From Bacteroidota bacterium (GTDB lineage Bacteria > Bacteroidota > Bacteroidia > Chitinophagales > Chitinophagaceae): a stretch of 64,000 bases of DNA. The notes under the pieces are model-generated. The model was not told the origin of the DNA. It saw nothing but the letters and a program-made list of their open reading frames with translations, and ran no database searches. Where the stretch lies: contig VGFQ01000005.1 of NCBI GenBank assembly GCA_016868815.1, positions 1 to 64,000 of the forward strand. The letters run 5' to 3'. Each line of letters begins with the position of its first letter. The stretch's first letter is position 1. Of the stretch, positions 1-64,000 are shown piece after piece. A program made the translations under genes and the position numbers.

Positions 1-114
1 ACCAGTGATGAAGTAGCTGATCTACGAAATAAAAATCAGGAGCTTAAGGAACTTGTAGCTGATTTACTGCTTGAAAACAACATACTAAAAAAAAGTATCG
101 ACAGGCTGGCTTAA
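1..114 (+). CDS. IS3 transposase OrfA, C-terminal fragment
   Basis: The reading frame starting at base 1 is open for 37 codons and stops at TAA 112-114. The peptide is charged and leucine-rich (ELKELVADLLLENNILKKS), matching the leucine-zipper/coiled-coil tail that ends IS3 OrfA proteins and lets OrfA and OrfAB oligomerise. The helix-turn-helix that should precede it lies outside the window. An A8-G run (87-95) near its end is where ribosomes would slip into the orfB frame. The coding assignment is by frame and family layout; the fragment is too short for independent identification. Confidence 0.75.
   Translation, partial: TSDEVADLRNKNQELKELVADLLLENNILKKSIDRLA
87..95 (+). promoter_or_regulatory. 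A8-G slippery run for -1 programmed frameshifting
   Basis: Eight consecutive A followed by G lie within the orfA tail. The orfB frame (-1) is open from this run straight through to the annotated orfB ATG at 135, so a single -1 slip would make a continuous OrfAB. A-rich heptamers are the usual slip sites in the IS3 family. No downstream pseudoknot or stem was verified. Confidence 0.7.
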
Positions 115-134
115 ACGAAAAGTATGTTAAGTAT

Positions 135-1043
135 ATGAAACTAACAGCACAGGAGAAGCAGGAAGTAATTAAACTAGTGGAGGGTTCTGAACTAGGGGTT
201 CATCAAACGCTACAGAAGCTGGGTATTGCTAAAAGCACTTTTTACAAATGGTATAAGGTTTATTTAGACCAAGGGATGTTAGGATTAGAACCAAAGCCGC
301 CTGGTAATCGTAGGCAGTGGAATACCATCCCTGAAGGGGAAAGAACACTTGTAGTGGAACTGGCGTTAGAATACAGTGATTTATCTCCCAGGGAACTAGC
401 ATGTAAGCTCAGTGACACACGGGGTGTATTCATCTCTGAGTCAAGTGTTTATAGGATATTAAAGTCATGGGGATTGATCACCACACCTAAACATATCTTG
501 CTATGTGCTAGTGACTCCTTTGAAAAGAAAACCCAGTTTGTACATGAGATGTGGCAAACAGATTTTACTTACTTTAAAATCATTGGTTGGGGATGGTACT
601 ACCTAAGCACCATTATTGATGATTACAGCAGGTACATTGTCCACTGGGAGTTATGCAGCACGATGAAAGCTGAAAATGTTCAATCTAACATTGCTCAAGC
701 CTTAATAAAAGCAAAACTTAAACCTAGCCAAAGACCCGTTTTACTAAGTGATAATGGATCCTGCTATGTATCCTCTGAATTAAAGGATTATTTATCAACC
801 GTGAATATCAAATCCATCCATGGAAGGGTAATGCACCCACAGACACAAGGGAAAATAGAGAGGTATCACCGCTCCATGAAAAACATAGTAAAACTGGATA
901 ACTATTATCATCCAGAGCAGTTAGTAGATGCCATACAGGATTTTGTAGAATACTATAATCATGAACGTTACCATGAATCACTACAAAATGTCACCCCTTC
1001 GGATGTATATTATGGAAGGCAAGTACAAATACTCCCAAAATGA
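135..1043 (+). CDS. IS3-family transposase OrfB (DDE integrase core), apparently truncated by a nonsense mutation
   Basis: This is a 302-residue integrase-type transposase that would cut and join the IS ends. An N-terminal helix-turn-helix is followed by an rve catalytic core with D143 (WQTDF), D206 (LLSDNGS) and E242 (GKIERY). The last two are separated by exactly 35 residues, the classic D(35)E arrangement. The ATG at 135 is probably only an internal start: the frame is open upstream to the A8-G run, so the working product should be an OrfAB fusion. The stop at 1041-1043 is suspicious. Past it the same frame continues for 30 sense codons (ALIKQQSLKRRKQL...) to TAA 1134-1136. That tail is matched by a diverged remnant at 2172-2237, suggesting CGA became TGA. 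The catalytic triad is intact, so activity of the shortened form is uncertain. Confidence 0.9.
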   Translation: MKLTAQEKQEVIKLVEGSELGVHQTLQKLGIAKSTFYKWYKVYLDQGMLGLEPKPPGNRRQWNTIPEGERTLVVELALEYSDLSPRELACKLSDTRGVFISESSVYRILKSWGLITTPKHILLCASDSFEKKTQFVHEMWQTDFTYFKIIGWGWYYLSTIIDDYSRYIVHWELCSTMKAENVQSNIAQALIKAKLKPSQRPVLLSDNGSCYVSSELKDYLSTVNIKSIHGRVMHPQTQGKIERYHRSMKNIVKLDNYYHPEQLVDAIQDFVEYYNHERYHESLQNVTPSDVYYGRQVQILPK

Positions 1044-1070
1044 GCGCTCATTAAACAACAGTCCCTAAAA

Positions 1071-1164
1071 AGACGAAAACAACTATTTTTAAAAGAAAAA
1101 ATCCTACATTTAAACAACGAAACCCTCTACAACTAAACTGTTCACTTTTTTTGACGACATACAA
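1071..1164 (+). repeat. IS right-end repeat, copy A
   Basis: These 94 bp cover the last codons of the untruncated orfB plus the noncoding right end. By hand alignment about 80 of 91 aligned positions match 2175-2265. The most conserved part, CCCTCTACAACT followed by a run resembling CTGTTCACTTTTTTTGAC, should contain the terminal inverted repeat. Confidence 0.75.
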
Positions 1165-1167
1165 ATC

Positions 1168-1779
1168 ATGAATAAAATTGTAAGATTACTCACGCAAGAA
1201 ATTGCTACTGTCGTAATGCTTGGTGTCATCTCTGTTATCACTGCATGGGCAGGAGTACAATCGTCACTGCATGGTGATGGATCTAATACGGCCTTGGCAG
1301 CCTACATGCGCGGGCTTAATGAATCTCACAACATGTATCTAACCTCAGAGCTCAAATACAGAACCGATTTGGTTGTGTGGGCAGATAAGCAAACAATACT
1401 TAGCAAAGGCGGCAATATTTATTCAGGCTACTCAGCGGGCTCAGCTGAATTATTTGAACTGGCATTACCAATCCTAGCAGAAAAGCCAGAAAGCCAACTG
1501 GCTGAGTGTAAAGCGTATATGGATACATTATATGTGCCCCAAGGAGAAGTATTCGACAACGCGCTTAAATTTCTAAATGAATCCGAAACACTAAGTGAAT
1601 ATAGCGATAGGCTTCAAATGCTGACCGCGCTGCTCGCAATTGCCTTATTCATGCTTGGTATTACGTCGGTTATTCGCGCTCAAAAGTTAAAGTTTGCTGT
1701 TGTTCTTGGAGCTATCATTATAGCTTTTTTTAGCCTTGCTGTACTTTTTAGTGTACCTGTAGCGGGTGTACCTTGGTAA
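1168..1779 (+). CDS. Hypothetical membrane protein, three predicted TM segments
   Basis: I do not recognise this 203-residue protein. One hydrophobic segment lies near the N-terminus (about residues 12-30). A soluble, acidic middle domain of roughly 110 residues follows, with conserved-looking aromatic and Glu positions. Two hydrophobic segments close the protein (about 150-168 and 176-200). This suggests an inner-membrane protein with one extracytoplasmic or cytoplasmic domain. The ATG begins within about ten bases of the IS right end, so any native promoter was probably displaced by the insertion and expression may depend on the IS. It lies between two IS3 right-end copies in the same orientation and may be a passenger gene. 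Its sequence gives no hint of a catalytic role. Confidence 0.6.
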   Translation: MNKIVRLLTQEIATVVMLGVISVITAWAGVQSSLHGDGSNTALAAYMRGLNESHNMYLTSELKYRTDLVVWADKQTILSKGGNIYSGYSAGSAELFELALPILAEKPESQLAECKAYMDTLYVPQGEVFDNALKFLNESETLSEYSDRLQMLTALLAIALFMLGITSVIRAQKLKFAVVLGAIIIAFFSLAVLFSVPVAGVPW

Positions 1780-2144
1780 ATTCTTAAAAATTCTTGCCCA
1801 CTTACTCTCCAGTCTATTTACATACTCGAGCGAGCCTAACATCGTCTGAGGGGCAGCTTGTTTTTCTTATCGAATTTCTATTCTCGCCTGCAGATGAAAA
1901 CCAGATGAGATATATAATAATCTGGATGTCGTTGGCCCTCCAGACTACTTATACCCATTTATGAGAAATAATAAAATTTGTTTTTTTGGAAGTCACACAA
2001 ACAAAAACATAACCGGGAACATTAATTTGACTTATTGGGATGTGAATGTCTTTTAGAAATATCTTATTTACAGCATTTACTTTCTCCCTCTTATCACTTA
2101 TTTTATAAAATGGTTTAGTCAAAGAAGGAGATTACAGGAAACCT

Positions 2145-2237
2145 AAAAAAACTGTGCACCTTTCTGTGCTGAATAGACGAAACAATTATTTAAAAGAAAA
2201 AATTCTACAATTAAATGACAAAACCCTCTACAACTAG
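2145..2237 (+). pseudogene. Remnant of an IS3 OrfB C-terminus
   Basis: In one frame this reads KKTVHLSVLNRRNNYLKEK and continues to a stop at 2235-2237. Its second half aligns with the tail that follows the premature stop of the IS3 orfB at 1043: shared NRR/KRR, then LKEKIL, LN and TLYN. Upstream of about 2169 similarity to the complete element is lost. It is interpreted as the 3' relic of a related, mostly deleted IS copy. Confidence 0.6.
2155..2169. repeat. Left arm of a 15-bp inverted pair
   Basis: The sequence TGCACCTTTCTGTGC occurs here and, reverse-complemented and exact, at 6240-6254. The two arms bracket about 4.1 kb holding the oxidoreductase, SOUL and NTF2-like genes. This arm abuts the IS3 relic. 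Whether the pair marks ends of a mobile unit is unknown. Confidence 0.45.
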
Positions 2238-2265
2238 ACTGTCCACTTTCTTTGACAACCTACAA
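2175..2265 (+). repeat. IS right-end repeat, copy B (diverged)
   Basis: This is the second copy of the 1071-1164 repeat in the same orientation, with about 11 substitutions and three deleted bases. It includes the conserved CCCTCTACAACT block and the CTGTCCACTTTCTTTGAC terminus. It is a solo IS end with no transposase attached. Confidence 0.75.
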
Positions 2266-2573
2266 CAACTATGTTTGATACTGTAATGCAGGAATAAATG
2301 ATTGTATCGCGAACAAAATTCGTAACGTATACAAGTTCCCCAAATAACTTTATCTAATGTAGCAAGATATTCGCAGGTCTACATTGCTTCTGCACATCGA
2401 TTTAAGCATCACTGTGTTGCTATCGCCAATAACCAAAAAATACAGTAAATAGATTATTATGTTCATTACCATTGTTAGTTATCTTGTTCCTCTACTCCGG
2501 ACATTTCCTATCAATTGTGGATGCGTTCCTTGGTTTGTTCATACTCTATATTCATCATTTTTAAAAATTCAAC

Positions 2574-4316
2574 ATGATTAGTATTTTTTATTGTGTCCGG
2601 ATAATACATCGTTTTGTCCCTTCTTTTCTCATCTTTTTCTACTTTCTATGCCTTTGTCAGGTCAAAGCACAGCAACAACCCTCTCATATACAGTATGATA
2701 TTGTCATTTATGGGGGCACTTCCGCAGGCATAGCTGCAGCCATTCAAGGCTCACGTATGGGGAAAAAAGTACTGATCATCAATCAGGGTACGCGGTTGGG
2801 TGGACTTACCACGGGAGGATTGGGTCAAACCGATATAGGGAATAAACAGGCGATAGGTGGCATTGCACGTGAATTCTATCAGCGCATAAAGAGATATTAC
2901 GCAAAACCCGAGCATTGGTGCTGGCAGGACTCTGCGTCTTATTTTGCCGCCGGGTACAGGGCCAGTATGGGGAACGAGGATGCCATGTGGACCTTTGAGC
3001 CATCAGTCGCACTGAAGGTCTTTATGCAGATGCTCGAAGATGAAAAAAATATTACCACCGTAGTTAACCAGCGCCTCAATCGTGGAAGCGGTGTTAGACG
3101 GACAGGTTTGGCTATTCGATCCATTCAGATGGAAACGGGCCATGTCTATTCCGGCAAGATGTTCATCGATGCTACCTATGAGGGGGATCTTATGGCGGCA
3201 TCCGGGGTAAGATATACGATTGGCAGGGAGCCGTCAGTACAATATGGTGAAAGTCTTAATGGGGTACAGGCCAATAAAACAAGTTTGACGTTGCTTAAGA
3301 CGATATCCATGAATGGCCGTTACCACAACTTTGTCGAGGGTGTTGATCCCTATATTAAAAGGGGGGATGCCACAAGTGGGCTACTACCAGGTATCAATCC
3401 CAAAAGACCCGCTTCTGATGGTAGCGGGGATCATAAAATTCAAGCCTATTGTTTTAGGATGACTCTTACCGATCATCCCGATAACCGTATCCCTTTCACC
3501 AAGCCAAAGGATTATGATGAGCGTGACTATGAATTACTCTTCAGGAATTATGAGGTCGGAATGGGTGCAATTGAAAAAATGTATGATTATGGTGATCCAT
3601 TGGTACCCTGGATCAATTCACCCATGCCCAATCGAAAAACTGACACCAATAATCAAAAAGGGTTCTCAACGGATTACATTGGTCAGAACTATGCTTATCC
3701 GGAAGCCTCCTATCAAGACAGAGACCTTATCTTTCAAAGGCATAGAAGGTATCAGCAGGGACTTATGTGGACATTGGCAAATCATACTCGTATACCGCAA
3801 AAGGTCAGGGATGTCGTATCCAGGTGGGGCATGTGCAAAGATGAATTCCAAGCCAATGGGGGCTGGTCAGGACAGCTCTATATTCGTGAAGCCAGGCGCA
3901 TGGTCAGTGATTATGTCATGACCCAAAGAAACTGTGAAAAGCTGGAGGTTGCAAATGATGCTGTCGGATTGGGTGCTTATGGGATGGATTCTCATCATGT
4001 GCAGCGTTATGTGGATGAGCAAGGTTTTGTTAAGAATGAGGGTAATGTAGAGGCCCTTGTTCCCAGTCCCTTTGCCGTGAGTTATCGTTCTATCATACCC
4101 AAGCGCGGTGAAGTCACCAATCTCTTTGTCCCCATATGTTTATCTGCCTCACATATCGCTTATGGTTCCATTAGGATGGAGCCTGTTTTCATGATATTGG
4201 GCCAGAGCTCTGCCATTGCTGCTTCAGTTTCAATAGAAAAGAATATGGCTGTGCAGGATCTTGATCATAGCGAATTGCGGCCACTTTTGATAAAATTTGG
4301 CCAACGGCTGGAATAG
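2574..4316 (+). CDS. Secreted FAD-dependent oxidoreductase (FAD_oxidored family)
   Basis: This 580-residue protein opens with a hydrophobic signal peptide (about 1-32, ending VKAQ). A Rossmann FAD-binding start follows at about 41-84, where YGGTSAGIAAA replaces the usual GxGxxG, together with a RLGGLTTGGLG loop. The family (PF12831) binds FAD and is common in Bacteroidota and Planctomycetes near polysaccharide or amino-sugar degradation genes; its substrates are largely unknown. The length is close to that of family members carrying the full C-terminal domain. It is followed by a SOUL haem-binding gene, so a periplasmic redox role is plausible. Base composition is intermediate between the AT-rich island and the GC-rich flank. 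The first ATG is used because the signal peptide begins there. Confidence 0.85.
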   Translation: MISIFYCVRIIHRFVPSFLIFFYFLCLCQVKAQQQPSHIQYDIVIYGGTSAGIAAAIQGSRMGKKVLIINQGTRLGGLTTGGLGQTDIGNKQAIGGIAREFYQRIKRYYAKPEHWCWQDSASYFAAGYRASMGNEDAMWTFEPSVALKVFMQMLEDEKNITTVVNQRLNRGSGVRRTGLAIRSIQMETGHVYSGKMFIDATYEGDLMAASGVRYTIGREPSVQYGESLNGVQANKTSLTLLKTISMNGRYHNFVEGVDPYIKRGDATSGLLPGINPKRPASDGSGDHKIQAYCFRMTLTDHPDNRIPFTKPKDYDERDYELLFRNYEVGMGAIEKMYDYGDPLVPWINSPMPNRKTDTNNQKGFSTDYIGQNYAYPEASYQDRDLIFQRHRRYQQGLMWTLANHTRIPQKVRDVVSRWGMCKDEFQANGGWSGQLYIREARRMVSDYVMTQRNCEKLEVANDAVGLGAYGMDSHHVQRYVDEQGFVKNEGNVEALVPSPFAVSYRSIIPKRGEVTNLFVPICLSASHIAYGSIRMEPVFMILGQSSAIAASVSIEKNMAVQDLDHSELRPLLIKFGQRLE

Positions 4317-4371
4317 CAGTGACACCGAACATATATACGGGAATCCGTGTTGTTGTGTAAAAGGTCTATTC

Positions 4372-4968
4372 ATGAAAAATATGATCGTAGTACTATCCAT
4401 CCTTTTGTTGATTTTCATTGTATTTCAATCGTTCATGGCTATCTCTAGCTGCAATATTGAAAAGCAGAAATACAAGATCATCAAAAAAGAGAAGGATTAT
4501 GAGATCCGTTACTATCCTCCTGCCACTTTTGCGACCATAAACTCTTCTGCCAGGTCCTACCGGGAACTTTCCGGGGGTGGATTCAGGAAAATTGCTGGCT
4601 ATATATTTGGCAATAATGAAACTTCCACCAAGATCGCCATGACTTCACCTGTACATATGGACATCAACGAGTCGGGTTCTTCCATGAGCTTTGTCATGCC
4701 TTCTAAATACGATCTCAAGACCCTTCCACGTCCCAACGATGCCAGTGTGGAGATCCATGAAACCAAGGGCGAATATGCAGCAGCTATAGAATTTGGCGGT
4801 TATGCCAATGACGCTGCTATTCAAAAGTATGCCGGTCTCTTGGAAAATGCATTGAACGAAAAGGGGATAAAAGCCATTGGCAATTTTCGCTACCTAGGCT
4901 ACAATCCGCCCTATCAGGTGATGGGCAGAAAGAATGAAGTGATTGTGGAGGTGGAGTGGGAACAATAA
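4372..4968 (+). CDS. SOUL-family haem-binding protein
   Basis: The start is placed at ATG 4372 (MKNMIVVLSI), giving 198 residues; the longer upstream frame would overlap the preceding gene. A membrane anchor or signal segment lies at about residues 3-24. The SOUL/HEBP fold follows: a YKIIKKEKDYEIRYYPP strand pair, FRKIAGYIFG, the family hallmark KIAMTSPV, and a C-terminal RYLGYNPP segment. SOUL proteins bind haem or porphyrins; bacterial members are poorly characterised and often sit in redox or stress loci. The gene begins 55 bp after the FAD oxidoreductase on the same strand and is probably co-transcribed with it. Export through the N-terminal segment would place it on the periplasmic side. 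Confidence 0.88.
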   Translation: MKNMIVVLSILLLIFIVFQSFMAISSCNIEKQKYKIIKKEKDYEIRYYPPATFATINSSARSYRELSGGGFRKIAGYIFGNNETSTKIAMTSPVHMDINESGSSMSFVMPSKYDLKTLPRPNDASVEIHETKGEYAAAIEFGGYANDAAIQKYAGLLENALNEKGIKAIGNFRYLGYNPPYQVMGRKNEVIVEVEWEQ

Positions 4969-5445
4969 GATTTGATCAAGGTGTGTCTAATACAGCAGAT
5001 GTCATTTCATTATTTCGGTAGGTAAATTGTGCACGGCGGTTGCCACGTTTATAGGCATAGTACCCTTCATCGCATAGACTTAGGTTTCCACAACTGTAAA
5101 TAGGTTTGTTGGATTTAAATTGAGAAAAGGAGACTATCTAATAAGATAAAAATAGAAAGGCCATCCAAATGTATTTAATAGATAAAACATGATTAATGTA
5201 TTATGATCCTTCACAGGGTAAGGCTTTCACATGGATAAAATTGGTACAGTTCATATCAAAATATATAAACTCTGCTTTATACCAAAGTGGGTATAAGCAA
5301 AACATGAAAGATCTGTTTAAACGATCATTTAGAAAATGCTGCAAGCCTCATACCAAAACTGCAAGAAGAAAACCCTTGTAAGTCATGAACTTTCAAAGGT
5401 TTTTTATTTTGGCTGCGCAAAAAGGTGTGCAGAAAAGTAATAAAG
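4969..5445. other. Gene-free stretch between convergent genes
   Basis: A 61-codon frame (5196-5381) is open, but its lysine/arginine-rich product resembles no family and I do not accept it as a gene. A hairpin with T-runs near 5369-5410 is annotated separately. Nothing else is recognisable. Confidence 0.5.
5369..5410. terminator. Probable intrinsic terminator
   Basis: AAAACCCTTG (5369-5378) pairs, with one mismatch, with CAAAGGTTTT (5394-5403). A T-rich tract follows on the plus strand, and on the minus strand the stem is followed by TTTTCTTCTT. It lies just past the stop of the minus-strand NTF2-like gene and could terminate transcription from either side. Confidence 0.45.
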
Positions 5446-5937
5446 TTATTTTGTATCGTAAATAACCTGTTCCCAATCAATTTTACCATTCTTGATTGCA
5501 AATGACGCAAACGTTAAAGTAGATTTTTTTTCTCCTGTTTTTGCAGTTCTGGTAAACCTAACCCATGCATGGCCCCATTTATAGTCTTTGTATCTTTCAT
5601 TTTTCGAGTCTACAGTCACTACCTCTAAATTCGGATTACCAGGATCAACAGTCTCTCCAAGAGATTCTCTTTGTTTTTTGAACATTTCTATCCTATCAGT
5701 CATTTTTGTGCCTACTGTATCAGCATTATGATAGGATAAAGCTGAATCACTAAAGCAGGTAGCAAAAGTAGGCCAGTCTCCATTGCAGTATGCAGTTAAT
5801 GCTTTTTTCATTAAGTCAACTTCTGGACCCTCCTTAACACAACTTGAAGTATTGACTACTGTGTTTATTTTTTCACTAGTATTTGTACATGCATATATAG
5901 TTGCTGATACAAAAAGAAAAACTACTAATTGTTTCAT
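5446..5937 (-). CDS. SnoaL/NTF2-like lipoprotein
   Basis: This 163-residue protein begins with a lipoprotein signal (MKQLVVFLFVSATIYAC) whose cysteine at residue 17 would be lipidated. The remainder looks like an NTF2/SnoaL cone-fold domain: DLMKKALTAYCNGDWPTFATCFSDSAL is the typical helix-strand opening of the DUF4440/SnoaL-like group, followed by strands with WGHAWVRFTRT. Such domains are small-molecule binding pockets or minor enzymes, and function cannot be assigned from the fold. Location is the periplasmic face of a membrane. The gene stands alone, convergent with the SOUL gene, and has an AT-rich upstream region. The fold call is by pattern rather than by a profile search. Confidence 0.75.
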   Translation of the reverse strand: MKQLVVFLFVSATIYACTNTSEKINTVVNTSSCVKEGPEVDLMKKALTAYCNGDWPTFATCFSDSALSYHNADTVGTKMTDRIEMFKKQRESLGETVDPGNPNLEVVTVDSKNERYKDYKWGHAWVRFTRTAKTGEKKSTLTFASFAIKNGKIDWEQVIYDTK

Positions 5938-6306
5938 TGTTTAATTTTTGATTAATTAAATGTATGCTTAATTAAATCGGGTATGGCAATTCTCATCTTT
6001 AATATTTATTGAGCTAAACTGGAAACCAATATAAGTCATTCAATTTCATATGTTTTGACATGTAAACAAACTGAAATTACTTTTTTCATACTTTATTCCA
6101 TTATCAGTCGAAACTATTGAAAATCAATGCTGTAGCAATTCCAAAACAAAAATGATTACATTTCACATGTCTACTGACTATTTCAAACAACAACAAACAA
6201 TTGTAAATAAATTACTTGCAAGGAGTATCTTAAAATGATGCACAGAAAGGTGCATACCTTTTTTTACTAATTTTAGGTAGATCTAAACTACAAACCTTTA
6301 TAAATT
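5938..6306. other. AT-rich intergenic region between divergent genes
   Basis: No gene is seen. The region should hold the promoters of the minus-strand lipoprotein and the plus-strand small membrane proteins. It includes the right arm of the 15-bp inverted pair (6240-6254). That arm forms a short ATGCAC/GTGCAT hairpin followed by a T-run (about 6258-6264). Confidence 0.5.
6240..6254. repeat. Right arm of a 15-bp inverted pair
   Basis: GCACAGAAAGGTGCA is the exact reverse complement of 2155-2169. It overlaps a small hairpin with a following T-run, so a terminator-like origin is an alternative explanation to a mobile-element end. Confidence 0.45.
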
Positions 6307-6492
6307 ATGTTCAAAAAATTTACCGCTGCAGAAATGTTGATGCTGGTTGCTGCTTTTATGTCATTGATCTTTTCTGAAGCATTATGGTTCACAGGTGAAG
6401 CACAGTCAGCGATTTTTGTTGGTTTATGGGTGCCTTCTATCTTAGGCTTTACCATTTTGCTAAAATTAATCAAAAACCAAAAAAATGACTGA
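6307..6492 (+). CDS. Small membrane protein, two TM segments
   Basis: This 61-residue protein has two hydrophobic segments (about 8-27 and 35-54) separated by a short TGEAQSA turn and ends in a lysine/asparagine-rich tail. The opening MFKKFTAAEMLMLVAAFMSL resembles small conserved Bacteroidota membrane proteins of unknown function that I have seen annotated as hypothetical. The complementary strand is also open, but the hydrophobic periodicity favours this strand. Its stop overlaps the start of a second tiny membrane gene (6485-6580), suggesting translational coupling. A role as a small accessory subunit is possible but unproven. Confidence 0.7.
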   Translation: MFKKFTAAEMLMLVAAFMSLIFSEALWFTGEAQSAIFVGLWVPSILGFTILLKLIKNQKND

Positions 6493-6580
6493 TCTGATCC
6501 CTTTTTTTGCTGCTTTTGTCACAATATTATTTTCAATCGGATTTCTTCTTATCCTAAGAAGTTTTAACTCTAATAAATAG
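6485..6580 (+). CDS. Miniature single-TM protein coupled to the upstream gene
   Basis: The 31-codon frame MTDLIPFFAAFVTILFSIGF continues to LLILRSFNSNK and stops at TAG 6578-6580. One long hydrophobic helix (about residues 4-25) is followed by a short basic tail, the usual form of a membrane miniprotein with a cytoplasmic C-terminus. Its ATG lies inside the last codons of the preceding small membrane protein, an 8-base overlap, which supports coupled translation. Such frames fall below most gene-calling cut-offs. Confidence 0.5.
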   Translation: MTDLIPFFAAFVTILFSIGFLLILRSFNSNK

Positions 6581-7285
6581 GAATGTTGTTGTGTTTTTAT
6601 TTCGGCTGAAAAATCAACATAACAATAATATTTCTACTTGATTTGTGCTTAGTATATCTTATTTGCTATAATAGTTAAAAGCTAGAATGTATTATATGAC
6701 TCTAGCTATTACCATCAATTTATTCAAGATTTTTTAACAGTAAGCATCATTCTTATGATCTCGGATCTACTAATAGATGATATATAGAATAAAATAATCT
6801 AATGATTTCAACGATACTATCAGATCAGAATATACTATAATGTGAAAATGATACTAAAAAAAATAACATTAGTTCTTACTAACAATTCATTATCCAAGAT
6901 GTCAATCTAATTTTTCTATAAAAAATCCTCATACTGAATTCAATTTGATATTAATAATTTATTGTATAATAATTTTATATCTCAACAAAAAATGTCATCC
7001 TATTTATGTATTTCAGCCCATCCATTTTATGGAAGAATTTCCATCCAATAATTGCCTGCCTATCACAAAATATTCATACGGTAAATTTCTATGATTATCA
7101 GATGAGTTGTATATTTTTCGACATCACATCTGATTCAAGAAAGAAATTTCCCCTCGTAACATATAAGTCCGGTATTTATGCGTAGGATTATGACATTTTA
7201 TGAAAGATGGTGATAGTTCACACTGTGTATTACACGAAAAGAACATCATTCCAATTAAATATCATATCAAAAAATTAATTATATA
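6581..7285. other. Very AT-rich gene-free stretch
   Basis: About 700 bp hold no open frame of note on either strand and no recognisable RNA. Runs of A and T are frequent. The promoter for the three-gene operon that begins at 7286 should lie at the right end. No repeat structure is evident by eye. Confidence 0.6.
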
Positions 7286-8311
7286 ATGCACCAAAAAGAT
7301 TATACAAACGTAATTGACTTACGTTATGGTCAAGATGCATGTTTTGGTCTTGGTAAAGAAATAGGAAAATTTTGTGTAATGACTATGGAAATTCCGTGGC
7401 GAATTACTAAGAATAAATTAGGGGGAAATCCTGAGATAGTTGTATTCGTAGAAACTATGGAAGAAAAATGGTTGAATAGCATCTGTGAGCAAATGCCCGA
7501 GTTCGATACGATTGTTGGTATTGGTGGTGGAATGGCAATTGATGCAGCAAAATATATATCATGGAAAAAAGGGAAACGACTAGTTAGTATTCCATCCATT
7601 TTATCGGTTGATGCATTTACAACACCCGCAGCGGGAATCAGGCGAAACCATGAAGTTGACTATGTAGGTGTTGCATCCCCCGATCCGCTGGTAATTGACT
7701 TTGGGATCATTCGAACGGCTCCACCAGAATTAAATATTGCAGGAATTGGTGACCTCCTGTCCATGCATACTGCTTCGTTTGATTGGGCGCATGCGAATTT
7801 GAAAGGAAAATCAGAATTTCCCTACTCATCCAGTTCCATCGAAAAAGCCAACAAAATCCTTCAAATGTTATACGGATTACTTGGTGACGTTCGTGAAAAT
7901 ACAGACAAGGGTCTTATGGCAATTGTACAAGGGTATATTGACTTGAACACTATATGTTTACCCATTGGGCACTTTCGTGTGGAAGAAGGATCTGAGCATT
8001 ATTTATTTTATGAACTTGAAGAGCGCCTGAAACGACCATTTGTCCACGGTTATATCATAGGATTAGGTATCTATATTATGAGTCAATTACAAGGGAATAA
8101 TTTTCCATTCATTAAAGAAGTAATGGATGAAGTTAAACTACCTTATCACCCATCCATCCTTGAGATAAAAAAAGATGATTTGTTGAAATCTCTTTTAAAT
8201 GTACGCGAATATGTTAAGTCCAGACCTAAACTTTGGTATACAATCATCAATGATACTGAAATTACTGAAGAATGGGCAGAGGCAGCATTACAGGGTCTTC
8301 ATTTTGCATAA
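7286..8311 (+). CDS. Glycerol-1-phosphate-dehydrogenase-like enzyme (Fe-ADH_2 family)
   Basis: The 341-residue protein has the two-domain dehydroquinate-synthase-like fold of the AraM/EgsA group. The NAD(P)-binding GIGGGMAIDAAKY motif lies at about 78-90, followed by the conserved SIPSILSVDAFTTPAA segment. Putative metal ligands are D156 (GIGDLLS), H238 (EGSEHYLF) and H254 (FVHGYIIG), the Asp-His-His set expected for Zn, Ni or Fe binding. Relatives reduce dihydroxyacetone phosphate to sn-glycerol-1-phosphate, but the family is broad and the true substrate here could be another ketone phosphate or cyclitol. It is the first gene of a tight operon with an APC permease (9 bp gap) and a GNAT acetyltransferase, which suggests metabolism of an amine- or amino-acid-derived compound rather than lipid synthesis. 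Composition is strongly AT-rich. Confidence 0.75.
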   Translation: MHQKDYTNVIDLRYGQDACFGLGKEIGKFCVMTMEIPWRITKNKLGGNPEIVVFVETMEEKWLNSICEQMPEFDTIVGIGGGMAIDAAKYISWKKGKRLVSIPSILSVDAFTTPAAGIRRNHEVDYVGVASPDPLVIDFGIIRTAPPELNIAGIGDLLSMHTASFDWAHANLKGKSEFPYSSSSIEKANKILQMLYGLLGDVRENTDKGLMAIVQGYIDLNTICLPIGHFRVEEGSEHYLFYELEERLKRPFVHGYIIGLGIYIMSQLQGNNFPFIKEVMDEVKLPYHPSILEIKKDDLLKSLLNVREYVKSRPKLWYTIINDTEITEEWAEAALQGLHFA

Positions 8312-8320
8312 ATATTATTA

Positions 8321-9742
8321 ATGAGTACGACTAATTCATTTGGGTACAAAGAAGAACTGAGTCGCTCGATGAATAGCTTTTCTAGTTTCGCTATATCCTT
8401 TTCACTTATTTCAGTACTGACAGGTATTTTTGCAAACTTCAATTTTGGTTATCGACAGGTTGGTGGTGGAATTATCTGGTCTTGGTTACTGGTTGCTTCT
8501 GGACAATTTTTCGTCGCACTTGTAATGGCACGTCTTTCCATTCAATATCCAATTGTAGGTTACGGATATCAGTGGGCCTCACGTCTAGTACATGTACATT
8601 ATGGTTTTTTTGTGGGATGGATTCTATTAATCCAATTCATAACCGGATTTCCAAGTATATGTAAAACGTTTGCAACCATATCGATTAATTTATTCAATCT
8701 AAATATTTCAGATGATATTCTCTCGTATATTACAATTGCTATCATTTCAGCTGTAACTTTGATTCATTTGTTAGGAATTCATGTTGTCACAAAAGTCAAT
8801 GACATAGGAGTTTTTGCAGAAATGATCGGAGTTCTGCTACTTATTTTACTGCTAATAGGTGTATGGATAATGAGTGGAAATGTAAGTCTTGCAACTCTTC
8901 AATCCTGCACGTTATTCATGAGTGAACATTCTTTACAATTTTCTTCTTTTGCACTGTCACTTTTACTGGGCGCCTGGGGACTGACCGGATTCGAAGCAGC
9001 AGCAGATCTTGCTGAAGAAACGAAGTCACCAACTACCGCTATTCCTAATGCAATTATGATTTCTCTTATATCATCATCCATATTAGGATTTCTCATACTT
9101 CTATCTTTAGTAATCCAGGCAAATGGATTCGAAAGTAATAATGAAAACCTATTAATTTCAATTCTGACAAATTCTATTGGTGTAAGACTGACAACTACAC
9201 TTTTATTATTTGTTTTGATCTCTATATTCGCATGCGCAGTTGCATCGATGGCGACGGCATCAAGATTATTATACTCATTTTCAAGAGACAAAATTCTTCC
9301 CTTTTCAACCTGGATTTCTTTTGTAGGTAAAGAGTCGAAATCTCCAAAAAATGCAATAATAGTGATTTGGGGATTTAGCTGTTTATCGATTTTAGCCCTC
9401 AAAAAGATTGAGATCATCAGCAGCGTATCAGCACTTGCCTCTTATATTGGGTACTTGGGTATTCTGATCGCTGCAATAATGAGTAAGCGAACGATCATCC
9501 AAGGCAAAGGCTATCTCTTTAATAATTTGCAACGTCCTGTACAATGGATTGCATTATGCTGGGTAATTTTTGTTATCATATCATTGTCTTATCCAGAAAC
9601 GGATGTAGATGGATTTGAGACAAAACATTTGCCTTTAATCACTACCAGTGTTTCAATAGGTATTGGTTCATTAATATATTTATTCTATGTAAGGAAAAAA
9701 ATAAATAGAGGTCTTGCAGGGCCACCCATTATCAATATATAA
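8321..9742 (+). CDS. APC-superfamily amino acid/amine permease
   Basis: This 473-residue integral membrane protein shows about 12 hydrophobic segments. The N-terminal block SFSSFAISFSLISVLTGIF followed by a GGGIIW-type loop matches the conserved TM1 region of amino acid/polyamine/organocation transporters. A GLTGFEAAADLAEETKSP segment in the middle is the typical APC consensus between TM6 and TM7. Such carriers take up or exchange amino acids, GABA or polyamines across the inner membrane. The gene sits 9 bp after the dehydrogenase-like gene, and its TAA is immediately followed by the ATG of the GNAT gene, so the three are almost certainly one transcript. Substrate is unknown. The antisense frame at 8899-9417 is a shadow. 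Confidence 0.88.
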   Translation: MSTTNSFGYKEELSRSMNSFSSFAISFSLISVLTGIFANFNFGYRQVGGGIIWSWLLVASGQFFVALVMARLSIQYPIVGYGYQWASRLVHVHYGFFVGWILLIQFITGFPSICKTFATISINLFNLNISDDILSYITIAIISAVTLIHLLGIHVVTKVNDIGVFAEMIGVLLLILLLIGVWIMSGNVSLATLQSCTLFMSEHSLQFSSFALSLLLGAWGLTGFEAAADLAEETKSPTTAIPNAIMISLISSSILGFLILLSLVIQANGFESNNENLLISILTNSIGVRLTTTLLLFVLISIFACAVASMATASRLLYSFSRDKILPFSTWISFVGKESKSPKNAIIVIWGFSCLSILALKKIEIISSVSALASYIGYLGILIAAIMSKRTIIQGKGYLFNNLQRPVQWIALCWVIFVIISLSYPETDVDGFETKHLPLITTSVSIGIGSLIYLFYVRKKINRGLAGPPIINI

Positions 9743-10252
9743 ATGAATCTTATGCAAGATATGCTTGTCAAATTATACGAACTTCCTGATTATACAGTAT
9801 TGAAAAAAAAGCTTGAAGACGACGAAATAGTATTTCGTAGACCTCTTGCTGCTGAAAAATCTATCTTGGTGAATTGGGTAAAAAAAAATTATGGATCAGG
9901 CTGGGCAAGCGAAGTAGAAGTCAGTTTTGGATATCAACCCATCTCGTCTTTCATAGCAATAAAAGAAAATTTAATCATCGGATTTGCTACTTATAATGCT
10001 GCATACCAAAATTTTTTCGGGCCAACAGCTGTTGAGGAAATACACAGGGGGAAAGGAATAGGGAAAATACTTCTCATGGATTGTTTGGATGCTATGCGTG
10101 CACAGGGTTTTGCTTATGCCATCATTGGAGGAGTAGGGCCAGCCGAATTTTATACAAAATCAGTCGGAGCTGAGTTGATCAAGGGAAGTAATCCAGGAAT
10201 TTATAGAGGCATAATGAGTGATGTCCCCTACGAAGTGAGGGAATCACATTAG
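9743..10252 (+). CDS. GNAT-family N-acetyltransferase
   Basis: The 169-residue protein carries the GNAT acetyl-CoA site: VEEIHRGKGIGKILLMDCL (about 97-115) is motif A with the R-G-K-G-I-G pyrophosphate loop, preceded by the FIAIKENLIIGFATY strand pair. Later AYAIIGGVGPAEFYTKSVGA corresponds to motif B. It would acetylate an amine using acetyl-CoA in the cytoplasm. Translation starts directly after the permease stop with no spacer, implying coupling. Together with the permease and the dehydrogenase-like enzyme, it may modify a transported amine or the product of the reductase. The natural substrate cannot be told from sequence. Confidence 0.85.
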   Translation: MNLMQDMLVKLYELPDYTVLKKKLEDDEIVFRRPLAAEKSILVNWVKKNYGSGWASEVEVSFGYQPISSFIAIKENLIIGFATYNAAYQNFFGPTAVEEIHRGKGIGKILLMDCLDAMRAQGFAYAIIGGVGPAEFYTKSVGAELIKGSNPGIYRGIMSDVPYEVRESH

Positions 10253-10383
10253 TCATACAAGGTATATTCCTTTAATAAAAAATATATTGGAGAGATAAGC
10301 GCTCAATATCTTGAGTGATATGCACCATTACGATTATAAATATAGGATTCTTTATGTGACATGCAGGTACTGATTTATTCCCA

Positions 10384-11652
10384 CTACAGTTGCTCTATAA
10401 CATTTCTCTCTTTATTGTTATCTAGCCAAAAATAAAAACTTAAACCCATGGATAGCATGAAATATGTTAATATAATGTCATAAGTTAATGGGACTGATAG
10501 ATTTAATCCGAAGAAATCATTACTGGTATACAAAATTGATAATCCGTAGACGAATTTAAAAATTTCCCAAAGCAAAGCAGAAGAATTACCATCCATAAAA
10601 TCAGTTAGTGCATAGATGAAAGTAAAAATAAAAAAGCCGTAAATAAAAATTGAAGTATTCTCGATACTCGAAATATTTGCTAGCATACAAAAAGTTAAAA
10701 ATAGTACAATACTTAATTGAAAACATATCCAATAAATGAACGTAGCTTCTTTCTTAACAAAATATTTCTGAAAATTATATACATCATCAATTTTGTCTAC
10801 GGGGAATGATGACGCCACATCACTCGGCCTCCATCCTGTAGAATTCGTCCAAACTTTAATTTTATCTGGTATTTTCTTTGTACGCCATGAATCTTTTATG
10901 AGCAGCCAAATATGTTGAAAATTAATTTTGATTGGATTCCAAGTTTTTACGGGTCTGGTAATCCCATAAACAGGTGGAATGTCCTTACGTTCTGCTTGAA
11001 AAGTACCAAAGAGCTTATCCCAAACAATGAATATTTGTGATAAGTTTTTGTCAAGATATTCTTTATTAATGGCATGGTGGACTCTGTGGTGTGAAGGAGT
11101 GACGATGATATGCTCTAGGAATCCCATTTGATTGATATACCGCGTATGATACCAAAACTGAGCGTAAAACTGGATAGGTATAACAGTAGCAATAACCAGA
11201 GGAGAAATACCCAATAATGCAGCGGGAAGCATGAAAAAGGAAAATATTTTTACAAAGGAAGAAATCGGTTGTCGAACTGCACAAGCCAGATCGAATTCTT
11301 CGCTACTGTGATGTACAATATGACTATTCCAGAAAAAATTATTGGCATGTTCAATACGATGTATCCAGTAATGTGAAAAATCGAGTGCAATAAATGCAAT
11401 GATATATGTCAAAATAGTAGACTCGACATGAAATACAGCTACATGTTTCTCAATCCAGGCATAACTGATTATCGTAATGCTCAACCCCATCACATTTTTG
11501 GTAATCATCGTTACACCAGAGGTTAGACTGCTTATTGTGTCCAGGGTATTGATCTCCTGTTTTTTTACATACCAAGCATAGATTTTTTCAATCAGTATCA
11601 GTAATATAAACGCCGGTATGATATACATTAATATTTTACCATATTTTTCCAT
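10384..11652 (-). CDS. Sterol desaturase/fatty acid hydroxylase-family membrane protein
   Basis: The 422-residue polytopic protein carries the di-iron histidine clusters of PF04116: HYWIHRIEH (about 94-102), HIVHHSSEEFD (about 111-121) and SHHRVHHA (about 187-194). These ligate two irons that activate O2 for hydroxylation or desaturation of a lipid. A C-terminal membrane region of roughly 130 residues extends beyond the hydroxylase core and is seen in long bacterial members. Bacterial homologues act on sphingolipids, carotenoids or unknown lipids. It is convergent with the dehydrogenase/permease/acetyltransferase operon and shares its AT-rich composition, so both may have arrived together. 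A lipid-modifying role linked to a glycerol-phosphate-type dehydrogenase is tempting but not shown. Confidence 0.88.
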   Translation of the reverse strand: MEKYGKILMYIIPAFILLILIEKIYAWYVKKQEINTLDTISSLTSGVTMITKNVMGLSITIISYAWIEKHVAVFHVESTILTYIIAFIALDFSHYWIHRIEHANNFFWNSHIVHHSSEEFDLACAVRQPISSFVKIFSFFMLPAALLGISPLVIATVIPIQFYAQFWYHTRYINQMGFLEHIIVTPSHHRVHHAINKEYLDKNLSQIFIVWDKLFGTFQAERKDIPPVYGITRPVKTWNPIKINFQHIWLLIKDSWRTKKIPDKIKVWTNSTGWRPSDVASSFPVDKIDDVYNFQKYFVKKEATFIYWICFQLSIVLFLTFCMLANISSIENTSIFIYGFFIFTFIYALTDFMDGNSSALLWEIFKFVYGLSILYTSNDFFGLNLSVPLTYDIILTYFMLSMGLSFYFWLDNNKERNVIEQL

Positions 11653-12156
11653 ATTCTCTCTAATTAGATTCGTACAAGATTATCAATTTACGATTGAAAA
11701 TCAGTAAGTATTGTACACTTGTTTTGTATTCCAAACATAATCTACTCAATTAATACAATGTAGCTTATTTATTTTCTGATTGTTTAATTTAAATTTGTAT
11801 TTACATCTTGAAATATCCTTAGAGCCAAATATATTCATTTCCACCTTCTTTCCTCTTTTTCGTAGAAGAACCTTTGTGCTCAAAAAGCAAAAAGGATCGG
11901 CCCATTACTGAGCGTTCTGTGTCCCCAGTGGATCTGAACGTCCTGCCGCACAACAGCAGAAACCTATCACACCTGCAGCAGCTCCTGAATCAGTAGCTGG
12001 CGATGATGGTCAATGAGCAATTTTCGGCAGAGTCAGTCTTCCAGCTACATCAATAGTTCAACTCCAAAGATACCTCTGCCTGAGAGAAGAATACTCAAAC
12101 ACCTTTTCACATGGATGCCACCGATTTAGGGCTATCTTTATAGAAACATCCATACC
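11653..12156. other. Composition boundary region without a supported gene
   Basis: The left half (to about 11,850) is AT-rich like the island; the right half is clearly richer in G and C like the rest of the window. The frame from 11880 to 12143 reads protein-like (NLSHLQQLLNQ, LAMMVNEQFSAESVF) but has three internal stops, each of which one C-to-T change could create. Random sequence would show about as many, so it is only a faint pseudogene candidate. No direct repeat or attachment site was found. Confidence 0.45.
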
Positions 12157-12585
12157 ATGGCCAAGCAGAATTATGATAACCATGCCCGCATCGTCACCGG
12201 CTTTCATCGCGTCGCCCTGCCCTTGAATCTGCTTATTCTCATTGGTTCTGTTGTCAACTTATTCCAATCTACTTTGGAGAATCTATATTCAGCCTCCCTC
12301 ATCTGCGCCATCTCCGTCTTGCTGGGTCTACTAGGCTGGTATATTCGCATTTTCCCCCTGAAGGCACAGGACAGGGCCATCCGTGCGGAAGAGAACCTAC
12401 GCCATTTCATCCTTACGGGAAAGCCCTTGCCTGTCGGCCTGCGGCTCTCACAGATCATCGCCCTCCGTTTCGCCTCCGATGAGGAGCTTCCTTCTCTGGC
12501 AGAAAAAGCACTTCAGGAGAAATGGGGCAACAAGAAGATCAAACAGTCGATCCAGCAATGGAGGGAAGACTATGACAGGGTCTGA
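12157..12585 (+). CDS. DUF6526 family membrane protein
   Basis: This 142-residue protein has two adjacent hydrophobic segments (about 20-36 and 45-64) and a soluble C-terminal half. The pattern NYDNHARIVTGFHRVALPLN at the start, ALKAQDRAIRAEENLRHF-like core (here PLKAQDRAIRAEENLRHF) and LSQIIALRFASDEE match my recollection of DUF6526 proteins, widespread in Bacteroidota and without known function. The conserved RAIRAEENLRH stretch follows the second membrane helix and should face the cytoplasm. It is the first gene in the GC-rich part of the window and appears to be native. It is monocistronic as far as can be seen. Confidence 0.8.
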   Translation: MAKQNYDNHARIVTGFHRVALPLNLLILIGSVVNLFQSTLENLYSASLICAISVLLGLLGWYIRIFPLKAQDRAIRAEENLRHFILTGKPLPVGLRLSQIIALRFASDEELPSLAEKALQEKWGNKKIKQSIQQWREDYDRV

Positions 12586-12661
12586 TCGGCATTGAAGTGA
12601 TCTGCTAGAGCGGTCTTGACGAAGGGTGATGTCGTCTCACTGAAATTTACTATTTTACTTG

Positions 12662-15142
12662 ATGGTGTACCACCCCTTCTATTTTATGAAGCATCGTTTC
12701 CTGCTTTTTTCTTTTCAACGACTGGGACTGCCCGGCCTACGGGGTTTCGTGTTTGGGTTGTCTCTCCTGCTGACTGTACCGGCCTGGGCGCAGGCAGCGG
12801 ATGCCCATGGAGTTTACTGGCTCTGGCGGTTTCTGGGTCGCCTGCATCCGATGGTGGTGCATTTCCCCATTGCATTGATCTTTGGGGTGGTGCTTTTCGG
12901 TGCCATAGACCGTTACAGTCAGACGGAGCGCTTCCAGGCCACCCACGGCATCCTGCTCATATCAGCCTGTGTCACCTCCCTTTTATCGATGTTGTTGGGT
13001 CTGCTGTTGTCGAATACGGAGACGTATGACGCCGCTGCTTTGCCCTGGCATCAATGGTCGGGCATCCTCACAACTCTTCTGGTCGTAATGGCCACCTGGC
13101 TGCATCATCGCCACCGGCGGAATGCTGCCTGGCTAGTGTCCATACTCGCCGTGGCAGGAGTGACGGTGACCGGGCATTTCGGCAGCGAGCTGACACACGG
13201 GCCTGGATACCTCAGCAGCGTCATGCCAACTGGTGACGCACCGACTTCTGAAGAAGAGCTGGCCGTCCGTTTCATACCCTTGAAGGGCGGCCTCGATGAT
13301 GAGCAGCTGCAGATGCTGAATGTGCAGGTGCGCTCGATCTTCGCCCACAAATGCTATAGCTGTCATGGGCCTACTCGGATGAAGGGAGGGCTCCGTCTCG
13401 ACACCCAAGAAGGTATTTTTTCCGGGGGAGAGCATGGCGTGGTGGTCAAGGCTGGAGCCCCCGCTGCCAGCGAACTCATTCGGCGCGTGCGCTTGCCGCG
13501 GGGGCATAAGGATGCCATGCCCACCAAAGGCAATGGGCTGACCCCGGAGGAGGTAGAAGTCCTGAGCTATTGGATAGAGAAAGGGGCGCCATGGCCCAGC
13601 GGCCCCGTACGCAGCCTGTTCCGGACGGCCGTGCTGGAGCCGCGACTGCCACCCCTCCCTCCGGTCGTAGATGGGCATGAAAAACCCCTCGACCGATTCG
13701 TAGGTCAATACTTCCGACAGCATGGCATCGACTGGGAGGAGCCCGTCGAGGACAGAATCTATATCCGACGCGTATATCTCGACGCCATCGGACTGTTGCC
13801 GCCACCTGACAGCGTAGAGCGGTTTGTAGCCGACCCTTTGCCGGCGAAACGGGCGGCACTGGTGCGAACACTCCTTAATCGAGATCATGACTATACTCAA
13901 CATTGGATTAGCTTTTGGAATGATGCCTTGCGCAATGACTACAGTGGTCCCGGGTACATCACCAACGGCCGAAAGGACATCACCCGATGGCTCTATACAT
14001 CGCTGCTCAACAACAAGCCCTATCATGATTTTGTGCGTCAACTCATCGATGCTGAGGCTTCTTCCGAAGGCTTCATCCGCGGCATCCGCTGGCGCGGTGA
14101 AGTGAATGCCAGCCAGCAGGTAGAGATGCAGGCGGCACAGAATGTGTCGCAGGTCTTTTTTGGGTTGAACCTCAAATGCGCTTCCTGCCACGACAGTTTC
14201 ATCAGCGACTGGAAGCTCGAAGATGCCTATGCCTTTGCCAACCTATTTGCCGACTCGCTGCTGCAGATCCATCGATGCGACAAGCCCACGGGTCGGGTGG
14301 CCGGTACGCGGATGCTGTATCCGAAACTGGGTGCCATCGACTCGTCCGCCGACCGAAAGGAGCGGTTGCGGCAACTCGCTGAGATTACGGTTCAACCGGC
14401 CAACGGGAGACTGTATCGCACGCTTGTCAATCGCATCTGGGCGCAGCTTATGGGTAGGGGGATCGTGGAGCCCGTGGATGCGATGGACAACAAACCCTGG
14501 AGCCAGGACCTGCTCGACTGGCTTGCCTGGGACTTCGTAGCGACCGGGGCCGACATGAAGAAACTGCTCTTCACGATTCTTACGTCGGATGCCTACCAGC
14601 AGCCGTCTGTAGCAGTCGGTCAGCCGGAGGAGATCGCCTCGAAGGATTTCGTCTTCCGCGGGATGCTGCGTCGCAGGATGAGTGCCGAGCAGTTCATCGA
14701 CGCCATCGGGGCTACGCTGGAGCCCGTCTATGCCGACAGTCTGATCGAGCGCAGGCGTCTTCCCGACGGCATCCAGTACTGCATACCTTTCACGAGGGCC
14801 TCGTTGGTGATGAACGACCCCTTCCAGAAATCACTCGGCAGGCCGACACGCGAGAACGTCTCCACGGGGCGCATCTCGCAGGCCAGCCTGTTGCAGGCTT
14901 TGGAGCTTACCAATGGAGGGCAATTCCATGAAACCCTACGGAAGGCAGCCGTCCGGACGGCAGCGGAGGCGGACCCGATGGGGGTAGTCGACAGGATATA
15001 CCGTCGCATGCTGGGCCGCCTGCCTTCGGACAAGGAGCGGAGGCTGCTCCGGCAGCGATTGGACGATCGGTCATCCGTATCCGATTGGGAGGATCTCCTA
15101 TGGGCCATGGCCCTCCATCCGGAATTCCAATTGATCCGGTAG
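12662..15142 (+). CDS. DUF1549/DUF1553 protein with N-terminal DUF2231-like membrane domain and cytochrome motif
   Basis: The 826-residue protein starts with a signal or anchor and several TM segments; HPMVVHFPIALIFGVVLF (about 62-79) resembles DUF2231. A PSCyt1-type domain with a CYSCH haem motif follows near residue 230. DUF1549 comes next, with a second CASCH near residue 506, and then DUF1553 (NRIWAQLMGRGIVEPVDAMD). These domain sets are abundant in Planctomycetes and also occur in Bacteroidota, nearly always beside DUF1501 genes, as here. They are thought to be periplasmic redox proteins linked to glycan or sulfated-sugar breakdown, but no biochemical activity is established. ATG 12662 and ATG 12686 are both possible starts. 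A strong hairpin follows the stop. Confidence 0.85.
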   Translation: MVYHPFYFMKHRFLLFSFQRLGLPGLRGFVFGLSLLLTVPAWAQAADAHGVYWLWRFLGRLHPMVVHFPIALIFGVVLFGAIDRYSQTERFQATHGILLISACVTSLLSMLLGLLLSNTETYDAAALPWHQWSGILTTLLVVMATWLHHRHRRNAAWLVSILAVAGVTVTGHFGSELTHGPGYLSSVMPTGDAPTSEEELAVRFIPLKGGLDDEQLQMLNVQVRSIFAHKCYSCHGPTRMKGGLRLDTQEGIFSGGEHGVVVKAGAPAASELIRRVRLPRGHKDAMPTKGNGLTPEEVEVLSYWIEKGAPWPSGPVRSLFRTAVLEPRLPPLPPVVDGHEKPLDRFVGQYFRQHGIDWEEPVEDRIYIRRVYLDAIGLLPPPDSVERFVADPLPAKRAALVRTLLNRDHDYTQHWISFWNDALRNDYSGPGYITNGRKDITRWLYTSLLNNKPYHDFVRQLIDAEASSEGFIRGIRWRGEVNASQQVEMQAAQNVSQVFFGLNLKCASCHDSFISDWKLEDAYAFANLFADSLLQIHRCDKPTGRVAGTRMLYPKLGAIDSSADRKERLRQLAEITVQPANGRLYRTLVNRIWAQLMGRGIVEPVDAMDNKPWSQDLLDWLAWDFVATGADMKKLLFTILTSDAYQQPSVAVGQPEEIASKDFVFRGMLRRRMSAEQFIDAIGATLEPVYADSLIERRRLPDGIQYCIPFTRASLVMNDPFQKSLGRPTRENVSTGRISQASLLQALELTNGGQFHETLRKAAVRTAAEADPMGVVDRIYRRMLGRLPSDKERRLLRQRLDDRSSVSDWEDLLWAMALHPEFQLIR

Positions 15143-15158
15143 AGACAGCAGTTTGTGA

Positions 15159-15190
15159 TCTGCGTGTCACTGTCTCGAGTGACACGCAGA
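15159..15190. terminator. Perfect 13-bp hairpin after the DUF1553 gene
   Basis: TCTGCGTGTCACT and AGTGACACGCAGA form a perfect 13-bp stem around a 6-base loop, 16 bp past the stop codon. No T-run follows, so it may act as a transcript stabiliser or a non-canonical terminator within the DUF1553-DUF1501 pair. Confidence 0.6.
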
Positions 15191-15353
15191 CCGCGCTTGG
15201 TCGTCGCAGACATGAAAAGGATAGCCCTTATAGTCATATGATTTGACAGGGTTCAAGAGTATGGCGGCAATATTCAGGGCATGGTGGTGTGGGGCGGGAT
15301 GGTTTATTGAATGGTAGATGTCACTTGTAGTCTTTCCGATAAGACGTAAGTTT

Positions 15354-16799
15354 ATGGATATGCAAGGCAAAAGGTTGGACCGCAGGCGCTTCCTGAGTCA
15401 GTCATCGGCAGCTACGATGGCGGCCTTGGCGGCCGGGGCCCCTATTTCGGGGTTGTTGAGCGGCTGCTCCTCCCCCCGGCAGCGCCATGCCACCAGCGCT
15501 GATACCGTCATCTTGCTCTGGATGGCCGGAGGCATGGCGCATACGGAGACCTTCGATCCGAAGGCATACACTCCTTTCGAGCAAGGTATGGAGGCCAACC
15601 GCGTGCTCAGTACCTTCCCGTCTTTTCCCACCGCTTTGGACGGGGTACGCTTCTCAGAGGGTCTGCAAGCCATCGGAGAGGTGATCGACCAAGGCACGCT
15701 CATCCGTTCGTATGTCTCGGCAGACATGGGGCATATCCTGCACACCCGTCATCAATATCATTGGCATACCTGCTATGAGCCACCACAGTCGGTCCTTGCG
15801 CCGCATATCGGTGCTTGGATTGCGAAAGAACTGGGACCCCTCAACCCTGTCATCCCCGCCTTTGTAGACATCGGACAGCGCTTCACCGTCGGCGAGGCGG
15901 AAGAGTTGAAGGCCTTCCATACAGCAGGCTTCCTGGGATCGGAATATGGTCCCTTCCTGATCCCCGACCCTGGCCAGGGACTGGAGAGTGTCCGCCCACC
16001 CGTTGGGATGGACGTAGCCAGGTTCGAGAAGCGCAACCGGCTGTACAATGAGCTCATCAATCGGACTCCGGTTGGTGCATACGGGAGCGACTATCAACGC
16101 GAGTCGTTGCGGCGCTCGATGGAGCAGTCGTACCGGCTATTGAAGTCCCCCGAGGCGGTAGCCTTCGATCTCAGCCAGGAGCCAAAGGAGTCGTACGACA
16201 TCTACAACACCGGCCGCTTTGGTCTCGGCTGCCTGATGGCGAAGCGGCTGACAGAGCAGGGAGCCCGTTTCATCAGCGTCACCACCGAGTACGAACCTTT
16301 CTTCGGCTTCGACACCCATGAGAACGGACATACGAGAATGGTCGACATGAAGAAGCTCATCGACGCGCCGATAGCCCAGCTGATCAAGGACCTCGAACGC
16401 AGCGGGAAGTTGGAGAGGACGCTGATCGTCATCGCCAGCGAGTTCAGTCGCGACATGATGGTGGAAGGCCGTCCGGACTTGAAAGTCAAGGAACAGGTCA
16501 ACCAGCCCGACATCCTCACAGAGCTGAAGCATTACGGGATGCATCGTCATTTCACCGACGGGTCTTCGATCCTGATGTTTGGCGGGGGTATCCGAAAAGG
16601 ATATGTGTATGGCAAGACTGCTGACGAGCGGCCCTGCAAGACCATCGAGAAGCCCGTCAAGATCGACCAGGTGCACCAGACGATCTACCATGCCCTCGGG
16701 ATTCCGCCCGACAGAAACTATGAAGTGGAAGGTCGCCCTTTCTATACGACGCCCGACGGGAAGGGGGAAGCCATAAGGGAGATCCTCCAGAAGGCCTGA
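15354..16799 (+). CDS. DUF1501 domain protein, Tat-exported lipoprotein
   Basis: Starting at ATG 15354 gives 481 residues with a twin-arginine signal (LDRRRFLSQSSAATMAAL) ending at a lipobox (SGLLSGC). The DUF1501 fold follows, related to the alkaline phosphatase/sulfatase superfamily. WMAGGMAHTETFDPK is the family's opening motif, and conserved residues continue through TEYEPFFGFDTHENG and VIASEFSRD. Family members are assumed to be periplasmic, possibly metal-dependent hydrolases, but no reaction is proven. Folding before Tat export fits a bound cofactor. It lies about 210 bp after the DUF1549/DUF1553 gene on the same strand, the usual two-gene cassette. The more upstream start at 15318 would bury the Tat signal and is less likely. 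Confidence 0.85.
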   Translation: MDMQGKRLDRRRFLSQSSAATMAALAAGAPISGLLSGCSSPRQRHATSADTVILLWMAGGMAHTETFDPKAYTPFEQGMEANRVLSTFPSFPTALDGVRFSEGLQAIGEVIDQGTLIRSYVSADMGHILHTRHQYHWHTCYEPPQSVLAPHIGAWIAKELGPLNPVIPAFVDIGQRFTVGEAEELKAFHTAGFLGSEYGPFLIPDPGQGLESVRPPVGMDVARFEKRNRLYNELINRTPVGAYGSDYQRESLRRSMEQSYRLLKSPEAVAFDLSQEPKESYDIYNTGRFGLGCLMAKRLTEQGARFISVTTEYEPFFGFDTHENGHTRMVDMKKLIDAPIAQLIKDLERSGKLERTLIVIASEFSRDMMVEGRPDLKVKEQVNQPDILTELKHYGMHRHFTDGSSILMFGGGIRKGYVYGKTADERPCKTIEKPVKIDQVHQTIYHALGIPPDRNYEVEGRPFYTTPDGKGEAIREILQKA

Positions 16800-16932
16800 G
16801 AAGTGAAGAAATTCACCGATCCTCGCCTAGGTGCTCCAAGATGATGGAAAGCGGTTGGCTTTCTTTCCAGGATCGATGCGAGGTTTCCATTCCGCAAAGA
16901 TCACCGAATATGGTCAGGACATCACCTTTGAC

Positions 16933-17607
16933 ATGAGCACCTCCTTCCGAAAGATGTCGATCCTCATCGGGATGGTACTGATGTGCATGGGAACAGCCAT
17001 GCTGGCCTATCGTTTTAGAAAACCTTTGAAACTTCGGTTCAGGCATGCATGGGAAAGCATCGACGTCTTTGCCGGGGGATTGAGTGCCAGTTGTCCGGGA
17101 TGCGAATCGAAGTTTCCGGATGTCGTGGCCGTACAAGAAAATGCGTATCGCAGCGGACGGATCCGTCCGCAGGAGACGATGGACGATCTCGACAGGCTTA
17201 GAAGAAAGGGGGTTCTGGTGGAGTTAGAGGATAATGATAGATATGTGATCGGCGAGATGGATCATTCCCGACCCTACGTGCTGCCCGTGGTCAAGGCATT
17301 TCTTGATGAGCTTTCGAGGGCCTATGCCGATCTTTTGCAGGTCCGGAAGTTGGACTATCGTCCATTCGTCATCATCAGCGCGACACGTTCCATCGATACT
17401 GCGGAGGAACTCACGGAGGAGAACCCCATCGCCCGGAGGCGCTCCCATCATCTGTTCGGCAAGACGATAGACATCAGCTACAAGCGCTTCGGAAGACATG
17501 AGTCGGAAAAGATATGTCTGATCGAAGTCCTGTCAACGTTGCGGCGTGAGGGTCGATGCTATGTGAAATACGAGAAAAGGGGATCGCTGCATCTGACCGT
17601 GCGATAA
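16933..17607 (+). CDS. DUF5715 family protein
   Basis: With ATG 16933 the protein is 224 residues and begins with an N-terminal membrane anchor (about 10-25). The core has YRPFVIISATRSIDTAEELT and RRRSHHLFGKTIDISYKRF. This arrangement recalls the conserved H-x6-D of LAS/M15-type peptidoglycan peptidases, to which I believe DUF5715 is related. A periplasmic cell-wall role is therefore plausible but inferred. The longer frame from 16831 adds an uncharged unlikely leader before the anchor. It follows the DUF1501 gene by about 130 bp on the same strand, without an obvious functional link. Confidence 0.7.
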   Translation: MSTSFRKMSILIGMVLMCMGTAMLAYRFRKPLKLRFRHAWESIDVFAGGLSASCPGCESKFPDVVAVQENAYRSGRIRPQETMDDLDRLRRKGVLVELEDNDRYVIGEMDHSRPYVLPVVKAFLDELSRAYADLLQVRKLDYRPFVIISATRSIDTAEELTEENPIARRRSHHLFGKTIDISYKRFGRHESEKICLIEVLSTLRREGRCYVKYEKRGSLHLTVR

Positions 17608-17705
17608 GCCTCCATCGGTGGAAGTCGCATGGGAGGGATGGAACCTTTTGCGGAGTTTGTCCAACGCCCTGACATTTGCATAGCCATTTCTAAATCCATG
17701 ATTGC

Positions 17706-18338
17706 ATGACGCATTACGATATCGACACCATCGCATCCTGGGACAGGTTCCACCGGGCCCATTTCATCAACTCGCTGAGTGGGTTCAAGCCGGTGAGTCT
17801 AATCGCGACGGTCAGCCCGGATGGAGCGAGCAACCTCGGTGTCTTCAGCAACATCGTGCATCTGGGTGCGGACCCCGCCCTGGTGGGATTTGTCAACCGT
17901 CCGAGGGAGGCGGCTCCACATACGATCCGTAACATCGAAGTAGGGAGGTACTATACGATCAATCACATCCATCCCGACTTTCTGGACCGGGCGCATCAGA
18001 CGAGTGCGAAATATCCGGATGGGGTGAGCGAGTTTGCGGCGGTAGGTCTCGGAGAGCAATGGAAGGCGGGTTTCCCAGTACCATTTGTGGAGGGGAGCCC
18101 GGTGCAGTATGGTCTTGAAGTGGCTGAGGTCATGCAGATCCCTTTGAACGGAACCTATTTCGTGATCGGGCGCATTCTGCATGTCTTCGTGGACGAGCGC
18201 ATTGTCGGTGCCGACGGTTTGATCGATCTGTATCGGGCGGCATCGATGGTCAGTCTGGGGTTAGACGCCTATGGAACGGTGATGCCGCATGCCCGTTTTG
18301 GGTATGCGAAGCCTGACAGGCCTGCGGCCCGGGTCTGA
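17706..18338 (+). CDS. Flavin reductase family protein (FMN-binding split barrel)
   Basis: The 210-residue protein fits the flavin-reductase-like split barrel: KPVSLIATVSPDGASNLGVFS (strands 1-2) and PALVGFVNRPREAAPHTIRNI are the FMN-contacting segments. The relatives bind FMN and use NAD(P)H to reduce flavins or act in aromatic compound metabolism, or form part of two-component monooxygenases. No monooxygenase partner lies alongside. A cytoplasmic location is expected, as there is no signal peptide. The gene stands about 100 bp after the DUF5715 gene and 190 bp before the TrpB2 gene. Assignment to the fold is firm, to a precise reaction not. Confidence 0.82.
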   Translation: MTHYDIDTIASWDRFHRAHFINSLSGFKPVSLIATVSPDGASNLGVFSNIVHLGADPALVGFVNRPREAAPHTIRNIEVGRYYTINHIHPDFLDRAHQTSAKYPDGVSEFAAVGLGEQWKAGFPVPFVEGSPVQYGLEVAEVMQIPLNGTYFVIGRILHVFVDERIVGADGLIDLYRAASMVSLGLDAYGTVMPHARFGYAKPDRPAARV

Positions 18339-18528
18339 GGTCCCGGGGTGTCATTCTCAGACTTGGAGGGTACCGTAAGTGGGAGAATCGACTTTGGGTC
18401 CGAGGTAATGAGAAGGTCAACGATATGTTGCTGCCAGGGAAGCGGTTTTGGCATTTCGGGTGTCGATGCATTCGTCATTTTCCTTACATTGAGACGGCAT
18501 TTTTTTTGTTACAACCCAAACCAATCGC

Positions 18529-19893
18529 ATGACTAAGAAGATTTTTCTGAACGAGGGCGAGATGCCCCGGCAGTGGTACAACATCGTTGCTGATATGCCC
18601 AATAAGCCACTCCCGCCCTTGCATCCCGGCACGCGACAGCCCGTGGGACCGGAGGACCTCGCCCCTTTGTTCCCCATGGAGCTAATCAAGCAGGAGGTGT
18701 CGGCCGACCGATATGTTGACATCCCCGACCAGGTACGGGACATCTATCGGATATGGAGGCCTTCGCCCCTGTTCCGTGCCACCGGGCTCGAGAAGCTGCT
18801 GGATGCACCGGTGAAGATCTACTACAAGTACGAGGGGGTCAGTCCCAGCGGCTCACACAAGCCCAATACGGCCGTGCCCCAGGCCTATTACAATAAGCAG
18901 GAGGGTGTCCGGAAGATCACGACTGAGACGGGTGCCGGCCAGTGGGGCACGGCGCTGGCTTTCGCCTGCGAGCAGTTCGGCATCGAGTGCGACATCTATA
19001 TGGTGAAGATCAGCTTCGAGCAGAAGCCCTACCGGAAGTTCATGATGAACACGTTTGGAGCCAGTGTCTATTCTTCACCCAGCACCCGTACGCAGGCGGG
19101 CAGGAATATCCTGGCACAGGATCCTGACTCGACTGGCAGTCTGGGCATCGCCATCTCCGAAGCCATCGAGATGGCGGCGCAGGACCCGCACACGAAGTAT
19201 GCGCTCGGTTCGGTGTTGAACCATGTGTTAATGCACCAGACCATCATCGGTCAGGAGGCCGAGAAGCAGCTGGAGATGGCGGGTCATTTCCCCGATGTGG
19301 TGATCGCACCGCTGGGTGGGGGCTCCAACTTCGCCGGCATCGCCTTCCCCTTCCTCCGGCATAAGTTTGCGGAGGGGCGGAATGTACGGGCGGTGGCTGT
19401 CGAGCCCGCTTCCTGCCCGAAGCTCACGAAGGGACGGTTCATGTACGACTTCGGTGATACGGCTGGTTATACTCCGCTGCTTCCAATGTACACCCTAGGC
19501 CACAACTTCAAGCCGGCGGCCATCCATGCCGGCGGACTGAGGTACCATGGCGCCAGCGTGCTCTGCAGCCAGCTGCTGAAGGACGGTATCATCGAGGCGA
19601 CGGCCATGCAGCAACTTGAGTGCTTCGATGCCGGTATCACTTTCGCTAAGGCCGAGGGCATCATCCCAGCGCCGGAGGCCACCCATGCCATTGCCCAGGT
19701 GATCCGCGAGGCTCATCTGGCTCGGGAGGAAGGGAAGGAAAGAACTATCTTGTTCAACATGTGCGGACACGGTTTCCTCGACATGCAGGCCTATGCCGAC
19801 TATTTCGACGGAAAGCTCAGGGACCATTCCTTCACCGACGAGGAGCTCTTCGGCAACTTGCCCGAGATAGATGTGCTGCAGCCCCATGCGTGA
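18529..19893 (+). CDS. trpB: TrpB-like pyridoxal-phosphate-dependent enzyme (TrpB2 type)
   Basis: The 454-residue protein is longer than canonical TrpB (about 400) and has the TrpB2 N-terminal extension ([13 protein letters not shown]). The PLP lysine is K111 in SGSHKPNTA, and [10 protein letters not shown] carries the catalytic glutamate. The serine/phosphate-binding [11 protein letters not shown] loop is present. TrpB2 condenses indole with serine to tryptophan, or works as an indole-salvage enzyme, often without TrpA. No trpA or other trp gene is nearby, consistent with a salvage or stand-alone function. A terminator-like hairpin follows 31 bp past the stop. The symbol is given at family level; distinguishing TrpB2 subgroups needs a tree. 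Confidence 0.9.
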
Positions 19894-19923
19894 AATACTG
19901 AAATTGACCATATCATCATGCAA

Positions 19924-19965
19924 GCCGCCCCGCAGGATATCGAATCCTTGCGGGGCGGCCCTTTT
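19924..19965 (+). terminator. Intrinsic terminator after trpB
   Basis: GCCGCCCCGCAGGAT (19924-19938) pairs with ATCCTTGCGGGGCGGC, with one bulged T, and CCTTTT follows. The strong GC stem is placed directly after trpB. It overlaps the longest possible frame of the next gene, arguing that the gene starts downstream of it. Confidence 0.7.
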
Positions 19966-19972
19966 CCGCTTC

Positions 19973-21337
19973 TTGGTGGTGGTCTTTTCCTTTCAGAACT
20001 TTTCCTCAACGGTCGATTCCCAAACCTTTGGGGGTCGTGCGATGCCCGGTTATCGGGGGATCTGGTTCACGCTTGGACAGCGATCGGAGTATGGGGATAA
20101 GTATTCGGGTGGCCTGGGAACCTATACGGCGAACCACCTGCCGGTAGCCATATACCACAAGAGCACGAAAAGAACCTATTTCCTATATGGGGGCACGACA
20201 GACTCTATGGCCCGGCATCTGCTGGTGATGGTCTCCTATTTTGATCATCGGAGCGGCATGCTCCCTCGGCCCGTAGTGGTGATGGATAAGCAGGGTGTCG
20301 ACGACCCCCACGACAATGCATCCCTGTCGATAGACCGGGAGGGCTATCTATGGGTCTTTGTCAGCGGTCGCGGGCGGGTGCGTCCCGGAAAGATTTTTCG
20401 CAGCAAGCAGCCGCATGACATCACTGGATTCAAAGAAATGTACGCAGGTGAGTTCACCTATCCACAGCCCTGGTATCTGGGGTCGGAGGGGTTCTTGCTG
20501 ATGTACACCCGCTACACGGATGGTCGGGAACTCTATGTACGTCGGTTCGATGCCCAGGGCGTACCCGGACCTGAGCGTAAACTCGCCGGTATGGGCGGGC
20601 ACTATCAACTCTCATGGTTCGACGGATCGCGCATCCTCTCGGTCTTTAATTATCATCCTGGTGGCGATGTGGACCGTAGGACCAACCTATATCTGGTGCA
20701 GAGCCTCGATACAGGCATGCATTGGACAAACATTGAGGGGGACCCTCTGGTCCCGCCTTTACGGGATACCCGATCCCCCGCCTTGGTGCAAGACTTTGCC
20801 CGGGAGGGAAAGCTTGTGTATTTGAACGATTTCACGCTGGACCGGAAGGGCCATCCGCTGATCTTGGCCGTGGTGAGTCGCCACCATCAGCCCGGCCCGA
20901 AGGGTGATCCGAGGGAATGGTATGTGTGGCAATACAGGGGCGGCAGTTGGAAGGAGTATTTCGTGTGTCGCTCCACGCACAACTACGACATGGGCTCGCT
21001 GTATGTCGAAGGGCGCAGGTGGAGGATCATCGGCCCCACTGGGGAGGGACCACAGCCTTACGGTACGGGTGGTGAGATGACTGTTTGGGAGAGTCGTGAT
21101 GAGGGGCGACATTGGCGTCGCAGGCGGATGCTGACGCAGGGAAGTGTGTACAACCACACCTATGCGCGCAGGCCTTTGAATGTCCATCGTTCCTTCTATT
21201 CGTTCTGGGCGGATGGGAATGCAGATTCTCTCTCCGCCTCGCATTTGTATTTTTCCGACAAGGGAGGAAGGGTATTTCAAATGCCCTATCTGATGGAGGG
21301 CGTTTGGCAGCGGCCGCTGCGGCTGAAATTGCCTTGA
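19973..21337 (+). CDS. BNR_4 repeat (sialidase-like propeller) secreted protein
   Basis: The mature part begins PGYRGIWFTLGQ and contains GTYTANHLPVAIY, ASLSIDREGYLWVFVSGRG and MTVWESRDEGRHW, the strand-turn pattern of BNR_4-type propellers found in Bacteroidota polysaccharide-degrading loci. Members include putative glycoside lyases or hydrolases; no catalytic residues can be assigned here. The start is uncertain. The frame is open from 19871, but that region contains the trpB terminator. A TTG at 19973, giving a short hydrophobic leader (LVVVFSFQ) that could serve as signal peptide, is preferred, with ATG 19886 and ATG 20042 as alternatives. It converges with the repeat-protein gene at 21415. 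Confidence 0.72.
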   Translation: MVVVFSFQNFSSTVDSQTFGGRAMPGYRGIWFTLGQRSEYGDKYSGGLGTYTANHLPVAIYHKSTKRTYFLYGGTTDSMARHLLVMVSYFDHRSGMLPRPVVVMDKQGVDDPHDNASLSIDREGYLWVFVSGRGRVRPGKIFRSKQPHDITGFKEMYAGEFTYPQPWYLGSEGFLLMYTRYTDGRELYVRRFDAQGVPGPERKLAGMGGHYQLSWFDGSRILSVFNYHPGGDVDRRTNLYLVQSLDTGMHWTNIEGDPLVPPLRDTRSPALVQDFAREGKLVYLNDFTLDRKGHPLILAVVSRHHQPGPKGDPREWYVWQYRGGSWKEYFVCRSTHNYDMGSLYVEGRRWRIIGPTGEGPQPYGTGGEMTVWESRDEGRHWRRRRMLTQGSVYNHTYARRPLNVHRSFYSFWADGNADSLSASHLYFSDKGGRVFQMPYLMEGVWQRPLRLKLP

Positions 21338-21361
21338 ACATTCCGATGGATCGGGAATGAA

Positions 21362-21388
21362 AATGCCATGCAAATTATGCATGGCATT
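21362..21388. terminator. Bidirectional hairpin terminator
   Basis: AATGCCATGCA and TGCATGGCATT form a perfect 11-bp stem with an AATTA loop between two convergent genes (stops at 21337 and 21415). No long T-run follows on either side, but its position is exactly that of a shared terminator. Confidence 0.6.
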
Positions 21389-21414
21389 CCAGTAAGAAAC
21401 AGGGGTTAGGCGAT

Positions 21415-22200
21415 TTATCCTTTAGTCTTGTACAGGGTGCCGTTCTCCACGGCATAGAAAAATCCATCCAATGCTACTACGAACAAGACATCCTGCATGA
21501 GTCCCTTCTCGCCCACCTGTTCATGCTCGCCGTTCATATTTGATTTGAAGAGGGTGCCGTCTTTCTCTACGCTCCAGATGAAGCCGTTGCTGGCTGTCAT
21601 AGCAATGGTGGTGCTCCATTCGTCCTTATCGCCCACCTGCTCCCAGGCCATGGCTTTGACGCTGGTCTTGTAGAGGGTGCCATCTTCGACGGTCCATAGG
21701 TAGCCGCCCATGGCCTCGAGCAATTCTAGGTTGTCGAATTCGCCTTTGGCACCGATCTGCCGCCAGCTGCCATCTATCTCAGTCTCGTAGAGGGTGCCAT
21801 CATCATCTACCGAATAAAGCTTTCCGTCGAGGGCGGTGGCGGCGATGGTGTTTTTATAATCTCCGGCTTTACCTACCGATTGCCAGCGGCCGGTGGCGGC
21901 GTTGTGGCGAAAGAGGGTGCCGTCTTCGATGGTCCAGATCTCGTTGTTGAGGCCGACCAGAAAATGCACGTTGTCGAAGAGCCCTTTCTCTCCTACCTGC
22001 TTGTAGTCGCCGTTCTTATCTGTCTTGAAAAGCGTGCCGTCTTTTTCGATGCTGTAGAGGAACCCGTTCATGGCGATCACGTCGATCGTGTTTGTCCAAT
22101 CTCCCTTGTCGCCCACCTGCTCCCAACGTTGGGCTTGTATAGAAATGCTGGACAGCGTGAGTAGGCCGACTGTTATAGCCTGTAGGATTCTTTTGTTCAT
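21415..22200 (-). CDS. Secreted six-repeat beta-propeller protein (tachylectin-like)
   Basis: The 261-residue protein has a signal peptide (about 1-23, SIQAQ) and then nothing but six tandem repeats of about 39-41 residues. Each contains a VG.KG motif, a central hydrophobic strand and DGTLF/NGTLY. They alternate in two types. Repeats 1, 3 and 5 have two residues before DGTL (EKDGTL, DDDGTL), while 2, 4 and 6 have one (EDGTL, ENGTL), so the gene arose by triplication of an about 80-residue unit. The spacing suits a beta-propeller resembling tachylectin-2 or RCC1-type sugar-binding folds. A carbohydrate-binding role is inferred. It lies 63 bp downstream of the GH116 gene on the same strand and may be co-expressed with it. 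Confidence 0.78.
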   Translation of the reverse strand: MNKRILQAITVGLLTLSSISIQAQRWEQVGDKGDWTNTIDVIAMNGFLYSIEKDGTLFKTDKNGDYKQVGEKGLFDNVHFLVGLNNEIWTIEDGTLFRHNAATGRWQSVGKAGDYKNTIAATALDGKLYSVDDDGTLYETEIDGSWRQIGAKGEFDNLELLEAMGGYLWTVEDGTLYKTSVKAMAWEQVGDKDEWSTTIAMTASNGFIWSVEKDGTLFKSNMNGEHEQVGEKGLMQDVLFVVALDGFFYAVENGTLYKTKG

Positions 22201-22263
22201 ATGGAATATGTAAAAAAAATTTATTGGATTAAAAATAGAAGTAATACTGATATGAAGCTAATA

Positions 22264-24831
22264 TCATAGGAAATTAAATTGGTGTTGTTGGCCGGCATGA
22301 AGGTGGATAGGAGATGTCAGTACAAGGGGTGTATATCCTGCCAGGGCGGCGGTTGAAAGGGATAAGCTTCCCTGTTCGACCCGTAGGGTGAGGGTTCGTT
22401 TTCCCTGGCTAGTCGTGACCCTGGCCAATCCCCAGGCATAGCCGTTGGACCAGAAGTAGCTGCCGGGCTTTGAGGTGAATTGGATGGATCGGTCGATGCC
22501 TGAGTATTGGAAGCCGCTGAGGGCGGGGATGGCCGACCAGCTGGCCATAGCCCGGGCGTAGTGCCGGCCGCATTCGGGTTCGTCGAAGGGGTTGCGTTTC
22601 TCGCCATTGAAGCGGTCGCGGATACTGCGGATGCAACGGAGGCCGTTGTCGGTCTGGCCTTCATAGAGCATGCCGATGGCGGCGGTGTATTCGAAGCCCG
22701 ACATGGATTCGGCGAAGTAGGGGAAGGGGACTTTGAGGCGTCCCTTGGGCCAGCTGGCCATGATGAGGCCCGACTCGCGGTCCATCACATAGGATCGCAT
22801 GTTGTTGAAGACGTTGTCGAAGCGATCGATGAAGTTGTTGGCCATGATGGTCCGGAGGGTCTTTCGGATATGCTGGGTGTCGGCCAGGTAGCCGAGTCCG
22901 CAGACATGGGCCATGTACTGGCCGGCGAGCTGGTCGACGAGGCAGCCTTTGCCGAGTTGGAAATCGGGGATGGCCGTCTTCGGGTCATCCATGTCGAGGA
23001 ACCGTCCTGTCTGCGGGTCGGTGATGCGGTGTTGGTAGTATTCGCCGTTGAAGAGGTTTTTGTCGACCCAGTGGCTGCCGGATCGGAAGATGTCGAGACA
23101 GCGTCGGGCGAATTCCGTGTCCTGCATGCGGGTGGCCATTTCAGCGCAGGCTTTGAGGGCGCCGAAGTACCAGAACTGCATCTGAGGGTTGGGGCCGTAG
23201 TAGTCGACGTCCATGGTATTGTGCTGGCGGCCTTCCTGGATGCCGTCGGCGTCGGCGTCCCATCCGCCGGGTATCCAGGCGTATGCCATGGCAGCCTTGA
23301 TGCGGGGCCAGTGTTGTTTGAGCCAGGCCTCGTCGCCGGAGAGTTTCCATTCGCGGTAGCTGCGCATGATGGAACCCATCTGTCCATCGGCAGCGGCGAC
23401 GTGGTCGACGCCCTTGTTCTTCTCGAGGGGAAGGAGGACACGATTCATCATCTTGCCGTCGGGCTTGCTGCCGTAGATCAGTTCCACTTCGCGCATGGAG
23501 CGGGCGAGGTCGCCGAAGAGGAACGCCGTGGCCGTCTCGTAATTCCAGACGTGGGTGCAGTTGCCGTAGCAGGAGCCGGCTTCATCCATGACGCCCTCCC
23601 AGCCCATGAGGTGTCCGGAGGGCAGGCGGAAGACGGTCTGGGAGCGGAGAGTGGAGGCGTTGAAGAGGGCGGCCTCCTTGACGATGTCCGGGTAAGAGCT
23701 CTGGGCGATCGTGTTGACAAACCGGATGGTCCGATGTTCGCGGGCGGGGAGGGTGGCAGTCTCTTTTTCCAGCACCTCCCATGCATCTTGGTAGAGGGTG
23801 GTATAATGATTGCCGATGAGGGCGCCGCGGTAGCCAAAGTTCCAGGCATTGTTCCAGTCGGTGCGATTGGGGAAATGCCAGGAGAGGATGAATCGGTAGG
23901 TGGCGCTGCCTTTGGCGGGGATAGACTTCTTCACGTCGAGGGAGGCCATGGGGTTGTGGTCGACAAGGCGGTCTTTGTCGGTGAGGCGTCCATCGGCGCT
24001 GAAGTCGTCCCAGAAGTCGAGGAGGGCATTTTCCCAGTCGTTGTTTCGGGAGCTCCGGCGGTAGGTGACCGTATCGGTTTCGGTGGTGACGAGGGCGAGG
24101 GTTCCCCAGGCGGGGTCATCGGTCTTTACGCTGTCACTGGTCATGTAGATGCCCTGGAAGCCTTTACCGGTGCGGAAGGTGTTGCGGTTGTGGCGTGCGC
24201 CCTGGTAGACGACGTCGCCCTTCCAGTTGCGCGACTGGCGACTGCCGTCGATGCCGATGAAGTTGCGGAGGGTGCCGCAGACGGAGACGTCGACGGGCTT
24301 GTCAAGGTGGTTGGTGACGCGGTAGGTGAGGACGGCGATAGGCAGGCTGCTGGCGGGGATATCGCCGGGGATGAAGGGGTTGAATCCTTCAATTTGGACG
24401 CTGACGGGGAGGATATCGTCTTCGAGATGGACGCGTCCGAAGGGGTAGGCGGCGTCGAAGGTGGCGGATGAGAAGCGTGGGAGTCCGTGGTGGTTGACGG
24501 GCCGGCCTTCGTAGTGGCTGTACTCGCTGGGGTGGATGGGGCCCAGCAGGGCTTTCGTCTCTGCCTTGCCGTTTTTCGGCGCCACGTGGATGGCGAAGAA
24601 GGGGGCCTGGTTGCCGTCGGTGACAGTGCTGAAGCCGGTGCCCGGCTTGTTCATGATCTGCCAGTCGCGCAGTTCGCCGCGGCCGCCCAGGGAGACCGTG
24701 CCGGTGCCGATGCCGCCGAGGGGTAGGGCGATGTGGAGGGTATGGTTCTTGTCGTAGTGGCGGATGGTCTGCCAGTGTTCCTGGGCGGAGGCGGGGAGGG
24801 AGAACAGCAGGAGGGCGGATGCAAGTTTCAT
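22264..24831 (-). CDS. GH116-family glycoside hydrolase (beta-glucosidase/DUF608 type), secreted
   Basis: From ATG 24831 the protein is 855 residues with a clean signal peptide (MKLASALLLFSLPASA). The N-terminal GH116 domain opens with LPLGGIGTGTVSLGGRGE, the strongly conserved start of the GBA2/DUF608 family. The (alpha/alpha)6 catalytic domain contains THVWNYETA, with the likely nucleophile Glu, and HNTMDVDYYGPNPQMQ, with the likely acid/base Asp. Known members cleave beta-glucosides, beta-xylosides or beta-GlcNAc glycosides with retention. Secretion implies action on external or periplasmic glycans. The 12-residue upstream extension would place the signal peptide internally and is rejected. 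A 654-codon open frame on the opposite strand (22507-24471) is a codon-bias shadow. A tRNA-Met lies just upstream. Confidence 0.9.
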   Translation of the reverse strand: MKLASALLLFSLPASAQEHWQTIRHYDKNHTLHIALPLGGIGTGTVSLGGRGELRDWQIMNKPGTGFSTVTDGNQAPFFAIHVAPKNGKAETKALLGPIHPSEYSHYEGRPVNHHGLPRFSSATFDAAYPFGRVHLEDDILPVSVQIEGFNPFIPGDIPASSLPIAVLTYRVTNHLDKPVDVSVCGTLRNFIGIDGSRQSRNWKGDVVYQGARHNRNTFRTGKGFQGIYMTSDSVKTDDPAWGTLALVTTETDTVTYRRSSRNNDWENALLDFWDDFSADGRLTDKDRLVDHNPMASLDVKKSIPAKGSATYRFILSWHFPNRTDWNNAWNFGYRGALIGNHYTTLYQDAWEVLEKETATLPAREHRTIRFVNTIAQSSYPDIVKEAALFNASTLRSQTVFRLPSGHLMGWEGVMDEAGSCYGNCTHVWNYETATAFLFGDLARSMREVELIYGSKPDGKMMNRVLLPLEKNKGVDHVAAADGQMGSIMRSYREWKLSGDEAWLKQHWPRIKAAMAYAWIPGGWDADADGIQEGRQHNTMDVDYYGPNPQMQFWYFGALKACAEMATRMQDTEFARRCLDIFRSGSHWVDKNLFNGEYYQHRITDPQTGRFLDMDDPKTAIPDFQLGKGCLVDQLAGQYMAHVCGLGYLADTQHIRKTLRTIMANNFIDRFDNVFNNMRSYVMDRESGLIMASWPKGRLKVPFPYFAESMSGFEYTAAIGMLYEGQTDNGLRCIRSIRDRFNGEKRNPFDEPECGRHYARAMASWSAIPALSGFQYSGIDRSIQFTSKPGSYFWSNGYAWGLARVTTSQGKRTLTLRVEQGSLSLSTAALAGYTPLVLTSPIHLHAGQQHQFNFL

Positions 24832-24902
24832 GATGGACGGTTTATGGACGCATCGAATATCTTGCAAAAAAAGAAAAAGGCCTCTTCCGAGACCTTTTCA
24901 CG

Positions 24903-24976
24903 TAGCGGGATCGGGAGTTGAACCCGAGACCTTTGGGTTATGAATCCAACGCTCTAACCGCCTGAGCTACCCCGCC
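24903..24976 (-). tRNA. tRNA-Met (CAU)
   Basis: A complete 74-nt cloverleaf lies on the minus strand. The acceptor is GGCGGGG with TCCCGCT (G-U at the first and last pairs), the D-arm starts at GCTC, and the anticodon arm is TTGGATTCATAACCCAA with anticodon CAT (plus-strand 24940-24942). The T-arm is TCGGG-TTCAACT-CCCGA and the discriminator is A. CCA is not encoded. The sequence alone does not exclude a lysidine-modified tRNA-Ile2, but the general form fits elongator Met. Confidence 0.92.
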
Positions 24977-25225
24977 GTTTCCGACATCACATGCGATGTT
25001 TCGGGTTGTAAATGTACAAAACCCGCCCTTAATCACCACCCTCCACAGGATACGGCGTGAATTCCAGCACCATGTGCATGTATTTGATTCATGTTCACCT
25101 TGGCTGCCAGGGGGAACTTCGATCCTGAGAAGTGAAAAATCCAGCATGCGAACTTTTCATTCGTCCAACGAGTTCCACCTACTGCTTGAGTCAGAAATCA
25201 TCTGTGATGCAGTTTTTCTTGGTGA

Positions 25226-26212
25226 TCATGATTTAAGGATCTTTTGAATATCTCCCGCCACTTCGAGACCTCCGTGCAATCCTTTGTCTTCAAAAAGGAC
25301 ACGGTCAGATTTTCTGTCTGTCAGCCGGACATGGGTTTGGGCGTTCATCGTCTCCTCGATGCGGCCATCCATCAGGCCGCCGATAGGAGAGGCGAGGGCC
25401 GTAGGCTCATCGCGTTCGACCGTTATCTCTAGCTGGTAGTGGGGGTTTTGTAGGGTGATGCGAACTTCTTGCAGGTCGGCCTGGCAGCTGAGCAGACGGG
25501 AGCGGTTATATGTGGTGAAGCGTGTGAGCCGATCTTGCCAATACAGCCCTGCAATGAAGCCGACAAAAGAGCTACCCAGCCAGGGGATGTTGGCCACCGA
25601 GCATTTCAGGGAGGTGCCTGTCCGACGGAAGTGATTGGTCTGCAACCAGATGTAGGCCGATGGGAAGGAGCGTCCCCAGTCTTTCTCCAGGTATCCCCTG
25701 CCGCCGTTGAAGTCGATGACACGGCCATCTTCGACGGTGAGGCTTCCATCGATGGTATGGTCCATGCTCACGATGCCATGGTAGCATTCCATGAAGGGCA
25801 CGAAGGTGAACGGCCCCATGATGCCGGGGCTATAAAAAGGCTTGGGCCAGGGGATGTTGCCATGGAAGCGCAGCTGGCCTGAAAGCCCTTCTACTTCAAG
25901 GTTCAGACCCTGCTCGGAGAAGGCGTTGGGGCCGATCGAGATGCTGAACCTGTCCTTGGCTGGGCTGAATGCTTCTATTTCGAATCGATGGTATTTGGCC
26001 GTCTTTCGTTTGCCGTCGAGCACTTGGACAAAGGAGTGCTGTCTGCCCTCCCCATCCATTGCGATGCCTGGAATGATGGCGAAAGCCTCGGTGCCCTCGC
26101 GGTTCACGATTTTGAAATACCACCCCTCGAAGTATCTGCGGCGCTCGCCCCACCCCTGAAAGCGTTCGGGGTGGAAGAGGTTGTGGAGACGGGTGAGGGT
26201 GTGGGTAGGCAT
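25226..26212 (-). CDS. Tocopherol cyclase family protein
   Basis: The 328-residue protein matches the VTE1/tocopherol cyclase family (PF14249). RRYFEGWYFKIVN lies at the N-terminus, IPWPKPFYSPGIMGPFTFVP in the middle, and the hallmark FNGGRGYLEKDWGRSFPSAY follows. Plant VTE1 closes the chromanol ring of vitamin E. Bacterial homologues outside cyanobacteria are unlinked to tocopherol genes and of unknown role, and none of the pathway is visible here. There is no signal peptide. It is the last gene of a minus-strand run beginning with psuK/psuG and the penicillin acylase, separated from the latter by 135 bp. The fold is lipocalin/cyclase-like; substrate unknown. Confidence 0.85.
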   Translation of the reverse strand: MPTHTLTRLHNLFHPERFQGWGERRRYFEGWYFKIVNREGTEAFAIIPGIAMDGEGRQHSFVQVLDGKRKTAKYHRFEIEAFSPAKDRFSISIGPNAFSEQGLNLEVEGLSGQLRFHGNIPWPKPFYSPGIMGPFTFVPFMECYHGIVSMDHTIDGSLTVEDGRVIDFNGGRGYLEKDWGRSFPSAYIWLQTNHFRRTGTSLKCSVANIPWLGSSFVGFIAGLYWQDRLTRFTTYNRSRLLSCQADLQEVRITLQNPHYQLEITVERDEPTALASPIGGLMDGRIEETMNAQTHVRLTDRKSDRVLFEDKGLHGGLEVAGDIQKILKS

Positions 26213-26347
26213 GGGTTAGAATACGGAAGTTATGTGATCATCGAAGAAATAGTAGCAGAGAGGCGAAAGTGGTCGGTGAGCCGCCACCGAAGATCTTACC
26301 TACCCTATCTTGGAGGCGGTACTCATCCTTGGAAAGTGGTTGGGTAT

Positions 26348-28726
26348 TCAGGGTGTCTTTCCGACGGATTGGATTGCCTTTTTGGAGGCAACCGATGTCA
26401 GGATATATCTTTTCACAGCCATGTCAAGAACGGCTTTCTTGGAATAGGGAGCGGGGAAATATTTGTCGTCCGCCCAGTATTCGAAGAGGTTTTTATAGAA
26501 AGGGCTTTTCGGGTCGCCTGACTGGCCTGGGGTGTTGGTGAATACAGCCTTGTCCCAGTCGGAGAGGTCGGTGATGAAGCGGAAGCTGGCACCCGTCGAC
26601 TGGTTATTGCCTGCACCGGTGGAGCCGGGCGTATGGCTATAGCCGCCACGGGGCAGGGGGCCAAGGTCGACATTTCTTCGGGTATCGGCATCGAGCAGGG
26701 GGGAGAGGGGGTGTTCGATATGGACATGTTTGAAGCCGGGCTGGCCATAATGCCATGCCTGCATGTCGGGGCCTAGCTGCCGGCGCAGTCCTTCGACGGC
26801 TTTGTGGAAGCTGGTCAGCAGGAAAGCTTCCCTTTTTGTTTCAGCGTCTTGTCCGAAGCTGGTCTGCGGGTCCTGCATCCATCGTAGGAGGGTGGAGAGC
26901 TGGAGGTTGACAAGCCCGCTGACGGCGGCAGGCACCCACCGGCCGCGAGCGTTGGACAGGAGTTCTCTTTCCCAGGCGACATAGATGGTGGCGGCCACGC
27001 TGTTCTTGTCCAGTACCTGGTCCCATTCCAGCAGTTTCCGCCAGGCGGCTTTCGCCATCTCTTCGCGGGGTTCGCTTTGGGCCAGGAGTGGAATAAGCGT
27101 TCGGGCGGGCAGGGAGGTATAGTCTGTCTGCAGGGCTTGAGAACCTTGGATGTCGGCCTGCGTTAGGCGGGCCAGCACTTCATGGATGCGGTTGCCCCGG
27201 AAAGGGTCAGCCCAGGTATAGTTGAGGGTTTTGGGATGTATGTATCCGTCGGGTGTGACATGCTGGTTGGCGGTGGCGAAGAAGCCTTTGGCTGGGTTGA
27301 GGAGGTGGGGGCGTTCTGGTATGGGTAGGAATCCCTTCCATTCGAACCGACCATCGCCGGGGACGGGTACCATCCCGCTATGGGTCGTACGGATGGGGGT
27401 GATGCCGACGGCCTGCCATCCGATGTTCCCTTTCCTGTCGGCCCAGATCATGTTTTCTCCCGGGATATGGCTATAGGCACAGGCCTTGCGGAATTCCTCC
27501 CAATTCGTTGCCTGGTCGATGCGGAGGGAGGCCAGGTAGGGGGCGCCGCCGGGCTCCAGCCAGGCGCAGCGGATGGCATAGGCCTTGTTGTTCTTCCGGT
27601 CGATGTGGGTGACCGGTCCATGATGTGTGAGATAGAGCGTGACGGTTGTGTCGCGACCTCCTTTGACCCGAAAGGTTTCTCGCTGGGTGCGCATCGGACG
27701 CCATTCTTCCCCGTAGCGGTAGCGGAGGGGAGTGGTGGGATGGAGGTCGTAGACATAGAGGTCTTCGGCATCGGTCTCAAAGATGGTGAGTCCCCATGCG
27801 CCTTCGGTATTATGGCCGATGGATATGCCGGGGATGACAGGCTCACCGCCACCGATGACGTCCCATCCCGGAGCGGAGAGATGGACGATGTATCGGAGGG
27901 AAGGCACGGAAATCCGTCGATGCGGGTCGTTGGCAAGGATAGGCATGCCGCTGGCGGTGCGGCTCCCGTTGATCACCCAGTTATTGCTGCCTTCGCTGCC
28001 CGGTTCTCGACTGCTTGGCCGGGCGGTAAAGGAGACGTCGCGGTTGACGGCGAGGTATGGACCTAGGATGTCTTCGAAGAGTAAGTCGGTGCGGATACTG
28101 CTGTCGATGCGCAGGTCGGGCTGGAGCGGATGAAACCAGACGAGCTTCCGCAGGCTGTCGGCACCAATGCGGGCGATGGCCCGGGCCGTGTTCAGTTCCT
28201 GCTGTACGTTGGAGCGGATGCCCTGGTGGCGGGAGACGACGACTTCGGGCGTCCACCGACCGGGCAGGATACCCAAGGTGTGGAATTCGAAGGGAAGCCT
28301 GGAGGTGTCGCGGAGGCATTCTGCTATCCAGGCATTGACGCCCTCTACGAAGGATTTGATGATGGATTCCCCGCGGGGATGGTAGTGCGCGAGCTCTTTG
28401 CGCATATCGCCGCGGTAGGCGAAGAGGCGGGCTCCGATGTCTCGTTTCAGTTCGTTGGGGCCGAGTATTTCTGCGAGGGTGCCCGTGGCCTGGCGGCGCC
28501 AGAGTTCGAACTGAAAGAGTCGGTCCCGGGCGGCGCAATAACCTTGTGTAAAGAAGAGGTCATGCTCGTTGCCGGCATAGATGTGGTTCACGCCCCAACG
28601 ATCCCGCAACACTTCTACGCGTTGGTGCAGGCCGGCGATGGCAAGGCTGTCGGGCTTTGTTTGGCACATGGTGACGTTCAGGCGGCTGGCCGTGAGCAGC
28701 AGGGATAGCAGGATGCTTCGTGTCAT
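26348..28726 (-). CDS. Penicillin acylase family Ntn-hydrolase
   Basis: From ATG 28726 the precursor is 792 residues with a signal peptide. The alpha-chain region has VEVLRDRWGVNHIYAGNEHDL, the typical family opening. GSEGSNNWV (Ser at about residue 247) is the autoprocessing site where the N-terminal Ser of the beta-chain becomes the nucleophile. Asn residues for the oxyanion hole (SNNW) and later IPGENMIWADRKGNIGW are present. Family members hydrolyse amides such as beta-lactam side chains, acyl-homoserine lactones or cyclic lipopeptides in the periplasm. A quorum-quenching or amide-scavenging role is therefore possible; specificity cannot be read. The 22-residue extension upstream (from 28792) is arginine-rich and not signal-like, so the inner ATG is preferred. 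Confidence 0.9.
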   Translation of the reverse strand: MTRSILLSLLLTASRLNVTMCQTKPDSLAIAGLHQRVEVLRDRWGVNHIYAGNEHDLFFTQGYCAARDRLFQFELWRRQATGTLAEILGPNELKRDIGARLFAYRGDMRKELAHYHPRGESIIKSFVEGVNAWIAECLRDTSRLPFEFHTLGILPGRWTPEVVVSRHQGIRSNVQQELNTARAIARIGADSLRKLVWFHPLQPDLRIDSSIRTDLLFEDILGPYLAVNRDVSFTARPSSREPGSEGSNNWVINGSRTASGMPILANDPHRRISVPSLRYIVHLSAPGWDVIGGGEPVIPGISIGHNTEGAWGLTIFETDAEDLYVYDLHPTTPLRYRYGEEWRPMRTQRETFRVKGGRDTTVTLYLTHHGPVTHIDRKNNKAYAIRCAWLEPGGAPYLASLRIDQATNWEEFRKACAYSHIPGENMIWADRKGNIGWQAVGITPIRTTHSGMVPVPGDGRFEWKGFLPIPERPHLLNPAKGFFATANQHVTPDGYIHPKTLNYTWADPFRGNRIHEVLARLTQADIQGSQALQTDYTSLPARTLIPLLAQSEPREEMAKAAWRKLLEWDQVLDKNSVAATIYVAWERELLSNARGRWVPAAVSGLVNLQLSTLLRWMQDPQTSFGQDAETKREAFLLTSFHKAVEGLRRQLGPDMQAWHYGQPGFKHVHIEHPLSPLLDADTRRNVDLGPLPRGGYSHTPGSTGAGNNQSTGASFRFITDLSDWDKAVFTNTPGQSGDPKSPFYKNLFEYWADDKYFPAPYSKKAVLDMAVKRYILTSVASKKAIQSVGKTP

Positions 28727-28792
28727 ATGTGTGCGTATGGGTCTGGTTAAACTGTTTCCGGCCCACCGATGTCCTGTTCTGGGGCTCTCCAC

Positions 28793-29731
28793 TTATCGTT
28801 GATGGGGTGGCAGGTTCTTTGCCAAGACGGCATATTGGCCTGCCAGTTGAGCCCCTGTCGTCGCATTGTGCAGTACGAGGGCGATGTTGGTATCAAGGCT
28901 TTCGCCGTTGGATCCCTGGGCGATGCTTTTCAGCAGGAAGGGGGTGAGTTTTTTCCCTTTTATCTGTTGCTTATCTGCTTCACGAAGGGCTTCTGTGAGG
29001 AGGCTTTCTATCTTTTCGACGGGCACTCCCTGTTCGGGTGGCAGCGGGTTGGCGAGGAGGATGGCACCTTCGATGCCGAGGCTCCATTTGGTATGCATGA
29101 GGCGGGCGATCTCTTCGAGGCTGTCGACGCGTAGGGGGCTGGTGTGACCGCTGTGTGTGGAGTAAAAGCTGGGAAAATCGTTTTGTCCCAACGTGACGAC
29201 GGGAACGCCGAGGGTTTCGAGGGCTTCCAGTGTGAGGCCAATGTCAAGGATCGACTTGACGCCGGCCGAGACGACGGTAGCGGAGGATTTCGACAGCTCG
29301 GTCAGGTCTGCAGAGATATCCATCGTCTGCTGCGCACCGCGGTGGACGCCTCCTATGCCGCCGGTCACGAAGACACGGATGCCAGCCATGGCGGCGATGC
29401 GCAGGGTGGCGGCTACGGTCGTGGCGCCCGGGATGCCGCGGGCGATGACGTAGGGGATGTCGCGGACGCTGGCCTTCCATACATCGGGGGTACTTGCCAG
29501 CCGTTCGATCTCACGGCTAGAGAGTCCGACGCGGCATTTGCCATCGAGGAGGGCGATGGTGGCGGGCAAGGCGCCATGCTCTCGCACGGTTTTTTCCACT
29601 GCCAGGGCCGTCTCGACGTTGCGCGGCCAGGGCATGCCATGTGCGATGATGGTTGACTCTAGGGCGACGATGGGATGCCCGGCTGCTACGGCATCCTGCA
29701 GGTCGGGGGATATGTCGAGTAGTGGGTGCAT
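28793..29731 (-). CDS. psuG: Pseudouridine-5'-phosphate glycosidase
   Basis: The 312-residue protein is the expected length of PsuG and has its signatures: IVALESTIIAHGMPWPRN near the start, DGKCRVGLS, and GGIGGVHRGAQQTMDISADL. PsuG splits the C-glycosidic bond of pseudouridine-5'-phosphate to uracil and ribose-5-phosphate, a cytosolic Mn-dependent reaction used for pseudouridine salvage from RNA. Its ATG overlaps the stop codon of the kinase gene psuK by one base (TGATG), so the two are translationally coupled and perform consecutive steps. Both key halves of the pathway are present. No dedicated pseudouridine transporter is seen next to them. Confidence 0.95.
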   Translation of the reverse strand: MHPLLDISPDLQDAVAAGHPIVALESTIIAHGMPWPRNVETALAVEKTVREHGALPATIALLDGKCRVGLSSREIERLASTPDVWKASVRDIPYVIARGIPGATTVAATLRIAAMAGIRVFVTGGIGGVHRGAQQTMDISADLTELSKSSATVVSAGVKSILDIGLTLEALETLGVPVVTLGQNDFPSFYSTHSGHTSPLRVDSLEEIARLMHTKWSLGIEGAILLANPLPPEQGVPVEKIESLLTEALREADKQQIKGKKLTPFLLKSIAQGSNGESLDTNIALVLHNATTGAQLAGQYAVLAKNLPPHQR

Positions 29732-30654
29732 CAGGGGTAGTAGTACGAGGTGAGTGCCAGGAGGCTGTCGCGGGTCATCTCAGGCACGTTGGCACCTTCT
29801 ACCTGCAGGATCTCAGCTGAAAGGGTATGGGCGATGCGGAGAGCCTCCGCATCGCTGAGGCCAAGCGTCTTTCCCAGGAGGTATCCGGCCACGGAGCCAT
29901 CGCCTGCGCCGGTGCAGTCTCTCACCTGGATGTGGCTGGCTGGCAGTTCAACTTCACCTTCGCGGCTGTAGAGGACCGAGCCTTTGGCACCGCTGTGCAG
30001 CCATATTTGCCGGATGCCCCTTCCCAGCAGTTCTTCGACCTGTGCCCGCGTGCTGGCAGCCACTTTGCGACAAAGGGCGGGCAGCTCATCTTCATTTGGG
30101 GTGACCAGGTAGAGGCCTTCAAGGTCGAGCTCTGCCAGGCGACGGGCGGGCGGGACGGAGACAGGCTCAATGACAAAGTGGATGTCGTTCCGTCGGGAGA
30201 AGTTCAGCAGCCACGACAGTGATGCTGGCAGGAGGTTGGCACAGCCGAGAACGTAGGATGCAGATGACAGGAGGGCCGAATGCGCCGCCAGGTGTTCGGG
30301 AGAGATATGATGGACGGGGCTATGGGTGAGGAAGGCGGTGAACAAGGAGCCGTCGGGGCCGAGGATGCCGGTATACCGGCCTGTAGGTGCCTCGACAGTG
30401 AGTGATCCGTCGAGGCGGATGCCGGCGTCCAGGCATTGCTGCCGCAGCCATCTGCCATCTGCATCGTTGCCGAAGGCGGCGATGAGCTGGACGGGTACGT
30501 CGAGCTGAGCAAGCTGATGGGCAATATTCCGCGCCACCCCGCCGGGGGTACGGCTCACCCTGGCCGGGTTGGTGGTAGCCGGGAGGATGGGCTCCTGGGT
30601 ATGAAAGAGCTCGTCCACGAAGGCGGCCCCGATGCAGACGACAGGTTTGAGCAT
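29731..30654 (-). CDS. psuK: PfkB-family pseudouridine kinase
   Basis: The 307-residue PfkB/ribokinase-fold protein has the N-terminal VCIGAAFVDE, the PGGVARNIAHQLAQL substrate segment and the catalytic DCTGAGDGSVAGYL with the Asp base in GAGD. Position immediately before, and overlapping by one base with, psuG identifies it as pseudouridine kinase, which makes pseudouridine-5'-phosphate with ATP. The alternative, a sugar kinase for the neighbouring nagA/nagB pathway, is less likely given the coupling. A perfect TATCTTTG -7 element lies only 6 bp before the ATG, implying a very short leader or leaderless mRNA. Cytosolic. Confidence 0.88.
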   Translation of the reverse strand: MLKPVVCIGAAFVDELFHTQEPILPATTNPARVSRTPGGVARNIAHQLAQLDVPVQLIAAFGNDADGRWLRQQCLDAGIRLDGSLTVEAPTGRYTGILGPDGSLFTAFLTHSPVHHISPEHLAAHSALLSSASYVLGCANLLPASLSWLLNFSRRNDIHFVIEPVSVPPARRLAELDLEGLYLVTPNEDELPALCRKVAASTRAQVEELLGRGIRQIWLHSGAKGSVLYSREGEVELPASHIQVRDCTGAGDGSVAGYLLGKTLGLSDAEALRIAHTLSAEILQVEGANVPEMTRDSLLALTSYYYP

Positions 30655-30660
30655 CGCTTA

Positions 30661-30668
30661 CAAAGATA
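30661..30668 (-). promoter_or_regulatory. Bacteroidota -7 element before psuK
   Basis: The minus strand reads TATCTTTG, an exact TAnnTTTG, 6 bp upstream of the psuK ATG. No clear -33 TTG lies at the usual distance. If used, transcription would begin at or next to the start codon. Confidence 0.45.
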
Positions 30669-30801
30669 GGCGGGAGCCTCCAGCGTATGTCAGCTGACCT
30701 AGGCATCGGATGGCCATTCCCTTTCCTTGGGTCCCAGTTGCACCAAGAATGTTTATCATCTCCCTGAGTGAAGTCTTTATGATCACATTGCCCGGCAACT
30801 G

Positions 30802-31995
30802 TCAGGTGTATATGTGTCCTTCTATCATGGTATCTTGAATTCGGATATCTTCATCGAAAAGCACGATATCTGCTTCATAGCCAGCCTTCAGGTATCCGAT
30901 TCGGTCATCGACTCCCAGGATGCGGGCTGGGGTGGCTGTGATCATCCGGACGGCATCTGCCAGCGGGCAGCCGGCGAGCTGGATCATGGTTCGTACGAGC
31001 CGGTCGGCTGTAGCCACGCTGCCTGCGAACGATGACCTGTCGGGCAGTTTGGCGACGCCGTCTTCAATGATGACGGGGAGTCCCTGTTCCCGATGACCGA
31101 GGATGCTGGGTCCTTCGGGCATGCCGGCCCCGCGCATTGCATCTGTGACCAGCGCGATGCGGTCAGGTCCTTTTATCTTACATATTAGCTTCAGCAAAGG
31201 GGCGGGCAGGTGGACGCCGTCGGCGATGATCTCCACATCCAGTGCGTCGTGCAGGTAGCCAGCCTCGATGACGCCGGCATAGCGGAAGGCGTTGCGCCGG
31301 GTGACGCCCGACATGGCAGAATAGAAATGTGTGAGGAGGGTGTATCCATTCTCAAAGGCTTCCAGGGCTTCGTCATAATGCGCGTCGGTATGGGCCATCG
31401 AGGGGAGGATGCCCCTGGCGGTGAGGATGCGGCCAAATTCGATGGCGCCAGTTCGTTCGGGGGCGACGCTCCACCGGCGGATGGACTGGCTATGGCTGAG
31501 GATGCGGAGGTATTCCGCCGGGTCGGGGTCGCGGATATGCTTAGGGTCTTGGGCGCCGCGCTGTGCGAGGGCAAAGTAAGGCCCTTCGAGGTGTAGGCCC
31601 AGAAAGCGGGCGCCGCCGGTGGGCTGTCGGCTGGCCGCCTCATAGGCATCGATGGTGTCTAGGATGCCCTGGGTGTCGGCTGTCAGGGTGGTGGGTAGCA
31701 TGGAGGTGGTGCCATGTCGGGCATGGAGGCGGGCAATGGAATGGAAGGCCTCGGGGGTTCCGTCCATGAAATCATGTCCACCCCCACCATGAACATGAAT
31801 GTCGATGAACCCTGGCGATACGTAACAGCCGCGAGCATCATAGGTGTCGGCACCTGGCCAGCGCACCTCGCCGGTATGGACGGCGACGATGCGTCCGTTT
31901 TCCACCCATACCGATCCATCCGGGATGATATGGTCCGGCATGAGGAGCCGCCCGTGAAGGATCTGCCATTTATGAGTACGCTGGTGCATAGACAT
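30802..31995 (-). CDS. nagA: N-acetylglucosamine-6-phosphate deacetylase
   Basis: The 397-residue amidohydrolase shows all NagA landmarks: the metal motif IDIHVHGGGG, HLEGPYFALAQRGAQ with the Glu ligand, MAHTDA and THFYSAMSG with His ligands, IADGVHL and VTDAM with the catalytic Asp. It removes acetate from GlcNAc-6-phosphate to give glucosamine-6-phosphate in the cytosol. nagB lies just upstream on the same strand, 46 bp away, but a terminator-type hairpin separates them. The IEGHIYT ending and the length are normal. No GlcNAc kinase or PTS gene is visible in the window; the substrate may come from a kinase elsewhere or from recycled muropeptides. Confidence 0.95.
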   Translation of the reverse strand: MSMHQRTHKWQILHGRLLMPDHIIPDGSVWVENGRIVAVHTGEVRWPGADTYDARGCYVSPGFIDIHVHGGGGHDFMDGTPEAFHSIARLHARHGTTSMLPTTLTADTQGILDTIDAYEAASRQPTGGARFLGLHLEGPYFALAQRGAQDPKHIRDPDPAEYLRILSHSQSIRRWSVAPERTGAIEFGRILTARGILPSMAHTDAHYDEALEAFENGYTLLTHFYSAMSGVTRRNAFRYAGVIEAGYLHDALDVEIIADGVHLPAPLLKLICKIKGPDRIALVTDAMRGAGMPEGPSILGHREQGLPVIIEDGVAKLPDRSSFAGSVATADRLVRTMIQLAGCPLADAVRMITATPARILGVDDRIGYLKAGYEADIVLFDEDIRIQDTMIEGHIYT

Positions 31996-32011
31996 CAGAA
32001 GTCAGGGTTCG

Positions 32012-32048
32012 AAAAAAGCTGGATGATGCGTAACATATGCATCATCCA
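32012..32048 (-). terminator. Intercistronic terminator/attenuator between nagB and nagA
   Basis: TGGATGATGC (32020-32029) and GCATCATCCA (32039-32048) form a perfect 10-bp stem with a 9-base loop. On the minus strand it is followed by GCTTTTTTC, a proper U-tract. The stem overlaps the nagB stop codon, and nagA begins 17 bp after the U-tract. Confidence 0.75.
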
Positions 32049-32806
32049 ACGTCTTTGGGGGCAGCCGATGCCGAGGGCAGGAGGCTGGCGGAGGCGGGGT
32101 CAAGGAAGATTTCACAATGGGGATGCGACTGCAGGATGCTGGCCGGATGTCTTGGGTCAATGGATCCCGTGAGGCAGTCGCGGACTGCTGGTGCCTTGCG
32201 GAGGTCGGGCACCGAGCATAGGATCTGGTTGGCCCTCATGATCTGTCGGATGGACATGCTGATGGCCTGTCGGGGAACATCTTCCAGGCTTGGGAACCAT
32301 CCTTCACCGAGCTGTTGCTTCCGGCAGTCGAGGTCGAGGTCGACGACGAGGAAGGGATCTGGTGTCTTGAAGTCTGCCGGCGGGTCGTTGAAGGCCAGGT
32401 GTCCGTTTTCTCCGATGCCGACGAGGGCCACGTCGATGGTCACCTGTCGTATGAGTCCAGCTAGGCGTTGGCATTCGGCGGTCGGGTCGTTCTCCCCGTC
32501 GATCAGGTGGGTTGCGGCGAGTCTGGGAACCTTTTGGATGAATCGTTCCTGAAGGTATCTCCTAAAGCTTGCGCCATGGGTGTCGGGGAGTCCAATGTAT
32601 TCGTCGAGGTGGAAGAGGATGACGCGGGACCAGTCGATCTCTTGCTCGGCTATCAGTTGTTCGAGGGTATGGAATTGGCTGGTGCCGGTGGCAAGGACCA
32701 GGTGGGCTAGCCCTTGCTGTTGAAGGACCTTCCGCAGGCTGTTGGCGGCCTGGCGTCCGGCGGCCTGGCCGAGTGCTAGCGCGCTGTCGAAGATGTGGAT
32801 GTGCAT
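32042..32806 (-). CDS. nagB: Glucosamine-6-phosphate deaminase
   Basis: Starting at ATG 32806 the protein is 254 residues, the usual NagB length. FHLDEYIG holds the enolising Asp and GIGENGHLAFNDP holds the catalytic Asp/His/Glu region; the phosphate-binding ATGTSQFHTLEQL is present near the N-terminus. It converts glucosamine-6-phosphate to fructose-6-phosphate plus ammonia. The seven-residue extension from 32827 is not needed. Upstream on the same strand are a NagX-like acyltransferase and a Gfo/Idh/MocA gene, making an amino-sugar operon. Its stop codon sits inside a terminator hairpin. The C-terminus ends in a serine/alanine-rich tail not typical of the family. Confidence 0.92.
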   Translation of the reverse strand: MHIHIFDSALALGQAAGRQAANSLRKVLQQQGLAHLVLATGTSQFHTLEQLIAEQEIDWSRVILFHLDEYIGLPDTHGASFRRYLQERFIQKVPRLAATHLIDGENDPTAECQRLAGLIRQVTIDVALVGIGENGHLAFNDPPADFKTPDPFLVVDLDLDCRKQQLGEGWFPSLEDVPRQAISMSIRQIMRANQILCSVPDLRKAPAVRDCLTGSIDPRHPASILQSHPHCEIFLDPASASLLPSASAAPKDVG

Positions 32807-32927
32807 GGTTGCTCGTATATGGGGCATCGAGGCCTATCGACGGGACGGGGCTCTGCCAGGCGCATCTGTCCAAGTTCGGAATAATTCAGGAATAGGCGGA
32901 TGGCTTGACCCTGATCAAACGATCCGC

Positions 32928-34037
32928 TCAGATTTTGACAAAGACTTGCTGTCGGTAAAGAAACCAGCAGGCGGCCCATTTGATCAGCAGGGCGGTCGTG
33001 GCCAGAGCGAAGGCCTGGTAGGGGTCACTGATGAGTTGGCCGAGCCATTGGAAGAGGGCCAGGTTGGTATGGGACCAGTCAATGAACCGGGGCGACATAT
33101 AAATCAGAATCGAATTCAGGCCGATGACCCGGAAAAAGAAGGTCCACCGGACATATCCTTTGACATCGATCAGATAATGGAAGAGGGCCATCAGCAGGAG
33201 GCTCCATCCGGTCGTGGTCAGTACGAAGGAGCTGGACCAGAGGTTTTTGTTGATGGGGAAAACAGGATTCCAGGCCTGTGCGAGGAGGAGTGAGAGAATG
33301 CCGGTGGCGGCCATCAGGGCCGACTGACGGGCGGGCGGATGGCGGGTCGTCCGGAGGTATTGGCCGGTGAGGATGCCGGCCAGCCCGGAGGCGACGGCGG
33401 AGATGTTGTTGAAGAGTCCGACGGTGTCATGGATACCCCGCGACAGTCGACCCGGCAGGACGGTACGGTCTATCCAGGAGGCGACATTTCCTGCCTCGGT
33501 GAGGTCGCCGGGAGGGAATCCGGGGGCAGCGCAGAGGGCGAGGATCGCCCAATAGCCAAGCAGGAGTCCGGCGAACCAGGCATACCGGGCGCGCGGTCCG
33601 GCGTAGAGGAAGATCAGGCAAGAGCATGCATATACAATGCCGATGCGGCCCAGGACGCTCATGAGGCGGACATCATAGAGGGGCCGAAGCTGGAGCCCGT
33701 TGTTGTATATGATGCCAAGGAGGAAGAGGAGGAGTCCGCGCCACAAGACTTTTTGGGTCAGCGACAGGCGCGACACACCCTTCTCCAGCGAGGAACCAAG
33801 CGAATAGGCGGCCGCAATGCCGCTGATGAAGATGAAGAGGGGGAAGATGAGGTCGTAGGCGGTAAAGCCGTTCCAGTAGGGGTGTTCGAACTGATTGGAC
33901 AGCTGCTGCCAGAACGGTGATGCGGTGGCTTTGGCCAGGGTATGGAAGAGTTCTTCGGCGCCGATGATCCAGAACATATCAAAGCCCCGGAGGGCGTCGA
34001 GGGCGGCGATGCGTTGTGGGCCAAGCGTGTTCGGCAT
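32928..34037 (-). CDS. NagX-like/DUF5009 acyltransferase-family membrane protein
   Basis: The 369-residue protein has about ten TM segments. The opening RIAALDALRGFDMFWIIGAEE is the diagnostic DUF5009/HGSNAT N-terminus, and YDLIFPLFIFISGIAAAYSL follows. Human HGSNAT acetylates terminal glucosamine of heparan sulfate across the lysosomal membrane. Bacterial NagX proteins are found in GlcNAc/chitin loci and are thought to transport or acetylate amino sugars at the inner membrane. Its place directly before nagB fits that context. The catalytic His used by HGSNAT was not located with confidence. The gene is 121 bp upstream of nagB on the same strand and likely in the same operon. Confidence 0.85.
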   Translation of the reverse strand: MPNTLGPQRIAALDALRGFDMFWIIGAEELFHTLAKATASPFWQQLSNQFEHPYWNGFTAYDLIFPLFIFISGIAAAYSLGSSLEKGVSRLSLTQKVLWRGLLLFLLGIIYNNGLQLRPLYDVRLMSVLGRIGIVYACSCLIFLYAGPRARYAWFAGLLLGYWAILALCAAPGFPPGDLTEAGNVASWIDRTVLPGRLSRGIHDTVGLFNNISAVASGLAGILTGQYLRTTRHPPARQSALMAATGILSLLLAQAWNPVFPINKNLWSSSFVLTTTGWSLLLMALFHYLIDVKGYVRWTFFFRVIGLNSILIYMSPRFIDWSHTNLALFQWLGQLISDPYQAFALATTALLIKWAACWFLYRQQVFVKI

Positions 34038-34066
34038 CTGAGGAGGATTTTGGGACTTGGGTGAGA

Positions 34067-34285
34067 TTATTCCGGGTCGGAGGCATTTTTGTATTCAGGC
34101 CTTTTGAAGAGCCAATCGCGATAAGGTGCATAGGCAGGGCTTTCCTGCCAGGCCCTGGCTGGCGGGTCTGGCAGGGCGAGTCCGCTGGGATAGTCGTTTC
34201 CCGCATGGCTGTGGTCGACCGACAGGCGCTTTTTTTGGATTGTCAGACTTTGGGTTCCCAGCCTTTCTCGTATGCACGTTTCCAT
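34067..34285 (-). CDS. Doubtful small ORF or gene remnant
   Basis: A 72-codon frame overlaps the end of the Gfo/Idh/MocA gene and fills the gap before the NagX-like gene. The second half reads like genuine protein (SGLALPDPPARAWQESPAYA, then PYRDWLFKRPEYKNASDPE) and its codon use is ordinary. The start is unclear: ATG 34285 lies within the neighbouring gene and a GTG or TTG further in is possible. I recognise no family. It may be the C-terminal relic of a deleted gene or a real small protein. Confidence 0.25.
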   Translation of the reverse strand: METCIRERLGTQSLTIQKKRLSVDHSHAGNDYPSGLALPDPPARAWQESPAYAPYRDWLFKRPEYKNASDPE

Positions 34286-35592
34286 AGACCCATCGCCTCC
34301 TTGTCGTGCAGAATCCTGCCATTGGCGGGGTCTGTATGCAGGGTTCTTCCCACGTGCTGGGCGATGTTGCCGAGTTGCATGAGGAGGGTACTTTTATGGC
34401 CGCTGAGGATGTCTGAGTGCAGCGTGGTGCCTTTTCGAATGGCGTCGAAGAAGTTTCGGATATGAAAGGCGTCGAGTTCTTGCCCGGGTCCGGAAGTATC
34501 TCTTGCTTCGGCCCGAAGGTCGTTTTTGACTTCTTTGAGCAGTTTGCTTTTCAGGTCAAAGATTTTATAGGTGTTTCCGCTTTCGATCAGCAGCGATCCT
34601 TTCTCCCCATAGAAGATGACGCCGACGGTGCTGCCTTCGATGGATTTGCCATTGCAGCTGCGGCCTTCCCAGGTCAGTAAGGATCCGTTGCCGAATTCGA
34701 TATCGATGTGTTGGGTGTCGGGCGTCTCCCAGTCGTCCTGGAACCGATAGCGGCCGCCGGCGGAGGTGACTTTTGTCGGGTAGTCGGCCTGCAGTCCCCA
34801 GCGGGCCAGATCGGCCATATGGGTACCGTTGTTGAGGGCTTCGCCGGTGCCCCAGTGCCAGAACCAGTGCCAGTTGTAATGGATGAGGTTGTCTTTATAG
34901 GGTCGACGGGGGGCGGGTCCTTGCCAGAGGTCAAAGTCAAGCCAATCCGGTATTTGAGTGGTTTTCCCGAAGCCAATGGATTCGCGGTTGTTGGTATACC
35001 AGGTTTTGGCATAGTAAGGCCTGCCGATGACACCTTCATGCAGTTCTCGGATGGCTGCCATGACATTGGGCCAGGACCTTCGTTGGTTACCCATCTGCAT
35101 GAGTTTCCCTGTTTTTTTGGCGGCTTCTACCAGCATTTCGCCTTCGGCGGGATTATGGCTGCAGGGCTTTTCGAGGTAGACGTGCTTGTCGGCGGCGACG
35201 GCCAGCAGGGCAGCGGGCGCATGCCAGTGGTCTGGGGCGGTGACGATGAGGAGGTCCAGCTGTTTGTCGTCGAGGGCTTTGCGGAAGTCCTTCTCTCCTT
35301 TGGGGCGTTTCTGCTGGCGCTTTTCGATGGCGTCTATGCACCGCTGCATGGCACGGCTGTCGACATCGCATATATACTGCACTTCGCAGTCGGGCTGTCC
35401 GGCGAAGTTGGTGCTGACGGAGAGCCCACGGTTGTTGACGCCCATGACGGCGGCTGTGATGCGTTCATTCGCTCCGAGGATACGCCGGTAGGAGGCGGCG
35501 CTAAAGGCGGGGAGAGTGCCACCGAGGGTGATGGCGGCAGTGGCACTGCCTGCTTCCCTGATAAATGTCCTTCTGTTGGTTGTCACGGTCAC
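34243..35592 (-). CDS. Gfo/Idh/MocA family oxidoreductase, Tat-exported
   Basis: The 449-residue protein starts with a twin-arginine signal (NRRTFIREAGSATAAITLGG). The Rossmann NAD(P)-binding part follows (ITAAVMGVNNRGLSV, where G-x-x-x-R-G replaces GxGxxG), with APDHWHAPAALLA and the key lysine motif YLEKPCSHNP. The C-terminal beta-sheet domain contains HWFWHWGTGEALNNGTHMADLARW, of which the GTHMADLARW histidine region is catalytic in relatives. Exported members oxidise or epimerise sugars with tightly bound cofactor; specificity is unknown. The only plausible start is GTG 35592 (or GTG 35586), as the next ATG lies inside the fold. It heads the nag-type minus-strand operon. Confidence 0.88.
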   Translation of the reverse strand: MTVTTNRRTFIREAGSATAAITLGGTLPAFSAASYRRILGANERITAAVMGVNNRGLSVSTNFAGQPDCEVQYICDVDSRAMQRCIDAIEKRQQKRPKGEKDFRKALDDKQLDLLIVTAPDHWHAPAALLAVAADKHVYLEKPCSHNPAEGEMLVEAAKKTGKLMQMGNQRRSWPNVMAAIRELHEGVIGRPYYAKTWYTNNRESIGFGKTTQIPDWLDFDLWQGPAPRRPYKDNLIHYNWHWFWHWGTGEALNNGTHMADLARWGLQADYPTKVTSAGGRYRFQDDWETPDTQHIDIEFGNGSLLTWEGRSCNGKSIEGSTVGVIFYGEKGSLLIESGNTYKIFDLKSKLLKEVKNDLRAEARDTSGPGQELDAFHIRNFFDAIRKGTTLHSDILSGHKSTLLMQLGNIAQHVGRTLHTDPANGRILHDKEAMGLWKRAYEKGWEPKV

Positions 35593-35727
35593 CAGATTTT
35601 ATTGTGTGGTGGGCGCTGCAAGTTCCTTTCGCAGCGATGGTTTGTGAAATGAATATAGGCTAATCTCTTGAACCTATGCCGACTCGGTTCGCTTCGATAG
35701 GCCTAGCTTTGATATGCCGCTGTAGAT

Positions 35728-36297
35728 ATGAAAAAGGCCCTTGCATTCTGCCTCGCGTCTCTGATGTCCATCTTTCCCACACTCGGCCAGACATATCGGG
35801 TGAAGGCCTTTTTGCTGCCCGTACTCGAACATTCGGCGGCGGTAGAGGTGGTTCCTCGTCAACATGTGGGGTTACAGCTCCTCTATCAGAACCATAATGT
35901 GCTGGGCGACAATCGGTATTTCCATCATCGCTTGATTCCCTCGGTACGGTATTATGTCCGTACAGACACTCGGATTTCCGATCGTTTGTATGCAGAGCTC
36001 TTCCATCGTTCGGCCTGGATTCGGCATATCCCTGACCAAGGCAGTGCACCCTTCTACGGCTACCGCTCCCAGTCGCTCGGCATTTCCTTGGGAAAACAGT
36101 TCGCCTTCCGTGGCAACCGGATGCTCCTTGACCTGTCCATCGGGCATTACCGCATCTATGCCGGAGATGCGGCCAGGGATTTCTCTGATTTCTACCTGTT
36201 CCCTTACAGGGAGCGTGCCCGTTGGCGGGTAGACCTCAAGCTGGGACTGGGTTGGGCCAGTCATGCGTCGGCATCTCCTCCAGCAAACATTCCATAG
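35728..36297 (+). CDS. DUF3575-like outer membrane beta-barrel protein
   Basis: The 189-residue protein has a signal peptide (about 1-20) and a series of alternating hydrophobic strands: VGLQLLYQNHNVL, HRLIPSVRYYVRTD, LGISLGKQFAFRGNRMLLDL and RVDLKLGLGWASH. This is the pattern of a small beta-barrel of the DUF3575 type, common in Bacteroidota. Such proteins are expected in the outer membrane and lack a known activity. It diverges from the Gfo/Idh/MocA gene and precedes the large VPS10/BNR gene by about 120 bp. The C-terminal residue is not the usual terminal aromatic, which slightly weakens the barrel assignment. Confidence 0.65.
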   Translation: MKKALAFCLASLMSIFPTLGQTYRVKAFLLPVLEHSAAVEVVPRQHVGLQLLYQNHNVLGDNRYFHHRLIPSVRYYVRTDTRISDRLYAELFHRSAWIRHIPDQGSAPFYGYRSQSLGISLGKQFAFRGNRMLLDLSIGHYRIYAGDAARDFSDFYLFPYRERARWRVDLKLGLGWASHASASPPANIP

Positions 36298-36414
36298 CTG
36301 CGCTCGATTCGTTTCGGTCGGTCTGCTTTTGATCTGTTCTTTTTCCTGAGTCATACCTTGATTTCTTCATTCATCAAGAATCCCATAGATTGTCACTTGT
36401 AAAAGACCACGCGT

Positions 36415-39400
36415 ATGAAATCTATCTTCATTTTGTTGTTGTCAATGCTTGCTATGGCCGACATGCAGGCGCAGCGGCGCGCCCGATCTGTAGAAGACCC
36501 CCTGCTGCCGCCAGCTAAGCCACTCGACTCTATCTTCTCTCAGCTCGACTGGCGAAATGTCGGACCATTTCGCGGTGGGCGGGCCAATGCGGTGGCGGGT
36601 GTGCCCGGCCAGCGCCTCAAATTCTTTGCCGGCTATACGGGTGGCGGCGTTTGGATGACGGAAGACGGAGGCCTGCGCTGGAAGAATGTCTCTGACGGCT
36701 TTTTCAAAGTAGGCTCCGTAGGCGACATCGCTGTGTCTGAATCTGACCCCAACGTAGTGTATGTCGGTACGGGCGAGCATGCCGTGCGTGGCGTGATGAC
36801 GAGCTACGGCGACGGCGTCTATAAATCGACCGACGGTGGCCGCAGCTGGAAGCACGTAGGACTAGAACGAACCCGTCACATCTCCGATGTGGTGATCGAC
36901 CCGCGAAACCCTGACATCGTCTATGTTGCTGCCCAGGGCGCGGTGCATGGGAACAGCCCTGACCGGGGCATCTACCGCTCGACCGACGGTGGCCGTCAAT
37001 GGCAGCGGGTGCATTTTATCAACGACAGCACCGGTATCTCCTCCCTTTCGATGGACATGCGTAACCCACGGGTCTTGTATGCCGCATCCTGGCAGCATCG
37101 GCGGCATCCCTGGATGGTCTCGAGCGGAGGACCCGGGTCTGCCCTTTGGAAGAGTGTAGACGGCGGAGATACCTGGGAGCGGTTGAGTGAAGGCTTGCCG
37201 AAGGAAATGGGCAAGTCGGGCATCAGTGTGTCGAGGGCCAACCCCAACCGGGTCTATGCGATCGTGGAGACGGAGAAATCGAAGTCTGGCCTCTATCGCT
37301 CTGATGATGCCGGAAAGACCTGGGCTCTGCTTTCCAACAACCAGGACATCTGCTCCCGTTCCTGGTATTATATGGAAGTCTTTGCAGATCCGACCGACGA
37401 CAACCGCGTATATGTCCTCAATGCCCCGATGATGCAGTCGATCGACGGCGGAAAGACCTTCACCAGGGTCACCGTACAGCATGGCGATACGCATGACCTT
37501 TGGATCCACCCCGAGGATGGCAACATCATAGGCCTGGCAGATGATGGCGGGGTTGAGCTCAGTTTCGACCGTGCGCGGTCCTGGTCGCCAATCATGAACC
37601 AGCCGACGGCCCAGTTCTACCGTGTCAATGCCGACCGTCAGTTTCCGTACAAGCTCTATGCAGGCCAGCAGGATAACTCCTCTGTCATTGTCGCCTCCCG
37701 CTCCAGCGGCCTGGAGCTCACGGAGCGTGACTGGATAATCGGTCCGGGCTGTGAGTCGGCCTTCCCAGCTTTCGACCCCAACGATCCGACCTTGGTTTAT
37801 GGAGGCTGCTACCAGGGGTACATAGAGGTATTGAATACGAAGACGGGTGAGTCCAAGGATGTCCAGGCCTATCCGTCGCTGAATCTGGCCATCCAACCGC
37901 GTGATATGAAGTACCGCTTCAACTGGAATGCGCCGATCATCGCCTCCCCACACGATCCGAAGACGATCTACCATGGTGGTAATGTGTTGTTGCGGAGCCG
38001 CGATGGCGGGATGTCGTGGACTGCCGTAAGCCCTGACCTCACCCGCAATGAGGCCTCCAAACAAGGACCGGGTGGCGGGCCCTTCACCAATGAAGGAGCG
38101 GGCGGAGAAAACTACAACACGCTAAGCTATGTCATCGAGTCAGCTAGACAGCCCGGACTGATTTGGACGGGCAGCGACTGCGGACTGGTATACATGACAC
38201 CAGATGGGGGCAAGACCTGGAAAAATGTAACACCCCCTGGCCTGCAGGAATGTCTCATCCATAGCATCGAACTAAGTCCCAGCGACCCGGCTGTAGCCTA
38301 TGTCTCAGCCACCCGCTATAAGTTCAATGACTTTTCCTCTTATACTTACAAGACCACTGATGGTGGCGGCAACTGGCAGCGGATCGACCAAGGGGTGATG
38401 GCCGACGACTTCATCCGTGTGATTCGGGAGGACCCAGAAAACCCCGCTTTGCTCTATGCCGGCAGTGAGCGCGGCTTTTATCTGTCGACAGACCGTGGGC
38501 TTTTCTGGAAGCGTTTTCAGCGCAACCTGCCAGTGGTGCCTGTGACAGACCTGATCGTGCGGGACAACGACCTGGTGGCATCCACTGCTGGCCGAGCCTT
38601 CTGGATCCTCGACGATTTATCCCCGATCCGTCAGTTCAACGATCTGTCGTTGCGCATGCAGCTGGTGGCCCCCAAGACGTCGTATCGCTATGGTGGGGCT
38701 GCCGGACTGCCCGAGAAGGGATATACCGCCGGGCAGAACGCCCCAGAAGGGGTCATCTTTGACTATTTTGTTAAAGGCGTGCCGGACAGCGTGGCACTGA
38801 CGTTCACCATCTACGATGAGTTCGGCCGGCAAATGCGGCAGTACAGTTCTGAGAAGGATGCTACTTTTTCTCGGTACCCGGGAGGCCCGCCCCCACCCAT
38901 TGTCCTGCCAAAAGATGCCGGGCATCATCGCTTCCTTTGGAACCTACGGAGAGAAAATGTCTCTCCTGATGTGAAAGGTGTCTTCATCTATGGCGACTAT
39001 CGAGGTCATATGGTGCCTCCAGGAAAATATAAAGCAGTGCTACGGGCGGGACTGCAATCCGATAGTTGCATGGTCCTTCTCCAGGCAAACCCCAGTATCC
39101 AGGTGGATCCAGCAGCTTGGACCGAACAGCAGCAAGTCTTACAACAGATCACGACTGCCCTCTCAGAGATGCATCGCATCGTCAATGATTTCAGAGCGGT
39201 GAAGCGCCAGCTGCAGAGCCAACTCGATGCCTTCAAGGAACGGAAGACCGGAGCAAAACTGACCGAAGAGGCACAAAAGCTTGTCAAAGCGATAGACGCC
39301 TGGGAGGCAAGGATCGTGGAGGCGCGCATCCAGAATGGGCAGGATGTCATCAACTGGCCCAGCCGACTGAATGCAGAGTTCTTTAATGTCAAGGGACTGG

Positions 39401-39564
39401 TAGACGTGGCAGATCCGAGGGTGACACAGGGAGTTAAAGCAAGACTGGCTGATCTGCAGTCCGCCTGGGCTGCAGAAAAGACCGCCGCCGACGGATTAAG
39501 GCAGTCCATCCGTGCCTACAATGACCTGTACCGCACGGAAAAATTGGATGCTGTCGTCCTGTAG
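36415..39564 (+). CDS. Large secreted VPS10/BNR-repeat (sortilin-like) propeller protein
   Basis: The 1049-residue protein has a signal peptide (to about MADMQAQ) and at least seven propeller blades bearing BNR/Asp-box motifs ([55 protein letters not shown]). The opening [20 protein letters not shown] is the widespread Sortilin-Vps10-like bacterial family. After about residue 800 come a beta-sandwich-like segment and a C-terminal helical coiled-coil region ([15 protein letters not shown]). Members are annotated as glycosyl hydrolases or as uncharacterised; no catalytic evidence exists for this type. Location is periplasmic or extracellular, without a TonB or sorting tail. It precedes a Gfo/Idh/MocA gene on the same strand. 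Confidence 0.85.
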
Positions 39565-39632
39565 CCTGGCAGCCCACCGACAACCTGGAGCTTTGTACCT
39601 TCCAATCTACTTTTTGTTATAATAGCATCTTT

Positions 39633-41072
39633 ATGAGTCAACAACACAGAAGGAAATTTCTCCGTCAGGCTGCGCTGACTTCTGCCGCTGCGGCCTTCCC
39701 AAGTATTTTCATCCAGGCAGCAGCCCGTTCGGTGCATAGGTCATCTTTCCGCAAGCCTGGCGAAATGGTCCGGCTGGCATGCATTGGCATTGGTAACCAA
39801 GCAGCCTGGGATCTCCGCCAGTTTGAGAAGACAGGGCTTGCCCGTTTTGTGGCATTCTGTGATACAGACATGGGTGCCCCGCATACGCAGCCGGTGCTGA
39901 AGGACTATCCTGATGTCCCTCGCTTCCAAGACTTTCGGAAGATGTTCGACCGGATGGCTGGCGAGATAGATGCCGTGCTGGTGGGCACACCTGACCACTC
40001 CCATTTCCCTGCCACGATGATGGCACTGGGCCTGGGCAAACACGTCTATGTCGAGAAGCCTATGGCCCGGACCTTTCAGGAAGTTGAGTTGATGATGAAA
40101 GCGGCGCGCCAGCATCCGAAGCTCGTGACACAGATGGGCAACCAGGGCCATTCAGAGGGCAATTATTTCCAGTTCAAGGCATGGAAGCAGGCTGGCATCA
40201 TCCAGGATGTCACCGCCATCACGGCCCACATGAACAGTGCCCGGCGCTGGCATGGCTGGAAGACCGATATTACGGGCTTCCCATCCGGAGAACCTGTTCC
40301 CTCCACCCTTGACTGGGATACTTGGCATGGCGTGGTGCAGGAGCATGCATATCACCACGACTTCATCAATGGGCAGTGGCGTTGCTGGTTCGATTTCGGC
40401 ATGGGTGCCCTGGGCGATTGGGGGGCTCACCTCATCGATACAGCCCATCAGTTCCTGGAGCTTGGACTGCCGACGGAGGTTTCTATGCTCAAGGCGGAGG
40501 GGCACAACCGATTCTTCTATCCTCAATCGTCTACCATCCTTTTCCGCTTTCCGAAGCGCGGCAACATGCCAGCCTGCGACATTACCTGGTATGATGGCAT
40601 CAACAACCTGCCGCCCTTACCCGAAGGCTATGCCTCCTCAGCTACGACGGCCGACAGTGCCATCCCCCCGCCTGGCGGGGTGAATGCAAAGCCCGTCCGA
40701 TTGCAGCCCGGCAAGATCATCTATGGGAAAGACCTCACCTTCAAGGGCGGCTCCCATGGCAGCACTTTGTCCATCATCCCTGCCAGCAAGGGGCAGGACC
40801 TGGCGTCGCGTCTGCCGGAGATCCCTACTAGTCCTTCAAACCACCACACCAACTTTCTGCGTGCCTGCATGGGTGAGGAGCAGACAAGGTCGCCTTTCGA
40901 GGTGGCAGGACCTTTGAGCCAGGTGTTCTGCCTAGGTGTCATTGCGCAGTTCACCAATGCTAGCCTGCAGTTCGACCCGGTGAAGAAGCGGATCACCAAC
41001 CATAAGGAGGCCGACCGGCTGTTGAAGGGTGTTCCTCCCCGGAAAGGTTGGGAGCAGTATTACAAAGTCTGA
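39633..41072 (+). CDS. Second Gfo/Idh/MocA family oxidoreductase, Tat-exported
   Basis: The 479-residue protein opens with a Tat signal (RRKFLRQAALTSAAAAFPS). The nucleotide-binding core includes RLACIGIGNQAAWDLRQFEK, GTPDHSHFPATMMAL and YVEKPMARTFQEVE with the conserved lysine. The C-terminal domain has FGMGALGDWGAHLIDTAHQF with the catalytic-type Asp/His region. It is a close structural relative of the exported oxidoreductase at 34243-35592 and, like it, may act on sugars or sugar acids in the periplasm with a preloaded cofactor. It lies about 70 bp after the VPS10/BNR gene and could form an operon with it. Substrate unknown. Confidence 0.88.
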   Translation: MSQQHRRKFLRQAALTSAAAAFPSIFIQAAARSVHRSSFRKPGEMVRLACIGIGNQAAWDLRQFEKTGLARFVAFCDTDMGAPHTQPVLKDYPDVPRFQDFRKMFDRMAGEIDAVLVGTPDHSHFPATMMALGLGKHVYVEKPMARTFQEVELMMKAARQHPKLVTQMGNQGHSEGNYFQFKAWKQAGIIQDVTAITAHMNSARRWHGWKTDITGFPSGEPVPSTLDWDTWHGVVQEHAYHHDFINGQWRCWFDFGMGALGDWGAHLIDTAHQFLELGLPTEVSMLKAEGHNRFFYPQSSTILFRFPKRGNMPACDITWYDGINNLPPLPEGYASSATTADSAIPPPGGVNAKPVRLQPGKIIYGKDLTFKGGSHGSTLSIIPASKGQDLASRLPEIPTSPSNHHTNFLRACMGEEQTRSPFEVAGPLSQVFCLGVIAQFTNASLQFDPVKKRITNHKEADRLLKGVPPRKGWEQYYKV

Positions 41073-41230
41073 AGGCCTGGACCCGCTTGGGACATTCTAT
41101 CGGCCACGGGTTGATCAGCGGGGCGGTTGGGCATCAACTCATTTGGCGATACCCAGCCTATTCCAATGATGACTTAAGGATGCCCGGAGGACATTTGTGA
41201 GCTCCTTTATGTCTAGCCACTTGGGATTGT

Positions 41231-43273
41231 TTATTTCGTTGAAAAGTCTTCCAGTTTTTTTTGTAGGGAGAACATTTCATCCCTGAGTCTGGCCGCCTCC
41301 ATGAAGTCCATATCCCTGGCGGCTTTTTCCATCTCTTTCTTCTTCATTTTGATCACTTTTTCCAGTTCCGGGATTGTCTGGTAGGACGGGGCTTCCTCCG
41401 CCACGGACGATAAAGCTTGCGTCTCGTTGTTCAAGGCTCGTTGGTCTTGTGGATCGTACCCTCTGATGTCGAGGACGGAGGTTTGTGCAAACACCTGGTC
41501 TTTGTTTTTCACCACAGTGGTGGGCACGATGTGGTGGAGTTCATTGTAGGCTAGTTGTTTAGCACGCCTTCGGTTGGTTTCGTCGATGGTCTTCTGCATA
41601 CTTCCCGTATTGGTGTCTCCGTAGAAGATCACTCTGCCATCGACGTTGCGAGCAGCGCGGCCGGCTGTTTGCGTGAGGGATTTCTCATTCCGGAGGTAGC
41701 CTTCTTTGTCGGCATCAAGGATGGCTACGAGCGCGACTTCTGGCAGGTCCAGTCCTTCCCTCAACAGGTTGACGCCTACGAGCACATCGATGCTTCCCAG
41801 TCGCAGTTCCCGCAGGATTTCGATGCGTTCCAACGTATGGATCCCGCTATGGATGTATTTGGATCGGATGTTGATACGCTGAAGGAACGCATCCATCTCT
41901 TCGGCCATGCGTTTGGTGAGGGTAGTTACTAGAACCCGATAGCCTTTTTTCACGGTCTCTTCGATCTCTTCGAGCAGATCATCGACCTGATGGCGGGCGG
42001 GCCTGACTTCGATGGGTGGATCGAGCAGACCCGTAGGTCTGACGACTTGTTCCACGACAACGCCGCCCGATTGTTCTAGTTCATAGTCGCCAGGGGTAGC
42101 AGAGACGTAGATGACTTGTCCGACCAGTGATTCAAACTCATGAAAGTTGAGGGGTCGGTTGTCCAAGGCAGAGGGTAGGCGGAAGCCATATTCCACCAGT
42201 GTCATCTTTCGGCTGCGGTCACCTCCGTACATCCCGCTGACTTGTGGGATTGTCTGGTGGCTTTCGTCTATGATGCAAATAAAGTCGTCTGGGAAATAGT
42301 CGAGCAGGCAGAAAGGCCGGGTGCCGGGCTTGCGCCGGTCGAAGAAGCGGGAGTAGTTTTCTACGCCGTTGCAATAGCCGAGTTCGCGCATCATCTCGAG
42401 GTCGAAGTTGACGCGTTCACTGAGCCGTTGGGCTTCGATGTATTTGCCCGTTTGCTTATAGTATTCTACCTGGCCCGCCAGCTCATCGGTAATTTCTGAA
42501 AGGATCTCTCGCATCATGTCTTTGGGCGCCAGGTACAGATTGGCAGGGAAGATGGCCGCGTTGTCCATCAGTCCGATGCGTTTGCCGCTGGCAGTCTCTA
42601 GGCTTTCTATTTCTTCTATCTCATCTCCGAAGAAGGTGATGCGATAGCCGAAGTCTACATAGGGTAGGTTGATATCGACGGTATCTCCTTGTACGCGGAA
42701 GGTGCCTCGGCTGAATTCGAGTTGGCTGCGGGAGTAAAGGCTGTTGACGAGTTCGTGGAGGAGCGACTGGCGGCTTTTTTGTTGTCCTTTATGGATACGG
42801 ATGATGCCATTTTCATATTCTGTCGGGTTCCCCATTCCATATATGCAGCTGACGGAGGCGACCACGATGATGTCACGCCGTCCGGATAGCAGCTGTGAAG
42901 TAGCCTGCAGGCGCAGTTTGTCGAGTTCTTCATTGATGGCCAGATCTTTTTCAATGTAGGTGTCGGAGACGGGCATGTAGGCCTCTGGCTGGTAATAGTC
43001 GTAGTAGGATACAAAATAGCCGACGGCGTTGTCTGGGAAGAACTGACGGAACTCGCCGTAGAGTTGGGCGACGAGTGTCTTGTTGTGTGTGAGGACGAGG
43101 GTGGGTCTTTGTACTGCTTGGATGACATTGGCGATGGTGAAGGTCTTGCCGGATCCGGTAACCCCTAGCAGGGTCTGATGTTTCTCTTGGCTGTTGAGTC
43201 CTTCAATCAACTGGCTGATGGCTTCTGGCTGGTCACCGGCGGGTTTGTATTCAGACTGTAGGCGGAAGGGCAT
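41231..43273 (-). CDS. uvrB: Excinuclease ABC subunit B
   Basis: The 680-residue protein is the standard UvrB length. GVTGSGKTFTIANV is Walker A, YFVSYYDYYQPEAYMP the DNA-gripping beta-hairpin and CIIDESHQTIPQ the DESH motif. Helicase motifs V-VI (GVNLLREGLDLPEVALVAI and QTAGRAARN) follow, and the UVR domain (DFMEAARLRDEMFSLQKKL) at the C-terminus contacts UvrC. It verifies damage in nucleotide excision repair with UvrA and UvrC. The ATG at 43273 is chosen because the longer frame starts at a TTG that lies inside a TACCTTTG promoter element only 3 bp upstream. Cytosolic; single gene. Confidence 0.97.
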   Translation of the reverse strand: MPFRLQSEYKPAGDQPEAISQLIEGLNSQEKHQTLLGVTGSGKTFTIANVIQAVQRPTLVLTHNKTLVAQLYGEFRQFFPDNAVGYFVSYYDYYQPEAYMPVSDTYIEKDLAINEELDKLRLQATSQLLSGRRDIIVVASVSCIYGMGNPTEYENGIIRIHKGQQKSRQSLLHELVNSLYSRSQLEFSRGTFRVQGDTVDINLPYVDFGYRITFFGDEIEEIESLETASGKRIGLMDNAAIFPANLYLAPKDMMREILSEITDELAGQVEYYKQTGKYIEAQRLSERVNFDLEMMRELGYCNGVENYSRFFDRRKPGTRPFCLLDYFPDDFICIIDESHQTIPQVSGMYGGDRSRKMTLVEYGFRLPSALDNRPLNFHEFESLVGQVIYVSATPGDYELEQSGGVVVEQVVRPTGLLDPPIEVRPARHQVDDLLEEIEETVKKGYRVLVTTLTKRMAEEMDAFLQRINIRSKYIHSGIHTLERIEILRELRLGSIDVLVGVNLLREGLDLPEVALVAILDADKEGYLRNEKSLTQTAGRAARNVDGRVIFYGDTNTGSMQKTIDETNRRRAKQLAYNELHHIVPTTVVKNKDQVFAQTSVLDIRGYDPQDQRALNNETQALSSVAEEAPSYQTIPELEKVIKMKKKEMEKAARDMDFMEAARLRDEMFSLQKKLEDFSTK

Positions 43274-43276
43274 ACG

Positions 43277-43284
43277 CAAAGGTA
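43277..43284 (-). promoter_or_regulatory. Bacteroidota -7 element before uvrB
   Basis: The minus strand reads TACCTTTG, an exact TAnnTTTG, ending 3 bp before the uvrB ATG. Transcription from it would start at or inside the start codon, implying a leaderless mRNA unless the element is fortuitous. Confidence 0.45.
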
Positions 43285-43414
43285 CGACTGGTGGCTACTG
43301 TCCAGCCATGCAAGCTCGCGCACAACTTTATTCGTCTGGCCTTAAAGACATTCTACGAAGACAGCAGACAAGGTGTCCATTTCTACTCCCGGGGGAAGTG
43401 AATCTTCTCTCTTT

Positions 43415-43864
43415 TTAGATTTTTCGGCGCACATAGGCGGAATAGTCTGGCAGTAGGCAGGTATAGTCTTCTTGGAAAAGTGGGGAGGTGAGGAGGAAGT
43501 CAGCCGTGGCCCGATCGCAGGCGAAGGGGATATTCCAGGTGACGGCGACGCGGAGCAGGGCTTTGATGTCTGGGTCGTGTGGTTGAGCTTCCATGGGGTC
43601 CCAAAAAAACACGAGGATGTCGATGCGTCCTTCTGCGATTTGTGCGCCGATCTGTTGGTCGCCACCCAGGGGTCCGCTGAGCAGCTTGGTGACGGGTCTG
43701 TCGAGTTCTTCTTCGAGCAGTCGGCCGGTGGTCCCTGTCGCCAGCAGCTCATGTCTGGCCAGGGCTTCTTTGTTATAGGTAGCCCACTCGATGAGGTCTG
43801 GCTTTTTATTGTCGTGGGCGACGAGTGCGATGCGTTTGCGGCTGCGCAATATCCTGTGTTTCAT
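43415..43864 (-). CDS. mgsA: Methylglyoxal synthase
   Basis: The 149-residue protein matches MgsA in length and motifs: [17 protein letters not shown] with the phosphate-binding region, [11 protein letters not shown], the catalytic-Asp segment [17 protein letters not shown], and [20 protein letters not shown]. It converts dihydroxyacetone phosphate to methylglyoxal and phosphate, a bypass relieving sugar-phosphate stress. The C-terminal extension YSAYVRRKI is short and unremarkable. It lies between uvrB and recA on the minus strand, with a strong hairpin between recA and mgsA, so it probably has its own promoter. A TAGCTTG element 5 bp before the ATG resembles a weak -7 box. Confidence 0.95.
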
Positions 43865-43930
43865 GTGGGCAAGCTACAGAAATCAGGGCATCCCGTCGGA
43901 TCCATATAGACAGGTCTTTATGATACCCAA

Positions 43931-43967
43931 AGCAGACAGCCTGTCCTACGACAGGCTGTCTGCTTTT
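43931..43967. terminator. Strong hairpin terminator downstream of recA
   Basis: AGCAGACAGCCTGTC and GACAGGCTGTCTGCT form a perfect 15-bp stem with a four-base loop (43946-43949). On the plus strand TTT follows; on the minus strand TTTGGG. It lies between the recA stop and the mgsA start and should terminate recA transcripts. Confidence 0.8.
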
Positions 43968-43992
43968 ATCCCTCCGAACCCAAACGCAGCTT

Positions 43993-44994
43993 CTAGGCTG
44001 ACTGTGCTTCTTTGATTTTTTCCCTGATTTTGTTCTCCAGTTCCGTTGCCAACTCTGGGTTGTCGACCAGGAGTTGTTTGACGGTATCTCTTCCCTGGCC
44101 GAGCTTATCACTGTTGTAGCTGAACCAGCTGCCGGACTTATTGATGATGCCTAGGTCGACGCCCATGTCGATGATTTCTCCGGTCTTTGAGATGCCTTCT
44201 CCGTATATAATATCGAATTCAGCGGCCCGAAAGGGCGGGGCCACTTTGTTCTTGACGACTTTGACTTTTACGCGGTTGCCGATGGCTTCGTCCCCGTCTT
44301 TGATCTGTGCCATGCGGCGGATGTCGAGGCGGACGGAGGCGTAGAACTTGAGGGCATTGCCGCCGGTCGTGGTCTCGGGGTTGCCGAACATGACACCGAT
44401 CTTCTCGCGCAGCTGGTTGATGAAGATGCAGATCGTGTTGGTCTTGGCGATGGTGGCGGTGAGCTTTCGGAGGGCCTGGCTCATCAGACGTGCGTGGAGC
44501 CCGACCTTACTGTCACCCATCTCCCCTTCGAGTTCTGCTTTGGGCACTAGGGCGGCAACGGAGTCAATGACGACGACGTCGACAGCTCCGGAAAGGATCA
44601 GGCGGTCGGCGATCTCCAGGGCTTGTTCGCCATAGTCTGGCTGAGAGATCAGTAGATTGTCGACATCGACGCCCAGTTTTCGGGCATATACGCTGTCAAA
44701 GGCATGCTCAGCGTCGATGATTGCACAGATGCCACCTTTCTTCTGAGCTTCTGCAATCACATGGGTGGCCAGGGTCGTCTTACCGGAACTTTCCGGCCCG
44801 TAGATTTCTACCACTCTGCCTTTAGGCAGGCCGCCGATGCCTAGGGCGAGGTCAACCCCGATGGAACCCGTCGATACCACTTCTTGCAGGGCCTCGCCTT
44901 TTTCATTCATCATCATGACACTTCCTTTCCCGAAGTCTTTATCTATCTTATCGAGTGTCAGCTTTAGTGCCTTGAGTTTTTCAGCATTGGACAT
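43993..44994 (-). CDS. recA: Recombinase A
   Basis: From ATG 44994 ([11 protein letters not shown]) the protein is 333 residues, typical for Rec[14 protein letters not shown] is Walker [17 protein letters not shown] Walker B, and the L1/L2 DNA-binding loops include [20 protein letters not shown]. The short C-terminus is moderately charged. RecA forms filaments on single-stranded DNA for homologous recombination and triggers LexA-type self-cleavage. The 16-residue upstream extension (from 45042) has no family similarity. A TACCTTTG -7 element lies 29 bp before the ATG. No obvious LexA box was recognised. A strong terminator follows. Confidence 0.97.
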
Positions 44995-45023
44995 GTTTGG
45001 ACGTTTTTGTGATGACTGTCTGA

Positions 45024-45031
45024 CAAAGGTA
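45024..45031 (-). promoter_or_regulatory. Bacteroidota -7 element before recA
   Basis: The minus strand reads TACCTTTG 29 bp before the recA ATG, a normal distance for a short leader of about 20 nt. No -33 TTG at ideal spacing was found. Confidence 0.5.
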
Positions 45032-45267
45032 AGGCAGATCAATCAATATCGCTAATAATTTTAGTAATTTATTCTCTAAAATCTTTAGTATTTTTCTCTT
45101 TTTGGCGCGTGTAAATACTGGATGAGGTTTCTTTTTGCAATAATATGTTGTTAACCAATTATTTATATCTAATCATCCGCTTCTGTACCACCACTCAACA
45201 GCACGTGGATTTGGTCGGATGGTGCGATTATGTCTGGATAATTTGGACATTTGTAGAAATTCAGCAC

Positions 45268-45738
45268 ATGAGAAAGGTATGGATGTGGATGCTTTTGGCT
45301 CAAACGGCCATCTCTCCGCTGCTGGCACAGGAGCCGGCCCCGGCTACCAAAGGGGTTAGCTACGGAGCGGGTGTTTCCAAAGAAGGAGAGGCGGTGCTGG
45401 TGGCCAAATTAGAGCAGCAGCTGACGGAGGATCGTTTTTCTGGAAAAGCCCGGGGCAAGGTAGTAGAAGTTTGCCTCGAGAAAGGTTGCTGGATGAAGTT
45501 GGCGCAGGCAGATGGGAAAACGCTGATGGTCCGCTTTAAAGATTATGGCTTCTTCATGCCGAAGAACATTGTGGGTAAGGAAGTGCTGTTGGAGGGAGAT
45601 GCAAGTTATCGCCAGATGTCTGTGGATATGCAGCGGCATTATGCGAAGGATGCCGGCAAGTCGGAGGAGGAGATTCAGCGCATCCGAGAGCCGAAGCGTG
45701 ACTTGCAGTTTGTCGCCAAGGGTGTGGTAGTCCTATGA
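45268..45738 (+). CDS. DUF4920 domain protein, secreted
   Basis: With ATG 45268 the protein is 156 residues with a signal peptide (MRKVWMWMLLAQTAISPLLAQ). The core has VEVCLEKGCWMKL, MVRFKDYGFFMPK and an RDLQFVAKGVVVL ending, matching DUF4920, an OB-fold-like domain found in Bacteroidota and often involving a conserved cysteine pair (CLEKGC here). Function is unknown; a metal-binding or redox role in the periplasm is only a guess from the cysteines. The longer frame from 45145 places the signal peptide internally and is rejected. It diverges from recA and is followed by a GT2 gene about 40 bp later. Confidence 0.82.
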   Translation: MRKVWMWMLLAQTAISPLLAQEPAPATKGVSYGAGVSKEGEAVLVAKLEQQLTEDRFSGKARGKVVEVCLEKGCWMKLAQADGKTLMVRFKDYGFFMPKNIVGKEVLLEGDASYRQMSVDMQRHYAKDAGKSEEEIQRIREPKRDLQFVAKGVVVL

Positions 45739-45777
45739 TGGCCCGCAGGCCTGGTCATTTGTTATCTTCGACGGCGG

Positions 45778-46983
45778 ATGACCCTTTCCATCATTATCGT
45801 CAATCACAATGTCCGCTGCTTTTTGGAGCAGTGCCTGTACTCCTTAAGGGCCGCCGCGGTGGGCATTGACCATGAGGTCATCGTGGTCGACAATGCATCC
45901 TATGATGATAGCCGGCAATTTCTGCCGGAACGTTTTCCTGAAGTACGCTACCTATGGAACGAGCAGAACCAGGGCTTTGGTCGTGCCTGCAACCAAGGTA
46001 CCCGCATTTCCAGTGGCCGACACATCCTATTTCTCAATCCGGACACGATCGTACCGGAGGACTGTCTGGAGCGTTGCCTTCACCATTTTGAGCAACATCC
46101 TGCCGTCGGGGCACTGGGGGTGCGGATGCACAATGGCAGCGGCGTCTTCTTGCGGGAGAGCAAGCGATCCTTCCCGACCCCTTCGACGGCCTTCCTGAAG
46201 CTTTCGGGGCTCTCGGCTTTGTTTCCACAGTCGCCTTTGTTTGCCCGGTACCACCTCGGCGAACAAGATGCATTTCAGAACTGTGAGGCAGACATCCTGG
46301 CTGGCGCTTTCATGATGCTTCGGCGAGAAGCGGTGGAGGCGACAGGTGGCTTCGACGAGCATTTTTTTATGTTTGGGGAAGACATCGACCTGAGTTGGCG
46401 ACTCCGCCAGGCGGGTTTTTTGAACTACTATCTGGCACAGACGGCCATCCTCCATTTCAAAGGAGAGAGCAATCGGAGAGATACGTTCCGGCATGTCAAG
46501 TATTTTTATGGGGCGATGACCGTCTTTGTGGGCAAGCATCATCCAGGCTGGATGAGGCCCTTGCTATGGGTGGGTATAGGCCTGCGGGCAAGTGCCACGC
46601 TGATGCGCATCGCGATGTCTAAGATGTGGCAATGGCTGCGTTTGCAGATGGCCGGATATGTTGTCCCGCAGCAAGGGGCTCTCCCTACCCTGCTGGTGTC
46701 TGCGACGGATACTCATCTTGCAGCCGTTTCATCGCTGTTGCCACTTAGGCCACCGCGATCCATAGAAAGATGCGTTCCAGAAAAGCTCCGCATCCGTGCC
46801 CGGCAGGATCAGACGGGAGAGGAGCCTGTCCGAGAATGGCTTGCCTGTCCGCCTGCCTGTCGTTATGCAGATGTCATTGAACTCTTGGCATCCCTGCCCG
46901 GCAGGTATTGCATCCGCATCGCTGCAGAAGGCTCGGGAAGCCTTGTCGGTAGCGGGCTGGCGATGGCTGTCCCTCAGTCCTGA
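45778..46983 (+). CDS. Family 2 glycosyltransferase (rhamnosyltransferase-like)
   Basis: The 401-residue enzyme begins with the GT-A nucleotide-sugar fold (LSIIIVNHNVRCFLEQCLYS, VIVVDNAS). The DxD equivalent is LFLNPDTIVP, and the acceptor-loop motif FDEHFFMFGEDIDLSWRLRQ is typical of WbbL-type transferases. A hydrophobic or amphipathic part and a roughly 90-residue C-terminal extension (about 310-401, ending in ADVIELLASLPGRYCIRIAA) follow the catalytic domain. I recall similar extensions in Chitinophagaceae homologues; their role is unknown. Likely acts on the cytoplasmic side in surface-polysaccharide synthesis. The gene is followed by a GH3-type enzyme and mtgA on the same strand. A TATCTTCG near-match to the -7 box lies 7 bp before the ATG. 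Confidence 0.88.
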   Translation: MTLSIIIVNHNVRCFLEQCLYSLRAAAVGIDHEVIVVDNASYDDSRQFLPERFPEVRYLWNEQNQGFGRACNQGTRISSGRHILFLNPDTIVPEDCLERCLHHFEQHPAVGALGVRMHNGSGVFLRESKRSFPTPSTAFLKLSGLSALFPQSPLFARYHLGEQDAFQNCEADILAGAFMMLRREAVEATGGFDEHFFMFGEDIDLSWRLRQAGFLNYYLAQTAILHFKGESNRRDTFRHVKYFYGAMTVFVGKHHPGWMRPLLWVGIGLRASATLMRIAMSKMWQWLRLQMAGYVVPQQGALPTLLVSATDTHLAAVSSLLPLRPPRSIERCVPEKLRIRARQDQTGEEPVREWLACPPACRYADVIELLASLPGRYCIRIAAEGSGSLVGSGLAMAVPQS

Positions 46984-47061
46984 TCGGAACGGCGAGCTGC
47001 GACGGATTCATCCTCAGGGACCTTCCAGCAGTGATAACGGCCAATGCGTTAATTTGTAGCG

Positions 47062-48588
47062 ATGTCTTTGTTTGAGTTTCAACTTCCGAAGACGATTGCC
47101 TCGGCACTGAGGCTACCGACGAACACTCCCAAGTGGCACCAGGTGCGTGTGTTGAAGAAGTTGCTGCGAAAGAGCCGCCACACGGAGTTCGGGCAGCGAT
47201 ATTTCTTTGACCAGATTCTCATGAGCCGCCATCCGGGCCTGAAGTTCCAGGAGCTGGTGCCCATCCACGACTATGCAGCGATCCACAGTCAATGGTGGCA
47301 TAAGACGCTCGAAGGCATTCCCGACGTCTGCTGGCCAGGCCGCATTAAGTATTTCGCCCTCAGTTCGGGCACCTCGGAGGCGTCCAGCAAGTACATCCCT
47401 GTCACCCGCGACTTGATGAAGGGCAACCGCATCGTCATGCTCAAGCAGCTGCTTTCGCTGTGGACTTATGAGGGTGTGAGCTGGAAGAGTGTCGGTAGGG
47501 GTTTTCTGATGTTGGGCGGCAGCACTGATCTGCAGAAGGGCCCCGGGTACTATGCCGGCGACCTGAGCGGTATCACGGCTAAGAAGGCCCCTTTCTGGTT
47601 CTCGCCCTTTTATAAGCCTGGAAGGAAGATTGCCCGCACGCGTGACTGGAATATGAAACTAGAGGAGATCGTCCGGCAGGCACCTACCTGGGACATTGGC
47701 TTTGTGGTCGGGGTGCCTGCCTGGATACAGATGTGCCTCGAGATGATCATCGAACGACATGGCCTTCAACATATCCACGACATCTGGCCTAGGCTGACTT
47801 TCTTTGTCCATGGTGGTGTCTCTTTCGAGCCTTATCGCAAAGGGTTCGAGAAACTGCTGGGTCGCCCCCTCGTCTATATCGAGACGTACCTTGCCTCCGA
47901 GGGTTTTATTGCCTACCAGGACCGCGAACACTCAAGCGGTCTCCGGCTCGTGACGAATGAGCACCTGTTTTTCGAGTTTGTTCCGTTTGACGAGTCCAAT
48001 TTCGATGCAGACGGTAACCTTTTGTCCAACCCACAGTGCCTGATGATCCACGAAGTGGAAGTGGGCCGGGACTATGCCATCCTCCTGAGTACAGCTGCCG
48101 GCGCCTGGCGCTACTTGATTGGCGATACGGTCCGGTTCACGGATAAAGAGCGCGCAGAGATTGTTATTACGGGTCGCACCAAGCATTTCCTCAGCCTGGT
48201 CGGCGAGCACCTGAGTGTGGACAATATGAACCATGCCATCCGCCATGCGGGAGAAGTGATGAATGTCGACCTCCATGAATTCACCGTGGCCGGGGTGGAA
48301 CATGATACCCTCTTTGCCCACCATTGGTATGTGGCTTGTGACGATCCCATCGATGCGGGTCCCCTGCGGCAGCTTATCGATGAAAAGCTGATGGAGCTGA
48401 ACGATGACTATGCGGTGGAGCGCAAGAGCGCGCTCAAAGATGTCCGGCTCGATGTACTTCCTCAGTCTACTTTCATGGAATTCCTGCGGCTTAAAGGGAA
48501 GATCGGCGGACAGCATAAGTTTCCACGCGTCTTAAAGGGACGTATGCTGGACGACTGGAATCGGTTCCTTGGCACTGGCATCCTTTGA
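47062..48588 (+). CDS. GH3 auxin-responsive promoter family acyl-amide synthetase
   Basis: The 508-residue protein matches the GH3 family (PF03321). FALSSGTSEASSKYIPVT is the ATP/P-loop-like motif 1, followed by YIETYLASEGFIAYQD (motif 2) and the C-terminal swivelling domain (GRTKHFLSLVGEHLS). Plant GH3 enzymes adenylate carboxylic acids such as auxin or jasmonate and couple them to amino acids. Bacterial relatives are widespread in Bacteroidota with unknown acyl and amine substrates. It is cytosolic, lies 78 bp after the GT2 gene and 16 bp before mtgA, so a role in envelope or lipid modification is conceivable but not shown. A TTAATTTG near-match to the -7 box lies 5 bp before the ATG. Confidence 0.9.
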   Translation: MSLFEFQLPKTIASALRLPTNTPKWHQVRVLKKLLRKSRHTEFGQRYFFDQILMSRHPGLKFQELVPIHDYAAIHSQWWHKTLEGIPDVCWPGRIKYFALSSGTSEASSKYIPVTRDLMKGNRIVMLKQLLSLWTYEGVSWKSVGRGFLMLGGSTDLQKGPGYYAGDLSGITAKKAPFWFSPFYKPGRKIARTRDWNMKLEEIVRQAPTWDIGFVVGVPAWIQMCLEMIIERHGLQHIHDIWPRLTFFVHGGVSFEPYRKGFEKLLGRPLVYIETYLASEGFIAYQDREHSSGLRLVTNEHLFFEFVPFDESNFDADGNLLSNPQCLMIHEVEVGRDYAILLSTAAGAWRYLIGDTVRFTDKERAEIVITGRTKHFLSLVGEHLSVDNMNHAIRHAGEVMNVDLHEFTVAGVEHDTLFAHHWYVACDDPIDAGPLRQLIDEKLMELNDDYAVERKSALKDVRLDVLPQSTFMEFLRLKGKIGGQHKFPRVLKGRMLDDWNRFLGTGIL

Positions 48589-48604
48589 AGTTGAATGCTC
48601 ATCG

Positions 48605-49279
48605 ATGGTACGAAAGATCCTCCAATGGATGTTCCTGATTGTCGTGGTGATCCCCATCGGTTATGTCATTTTGTTGAGATGGGTCGACCCGCCACTCACC
48701 TGGACGCAGCTAGGAAGTCTCTTCGGGGGGCATGGCCTGCGTCGCGACTACGTCTATTTATCTGAAGTCTCTCCCAATGCCCGGCTGGCTGTGATGGCCA
48801 CTGAGGACCAGCTGTTTCCGGATCATGCAGGCTTTGACATAAAAAGCATCGAGCAAGTATTGGAATACAACAAAAGGAAGCCTGGAAGGGTACGCGGTGC
48901 TTCCACCATCAGCCAGCAGGTTGCCAAGAACATTTTCTTATGGCAGGGCCGCAGCTGGATCCGTAAGGGGCTGGAAGTGTGGTTCACAGTGTTGATCGAG
49001 GCAGTCTGGGGGAAGCGTAGGATATTGGAAGTGTATCTCAATGTGGTAGAAATGGGCACTGGGGTCTTTGGGATCGAGGCGGCGGCGCGCCATCATTTTA
49101 AGAAGTCTGCCCGCGCCCTGACCCGCCGGGAGGCTGCTATGATAGCTTCCTGCCTGCCTAATCCCAAGCGATATACCCTTCATCCGATGTCCAGGGCTGT
49201 CAAGCGACGCTATCCCTGGGCTTTGCAGCAGATGTCGAATCTGGATGGAGACCCTGATATCCAGGGATTGTTGAAATAG
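48605..49279 (+). CDS. mtgA: Monofunctional biosynthetic peptidoglycan transglycosylase
   Basis: With ATG 48605 the protein is 224 residues. An N-terminal TM anchor (about 8-25) precedes the GT51 domain, with ATEDQLFPDHAGFD holding the catalytic Glu and RGASTISQQVAKNIFLWQGRSW the donor/acceptor-site motif; KRRILEVYLNVVEMG and REAAMIASCLPNPKRY follow. It polymerises lipid II into glycan strands at the outer face of the inner membrane. The longer frame from 48569 overlaps the GH3 gene and adds nothing. It is the last gene of a plus-strand run and converges with the GT39 gene only 6 bp away. Confidence 0.93.
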   Translation: MVRKILQWMFLIVVVIPIGYVILLRWVDPPLTWTQLGSLFGGHGLRRDYVYLSEVSPNARLAVMATEDQLFPDHAGFDIKSIEQVLEYNKRKPGRVRGASTISQQVAKNIFLWQGRSWIRKGLEVWFTVLIEAVWGKRRILEVYLNVVEMGTGVFGIEAAARHHFKKSARALTRREAAMIASCLPNPKRYTLHPMSRAVKRRYPWALQQMSNLDGDPDIQGLLK

Positions 49280-49284
49280 TCGTA

Positions 49285-51036
49285 CTACTCCTGCAGGCGA
49301 TGGTGGGCTTTATTTTTTCGGTTAATCGTTGGCGTGATAATTAGCTTATAATCGCTGCTATTCAGGGAGGGCCAACCTGGTATGGCGGTGGTGACGCCCC
49401 ATTTGACCTGCCAGTCTTGCGCCTCTATGCCGGGCTCGTAGGCGGGTGGGAGTGTTATCTGTACCGGTAGTCGGCCATCTCTGATATCTGCCAGTCGAGC
49501 GCCAGTGGGGAACAGGAGGGCTGTTTTCTTATTGAGCCGGTAGATGGCCATGACCACTTGTGCCGTGTCGTAGTCTTCAAATTGGGGGGAGGTTTTGAAT
49601 GCTTCCGGGATGTGTACCTCCAGAGTGGTCTGTAGTCTCCTGTGATGGGCAATGAGCGTTTCCTGGCAGCGGATGTCGATGCCGGAGAAGGAGAAGTACT
49701 TCGGCACATCCATGGATCCGATGAAACCTCGAGGGGTGTAGATCGTGTCGGAGAAGCGTCGGTAGTCTTCATGAGATATGACGAGTGCGTGCTGCCCGAG
49801 TAGTTTGGCTTCGATGGGCCAGAAGTTGTAGTTGTTCCGGCGGTAAAAGATGTTGGTTAGACAGAAGGCGGAGCCACCGGTGGCGAAGTTATACTGCGAG
49901 GGGCGCTGGTAGGAGTTGACGATGACGATGGCGCGGCCCTTGGCCTTTTGCGCGATCGCCTCAGCCCATGGGCGGTTGCGGTGGAACTCGTCTTTCTCAA
50001 TGCCGGGGATAGGGTCGATGTCGGCGACCATATAGAACCGCACTGCCATGGCCAGCAAGAAAGAGGGAATAAATAGCCAGCGGAGCCACCGCGTGGGCCT
50101 GGGCCTTGTCGTAAGCCATTGGTGGGAGAGCACGATCAGCGGGACGAGGGCAGGCGCTGTCCAGTTGGCTTCGACACGGCCTTTGAAAGTGTTGAGAAAG
50201 AAGAAGGCGTAGCATCCAAGGAGCACCCAGCGCAGGGCTTTCTCTGTCTCGCTGACAGGCCGATGCCTGGCAGCGGCCCAAAGGATGAGCCATCCGATCA
50301 GCGGGCCTGCCAGCGCCAGCTGGCCCAGGAGGTACTCTGTGGTATATGCAACTTTATAGATTGGGGCATTTCGTTCAAAGAGGTGATAGCGAAACGAAGG
50401 GAAGTCGTGTTGCCATTGCCAAAGGAGGTGTGGAGTAAAAAGCGTCAGTGCGAGTAGTGCCGCCGCATAGGTCTGCCATCTCAGCAGGAGGTGGGGTACA
50501 GCGGCCAGGCAGAAGATGACGACGAGGGCCCCATGGTATTTGGAATAAGCCATGCCTGCCATGGAGATCGCCATCAGGACGGTCTCCCTCCATCGCTGCT
50601 GTTTGGTAAAGCGGCGGAAGGCGAGCAGGAACAGCGTGGTGAAGAACAGCAAGGGTATATCGGGTACGGCGATGATTCCTCCGACTTGCAGGACGCCTAG
50701 GCTAAGGGCCATCATGAAAAAAAGTCGGTCGTCTTTTTTCTCCAGGAGTCGTTCGATGCCCAGCAGGGTGGCAGTGGACATAAGCACGATGATGAGCCGT
50801 ACGCCAAAGGGGTTTGGGAAGAGGGCATAGCCGGCACCGATGATGGCTCCGATCATGGGTGGGTGGTCGAAATACCCCCAGGCTGGGTAACGGGCATACA
50901 TCCAATAATAGGCCTCATCGTCGAGCAGCCCGGACGTACCGGCGTGCATGAGTGCGATGGCCAGCCACAACGCATAGAACAGGGGTCGGGCATATCGCAG
51001 CAGGCTGGAGGCGAATCGATGGCTGTGGGCATCCAT
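49285..51036 (-). CDS. Family 39 glycosyltransferase (ArnT/PMT-like), membrane
   Basis: The 583-residue protein has 10-12 hydrophobic segments in its first two-thirds and a soluble C-terminal part of about 200 residues. The periplasmic first loop carries LLDDEAYYWMYARYPAWGYF, the DE motif typical of ArnT and other GT-C lipid-linked sugar transferases, followed by DHPPM. Such enzymes move a sugar from a polyprenyl-phosphate donor to lipids or proteins outside the inner membrane. Its start codon lies 2 bp after the kinase stop, placing it in the pnuC-kinase transcript, although the functions look unrelated. Donor and acceptor are unknown. Confidence 0.87.
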   Translation of the reverse strand: MDAHSHRFASSLLRYARPLFYALWLAIALMHAGTSGLLDDEAYYWMYARYPAWGYFDHPPMIGAIIGAGYALFPNPFGVRLIIVLMSTATLLGIERLLEKKDDRLFFMMALSLGVLQVGGIIAVPDIPLLFFTTLFLLAFRRFTKQQRWRETVLMAISMAGMAYSKYHGALVVIFCLAAVPHLLLRWQTYAAALLALTLFTPHLLWQWQHDFPSFRYHLFERNAPIYKVAYTTEYLLGQLALAGPLIGWLILWAAARHRPVSETEKALRWVLLGCYAFFFLNTFKGRVEANWTAPALVPLIVLSHQWLTTRPRPTRWLRWLFIPSFLLAMAVRFYMVADIDPIPGIEKDEFHRNRPWAEAIAQKAKGRAIVIVNSYQRPSQYNFATGGSAFCLTNIFYRRNNYNFWPIEAKLLGQHALVISHEDYRRFSDTIYTPRGFIGSMDVPKYFSFSGIDIRCQETLIAHHRRLQTTLEVHIPEAFKTSPQFEDYDTAQVVMAIYRLNKKTALLFPTGARLADIRDGRLPVQITLPPAYEPGIEAQDWQVKWGVTTAIPGWPSLNSSDYKLIITPTINRKNKAHHRLQE

Positions 51037-51038
51037 GA

Positions 51039-51620
51039 TCAGCTTTCAGTTTTTCCCAGCAGTGCGTCTACAGCCTGTATGGCGGCAGCCATCCGATCTG
51101 CATAGACGCCTTTCACATCGGTCCAGGGTATAGCTTGATGGAGGAGCGCGTCTTGGTAGATATGCCAAAGTGTTTGTCTCGTGTCTAGGTCAGGATATTC
51201 GCGGAGCTCATCGGCTGTCCAGGGCAGGTCGGTATGGCAGAGGAAGTAGAGGTCGTAGTGTCTTTCAGCGATCCTTTCCAGGATCCAAGGGTGGCAGTCG
51301 CCAAAGACGAACTCGCACCAGACTTTCATCACGTTCAGGTCGGTATCGATGAAAAGGATGGGCCTTTGGGTGTTGGGTTTTACCTGTACCGACCATTGTT
51401 GTACGGCTTCTTTAGCGAGTTGTTCTTCCAGGGCCAGTTGTCCTTGCGCAATCTCCAGCAGGTTTTCGAAGGTGTAGTTTTTCCCGTGCTGGAGCAGGTA
51501 TTCGCGGGCGTATTCTGGACACCAGGCGGCCTGGTAGTATTGGGCGAGGCCCTGGCAGAGGGTACTCTTGCCGGTGGATTCTGGCCCGATGGCCACGATG
51601 CGAAGGAGCTTGTCAGTCAT
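51039..51620 (-). CDS. AAA family ATPase, NadR ribosylnicotinamide-kinase-like
   Basis: The 193-residue protein begins with a P-loop (RIVAIGPESTGKSTLCQGLA) and continues with WCPEYAREYLLQHG, FIDTDLNVMKVWCEFVFG and PDLDTRQTLWHIY, the signature of the kinase domain of NadR. It would phosphorylate nicotinamide riboside to NMN. The adenylyltransferase half of bifunctional NadR is absent. It overlaps the pnuC gene by 8 bases (51613-51620) on the same strand, so uptake and phosphorylation are coupled, the usual vitamin B3 salvage pairing. Thiamine or other nucleoside kinases are conceivable alternatives but the pnuC context is decisive. Confidence 0.88.
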   Translation of the reverse strand: MTDKLLRIVAIGPESTGKSTLCQGLAQYYQAAWCPEYAREYLLQHGKNYTFENLLEIAQGQLALEEQLAKEAVQQWSVQVKPNTQRPILFIDTDLNVMKVWCEFVFGDCHPWILERIAERHYDLYFLCHTDLPWTADELREYPDLDTRQTLWHIYQDALLHQAIPWTDVKGVYADRMAAAIQAVDALLGKTES

Positions 51621-52242
51621 GCGTCAGTTTGGGGCGGGCTTTCTTGCGCCATTCAAAGAGCCCGTTGACGGCCAGGAAGAAGAGGATGAGGTAGTAGACT
51701 CCAGTGAATGCATATCCTTTCACAACATACAGGGGGATAGAGACGATGTTGGTGAGGATCCACCAGTACCAGCTTTCCACTTTCTTGCGGGCCATTAGCC
51801 ACATGCCGGTGTAAGCAGCAGAGGAGGCCAGTGCGTCGGCCCAGGGGATGACGCCGGGAGCAAAACGGTTTTTGAGCTGTGTGAGGAGGGTAAAGAGAAG
51901 TAGAAAGCACAGCAGAAAAAATGCCCACTGAGCCACCCATCCCTGTCGGGTGGAGTGTTGGATCTGCAATACGTGCAGTTGTTGTGCATCTTTCCGGTTC
52001 CAGGCAGCCCATCCATAGAGGCTGACAGCAGTGTAGTAGAAGTTGACACTGGCCTCTCCGTAGAGCTGTCCCTGAATGCTTAGGTAGATGTAGATGGTAG
52101 TATTGACGAGCCCGATGGGGTATACAAGGATATTTTCCTGGCGCGAGTACCAGACGCTGAGGATGCCTGCCACGACGGCGATGGCCTCCAGCCCGCTGGT
52201 CTGTCGCAGGTTTTCCCATTGCTGCTGCAGGAAGTCTTCCAT
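51613..52242 (-). CDS. pnuC: Nicotinamide riboside transporter PnuC
   Basis: The protein has about seven TM segments. LEAIAVVAGILSVWYSRQEN is the typical PnuC TM1 start, followed by LVYPIGLVNTTIYIYL and VNFYYTAVSLYGWAAWNRKD, the conserved W-rich core (YGWAAW) around the substrate site. Start 52242 (MEDFLQQQW, 209 residues) is preferred: the longer frame to 52341 would overlap the divergent SDR gene start at 52295 and adds a sequence unlike the family. It facilitates diffusion of nicotinamide riboside, trapped by the kinase encoded next. The pair forms the NAD-precursor salvage unit of this region. Confidence 0.9.
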   Translation of the reverse strand: MEDFLQQQWENLRQTSGLEAIAVVAGILSVWYSRQENILVYPIGLVNTTIYIYLSIQGQLYGEASVNFYYTAVSLYGWAAWNRKDAQQLHVLQIQHSTRQGWVAQWAFFLLCFLLLFTLLTQLKNRFAPGVIPWADALASSAAYTGMWLMARKKVESWYWWILTNIVSIPLYVVKGYAFTGVYYLILFFLAVNGLFEWRKKARPKLTHD

Positions 52243-52294
52243 CCGCCCCCAAAAGTCACGACTTATTTTTACTTTGCCTAAAAGCGGCACATAG

Positions 52295-53116
52295 ATGTCG
52301 ACCATCGCAGGGGCAAGGGTATTGGTGACGGGTGGCGGCATGGGAATCGGCCGGCTTATGGGGGAATGTTTTCTTGAGCGTGGAGCGGGTCATCTTGTTG
52401 TCTGGGAGCGTGACCCTACTGTGTTGGCGGATGCGTTGAAAACACTCACTGACAAAGGCTACCACGTGACAGGTGCGGCCATTGACATCACCCATACGGA
52501 AGCGGTTGTCCGGGAGGGGGAGGCTTTATTGCAGGCGCATGGTCCTGTCGACATTTTAATTAACAATGCCGGCATCATCGTGGGGCGGTATTTTGAAGAC
52601 CACAGTCATGCGGAGATTGATCGGGTCCTGCAGGTGAATGTGGCAGCGGCGATGCACGTAGCCAAAGTCTTGCTGCCATCCATGGTGGCAAGAGGTCGCG
52701 GGCACCTTGTCAATATTGCTTCTGCTGCCGGGATGGCTTCCAGCCCTAAGATGTCGGTTTACGTTGCCAGCAAGTTTGCGCTGCTGGGATGGAGCGAGAG
52801 CGTCCGCCTTGAGATGGAGGCCCGCCAGACAGGCGTGCGTGTGACGACTGTGACGCCTTTCTATATCGGCACCGGCATGTTCGAAGGCGTGCGTTCTCCC
52901 ATCGTACCCATTGTGGGGCCGCTCTCAGCTGCCCGGCAGGTGGTGCGGGCCGTGGAGTGCAACCGTATCTTCTGCCGGATGCCCTGGATCGTATATGCGA
53001 TGCCTTTCTTCCATGGACTGCTCCCCAAGCGCTGGTTTGATGTGCTGATCGGTCGCTGGTTTGGCATATTCGCTTCGATGGACGGCTTTCGGGGGAAGCG
53101 TGACATAGGGGTATAA
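52295..53116 (+). CDS. Short-chain dehydrogenase/reductase (SDR)
   Basis: The 273-residue protein is a classical SDR. VLVTGGGMGIGRLMGECF is the TGxxxGxG NAD(P)-binding motif, ILINNAGIIVG the NNAG motif, and NIASAAGMASSPKMSVYVAS followed by KF contains the Ser and YxxxK catalytic residues. A C-terminal hydrophobic part (IVYAMPFFHGLLP) resembles retinol/steroid-type (DHRS/RDH) members that associate with membranes. It reduces or oxidises a carbonyl/alcohol of unknown identity. The gene is divergent from pnuC with a 52-bp gap and convergent with nfu, with a hairpin between. Confidence 0.9.
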   Translation: MSTIAGARVLVTGGGMGIGRLMGECFLERGAGHLVVWERDPTVLADALKTLTDKGYHVTGAAIDITHTEAVVREGEALLQAHGPVDILINNAGIIVGRYFEDHSHAEIDRVLQVNVAAAMHVAKVLLPSMVARGRGHLVNIASAAGMASSPKMSVYVASKFALLGWSESVRLEMEARQTGVRVTTVTPFYIGTGMFEGVRSPIVPIVGPLSAARQVVRAVECNRIFCRMPWIVYAMPFFHGLLPKRWFDVLIGRWFGIFASMDGFRGKRDIGV

Positions 53117-53119
53117 AAG

Positions 53120-53158
53120 ACGACACGCAAGGCATCCTTTGGGGGCCCTGCGTGTCGT
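53120..53158. terminator. Bidirectional terminator between SDR and nfu
   Basis: ACGACACGCA (53120-53129) pairs with TGCGTGTCGT (53149-53158), extendable by GGC/GCC after an A/C mismatch. It lies 4 bp after the SDR stop and 22 bp before the nfu stop, the expected place of a shared terminator. T-runs are short. Confidence 0.7.
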
Positions 53159-53180
53159 GGTGGGGTTTCTATGAACGATC

Positions 53181-53777
53181 TTATTCCGATTCTGCGACAA
53201 CCTCTGTCACTTCCGGGATCATACGCTTCATCATACCTTCGATACCCGACTTCAAGGTGATCATGGAAGATGGGCAGCCGCTGCAGCTGCCTTGCAGCAT
53301 CACGGTCACAATACCATCTTCGAACTTCTTAAACTGGATGGCGCCACCGTCCATCTCAACGGCAGGCTTGACATAGTTCTCGAGGAGCTCTTTGATGCGC
53401 GTCACCACATCTCCGTCTTCGGAGAGCGTGATGTTTGAGCCAGACGCCTCTCGGTGGGCGATCTGGTCTTCATGAATGATCGGCCTTCCCTGCTCAAGAT
53501 AGTCTATGAGAAATTGCCGGACGGAGGGTTTGATATCTTCCCAGTTCGTTTCCGGCATCTTGGTGAGGGTAACGAAGTTGCTGGCGATGAACACGCCTTT
53601 AACAAAGGGGAAGCCGAAGAGCTCACCTGCCAGCGGGGAGGGTGCTGCAGATTCGGGCTCGGGGAAGTCGATGCTTTTTCCCGGATATAGAAGTTTGTTG
53701 GCGACGAACTTCATGGTTTCCGGGTTCGGGGTCATCTCAGTGTAGATGCTGACGACGAGGTTGCCTGGCTGTGTCAT
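53181..53777 (-). CDS. nfuA: NifU/Nfu-type iron-sulfur cluster scaffold protein
   Basis: From ATG 53777 the protein is 198 residues. The N-terminal Nfu domain (YTEMTPNPETMKFVANKLL; FPFVKGVFIASNFVTLTK) is followed by a NifU C-terminal domain with AVEMDGGAIQFKKFEDGIV and the cluster-binding CSGC in QGSCSGCPSSMITLKSGI. It carries a [4Fe-4S] cluster to client apoproteins in the cytosol. The 118-residue frame extension to 54131 overlaps the next gene and lacks similarity, so it is rejected. A TACCTTTG -7 element lies 8 bp upstream of the ATG. Symbol given at family level. The gene seems monocistronic. Confidence 0.92.
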   Translation of the reverse strand: MTQPGNLVVSIYTEMTPNPETMKFVANKLLYPGKSIDFPEPESAAPSPLAGELFGFPFVKGVFIASNFVTLTKMPETNWEDIKPSVRQFLIDYLEQGRPIIHEDQIAHREASGSNITLSEDGDVVTRIKELLENYVKPAVEMDGGAIQFKKFEDGIVTVMLQGSCSGCPSSMITLKSGIEGMMKRMIPEVTEVVAESE

Positions 53778-53785
53778 AGTATTGT

Positions 53786-53793
53786 CAAAGGTA
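53786..53793 (-). promoter_or_regulatory. Bacteroidota -7 element before nfu
   Basis: The minus strand reads TACCTTTG, an exact TAnnTTTG, 8 bp before the nfu ATG; a transcript from it would have almost no leader. No -33 TTG is seen at the normal spacing. Confidence 0.45.
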
Positions 53794-53868
53794 TTGCGTA
53801 CCTCGATGGTAGAGCTTTTGGGCCTTGTTAATTTCTGATTTCGTAAACGAGAGCAGGCTTGCGCACCC

Positions 53869-54660
53869 CTATAGTCCTGCTTTACTGACCCTGGAAGGCT
53901 TTTGCAACAGGCTATAGCCTGCAAGGGCTGCGAGCAGGATGTAGCCTGTCTTCGCTGTCCACCAGATGGATGGATGACCGTTGCCTTGTGAGGCCTGTAT
54001 GCCAAAGAGTGCCCAGGCGATGACGAGGCCGTAGGCGGGGTCTTTTCTGCCGAGCGTGAAATAGCCGCCCAGGGTGGTGGCGACGATGATGAGTACGATG
54101 CTATAGAAAGCGGGAGTGATGCCGAACCCATCCCAGGAGAGGCTTACCAGCCACGCGGTGAGGTTGGCGATGGTGGCCACAGAGATCCATCCGAGGTAGA
54201 CTACGAAGAATTGATAGAGGAAGATGCGTTGGTCATGTTTAAGTCCAGCCTGCTGAGGTTGGAGGGCGAGATAAATGCGGAGCAGAGTGGCCAGGAATGC
54301 CAGCATGATGACGACGGACAGACCGGTCTGCAGGTAGTGCCACGCGATGATCCAGCCGACATTAAGCAAGCAGGTCAAGAGGAAGAGGGGAGAGATGGCC
54401 ATCGACAGACGGCCTGCAGCCTCCTGACCGCCATGCCATAAACCTCGAAACGATGTGATGGCAAATCCCGTCATGAGGAGGTAGATGATGGTCCAGATGC
54501 CGAAGGTGAATCCGGCAGGCACAAAGAGGTTCGGGTAGAAAGCAGAGATCTGGCCTGTATTGTACCCATTGATGGGCAGGGTGTTGGCCAGCGTATTGGC
54601 AGCAACTACCAGGGCCCAGCCAAGTAGGTTGAGGATGGCAAGCAGTCGGGGATGGGTCAT
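53869..54660 (-). CDS. TspO-like/tryptophan-rich membrane protein
   Basis: The 263-residue protein has about seven or eight TM segments. NTLPINGYNTGQISAFYPN, then VPAGFTFGIWTIIYLLM, matches a Bacteroidota/Firmicutes family annotated as tryptophan-rich sensory or TspO/MBR-related, although it is longer than true TspO (about 160 residues). Conserved FxIWxxIY and NLTAW motifs occur in mid-helix positions. TspO binds porphyrins and sterols; this larger relative has no established ligand. It sits upstream of nfu on the same strand with its own intergenic region. A TATTCTTG element about 12-20 bp upstream is a one-mismatch -7 box. Confidence 0.7.
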   Translation of the reverse strand: MTHPRLLAILNLLGWALVVAANTLANTLPINGYNTGQISAFYPNLFVPAGFTFGIWTIIYLLMTGFAITSFRGLWHGGQEAAGRLSMAISPLFLLTCLLNVGWIIAWHYLQTGLSVVIMLAFLATLLRIYLALQPQQAGLKHDQRIFLYQFFVVYLGWISVATIANLTAWLVSLSWDGFGITPAFYSIVLIIVATTLGGYFTLGRKDPAYGLVIAWALFGIQASQGNGHPSIWWTAKTGYILLAALAGYSLLQKPSRVSKAGL

Positions 54661-54915
54661 CCTGAGATCTATAGTTGCAAGAATACAGATGAATTCTGAA
54701 AGTACGTTTTTTTACTTGGATTTACTGGAGAGGCACTTGTATCGCTGATTTTAAAGGAAGACCCTCAAGTACTATACACTCGATGCCTCCAATCCATGAT
54801 TTATGCACATGTTGTTGGTTGGTATATTTTAAATGGGTGTGTATGTATACATACGAGCTTACCATTTGAAGCTATCTTTTCATGTTGGCTCCAATACTCT
54901 TGGTATTTTTATGGC

Positions 54916-55422
54916 ATGAAATACTGGCTGCTGGGCTGTCTTGTCCTTACCATGATGCCGCTGGGCGCTTGCAGGGGTTCTTCTAAAGAGACGCAGGAGC
55001 TTTTCGTTATGGCCGTGCAGATCACAGATGGCGACACGTTCATAGGCCGGGGGCAAGGCGTGAACTGGAAGGTCCGCCTTCGGGGTATCGATGCTCCGGA
55101 GCGGGGGCAGGATTTCTCAAAAAAAAGCCGTGAGCAGCTAGGGGAACTATGCCGTGCTGCTCCCTTGAGGCTTCAGCTTGTCAATAAAGACGGTTTTGGT
55201 CGCTGGGTAGCGGACGTCTATGACCGAACTGGCCGGCATATCAATGCAGAGATGGTCGCAACAGGCATGGCCTGGCACTTCCGAAAATATTCACAGGATC
55301 CTGTATTGGATAGGCTTGAGCAGGCAGCTCGGAAGACACGTAGGGGTCTCTGGTCGATGCCACAGCCTATGCCGCCCTGGGAGTATCGTGCACAGCGAAG
55401 GGCTACCCGGAAGCGCAGTTGA
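54916..55422 (+). CDS. Thermonuclease (SNase-like) lipoprotein
   Basis: From ATG 54916 the protein is 168 residues, with a lipoprotein signal (MKYWLLGCLVLTMMPLGAC). The staphylococcal-nuclease OB fold carries AVQITDGDTFIGRG, VRLRGIDAPERGQ (catalytic Arg and Glu of the RGIDAPE motif) and KDGFGRWVADVY, and the NAEMVATGMAWHF helix follows. It would degrade DNA or RNA with Ca2+ on the periplasmic side of a membrane, possibly for nutrient scavenging. The 40-residue upstream extension (from 54796) is hydrophobic and cysteine-rich without similarity and is rejected. The C-terminus is strongly basic. Confidence 0.9.
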   Translation: MKYWLLGCLVLTMMPLGACRGSSKETQELFVMAVQITDGDTFIGRGQGVNWKVRLRGIDAPERGQDFSKKSREQLGELCRAAPLRLQLVNKDGFGRWVADVYDRTGRHINAEMVATGMAWHFRKYSQDPVLDRLEQAARKTRRGLWSMPQPMPPWEYRAQRRATRKRS

Positions 55423-55633
55423 GATCTGGGGTTCGGGCGAAGGTTTATGGGCTCTTTCATGGTACGACTGCCAGCCATTGTGTATTTTTGTTCGTCAGTG
55501 CCAAGCACCGACCTGATGAGTGTTTGCCAGCGCATAGCCATGGTTGCTTGTCGAATGGAAGAGAGGGCCGTAAGACCCTGCACATTACTCTTTCGGATTT
55601 TTTGTATCACGTCTGCAGCATAATGATGTTTTG

Positions 55634-57181
55634 ATGTCTACGCCGTTCTCAGATATGCTTTTTCAGCTGGTGAAGTCAATGCAAAAGGCTGAAAAGCGGC
55701 ATTTTAAAATCTACATCCAACGGAGTTCCGATAAGGAAGATCTGAAAGTCGTAAAGCTCTTCGATGCCTTGGATGGTATGGACGAGTATAACGAGCGGGT
55801 CCTATACCGGAAGATCGCCACCTTGAATAAATCGAAGCTGGCCAACCTCAAGACACATCTCTACAAGCAACTCCTGGCAAGCCTGCGTCTGCTAAAGGCC
55901 AAAGAGAATATAGACCTACAGCTCAGTGAGCAACTTGACAATGCAAGGATCCTATACAATAAGGGATTGAAATTGCAAAGTCTGAAAGTGCTGGAGCGTG
56001 CCAAGGAACTGGCCCGTCAAAATCAAAAGTTCAACACGCTGGTGCAGCTGATTTCGCTGGAGAAGAAGATAGAGATCCTGCACATCACCAGGAGCCCTAC
56101 CGAGCAGACGGAGCGGTTGGCAGAGGAGTCGCTGGCGGTGAGTGGGCACATAGAGCGCGTCTCAAAGCTGTCGAACCTTGCCTTACTGCTATACCGCTGG
56201 TATGTCCTGTATGGCCATACCCATAATAAAGAGGAAGAGGATCGTATCCAAACCTATTTCAAGAAAAACCTGCCATCCGACCTCGAAAAGGTCCATGGCT
56301 TTTACGAAAGGCTATACCTCTACCAAAGCTATTGCTGGCTATCTTACATCCGGCAGGATTTTCTGCTCAACTACCGATATGCCCGCAAATGGGTTGACCT
56401 GTATGAAGAAGATCCTCGCATGGTGGGCATCGAGACGGGTCACTATATCAAGGGACTGAACAGCCTATTGAATGCGCATTTCGCGCTGCGGGACTTTCGC
56501 GGCTTTGACCGGATGCTGACCGGCTTCGAACGGTTCGCCGCCACAGAGGAGGCCCAGCGGCACGACAACTTCCGGGTACATACCTCCATCTATCTGAACG
56601 CTGCTCGCATTAACGGGCATCTCATGCGTGGTACCTTCTCTGAAGGGGTCGGGCTGGTACCTGGCATCGAACGTAGCCTTGCTGGATGGAAGTTGTTTGT
56701 AGATCCACATAGGATCTTACTTTTCAACTATAAATTCGCCTCTATGTATTTTGGGAACCGCGACTTTAGCCGGGCGCTTGATTATACACGCGGCATCATC
56801 GATGAAGGGGGTGACATGCGTGTCGACTTGCAATGTTATGCCCGACTTGTACATCTGCTGAGCCACTACGAACTCGGCAACTACGAGATTTTGGACTCCT
56901 TGAGTAAGTCGGCGAAGCGCTTTTTCAGCAAGATGAAGAAACTTACCGATGTGGAGCGGGCAACCTTTGACTTTGTACAACACAGTTTCGGTCATCCCCC
57001 GACAGAGATCCGGCAGCGGCTACAGGGTTTCTACGACCGTATCCGGCACCTCGAGAAGAGCCGTTTTGAGACGCACTCTTTCGCATACCTCGACATCATC
57101 TCCTGGGCCAAGAGTAAGCTGACGGGTCGCACCATGGAGTCGGTTATGCACGGGAAATACCTGCAGAGTCCGCGGCGCTGA
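55634..57181 (+). CDS. Conserved hypothetical helical-repeat protein
   Basis: I do not recognise a named family. The 515-residue protein has no signal peptide or TM segment and is almost entirely helical. The N-terminus (LVKSMQKAEKRHFKIYIQR) is positively charged, and a long segment (about 90-160) reads as coiled-coil or TPR-like repeats (LYKQLLASLRLLKAKENIDL; LKVLERAKELARQNQKF). A similar repeat continues towards the C-terminus. Homologues of this type occur across Bacteroidota as cytosolic hypothetical proteins. The TPR-like architecture suggests a scaffolding role. It starts about 210 bp after the nuclease gene and converges with the aldo/keto reductase, 3 bp away. Confidence 0.75.
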   Translation: MSTPFSDMLFQLVKSMQKAEKRHFKIYIQRSSDKEDLKVVKLFDALDGMDEYNERVLYRKIATLNKSKLANLKTHLYKQLLASLRLLKAKENIDLQLSEQLDNARILYNKGLKLQSLKVLERAKELARQNQKFNTLVQLISLEKKIEILHITRSPTEQTERLAEESLAVSGHIERVSKLSNLALLLYRWYVLYGHTHNKEEEDRIQTYFKKNLPSDLEKVHGFYERLYLYQSYCWLSYIRQDFLLNYRYARKWVDLYEEDPRMVGIETGHYIKGLNSLLNAHFALRDFRGFDRMLTGFERFAATEEAQRHDNFRVHTSIYLNAARINGHLMRGTFSEGVGLVPGIERSLAGWKLFVDPHRILLFNYKFASMYFGNRDFSRALDYTRGIIDEGGDMRVDLQCYARLVHLLSHYELGNYEILDSLSKSAKRFFSKMKKLTDVERATFDFVQHSFGHPPTEIRQRLQGFYDRIRHLEKSRFETHSFAYLDIISWAKSKLTGRTMESVMHGKYLQSPRR

Positions 57182-57184
57182 TAT

Positions 57185-58063
57185 CTACTGATGCTCGGTG
57201 TATTTCTCTACCGGGAGAGCCGAGGTCAATGCATCGATCTCCTTATCTGTCAGTGGAGGTGTCAATAGGGTGGCCGCCATCTCTTCCAGTTGTTCGAGCC
57301 GACTGACCCCAATCACAGCCGTCGTCTGTGCATAGCGGTGCCAAAGAAAACGAATGGCTGTCTGTGCCCGGGACCTTTCTGCGGAAGAGACCTCTGCTAG
57401 GACTTGTGCGGCATGTGCTAAGGCAGCTGCCGAATGCTCCAGGTATGGTTCAGGGGTCTTCCCGCACAGCATCCCCCTGGCTAACACGCCACGTGCGAGT
57501 AAACGGATGCCTTTGCTTTGTATGGATGGGATAATGGCCTCTTCTGGCCTTCTGTCAGCGAGGCTGTACTGGCACATAAGGGAACGGATCTGTGCTCGGT
57601 GGATGTATTCGCGTACAACGTTGGGCCGAATCGAGGAAAGGCCATAGTACCTGATCTTTCCCGCTTCTACGAGCCGCTCAAAGGCCTCTATCGTTTCATC
57701 GATTGGGTCTTGGCAGGTACCGCCATGCAGTTGGTAGAGATCGATGTAGTCGGTACCGAGCCGACGCAGGCTATGGTCTACGGCTTGCAGGATATAGGCT
57801 TTCCGCGGGTTCCAGTCCCATCCGCTGCCGTCCGGGCGCCATTGGTTGCCGACTTTTGTGGCGAGCCACACCTCTTTTCTGCGGAGGCCTAATGCCTTTC
57901 CCACCCTTTCCTCATTCAGTCCTTTGTCATATAGGTCCGCCGTGTCGAAGAGTTGGATGCCGAGGTCGGCAGCCCGCAGCAGGATGCGTTCGCAGTGTCC
58001 TTCGTTCTGTAGAGGAAGCGACATGCAGCCAAGAGCAATCGGGCCGGGGTCGAAGAGGTTCAT
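57185..58063 (-). CDS. Aldo/keto reductase
   Basis: With ATG 58063 the protein is 292 residues of TIM-barrel aldo/keto reductase type. GCMSLPLQNEGHCERILLRA lies at the start, FDTADLYDKGLNEERVG holds the catalytic Asp/Tyr, LATKVGNQW the Lys, and YIDLYQLHGG the His. It reduces aldehydes or ketones with NADPH in the cytosol; substrate unknown. The nine-residue extension to 58090 is not supported. It diverges from the MetE-like gene with an 88-bp gap, the region carrying both promoters; a TACCTTC stretch 4 bp before the ATG is a partial -7 box. Confidence 0.9.
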   Translation of the reverse strand: MNLFDPGPIALGCMSLPLQNEGHCERILLRAADLGIQLFDTADLYDKGLNEERVGKALGLRRKEVWLATKVGNQWRPDGSGWDWNPRKAYILQAVDHSLRRLGTDYIDLYQLHGGTCQDPIDETIEAFERLVEAGKIRYYGLSSIRPNVVREYIHRAQIRSLMCQYSLADRRPEEAIIPSIQSKGIRLLARGVLARGMLCGKTPEPYLEHSAAALAHAAQVLAEVSSAERSRAQTAIRFLWHRYAQTTAVIGVSRLEQLEEMAATLLTPPLTDKEIDALTSALPVEKYTEHQ

Positions 58064-58151
58064 GACTGAAGGTACGCAGTGCGCCACCATTAAAGACTTG
58101 GTATCCGGACGGGTGAATTTGCTAACTTGTCAATCTTAATAAGTTGATTGC

Positions 58152-59174
58152 ATGCAGCCTATCCCCATCCGCACGACCGTCATCGGCTCCTATCCTTTCC
58201 CTGGCTGGCTGGAGTTTTCATCTCGTCATCTCTCGGCCTTCGGCCCTGCCGACATTGAGGAGATGGTGGAGGATGCGGTCGTGGCGGCCGTCCACGACCA
58301 GATCGCCGCAGGCTTGGATGTGATCACGGATGGGGAGCAGACACGGCTCGACTTCAACCTTTCGTTCTATGGTTTTTTAGAAGGTATTGAGCCAAACCAT
58401 GCAGAGACTCGGCGTTTCGGTCCGCCAGCACATGATCAGCGTGGTAGGCATTCGATTGTGGGCGCATTACGGGCTCCTCGTGGATTGGGCGTGGTGGCTG
58501 AATTCGAGCGCCTGCGGCGATTGGCACCTTCGGGACCTGTCTTGAAGGCTAGCGTACCCGGTCCCTATACGCTGAGTGGTCGATTGCTCCCCGGAGCTGC
58601 CTACCGCGACCGGTTCGAGGTCACCGAGGCTTTGCTGCCCATCGTGAACCGAGAGATGCATGCCCTGGCAGAGGCTGGCTGTACTGAGATCGCGATTGAC
58701 GAGCCCTCCATGAGTTGCTATGCTTACAAGGAGGACACGAGGCGGTTCGTCGACATCTTCAACCGTACTGTGGATGGGCTCGAAGGTAGGGCCCGTATCA
58801 CGACGCACCTGTGTTTCGGTAATTTCAAAGGACGCTCTGTAGGATATCGAAGCCTACAGCCGATGCTACCCGATTTCCTGGACCTGCGGGTCGACGAGGT
58901 CCATGTTGAGATGGCCAACCGCGAGTTTGCAGAACTCGAGTTGCTAGCCCCTTTTGCGGAGGCCATGGACGTTGCGGTAGGCGTGATCGATGTGAAGAAT
59001 TACTATGTGGAGACGCCTGAAGATGTCGCTGAACGGATTCGGAAGTGTCTGCGATATGTACCGGCGGAACGGTTGGCGGTAGCGCCCGACTGTGGCCTCT
59101 CGCAGACTGCTCGCTGGGCGGCTCGCCGCAAGCTGCAGCACATGGTGATAGGCGCACAATCGCTAAGGCCATGA
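58152..59174 (+). CDS. Cobalamin-independent methionine synthase-like protein (MetE C-terminal domain only)
   Basis: The 340-residue protein corresponds to the catalytic C-terminal barrel of MetE. TTVIGSYPFPGWLEF lies at the start, DVITDGEQTRLDF marks the DGE region, and the zinc ligands are in THLCFGNF (His, Cys), VHVEMANRE (Glu) and PDCGLSQ (Cys). The N-terminal half of full-length MetE is missing, as in archaeal-type or MesA/B/C-like methyltransferases and the epoxyalkane coenzyme M transferase group. It probably transfers methyl or alkyl groups to a thiol; the methyl donor is not clear. Its stop overlaps the ATG of a UlaG-like metal hydrolase by four bases (ATGA), indicating strict co-translation. 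Confidence 0.85.
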   Translation: MQPIPIRTTVIGSYPFPGWLEFSSRHLSAFGPADIEEMVEDAVVAAVHDQIAAGLDVITDGEQTRLDFNLSFYGFLEGIEPNHAETRRFGPPAHDQRGRHSIVGALRAPRGLGVVAEFERLRRLAPSGPVLKASVPGPYTLSGRLLPGAAYRDRFEVTEALLPIVNREMHALAEAGCTEIAIDEPSMSCYAYKEDTRRFVDIFNRTVDGLEGRARITTHLCFGNFKGRSVGYRSLQPMLPDFLDLRVDEVHVEMANREFAELELLAPFAEAMDVAVGVIDVKNYYVETPEDVAERIRKCLRYVPAERLAVAPDCGLSQTARWAARRKLQHMVIGAQSLRP

Positions 59175-60013
59175 TCGCTGCCTGGCAGAAGGATGAGTTG
59201 TTACTGGACGACATCCATTCCCGACAACAGATGCCAGGGATAGACCTCTGGTGGCTCGGACAAAGCGGCTTTCTACTCCGTGCGGGCAAACGCCACGTGC
59301 TGATCGACCCCTATCTCTCCGACTCCCTGACAAAGAAATATGCAGACACAGACAAGCCACATGTCCGAATGTCCGAACAGGTCGTTGACCCACTGCGTCT
59401 CGACTTCATCGATGTGGTGGTTTGCACGCATTCCCATACCGACCATCTTGACCCCGAGACCCTCTCAGCCTTGTTCCAAGCTAATCCTTCACTAGTGCTG
59501 GTGGTGCCGGCTGCCATCCGGCCGTTGGCGGCTGCTCGTGCCGGCATGACCCCCGAACGACCCATCGGCCTGACTGCGGGCGCGCATTATGTTTTTGAAG
59601 AAATGCAGATCCATGCAGTCCCGTCTGCACATAACGAACTCGATCAGGATGTCGAAGGGCGACATCTCTACCTAGGATACGTTATAAAGGCATCCGGGTA
59701 TACCATCTACCATAGTGGAGACACCTTGCCCTATGAAGGGTTGGAGGCTTGGCTGCGACCTTTTGGCATCCAGTTGGCATTGTTGCCGATCAACGGACAT
59801 CGGCTGGAGCGTCGCGTGGCAGGTAATCTGGATGCCGCACAATCTGTATTATTGGCCCGGTCGCTGGGGGTGGACTTGACGATTCCCTGCCATTATGATA
59901 TGTTCGCATTCAATACCGCTGATGTGGGCGACTTCGAAAGGGAAGCCCGGCAGGCTGGCATTGGACATCGCATCTTGCGGGCTGGCGAGCGCCTCAGCCT
60001 ACCTGAATCCTAA
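59171..60013 (+). CDS. UlaG-like metallo-beta-lactamase-fold hydrolase
   Basis: From ATG 59171 the protein is 280 residues. DLWWLGQSGFLLRAG is the family opening, THSHTDHLDP (H87, H89, D91, H92) the first metal site, then PSAHNELD and YTIYHSGDTLPY with further ligands, and ALLPINGHRLERR resembles UlaG. UlaG opens L-ascorbate-6-phosphate lactone; this one is more remote and its lactone or ester substrate is unknown. The start overlaps the MetE-like stop (ATGA), so the two proteins are probably made together and may work in one pathway. The longer frame from 59045 lies inside the metE-like gene and is a shadow. No export signal. Confidence 0.88.
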   Translation: MIAAWQKDELLLDDIHSRQQMPGIDLWWLGQSGFLLRAGKRHVLIDPYLSDSLTKKYADTDKPHVRMSEQVVDPLRLDFIDVVVCTHSHTDHLDPETLSALFQANPSLVLVVPAAIRPLAAARAGMTPERPIGLTAGAHYVFEEMQIHAVPSAHNELDQDVEGRHLYLGYVIKASGYTIYHSGDTLPYEGLEAWLRPFGIQLALLPINGHRLERRVAGNLDAAQSVLLARSLGVDLTIPCHYDMFAFNTADVGDFEREARQAGIGHRILRAGERLSLPES

Positions 60014-60049
60014 GCCCTCTGAACGGACGATCATCTTAAACTCTACTTC

Positions 60050-60742
60050 ATGCAGGTGCGCTGGCTATTACTTTTTCTCTTCACTTCCAGTTCCCTGTTT
60101 GCCCAGTCCGTCTATGAGCAACGGGGTGGGGATCCGAATGGTATTCACAAATGGTACATGGGGCGCCAGATAGCAAAAACGATGAATCATTTCGGTATTT
60201 CCTGGCTGGAGCGCCCCGAGCGGCAGGAAGAAGAAGATGCCGAACAACTCCTGCGAAATATGGGCCTTAAGCAAGGCATGCAAGTGGCAGATATTGGCGC
60301 AGGCAGCGGATTTTATACGATCCGGATAGCCCAGCGGATCGGCAGGGGGACGGTCTATGCCGTAGACATCGAGCCAGCTATGCTCTCCTTTATCCAAAAA
60401 CGTGTAGCCAGACAAAAGCTGAAGAATGTAAAGCCCATACGCTGTGATACGGTGCAGATTCCTCTACCAGAAGAATCAATCGATGTCATTTTGATCGTCG
60501 ATGTATACCATGAGATGTCCCATCCCAGAGAGATGCTCTCGTCTATGTACCGCATGCTGAAGTCTAGCGGCCGAATATTTTTGGTGGAGTTCAGAGCAGA
60601 AGATCCGAATGTGCCGATCAAGGCTGTGCATAAGATGACAGAATCACAGGCTATTCGTGAATTTGCAGCATCCTCTTTTATACTGGACAGAAGCATCGAA
60701 AACTTGCCCTGGCAGCATTGCATGGTGTTTCGAAAAAAATAA
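60050..60742 (+). CDS. Class I SAM-dependent methyltransferase with signal peptide
   Basis: The 230-residue protein has a Rossmann methyltransferase core: QVADIGAGSGFYTIRIAQRI is motif I, VYAVDIEPAMLSFIQKR motif II, VDVYHEMSHPREMLSSMYRM motif IV/V. Unusually, it begins with a convincing signal peptide (MQVRWLLLFLFTSSSLFAQ), so it should leave the cytoplasm although SAM is cytosolic. Exported methyltransferases of this type are known in Bacteroidota genomes, but their substrate and SAM source are not. An internal ATG (MGRQIAKTMNHF) would give a cytosolic form. It follows the UlaG-like gene by 36 bp and may belong to the same operon. Confidence 0.85.
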   Translation: MQVRWLLLFLFTSSSLFAQSVYEQRGGDPNGIHKWYMGRQIAKTMNHFGISWLERPERQEEEDAEQLLRNMGLKQGMQVADIGAGSGFYTIRIAQRIGRGTVYAVDIEPAMLSFIQKRVARQKLKNVKPIRCDTVQIPLPEESIDVILIVDVYHEMSHPREMLSSMYRMLKSSGRIFLVEFRAEDPNVPIKAVHKMTESQAIREFAASSFILDRSIENLPWQHCMVFRKK

Positions 60743-60935
60743 GCGCCAACACATCTAGCATACTTTTCCACTTTCACCATTCAGGATCTGGCAGATGCGT
60801 AGCATCTGGGTTTGAGATCCATCTGTCCAGATTTTTCCTTCGTTTTTTTTATCTATCTTATGATGAAGCAGATGGATTGATGTAACGCTCAAAATGCGCT
60901 ACATTTAGCCAGCATCCTTTACAGATCCCACCGGA

Positions 60936-62003
60936 ATGGCCCGTATCCTCATCGCCCACAACTTCAAGCAGGACTCCTGGTTTGTGATGTGCCATCGGCT
61001 GGCACATTATCTGGCGGAAAGGCATGAGGTTGTCTTCATGAGCTACCGACCATTTTTCCCAGAGCAACAAGTATTGATGGATGGGAAGCTGACGGTCTAT
61101 TCCTGGACAACGAAAAAGCGGCCAGTAAGAATCCAGGATGTACTTTATTTCATCGGCATCTATTTTCGGCATCGCCCCGAGGTGGTGGTTGGGCATTTTG
61201 CCGGTGGGAATGTCTGCATCCTCGTTGCCAAATTATGTTCATTGTTCCAGGCAAAGACTTTTGAATGGTATCATACCCCTTCTACTGCCATTGAGTACGA
61301 CTACGGTAAGACCCCCTGGTTTAAAAAATACATGAGAAGGCTGCGCTACCAATATTTCGTGGACACGGTCGTGCCCGTCTCCAACTTCTCCGCCAAGGAC
61401 TACCAACAATTCTATCGTCTGAACAATTTTCAGGTTGTCCTGAATGCGATCCGGGATGAGTACAGGGGGGTTGATGCAGACATGCAGGCGCCCGTCATCA
61501 ACGTCGGATTTATCGGCAGATTCAATCCTGTCAAAGGAGTCGACATCCTGCTTGGCCTGATCAATCATCTTTCACCGGAACACTTCGCCTTTCGCATAGC
61601 GGGAGAGGGACCGGAACAGGAGAAGATCGAGGCACTCGACCTGCCACATGTCGAATACTTCGGCATGCTGTCTTACCATCACATCAGGTCATTCATAGAG
61701 GGCTGCCATGTCATCATCATCCCTTCCTATGCCGATAATCTCGTAACTGTGGGCATAGAGGCATTGATGTACAAGCGATGCCTGGTGTTGAGCCGGCATA
61801 CAGGCCTTGCAGAATACGTAGGTGCCGACGACGATGCCATTCTCTGTGATCCGACCTTTGAAGCTTTCAAAGATGTCTTACAAAGGCTGTACGCCGACAG
61901 GGGTATGCTGCAACGCATCTCTGCCCAAGGTCGACTGTGTTTCGAGCAAAAATTCGAATTAGAGGCACATGTGCGGAATGTCGAGCAGATGATGCTCGGG
62001 TGA
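60936..62003 (+). CDS. Family 4 glycosyltransferase
   Basis: The 355-residue protein has the GT-B double Rossmann fold. The N-terminal domain is weakly conserved (MARILIAHNFKQDSWFVMC). The C-terminal domain carries NVGFIGRFNPVKGVDILLG, FRIAGEGPEQEKIEAL and IIPSYADNLVTVGIEALMYK with the E-x7-E-like donor-sugar motif, followed by RHTGLAEYVG. It transfers a nucleotide-activated sugar in the cytoplasm, probably for surface polysaccharide; donor and acceptor are unknown. It stands alone, converging with the TIM-barrel gene 7 bp away, and no polysaccharide cluster surrounds it. Codon use is as in the GC-rich flank. Confidence 0.9.
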   Translation: MARILIAHNFKQDSWFVMCHRLAHYLAERHEVVFMSYRPFFPEQQVLMDGKLTVYSWTTKKRPVRIQDVLYFIGIYFRHRPEVVVGHFAGGNVCILVAKLCSLFQAKTFEWYHTPSTAIEYDYGKTPWFKKYMRRLRYQYFVDTVVPVSNFSAKDYQQFYRLNNFQVVLNAIRDEYRGVDADMQAPVINVGFIGRFNPVKGVDILLGLINHLSPEHFAFRIAGEGPEQEKIEALDLPHVEYFGMLSYHHIRSFIEGCHVIIIPSYADNLVTVGIEALMYKRCLVLSRHTGLAEYVGADDDAILCDPTFEAFKDVLQRLYADRGMLQRISAQGRLCFEQKFELEAHVRNVEQMMLG

Positions 62004-62010
62004 CACATCT

Positions 62011-62931
62011 TTAGCGCATCTCAAACCCCCGCATGACCCGTACATAGTATGGTATGGCCTCTTCGGGCTCTTCGATCTCCGGGTGCCAGAGCTTCTCCCA
62101 TTCGAAGCCGTAAAATCCCTTGTAGCCTGCGTTGACGAGCAGATCCAGGGCCTGGAAGACGGGTGCGATACCCTGTCCGACGTAGCAGTGGCGCATCTTT
62201 CCGTTGACCATCTTGAAATCCTTGACGTGGACGTGGCGTATCCAGGGAGCGAGTTTCGGGTATGCGGTGATGGGCATCTCTTTTGTGACAGACCACATGT
62301 TGACTATGTCCCAAACGAGTCCGGCCTTGGGGTTGTCGATGTCTTTCATGATCTCAACGATGTCGGATATGAGGACTACCTCGCCATGGGTTTCCATCAG
62401 TACAGAAACGTTGGTATCCTTGGCATGTTCGACGAGGGCGCGGATGCCGGAGCGGATGAGGTCGAAGGTGGCAGCCTTCTCGCGGTCTTTCGGCAGATTG
62501 TTGGGGAAGACGCGGATATATGGGCAGCCGAGGGCTTGAGCTAGGTCGATGAATCGCTTTCCTTCGTCGATGGCCTTGTCGCGTTCCGATCCTGCAGCAT
62601 GGTGCATGGCGGCAGAGGCGCCGAGGGCGGAGAACTTGATGCCGGCGTCTTCTGCCATTTTGCGGGTGGTGCGGATGCGGTCGGGGGTGGAGAAGTCGCT
62701 GGCCCTGGGGAGGTCCATCTCACGCAGGATCCCGCGGATCTCGATGCCCTGGTAGCCGTTTTCCTTTGCGACTTTTACGATCTTGTCGAAGGCCCAGTCG
62801 GGGCAGCCCAGCGTCGTATAGCAGAGCTGCATGCGCTGCTTGCGGGCGGGGGTGTCGAAGGCGAGGAGGCCAGCCCCCAAGAGCCCGGTGGTGGTGCGAA
62901 GGAAATCCCTTCTGTCGCGTGGGAGGGTCAT
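62011..62931 (-). CDS. Tat-exported sugar phosphate isomerase/epimerase-like TIM-barrel protein
   Basis: From ATG 62931 the protein is 306 residues with a twin-arginine signal (RDRRDFLRTTTGLLGAGLLA). The AP-endonuclease-2/xylose isomerase barrel shows VLMETHGEVV (metal-ligand Glu), LVWDIVNMW and WIRHVHVKDFKMVNG with the metal-binding His, and FYGFEWEKLW at the end. Members isomerise or epimerise sugars or keto acids; exported ones occur beside Gfo/Idh/MocA oxidoreductases in Bacteroidota and Planctomycetes. Tat export suggests a metal is inserted before transport. It diverges from another exported enzyme, a class V aminotransferase, over an 87-bp gap. Substrate unknown. Confidence 0.88.
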   Translation of the reverse strand: MTLPRDRRDFLRTTTGLLGAGLLAFDTPARKQRMQLCYTTLGCPDWAFDKIVKVAKENGYQGIEIRGILREMDLPRASDFSTPDRIRTTRKMAEDAGIKFSALGASAAMHHAAGSERDKAIDEGKRFIDLAQALGCPYIRVFPNNLPKDREKAATFDLIRSGIRALVEHAKDTNVSVLMETHGEVVLISDIVEIMKDIDNPKAGLVWDIVNMWSVTKEMPITAYPKLAPWIRHVHVKDFKMVNGKMRHCYVGQGIAPVFQALDLLVNAGYKGFYGFEWEKLWHPEIEEPEEAIPYYVRVMRGFEMR

Positions 62932-63018
62932 CAGTGAAATTAGCCAAAACGCGGGAAACATCTCTTCGGAAGACGTTCGTTCCATCCTGAATGCATATAT
63001 TGAGTGACTGCAACCCTG

Positions 63019-64000
63019 ATGGATATGGACAAGCGAACCTTCCTGCGCAAGATGGGCCTGGCGGCCTTTGCCACCCCGGTCACAATGGACGCCCTGGCGG
63101 GGCTGATGCGCGAAGTAGCAGACGTGCCGCCGGCAGAGTTAGCCGGCGATGAGGCTTTCTGGGCGGCCATCCGAAAAGGCTATCGGCTCAAGCCTGACTA
63201 CATCAACTTTGAGAACGGGTATTATAACATCATACCGGAGGCGGTCATGGAAAAATACCTCGCGCATATCCGGGAGGTCAACTACCAGGGGTCGTACTAC
63301 ATGCGGACGGCGCAATGGGAGAACAAGGACCGGATGGCGGCGATGTTGGCTGGATTGACAGGCTGCGATGCCGACGAGATGATCGTGACGCGCAATGCGA
63401 CCGAGTCGCTCGACCTGGTCATCGCCGGGTATCCATGGCAGGCAGGTGACGAGGCGGTGATGGCTGAACAGGACTATGGTGCGATGCTGGACATGTTCCG
63501 TCAGGTGGCGGAGCGGCACGGCATCTTAAACCGTATCATCTCCGTGCCAAACCATCCCTCCAGCGACGAGGAGATTGTATCGTTGTATGAGCGGGCCATC
63601 ACGCCGAAGACAAAGATGCTGATGGTCTGCCATATGATCAACATCACGGGACAGATTTTGCCGATCCGAAAGATCTGCGCCATGGCCCACCGCCATGGCG
63701 TGCAGGTACTAGTGGACGGCGCGCATGCCGTTGCACATATCGGTGTGAACCTGCACGAGCTGGACTGCGACTATTATGGAGCGAGCCTGCACAAGTGGCT
63801 GAGCGTGCCGCTGGGCGCCGGGATGCTCTATGTGAACCGGAAGAATACAGGTGTCATCTGGCCGATGTTCGGCGATGGTCCTCGGCCGAAGACCGACATC
63901 CACCGGTTGAACCATACAGGCACACATCCGGTGGCGACGGACCTGACCATCGCCGATGCCATCGACTACTTCCGCACGATCGGTGCCGAGCGTAAAGAGG
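63019..64000 (+). CDS. Exported class V aminotransferase-fold PLP enzyme (partial, runs off the window)
   Basis: The ATG at 63019 starts a frame that stays open to the last base (about 327 codons seen). A Tat-like leader (KRTFLRKMGLAAFATPVTM) is followed by the class V fold: MIVTRNATESLDLVI, VLVDGAHAVAHIGVNL with the PLP-binding Asp, and ASLHKWLSVPLGAG with the Schiff-base Lys. Relatives include isopenicillin-N epimerase-like and cysteine desulfurase-like enzymes; the reaction is unknown. A periplasmic PLP enzyme is unusual and would need Tat export with cofactor bound. The stop codon lies beyond the window. It shares an 87-bp divergent promoter region with the exported TIM-barrel gene. Confidence 0.9.
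   Translation, partial: MDMDKRTFLRKMGLAAFATPVTMDALAGLMREVADVPPAELAGDEAFWAAIRKGYRLKPDYINFENGYYNIIPEAVMEKYLAHIREVNYQGSYYMRTAQWENKDRMAAMLAGLTGCDADEMIVTRNATESLDLVIAGYPWQAGDEAVMAEQDYGAMLDMFRQVAERHGILNRIISVPNHPSSDEEIVSLYERAITPKTKMLMVCHMINITGQILPIRKICAMAHRHGVQVLVDGAHAVAHIGVNLHELDCDYYGASLHKWLSVPLGAGMLYVNRKNTGVIWPMFGDGPRPKTDIHRLNHTGTHPVATDLTIADAIDYFRTIGAERKE

Follow-up and report, generated by a model that had tools for sequence, protein, structure and literature searches.

Three adjacent genes, encoding a dehydrogenase (DH), an APC permease, and a GNAT acetyltransferase, lie within the first 12 kb of the 64,000-nucleotide stretch of Bacteroidota DNA analyzed here (the window; Table 1). The tight spacing described in the original prediction is reproduced by the coordinates: 9 bp separate the DH from the permease, and the gap between the permease and the GNAT is 0 bp, with the permease TAA directly abutting the GNAT ATG. 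The AT-rich setting that had been claimed for the trio is likewise borne out, both within the window and against further stretches of the genome. In 2-kb windows, GC content is 0.30 to 0.45 over the first 12 kb and 0.49 to 0.62 from 12 kb on; 9 further stretches of the same genome, from 8 contigs, have GC contents of 0.51 to 0.59 (7 stretches), 0.50 (one), and 0.39 (one). GC3 is 0.28 to 0.31 in the trio. Two more genes from the AT-rich segment have values of 0.45 and 0.50, whereas two genes past the boundary reach 0.70 and 0.73. The region is compositionally foreign and sits at a contig end, and the contig itself starts with a transposase gene. A gene of the fatty-acid-hydroxylase family adjoins the trio on the opposite strand. 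A Bacteroidota-type promoter pattern occurs only at chance level, and sigma-70-like and terminator-like sites are in no excess over shuffled counts.

Table 1. Genes of the trio and their Pfam matches
Gene	Position	Strand	Length	Pfam match (score; cut-off)
DH	7286-8311	+	341 aa	Fe-ADH_2 (64.6 bits; 28)
APC permease	8321-9742	+	473 aa	AA_permease_2 (150.6; 27)
GNAT	9743-10252	+	169 aa	Acetyltransf_1 (31.7; 20.7)

The trio extends beyond one strain, and its presence in four genomes of the genus rules out a strain-specific set. The DH is found in 4 of the 38 genus genomes searched (37 including its own, plus G454, which lacks it). The GNAT is present in 4 of 41, exactly the four that contain the DH, and in all four the three genes are adjacent. 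The order is DH-permease-GNAT in the window genome (G000), G001, and G026, but permease-GNAT-DH in G028. In this last genome, the contig end encodes 52 residues that match the C-terminus of the window permease (alignment score 123; the maximum in 500 shuffles was 44), and the permease stop and the GNAT start share an ATGA overlap. Estimates of pN/pS (0.17 to 0.30), which support selection on the trio, come from genes whose synonymous sites are close to or at saturation. The foreign composition and contig-end position in G000 might suggest that three unrelated genes have come together by chance on an imported island. However, four genomes have the trio side by side, two gene orders are represented, the set occurs at low GC (G001, G026) as well as high GC (G028, where the GC3 of the DH is 0.85), and the DH-permease pair recurs in another phylum. 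Because of the permuted order in G028 and this recurrence, a chance neighborhood, already contradicted, deserves almost no credence; the trio is a genuine unit.

The DH clade is present in 32 of the 68 Hydrogenedentota genomes searched. The permease is found in one of these 68 (G841), where a protein of 44% identity is encoded directly behind a DH after an 89-bp gap. The GNAT is found in none of 12 non-Bacteroidota genomes checked (0 of 7 non-Bacteroidota and 0 of 6 Hydrogenedentota genomes, with G794 common to both sets). Counting toward linkage, the GNAT of G385 (64-65%) and the DH homologue of the same genome are about 12.4 kb apart on an 8.16-Mb contig. The idea of a fixed three-gene pathway is not supported, since Hydrogenedentota DHs are mostly without the permease and the GNAT is missing from the 12 genomes. 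DH neighbors show no conservation over 20 Hydrogenedentota regions and 7 further loci; in 7 of these 27, ORF calling missed the DH frame in favor of longer opposite-strand frames. A search of 392 Planctomycetota genomes for the permease at E 1e-70 yielded no positive at all and is uninformative by itself. Carriage by a phage or plasmid, also considered, is unsupported: one scan of viral contigs found no relative, four phage records match at 24-35%, plasmid DH matches are all below 60% identity (25-31% among the matches listed), and plasmids gave no match to the permease at E 1e-30.

The original prediction assigned the DH an NAD-binding loop and an Asp-His-His metal set, and both are present: the loop as GIGGG at residues 78-82, and the ligands as D156, H238, and H254. 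Together with the Pfam score and the fold, these features place the protein in the Fe-ADH_2/DHQ synthase-like superfamily. Its confidently predicted structure (pLDDT 92) is nearest, among solved folds, to glycerol-1-phosphate dehydrogenase (G1PDH) and 3ce9 in Foldseek. Within the superfamily it belongs to a distinct clade marked by MTMxIPW and EEGSEH-x3-Y. The metal site of the window DH reads EEGSEHYLFY and contains Glu234 and Tyr242, a pair shared by 35 of the 36 clade rows that have data and by none of 10 references. All seven G1PDH-type references have instead the pattern S-G-x-[EC]-H-x3-H, which is absent from the window DH, and the three GldA references have Leu and Asn at the positions of Glu234 and Tyr242.

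It could be argued that the DH is nonetheless a true G1PDH serving ether lipids, with neighbors that are unrelated to it. NF002022, the G1PDH equivalog, is its best NCBIfam model by E-value (3e-38), G1PDHs are among the top Foldseek matches, and the gene next door on the other strand belongs to the fatty-acid-hydroxylase family. However, the DH scores only 131.7 bits against NF002022, under the curated cut-off of 413, and its metal site carries Ser-to-Glu and His-to-Tyr replacements. In the tree, a 97/99 branch parts the DH clade (17 rows) from the 10 references (G1PDH, AraM, GldA); the four PDB references entered it as fragments, and the software flagged long branches and unusual composition. 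There is also a precedent: a haloarchaeal protein annotated as G1PDH is a glycolaldehyde reductase with no notable activity on G1P (PMC9700705). Because of the NF002022 score, the tree, and the metal-site residues, the DH, as judged from its sequence, is not a true G1PDH, and the ether-lipid explanation is very improbable. The clustering with true G1PDHs that would have undercut the original view does not appear in the tree. In NCBIfam scans of 7 clade members, the top-scoring model was G1P dehydrogenase every time, each below cut-off; consequently, members of this clade could pass for archaeal-type lipid genes in bacteria, a naming that these tests argue against.

The GNAT belongs to its superfamily by an Acetyltransf_1 score above gathering and by RGKGIG in the alignment, which fits R-G-x-G-x-G, the acetyl-CoA loop motif. 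With a pLDDT of 59.6, its predicted structure was not good enough for fold searching. Among PDB profiles, the GNAT matches 5kf1 best, with a whole-chain E of 3.5e-4 and a weak best stretch (E 0.098, 32 positions); 5kf1 is GlmA, according to PMC10936415. Several relatives lie in a context of peptidoglycan recycling: L037 adjoins Amidase_2-GHL10-MFS-GH3, L028 adjoins GH20, and L030 follows, at a distance of about 1 kb, a segment containing MurQ, NamZ, and GH3. The trio itself lacks such a context. Overall, 5 of the 10 neighborhoods fetched are clearly related to peptidoglycan or chitin, three of the 5 coming from one genus, while other readable ones are sugar-transport or thiamine loci; the S. 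meliloti example adjoins thiamine genes. An upstream gene in G026 that by eye resembled a NagX-type acetyltransferase has no supporting Pfam match.

These neighborhoods bear on the possibility that the trio provides detoxification or self-protection, with the GNAT inactivating a toxic amine (an inhibitor resembling an amino sugar or aminocyclitol), the DH altering it, and the APC protein exporting it. An accessory trait of this kind would suit the patchy GNAT (4 of 41 genus genomes), the AT-rich location, and the transposase at the contig start. However, no PADLOC model matched the DH or the GNAT, and a single one, labelled "AA transporter", was matched by the permease (37 bits, E 7.4e-10). 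Of the 10 neighborhoods of GNAT relatives, 5 concern recycling and the other readable ones sugar transport or thiamine, and no resistance gene was recognized in the part of their neighbors that was scanned. Detoxification is considered unlikely.

The reading we prefer, with a probability of roughly 0.45, is that the trio forms a small operon that takes up and modifies a hydroxy or keto compound carrying an amino group, with an amino sugar or amino polyol as the likeliest candidate. The permease, an APC superfamily protein whose AA_permease_2 match spans residues 19-428 of 473, would take in a cationic compound. The DH would then oxidize an alcohol or reduce a ketone with NAD(P)(H), and Glu234 may hold the substrate amine where G1PDH-type references have Ser. 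Finally, to judge by its relatives, the GlmA-like GNAT would move an acetyl group from acetyl-CoA onto the amine, which would thereby be trapped or turned into an N-acetylated catabolite. The acidic residue substituted at the metal site and some GNAT relatives favor the amine substrate of the original prediction; the GNAT points more specifically to amino sugars.

The same gene set could also serve the biosynthesis of an N-acetylated amino polyol, such as a compatible solute or surface component, in which the DH reduces a keto precursor, the GNAT acetylates, and the permease brings in the precursor or exports the product. The nearest characterized folds, the G1PDHs, do reduce a ketone, DHAP (PMC4244643). 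However, no aminotransferase or other biosynthetic partner is seen by eye beside the trio in the window or in the three other trio contigs, which are only 6 to 10 kb long and whose neighbors were scanned in part; biosynthesis is rated as decidedly unlikely. Returning to uptake and modification, we suggest tentatively, on the strength of sequence features, that the DH clade might represent a new activity of the G1PDH superfamily in which an amine held by Glu234 replaces phosphate, and the trio an undescribed pathway of import, redox, and N-acetylation for an amino sugar or polyol. Among the papers that a literature search on G1PDH with acetyltransferase, permease, and operon matched, no title or abstract opening mentions such a trio. 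If the amine reading is true, the superfamily gains a substrate class, and the permease and GNAT provide a handle on the substrate of a DH clade that occurs in nearly half (32 of 68) of the Hydrogenedentota genomes searched.

The permease matches its two nearest NCBIfam models, TIGR03428 (urea-carboxylase type) and TIGR00907, over nearly the full length, but at 174.1 and 138 bits it is far below their cut-offs of 740 and 598 and is not assigned as a urea-carboxylase permease; no urea carboxylase was recognized among the neighbors scanned. GlmA, the glucosamine/glucosaminide N-acetyltransferase of C. acetobutylicum and the top PDB profile match of the GNAT, is a tandem GNAT of 328 residues, whereas the window GNAT is a single protein of 169, and the trio, in contrast to the GlmA system, has no NagZ-type gene. 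The B. subtilis AraM (PDB 9h4x), a Ni-dependent G1PDH, and C. acetobutylicum 3ce9 share the fold and metal ligands of the DH at 17% and 22% identity in structural alignments, but unlike the DH they keep S-G-[SAG]-E-H-x3-H. EgsA/G1PDH (NF002022; PDB 5fb3, 4rgq) has the superfamily, fold, NAD loop, and D-H-H metal set in common with the DH (Foldseek E 2e-18, TM 0.77, and 25% identity to 5fb3); the DH differs from it in falling below the family cut-off, in lying across the 97/99 branch, and in having Glu234 and Tyr242 in place of Ser and His.

Three adjacent genes, encoding a dehydrogenase of the sn-glycerol-1-phosphate dehydrogenase (G1PDH) superfamily, an APC permease, and a GNAT N-acetyltransferase, lie in a window that opens a contig of 159,792 bases in a 2.85 Mb assembly of 33 contigs. 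ORF positions confirm the coordinates of the tight operon in the original prediction, with all three genes on one strand and gaps of 9 bp between dehydrogenase and permease and 0 bp between permease and acetyltransferase.

Table. Trio genes and transposase of the AT-rich segment
Feature	Position	Strand	Assignment
Dehydrogenase	7286-8311	+	Pfam Fe-ADH_2, above curated cut-off
Permease	8321-9742	+	Pfam AA_permease_2, above curated cut-off
GNAT	9743-10252	+	Pfam Acetyltransf_1, above curated cut-off
Transposase, IS-type	135-1043		rve, HTH_32; contig's very start, AT-rich segment

A search of 60 genomes including the window's own, 37 of them from the genus, found the dehydrogenase in four, all within the genus (4/37); it was not found in one additional genus genome, G454, and these dehydrogenase counts apparently leave out G453, G455, and G456 of the 41 genus genomes. 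The acetyltransferase is present in the same four of the 41, and the permease in three (E 1e-60). Two of the genomes, G001 and G026, carry the genes in the window's order, with gaps of 6 and 9 bp and of 12 and 6 bp, respectively. In G028, the contig breaks off just upstream of the acetyltransferase gene, and the preceding 52 residues align with the C-terminus of the window permease (score 123 versus at most 44 in 500 shuffles). The stop codon of this permease overlaps the acetyltransferase start (ATGA), and the dehydrogenase gene begins 9 bp after the acetyltransferase gene. Given this permease end and the other three loci, the three genes are therefore together in 4/4 dehydrogenase-bearing genus genomes, in two gene orders. 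The linkage of the three families holds in all four of these genomes; the window's order is shared by three and permuted in G028 (permease-acetyltransferase-dehydrogenase). Selection on the genes is purifying (pN/pS 0.17-0.30, rough ratios with synonymous sites near or at saturation); together, the conserved linkage and purifying selection indicate that the trio genes work. In wider samples, the dehydrogenase appeared only in its own genome and G026 among 394 genomes of the family (E 1e-40), and only in its own genome and G385 among 395 of the class (E 1e-50). A phylum sample of 395 yielded the acetyltransferase in five, including its own, the others at 40-53% identity.

The trio had been placed in AT-rich imported DNA. 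The AT-richness is plain: GC is 0.30-0.45 over the first 12 kb of the window and 0.49-0.62 over the remainder, and GC3 is 0.28-0.31 in the trio, 0.45 and 0.50 in two other genes of the segment, and 0.70 and 0.73 in two genes past the boundary. Among nine further stretches of the genome, seven have a GC of 0.51-0.59. AT-rich stretches also occur elsewhere in this genome (L108, L110, and L112; GC 0.29-0.39, other samples mostly 0.51-0.59): C4:1-15000 has a GC of 0.39, the opening 2 kb of C12 (1-2000) 0.29, and C5:104001-118000 0.50, with 0.33-0.34 in its first 4 kb (104001-108000). A chimeric contig end in the draft assembly would explain the AT-rich start, and is less likely given that another sampled AT-rich stretch sits within contig C5. 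The trio contigs of G001 (GC 0.41) and G026 (0.37) resemble their hosts (0.37-0.43 and 0.39, three samples each), and that of G028 (0.61; dehydrogenase GC3 0.85) matches its host at 0.57-0.62. The trio therefore seems native to the genus, and composition suggests that an AT-rich relative was the source of the window's copy. The segment also contains a 77-nt direct repeat (1088-1164 and 2189-2265, 87% identity) flanking an ORF at 1168-1779 with a below-threshold DUF4337 match. A planctomycete-type cytochrome with DUF1549/DUF1553 domains lies at 12659-15142; the genome's relatives are Chitinophagaceae MAGs.

The window dehydrogenase scores 131.7 against the G1PDH model, versus a cut-off of 413. 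The solved structures nearest to its AlphaFold model (mean pLDDT 92) are the G1PDH 5fb3 and the enzyme 3ce9. As had in part been proposed, the enzyme was placed in a tree with G1PDH, AraM, and GldA references. A set of 47 rows was thinned to 17 from the clade and 10 references, and a 97/99 branch sets every clade row apart from the references; the tree program flagged long branches and unusual composition, and the four references taken from the PDB are fragments. In the 47-row alignment, the metal site reads S-G-x-[EC]-H-x3-H in 7/7 G1PDH-type references, follows a separate pattern in three GldA references, and reads E-G-[SA]-E-H-x3-Y in 35 of the 36 clade rows with data (L051, which has none at this motif, is left out). 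We infer that Glu234 of this motif meets the substrate amine. Functional shifts of such a kind are known, since a haloarchaeal protein annotated as G1PDH turned out to reduce glycolaldehyde and to show no notable activity on G1P (PMC9700705).

The one exception to the motif is in G385, a same-class genome of 9.5 Mb. Its acetyltransferase shares 64-65% identity with that of the window and is encoded about 12.4 kb away from a dehydrogenase homologue (L010 / L011:5946-6953). In this homologue, the metal Asp is now Glu, the second metal His is replaced, and Glu234 and Tyr242 are missing; judged by these residues, it may be a non-catalytic or altered relative. A fatty-acid-hydroxylase-family gene (PF04116, 10384-11652) adjoins the window trio, and the gene next to the G385 dehydrogenase (L011:7040-7858) is weakly similar to it (27% over 147 aa), possibly by coincidence.

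Beyond the genus, a genome-contig scan with the dehydrogenase gave 10 loci: three genus genomes and seven distant ones at 30-39% identity (Planctomycetota 1, Hydrogenedentota 5, Lachnospiraceae 1). The clade (EEG[SA]EH-x3-Y) occurs in 32/68 Hydrogenedentota genomes (E 1e-60) and the permease in one (E 1e-50), G841, whose permease gene lies 89 bp downstream of the dehydrogenase gene in the same orientation; an AraC-type regulator is encoded upstream. The acetyltransferase was found neither in G841 and five other Hydrogenedentota genomes nor in the seven genomes holding distant dehydrogenases (0/12 pooled, one genome being common to both sets). No conserved neighbour of the Hydrogenedentota enzyme emerged among the regions examined (L044-L073). 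Other neighbours are diverse, including GH4-like and CoA-transferase-like genes (by eye) and a class II aldolase (Pfam); those in Lachnospiraceae are DegT, GFO/IDH, and PIG-L (Pfam) and an apparent sugar ABC transporter. Evidently, the dehydrogenase also functions without the permease and acetyltransferase in most Hydrogenedentota that bear it.

Ten neighbourhoods of acetyltransferase relatives were compared (eight at 46-53% identity, L040 at 41%, and G385 at 65%). The relative adjoins Pfam/NCBIfam-confirmed peptidoglycan/chitin genes in L037 (Amidase_2, GHL10, MFS, GH3) and a likewise confirmed GH20 in L028; in L030, MurQ, NamZ, and GH3, confirmed in the same way, lie about 1 kb upstream, interspersed with unresolved ORFs. 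By eye, L038 and L039, from the Bacteroidota genus of L037, resemble L037, and the run Amidase_2-GHL10-GNAT-MFS (AmpG-like by eye)-GH3 (Pfam for L037) is likely a peptidoglycan-recycling operon. Elsewhere the neighbours are a sugar ABC transporter (L027), thiamine genes (L026), and an S10 peptidase (L036). The best PDB match of the family profile is 5kf1 (chain E 3.5e-4; best stretch E 0.098, 32 positions), called GlmA in PMC10936415. Such enzymes, according to PMC4680927, acetylate glucosamine ends of peptidoglycan fragments ahead of beta-N-acetylglucosaminidase.

The simplest reading with all three genes is that an amino-bearing polyol or sugar would be imported, redox-converted at a hydroxyl, and N-acetylated. 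A literature search, judged by titles and abstract openings, found no operon joining a G1PDH-type enzyme, a permease, and an acetyltransferase. The trio is a new gene combination that includes a distinct dehydrogenase subfamily within a known superfamily.
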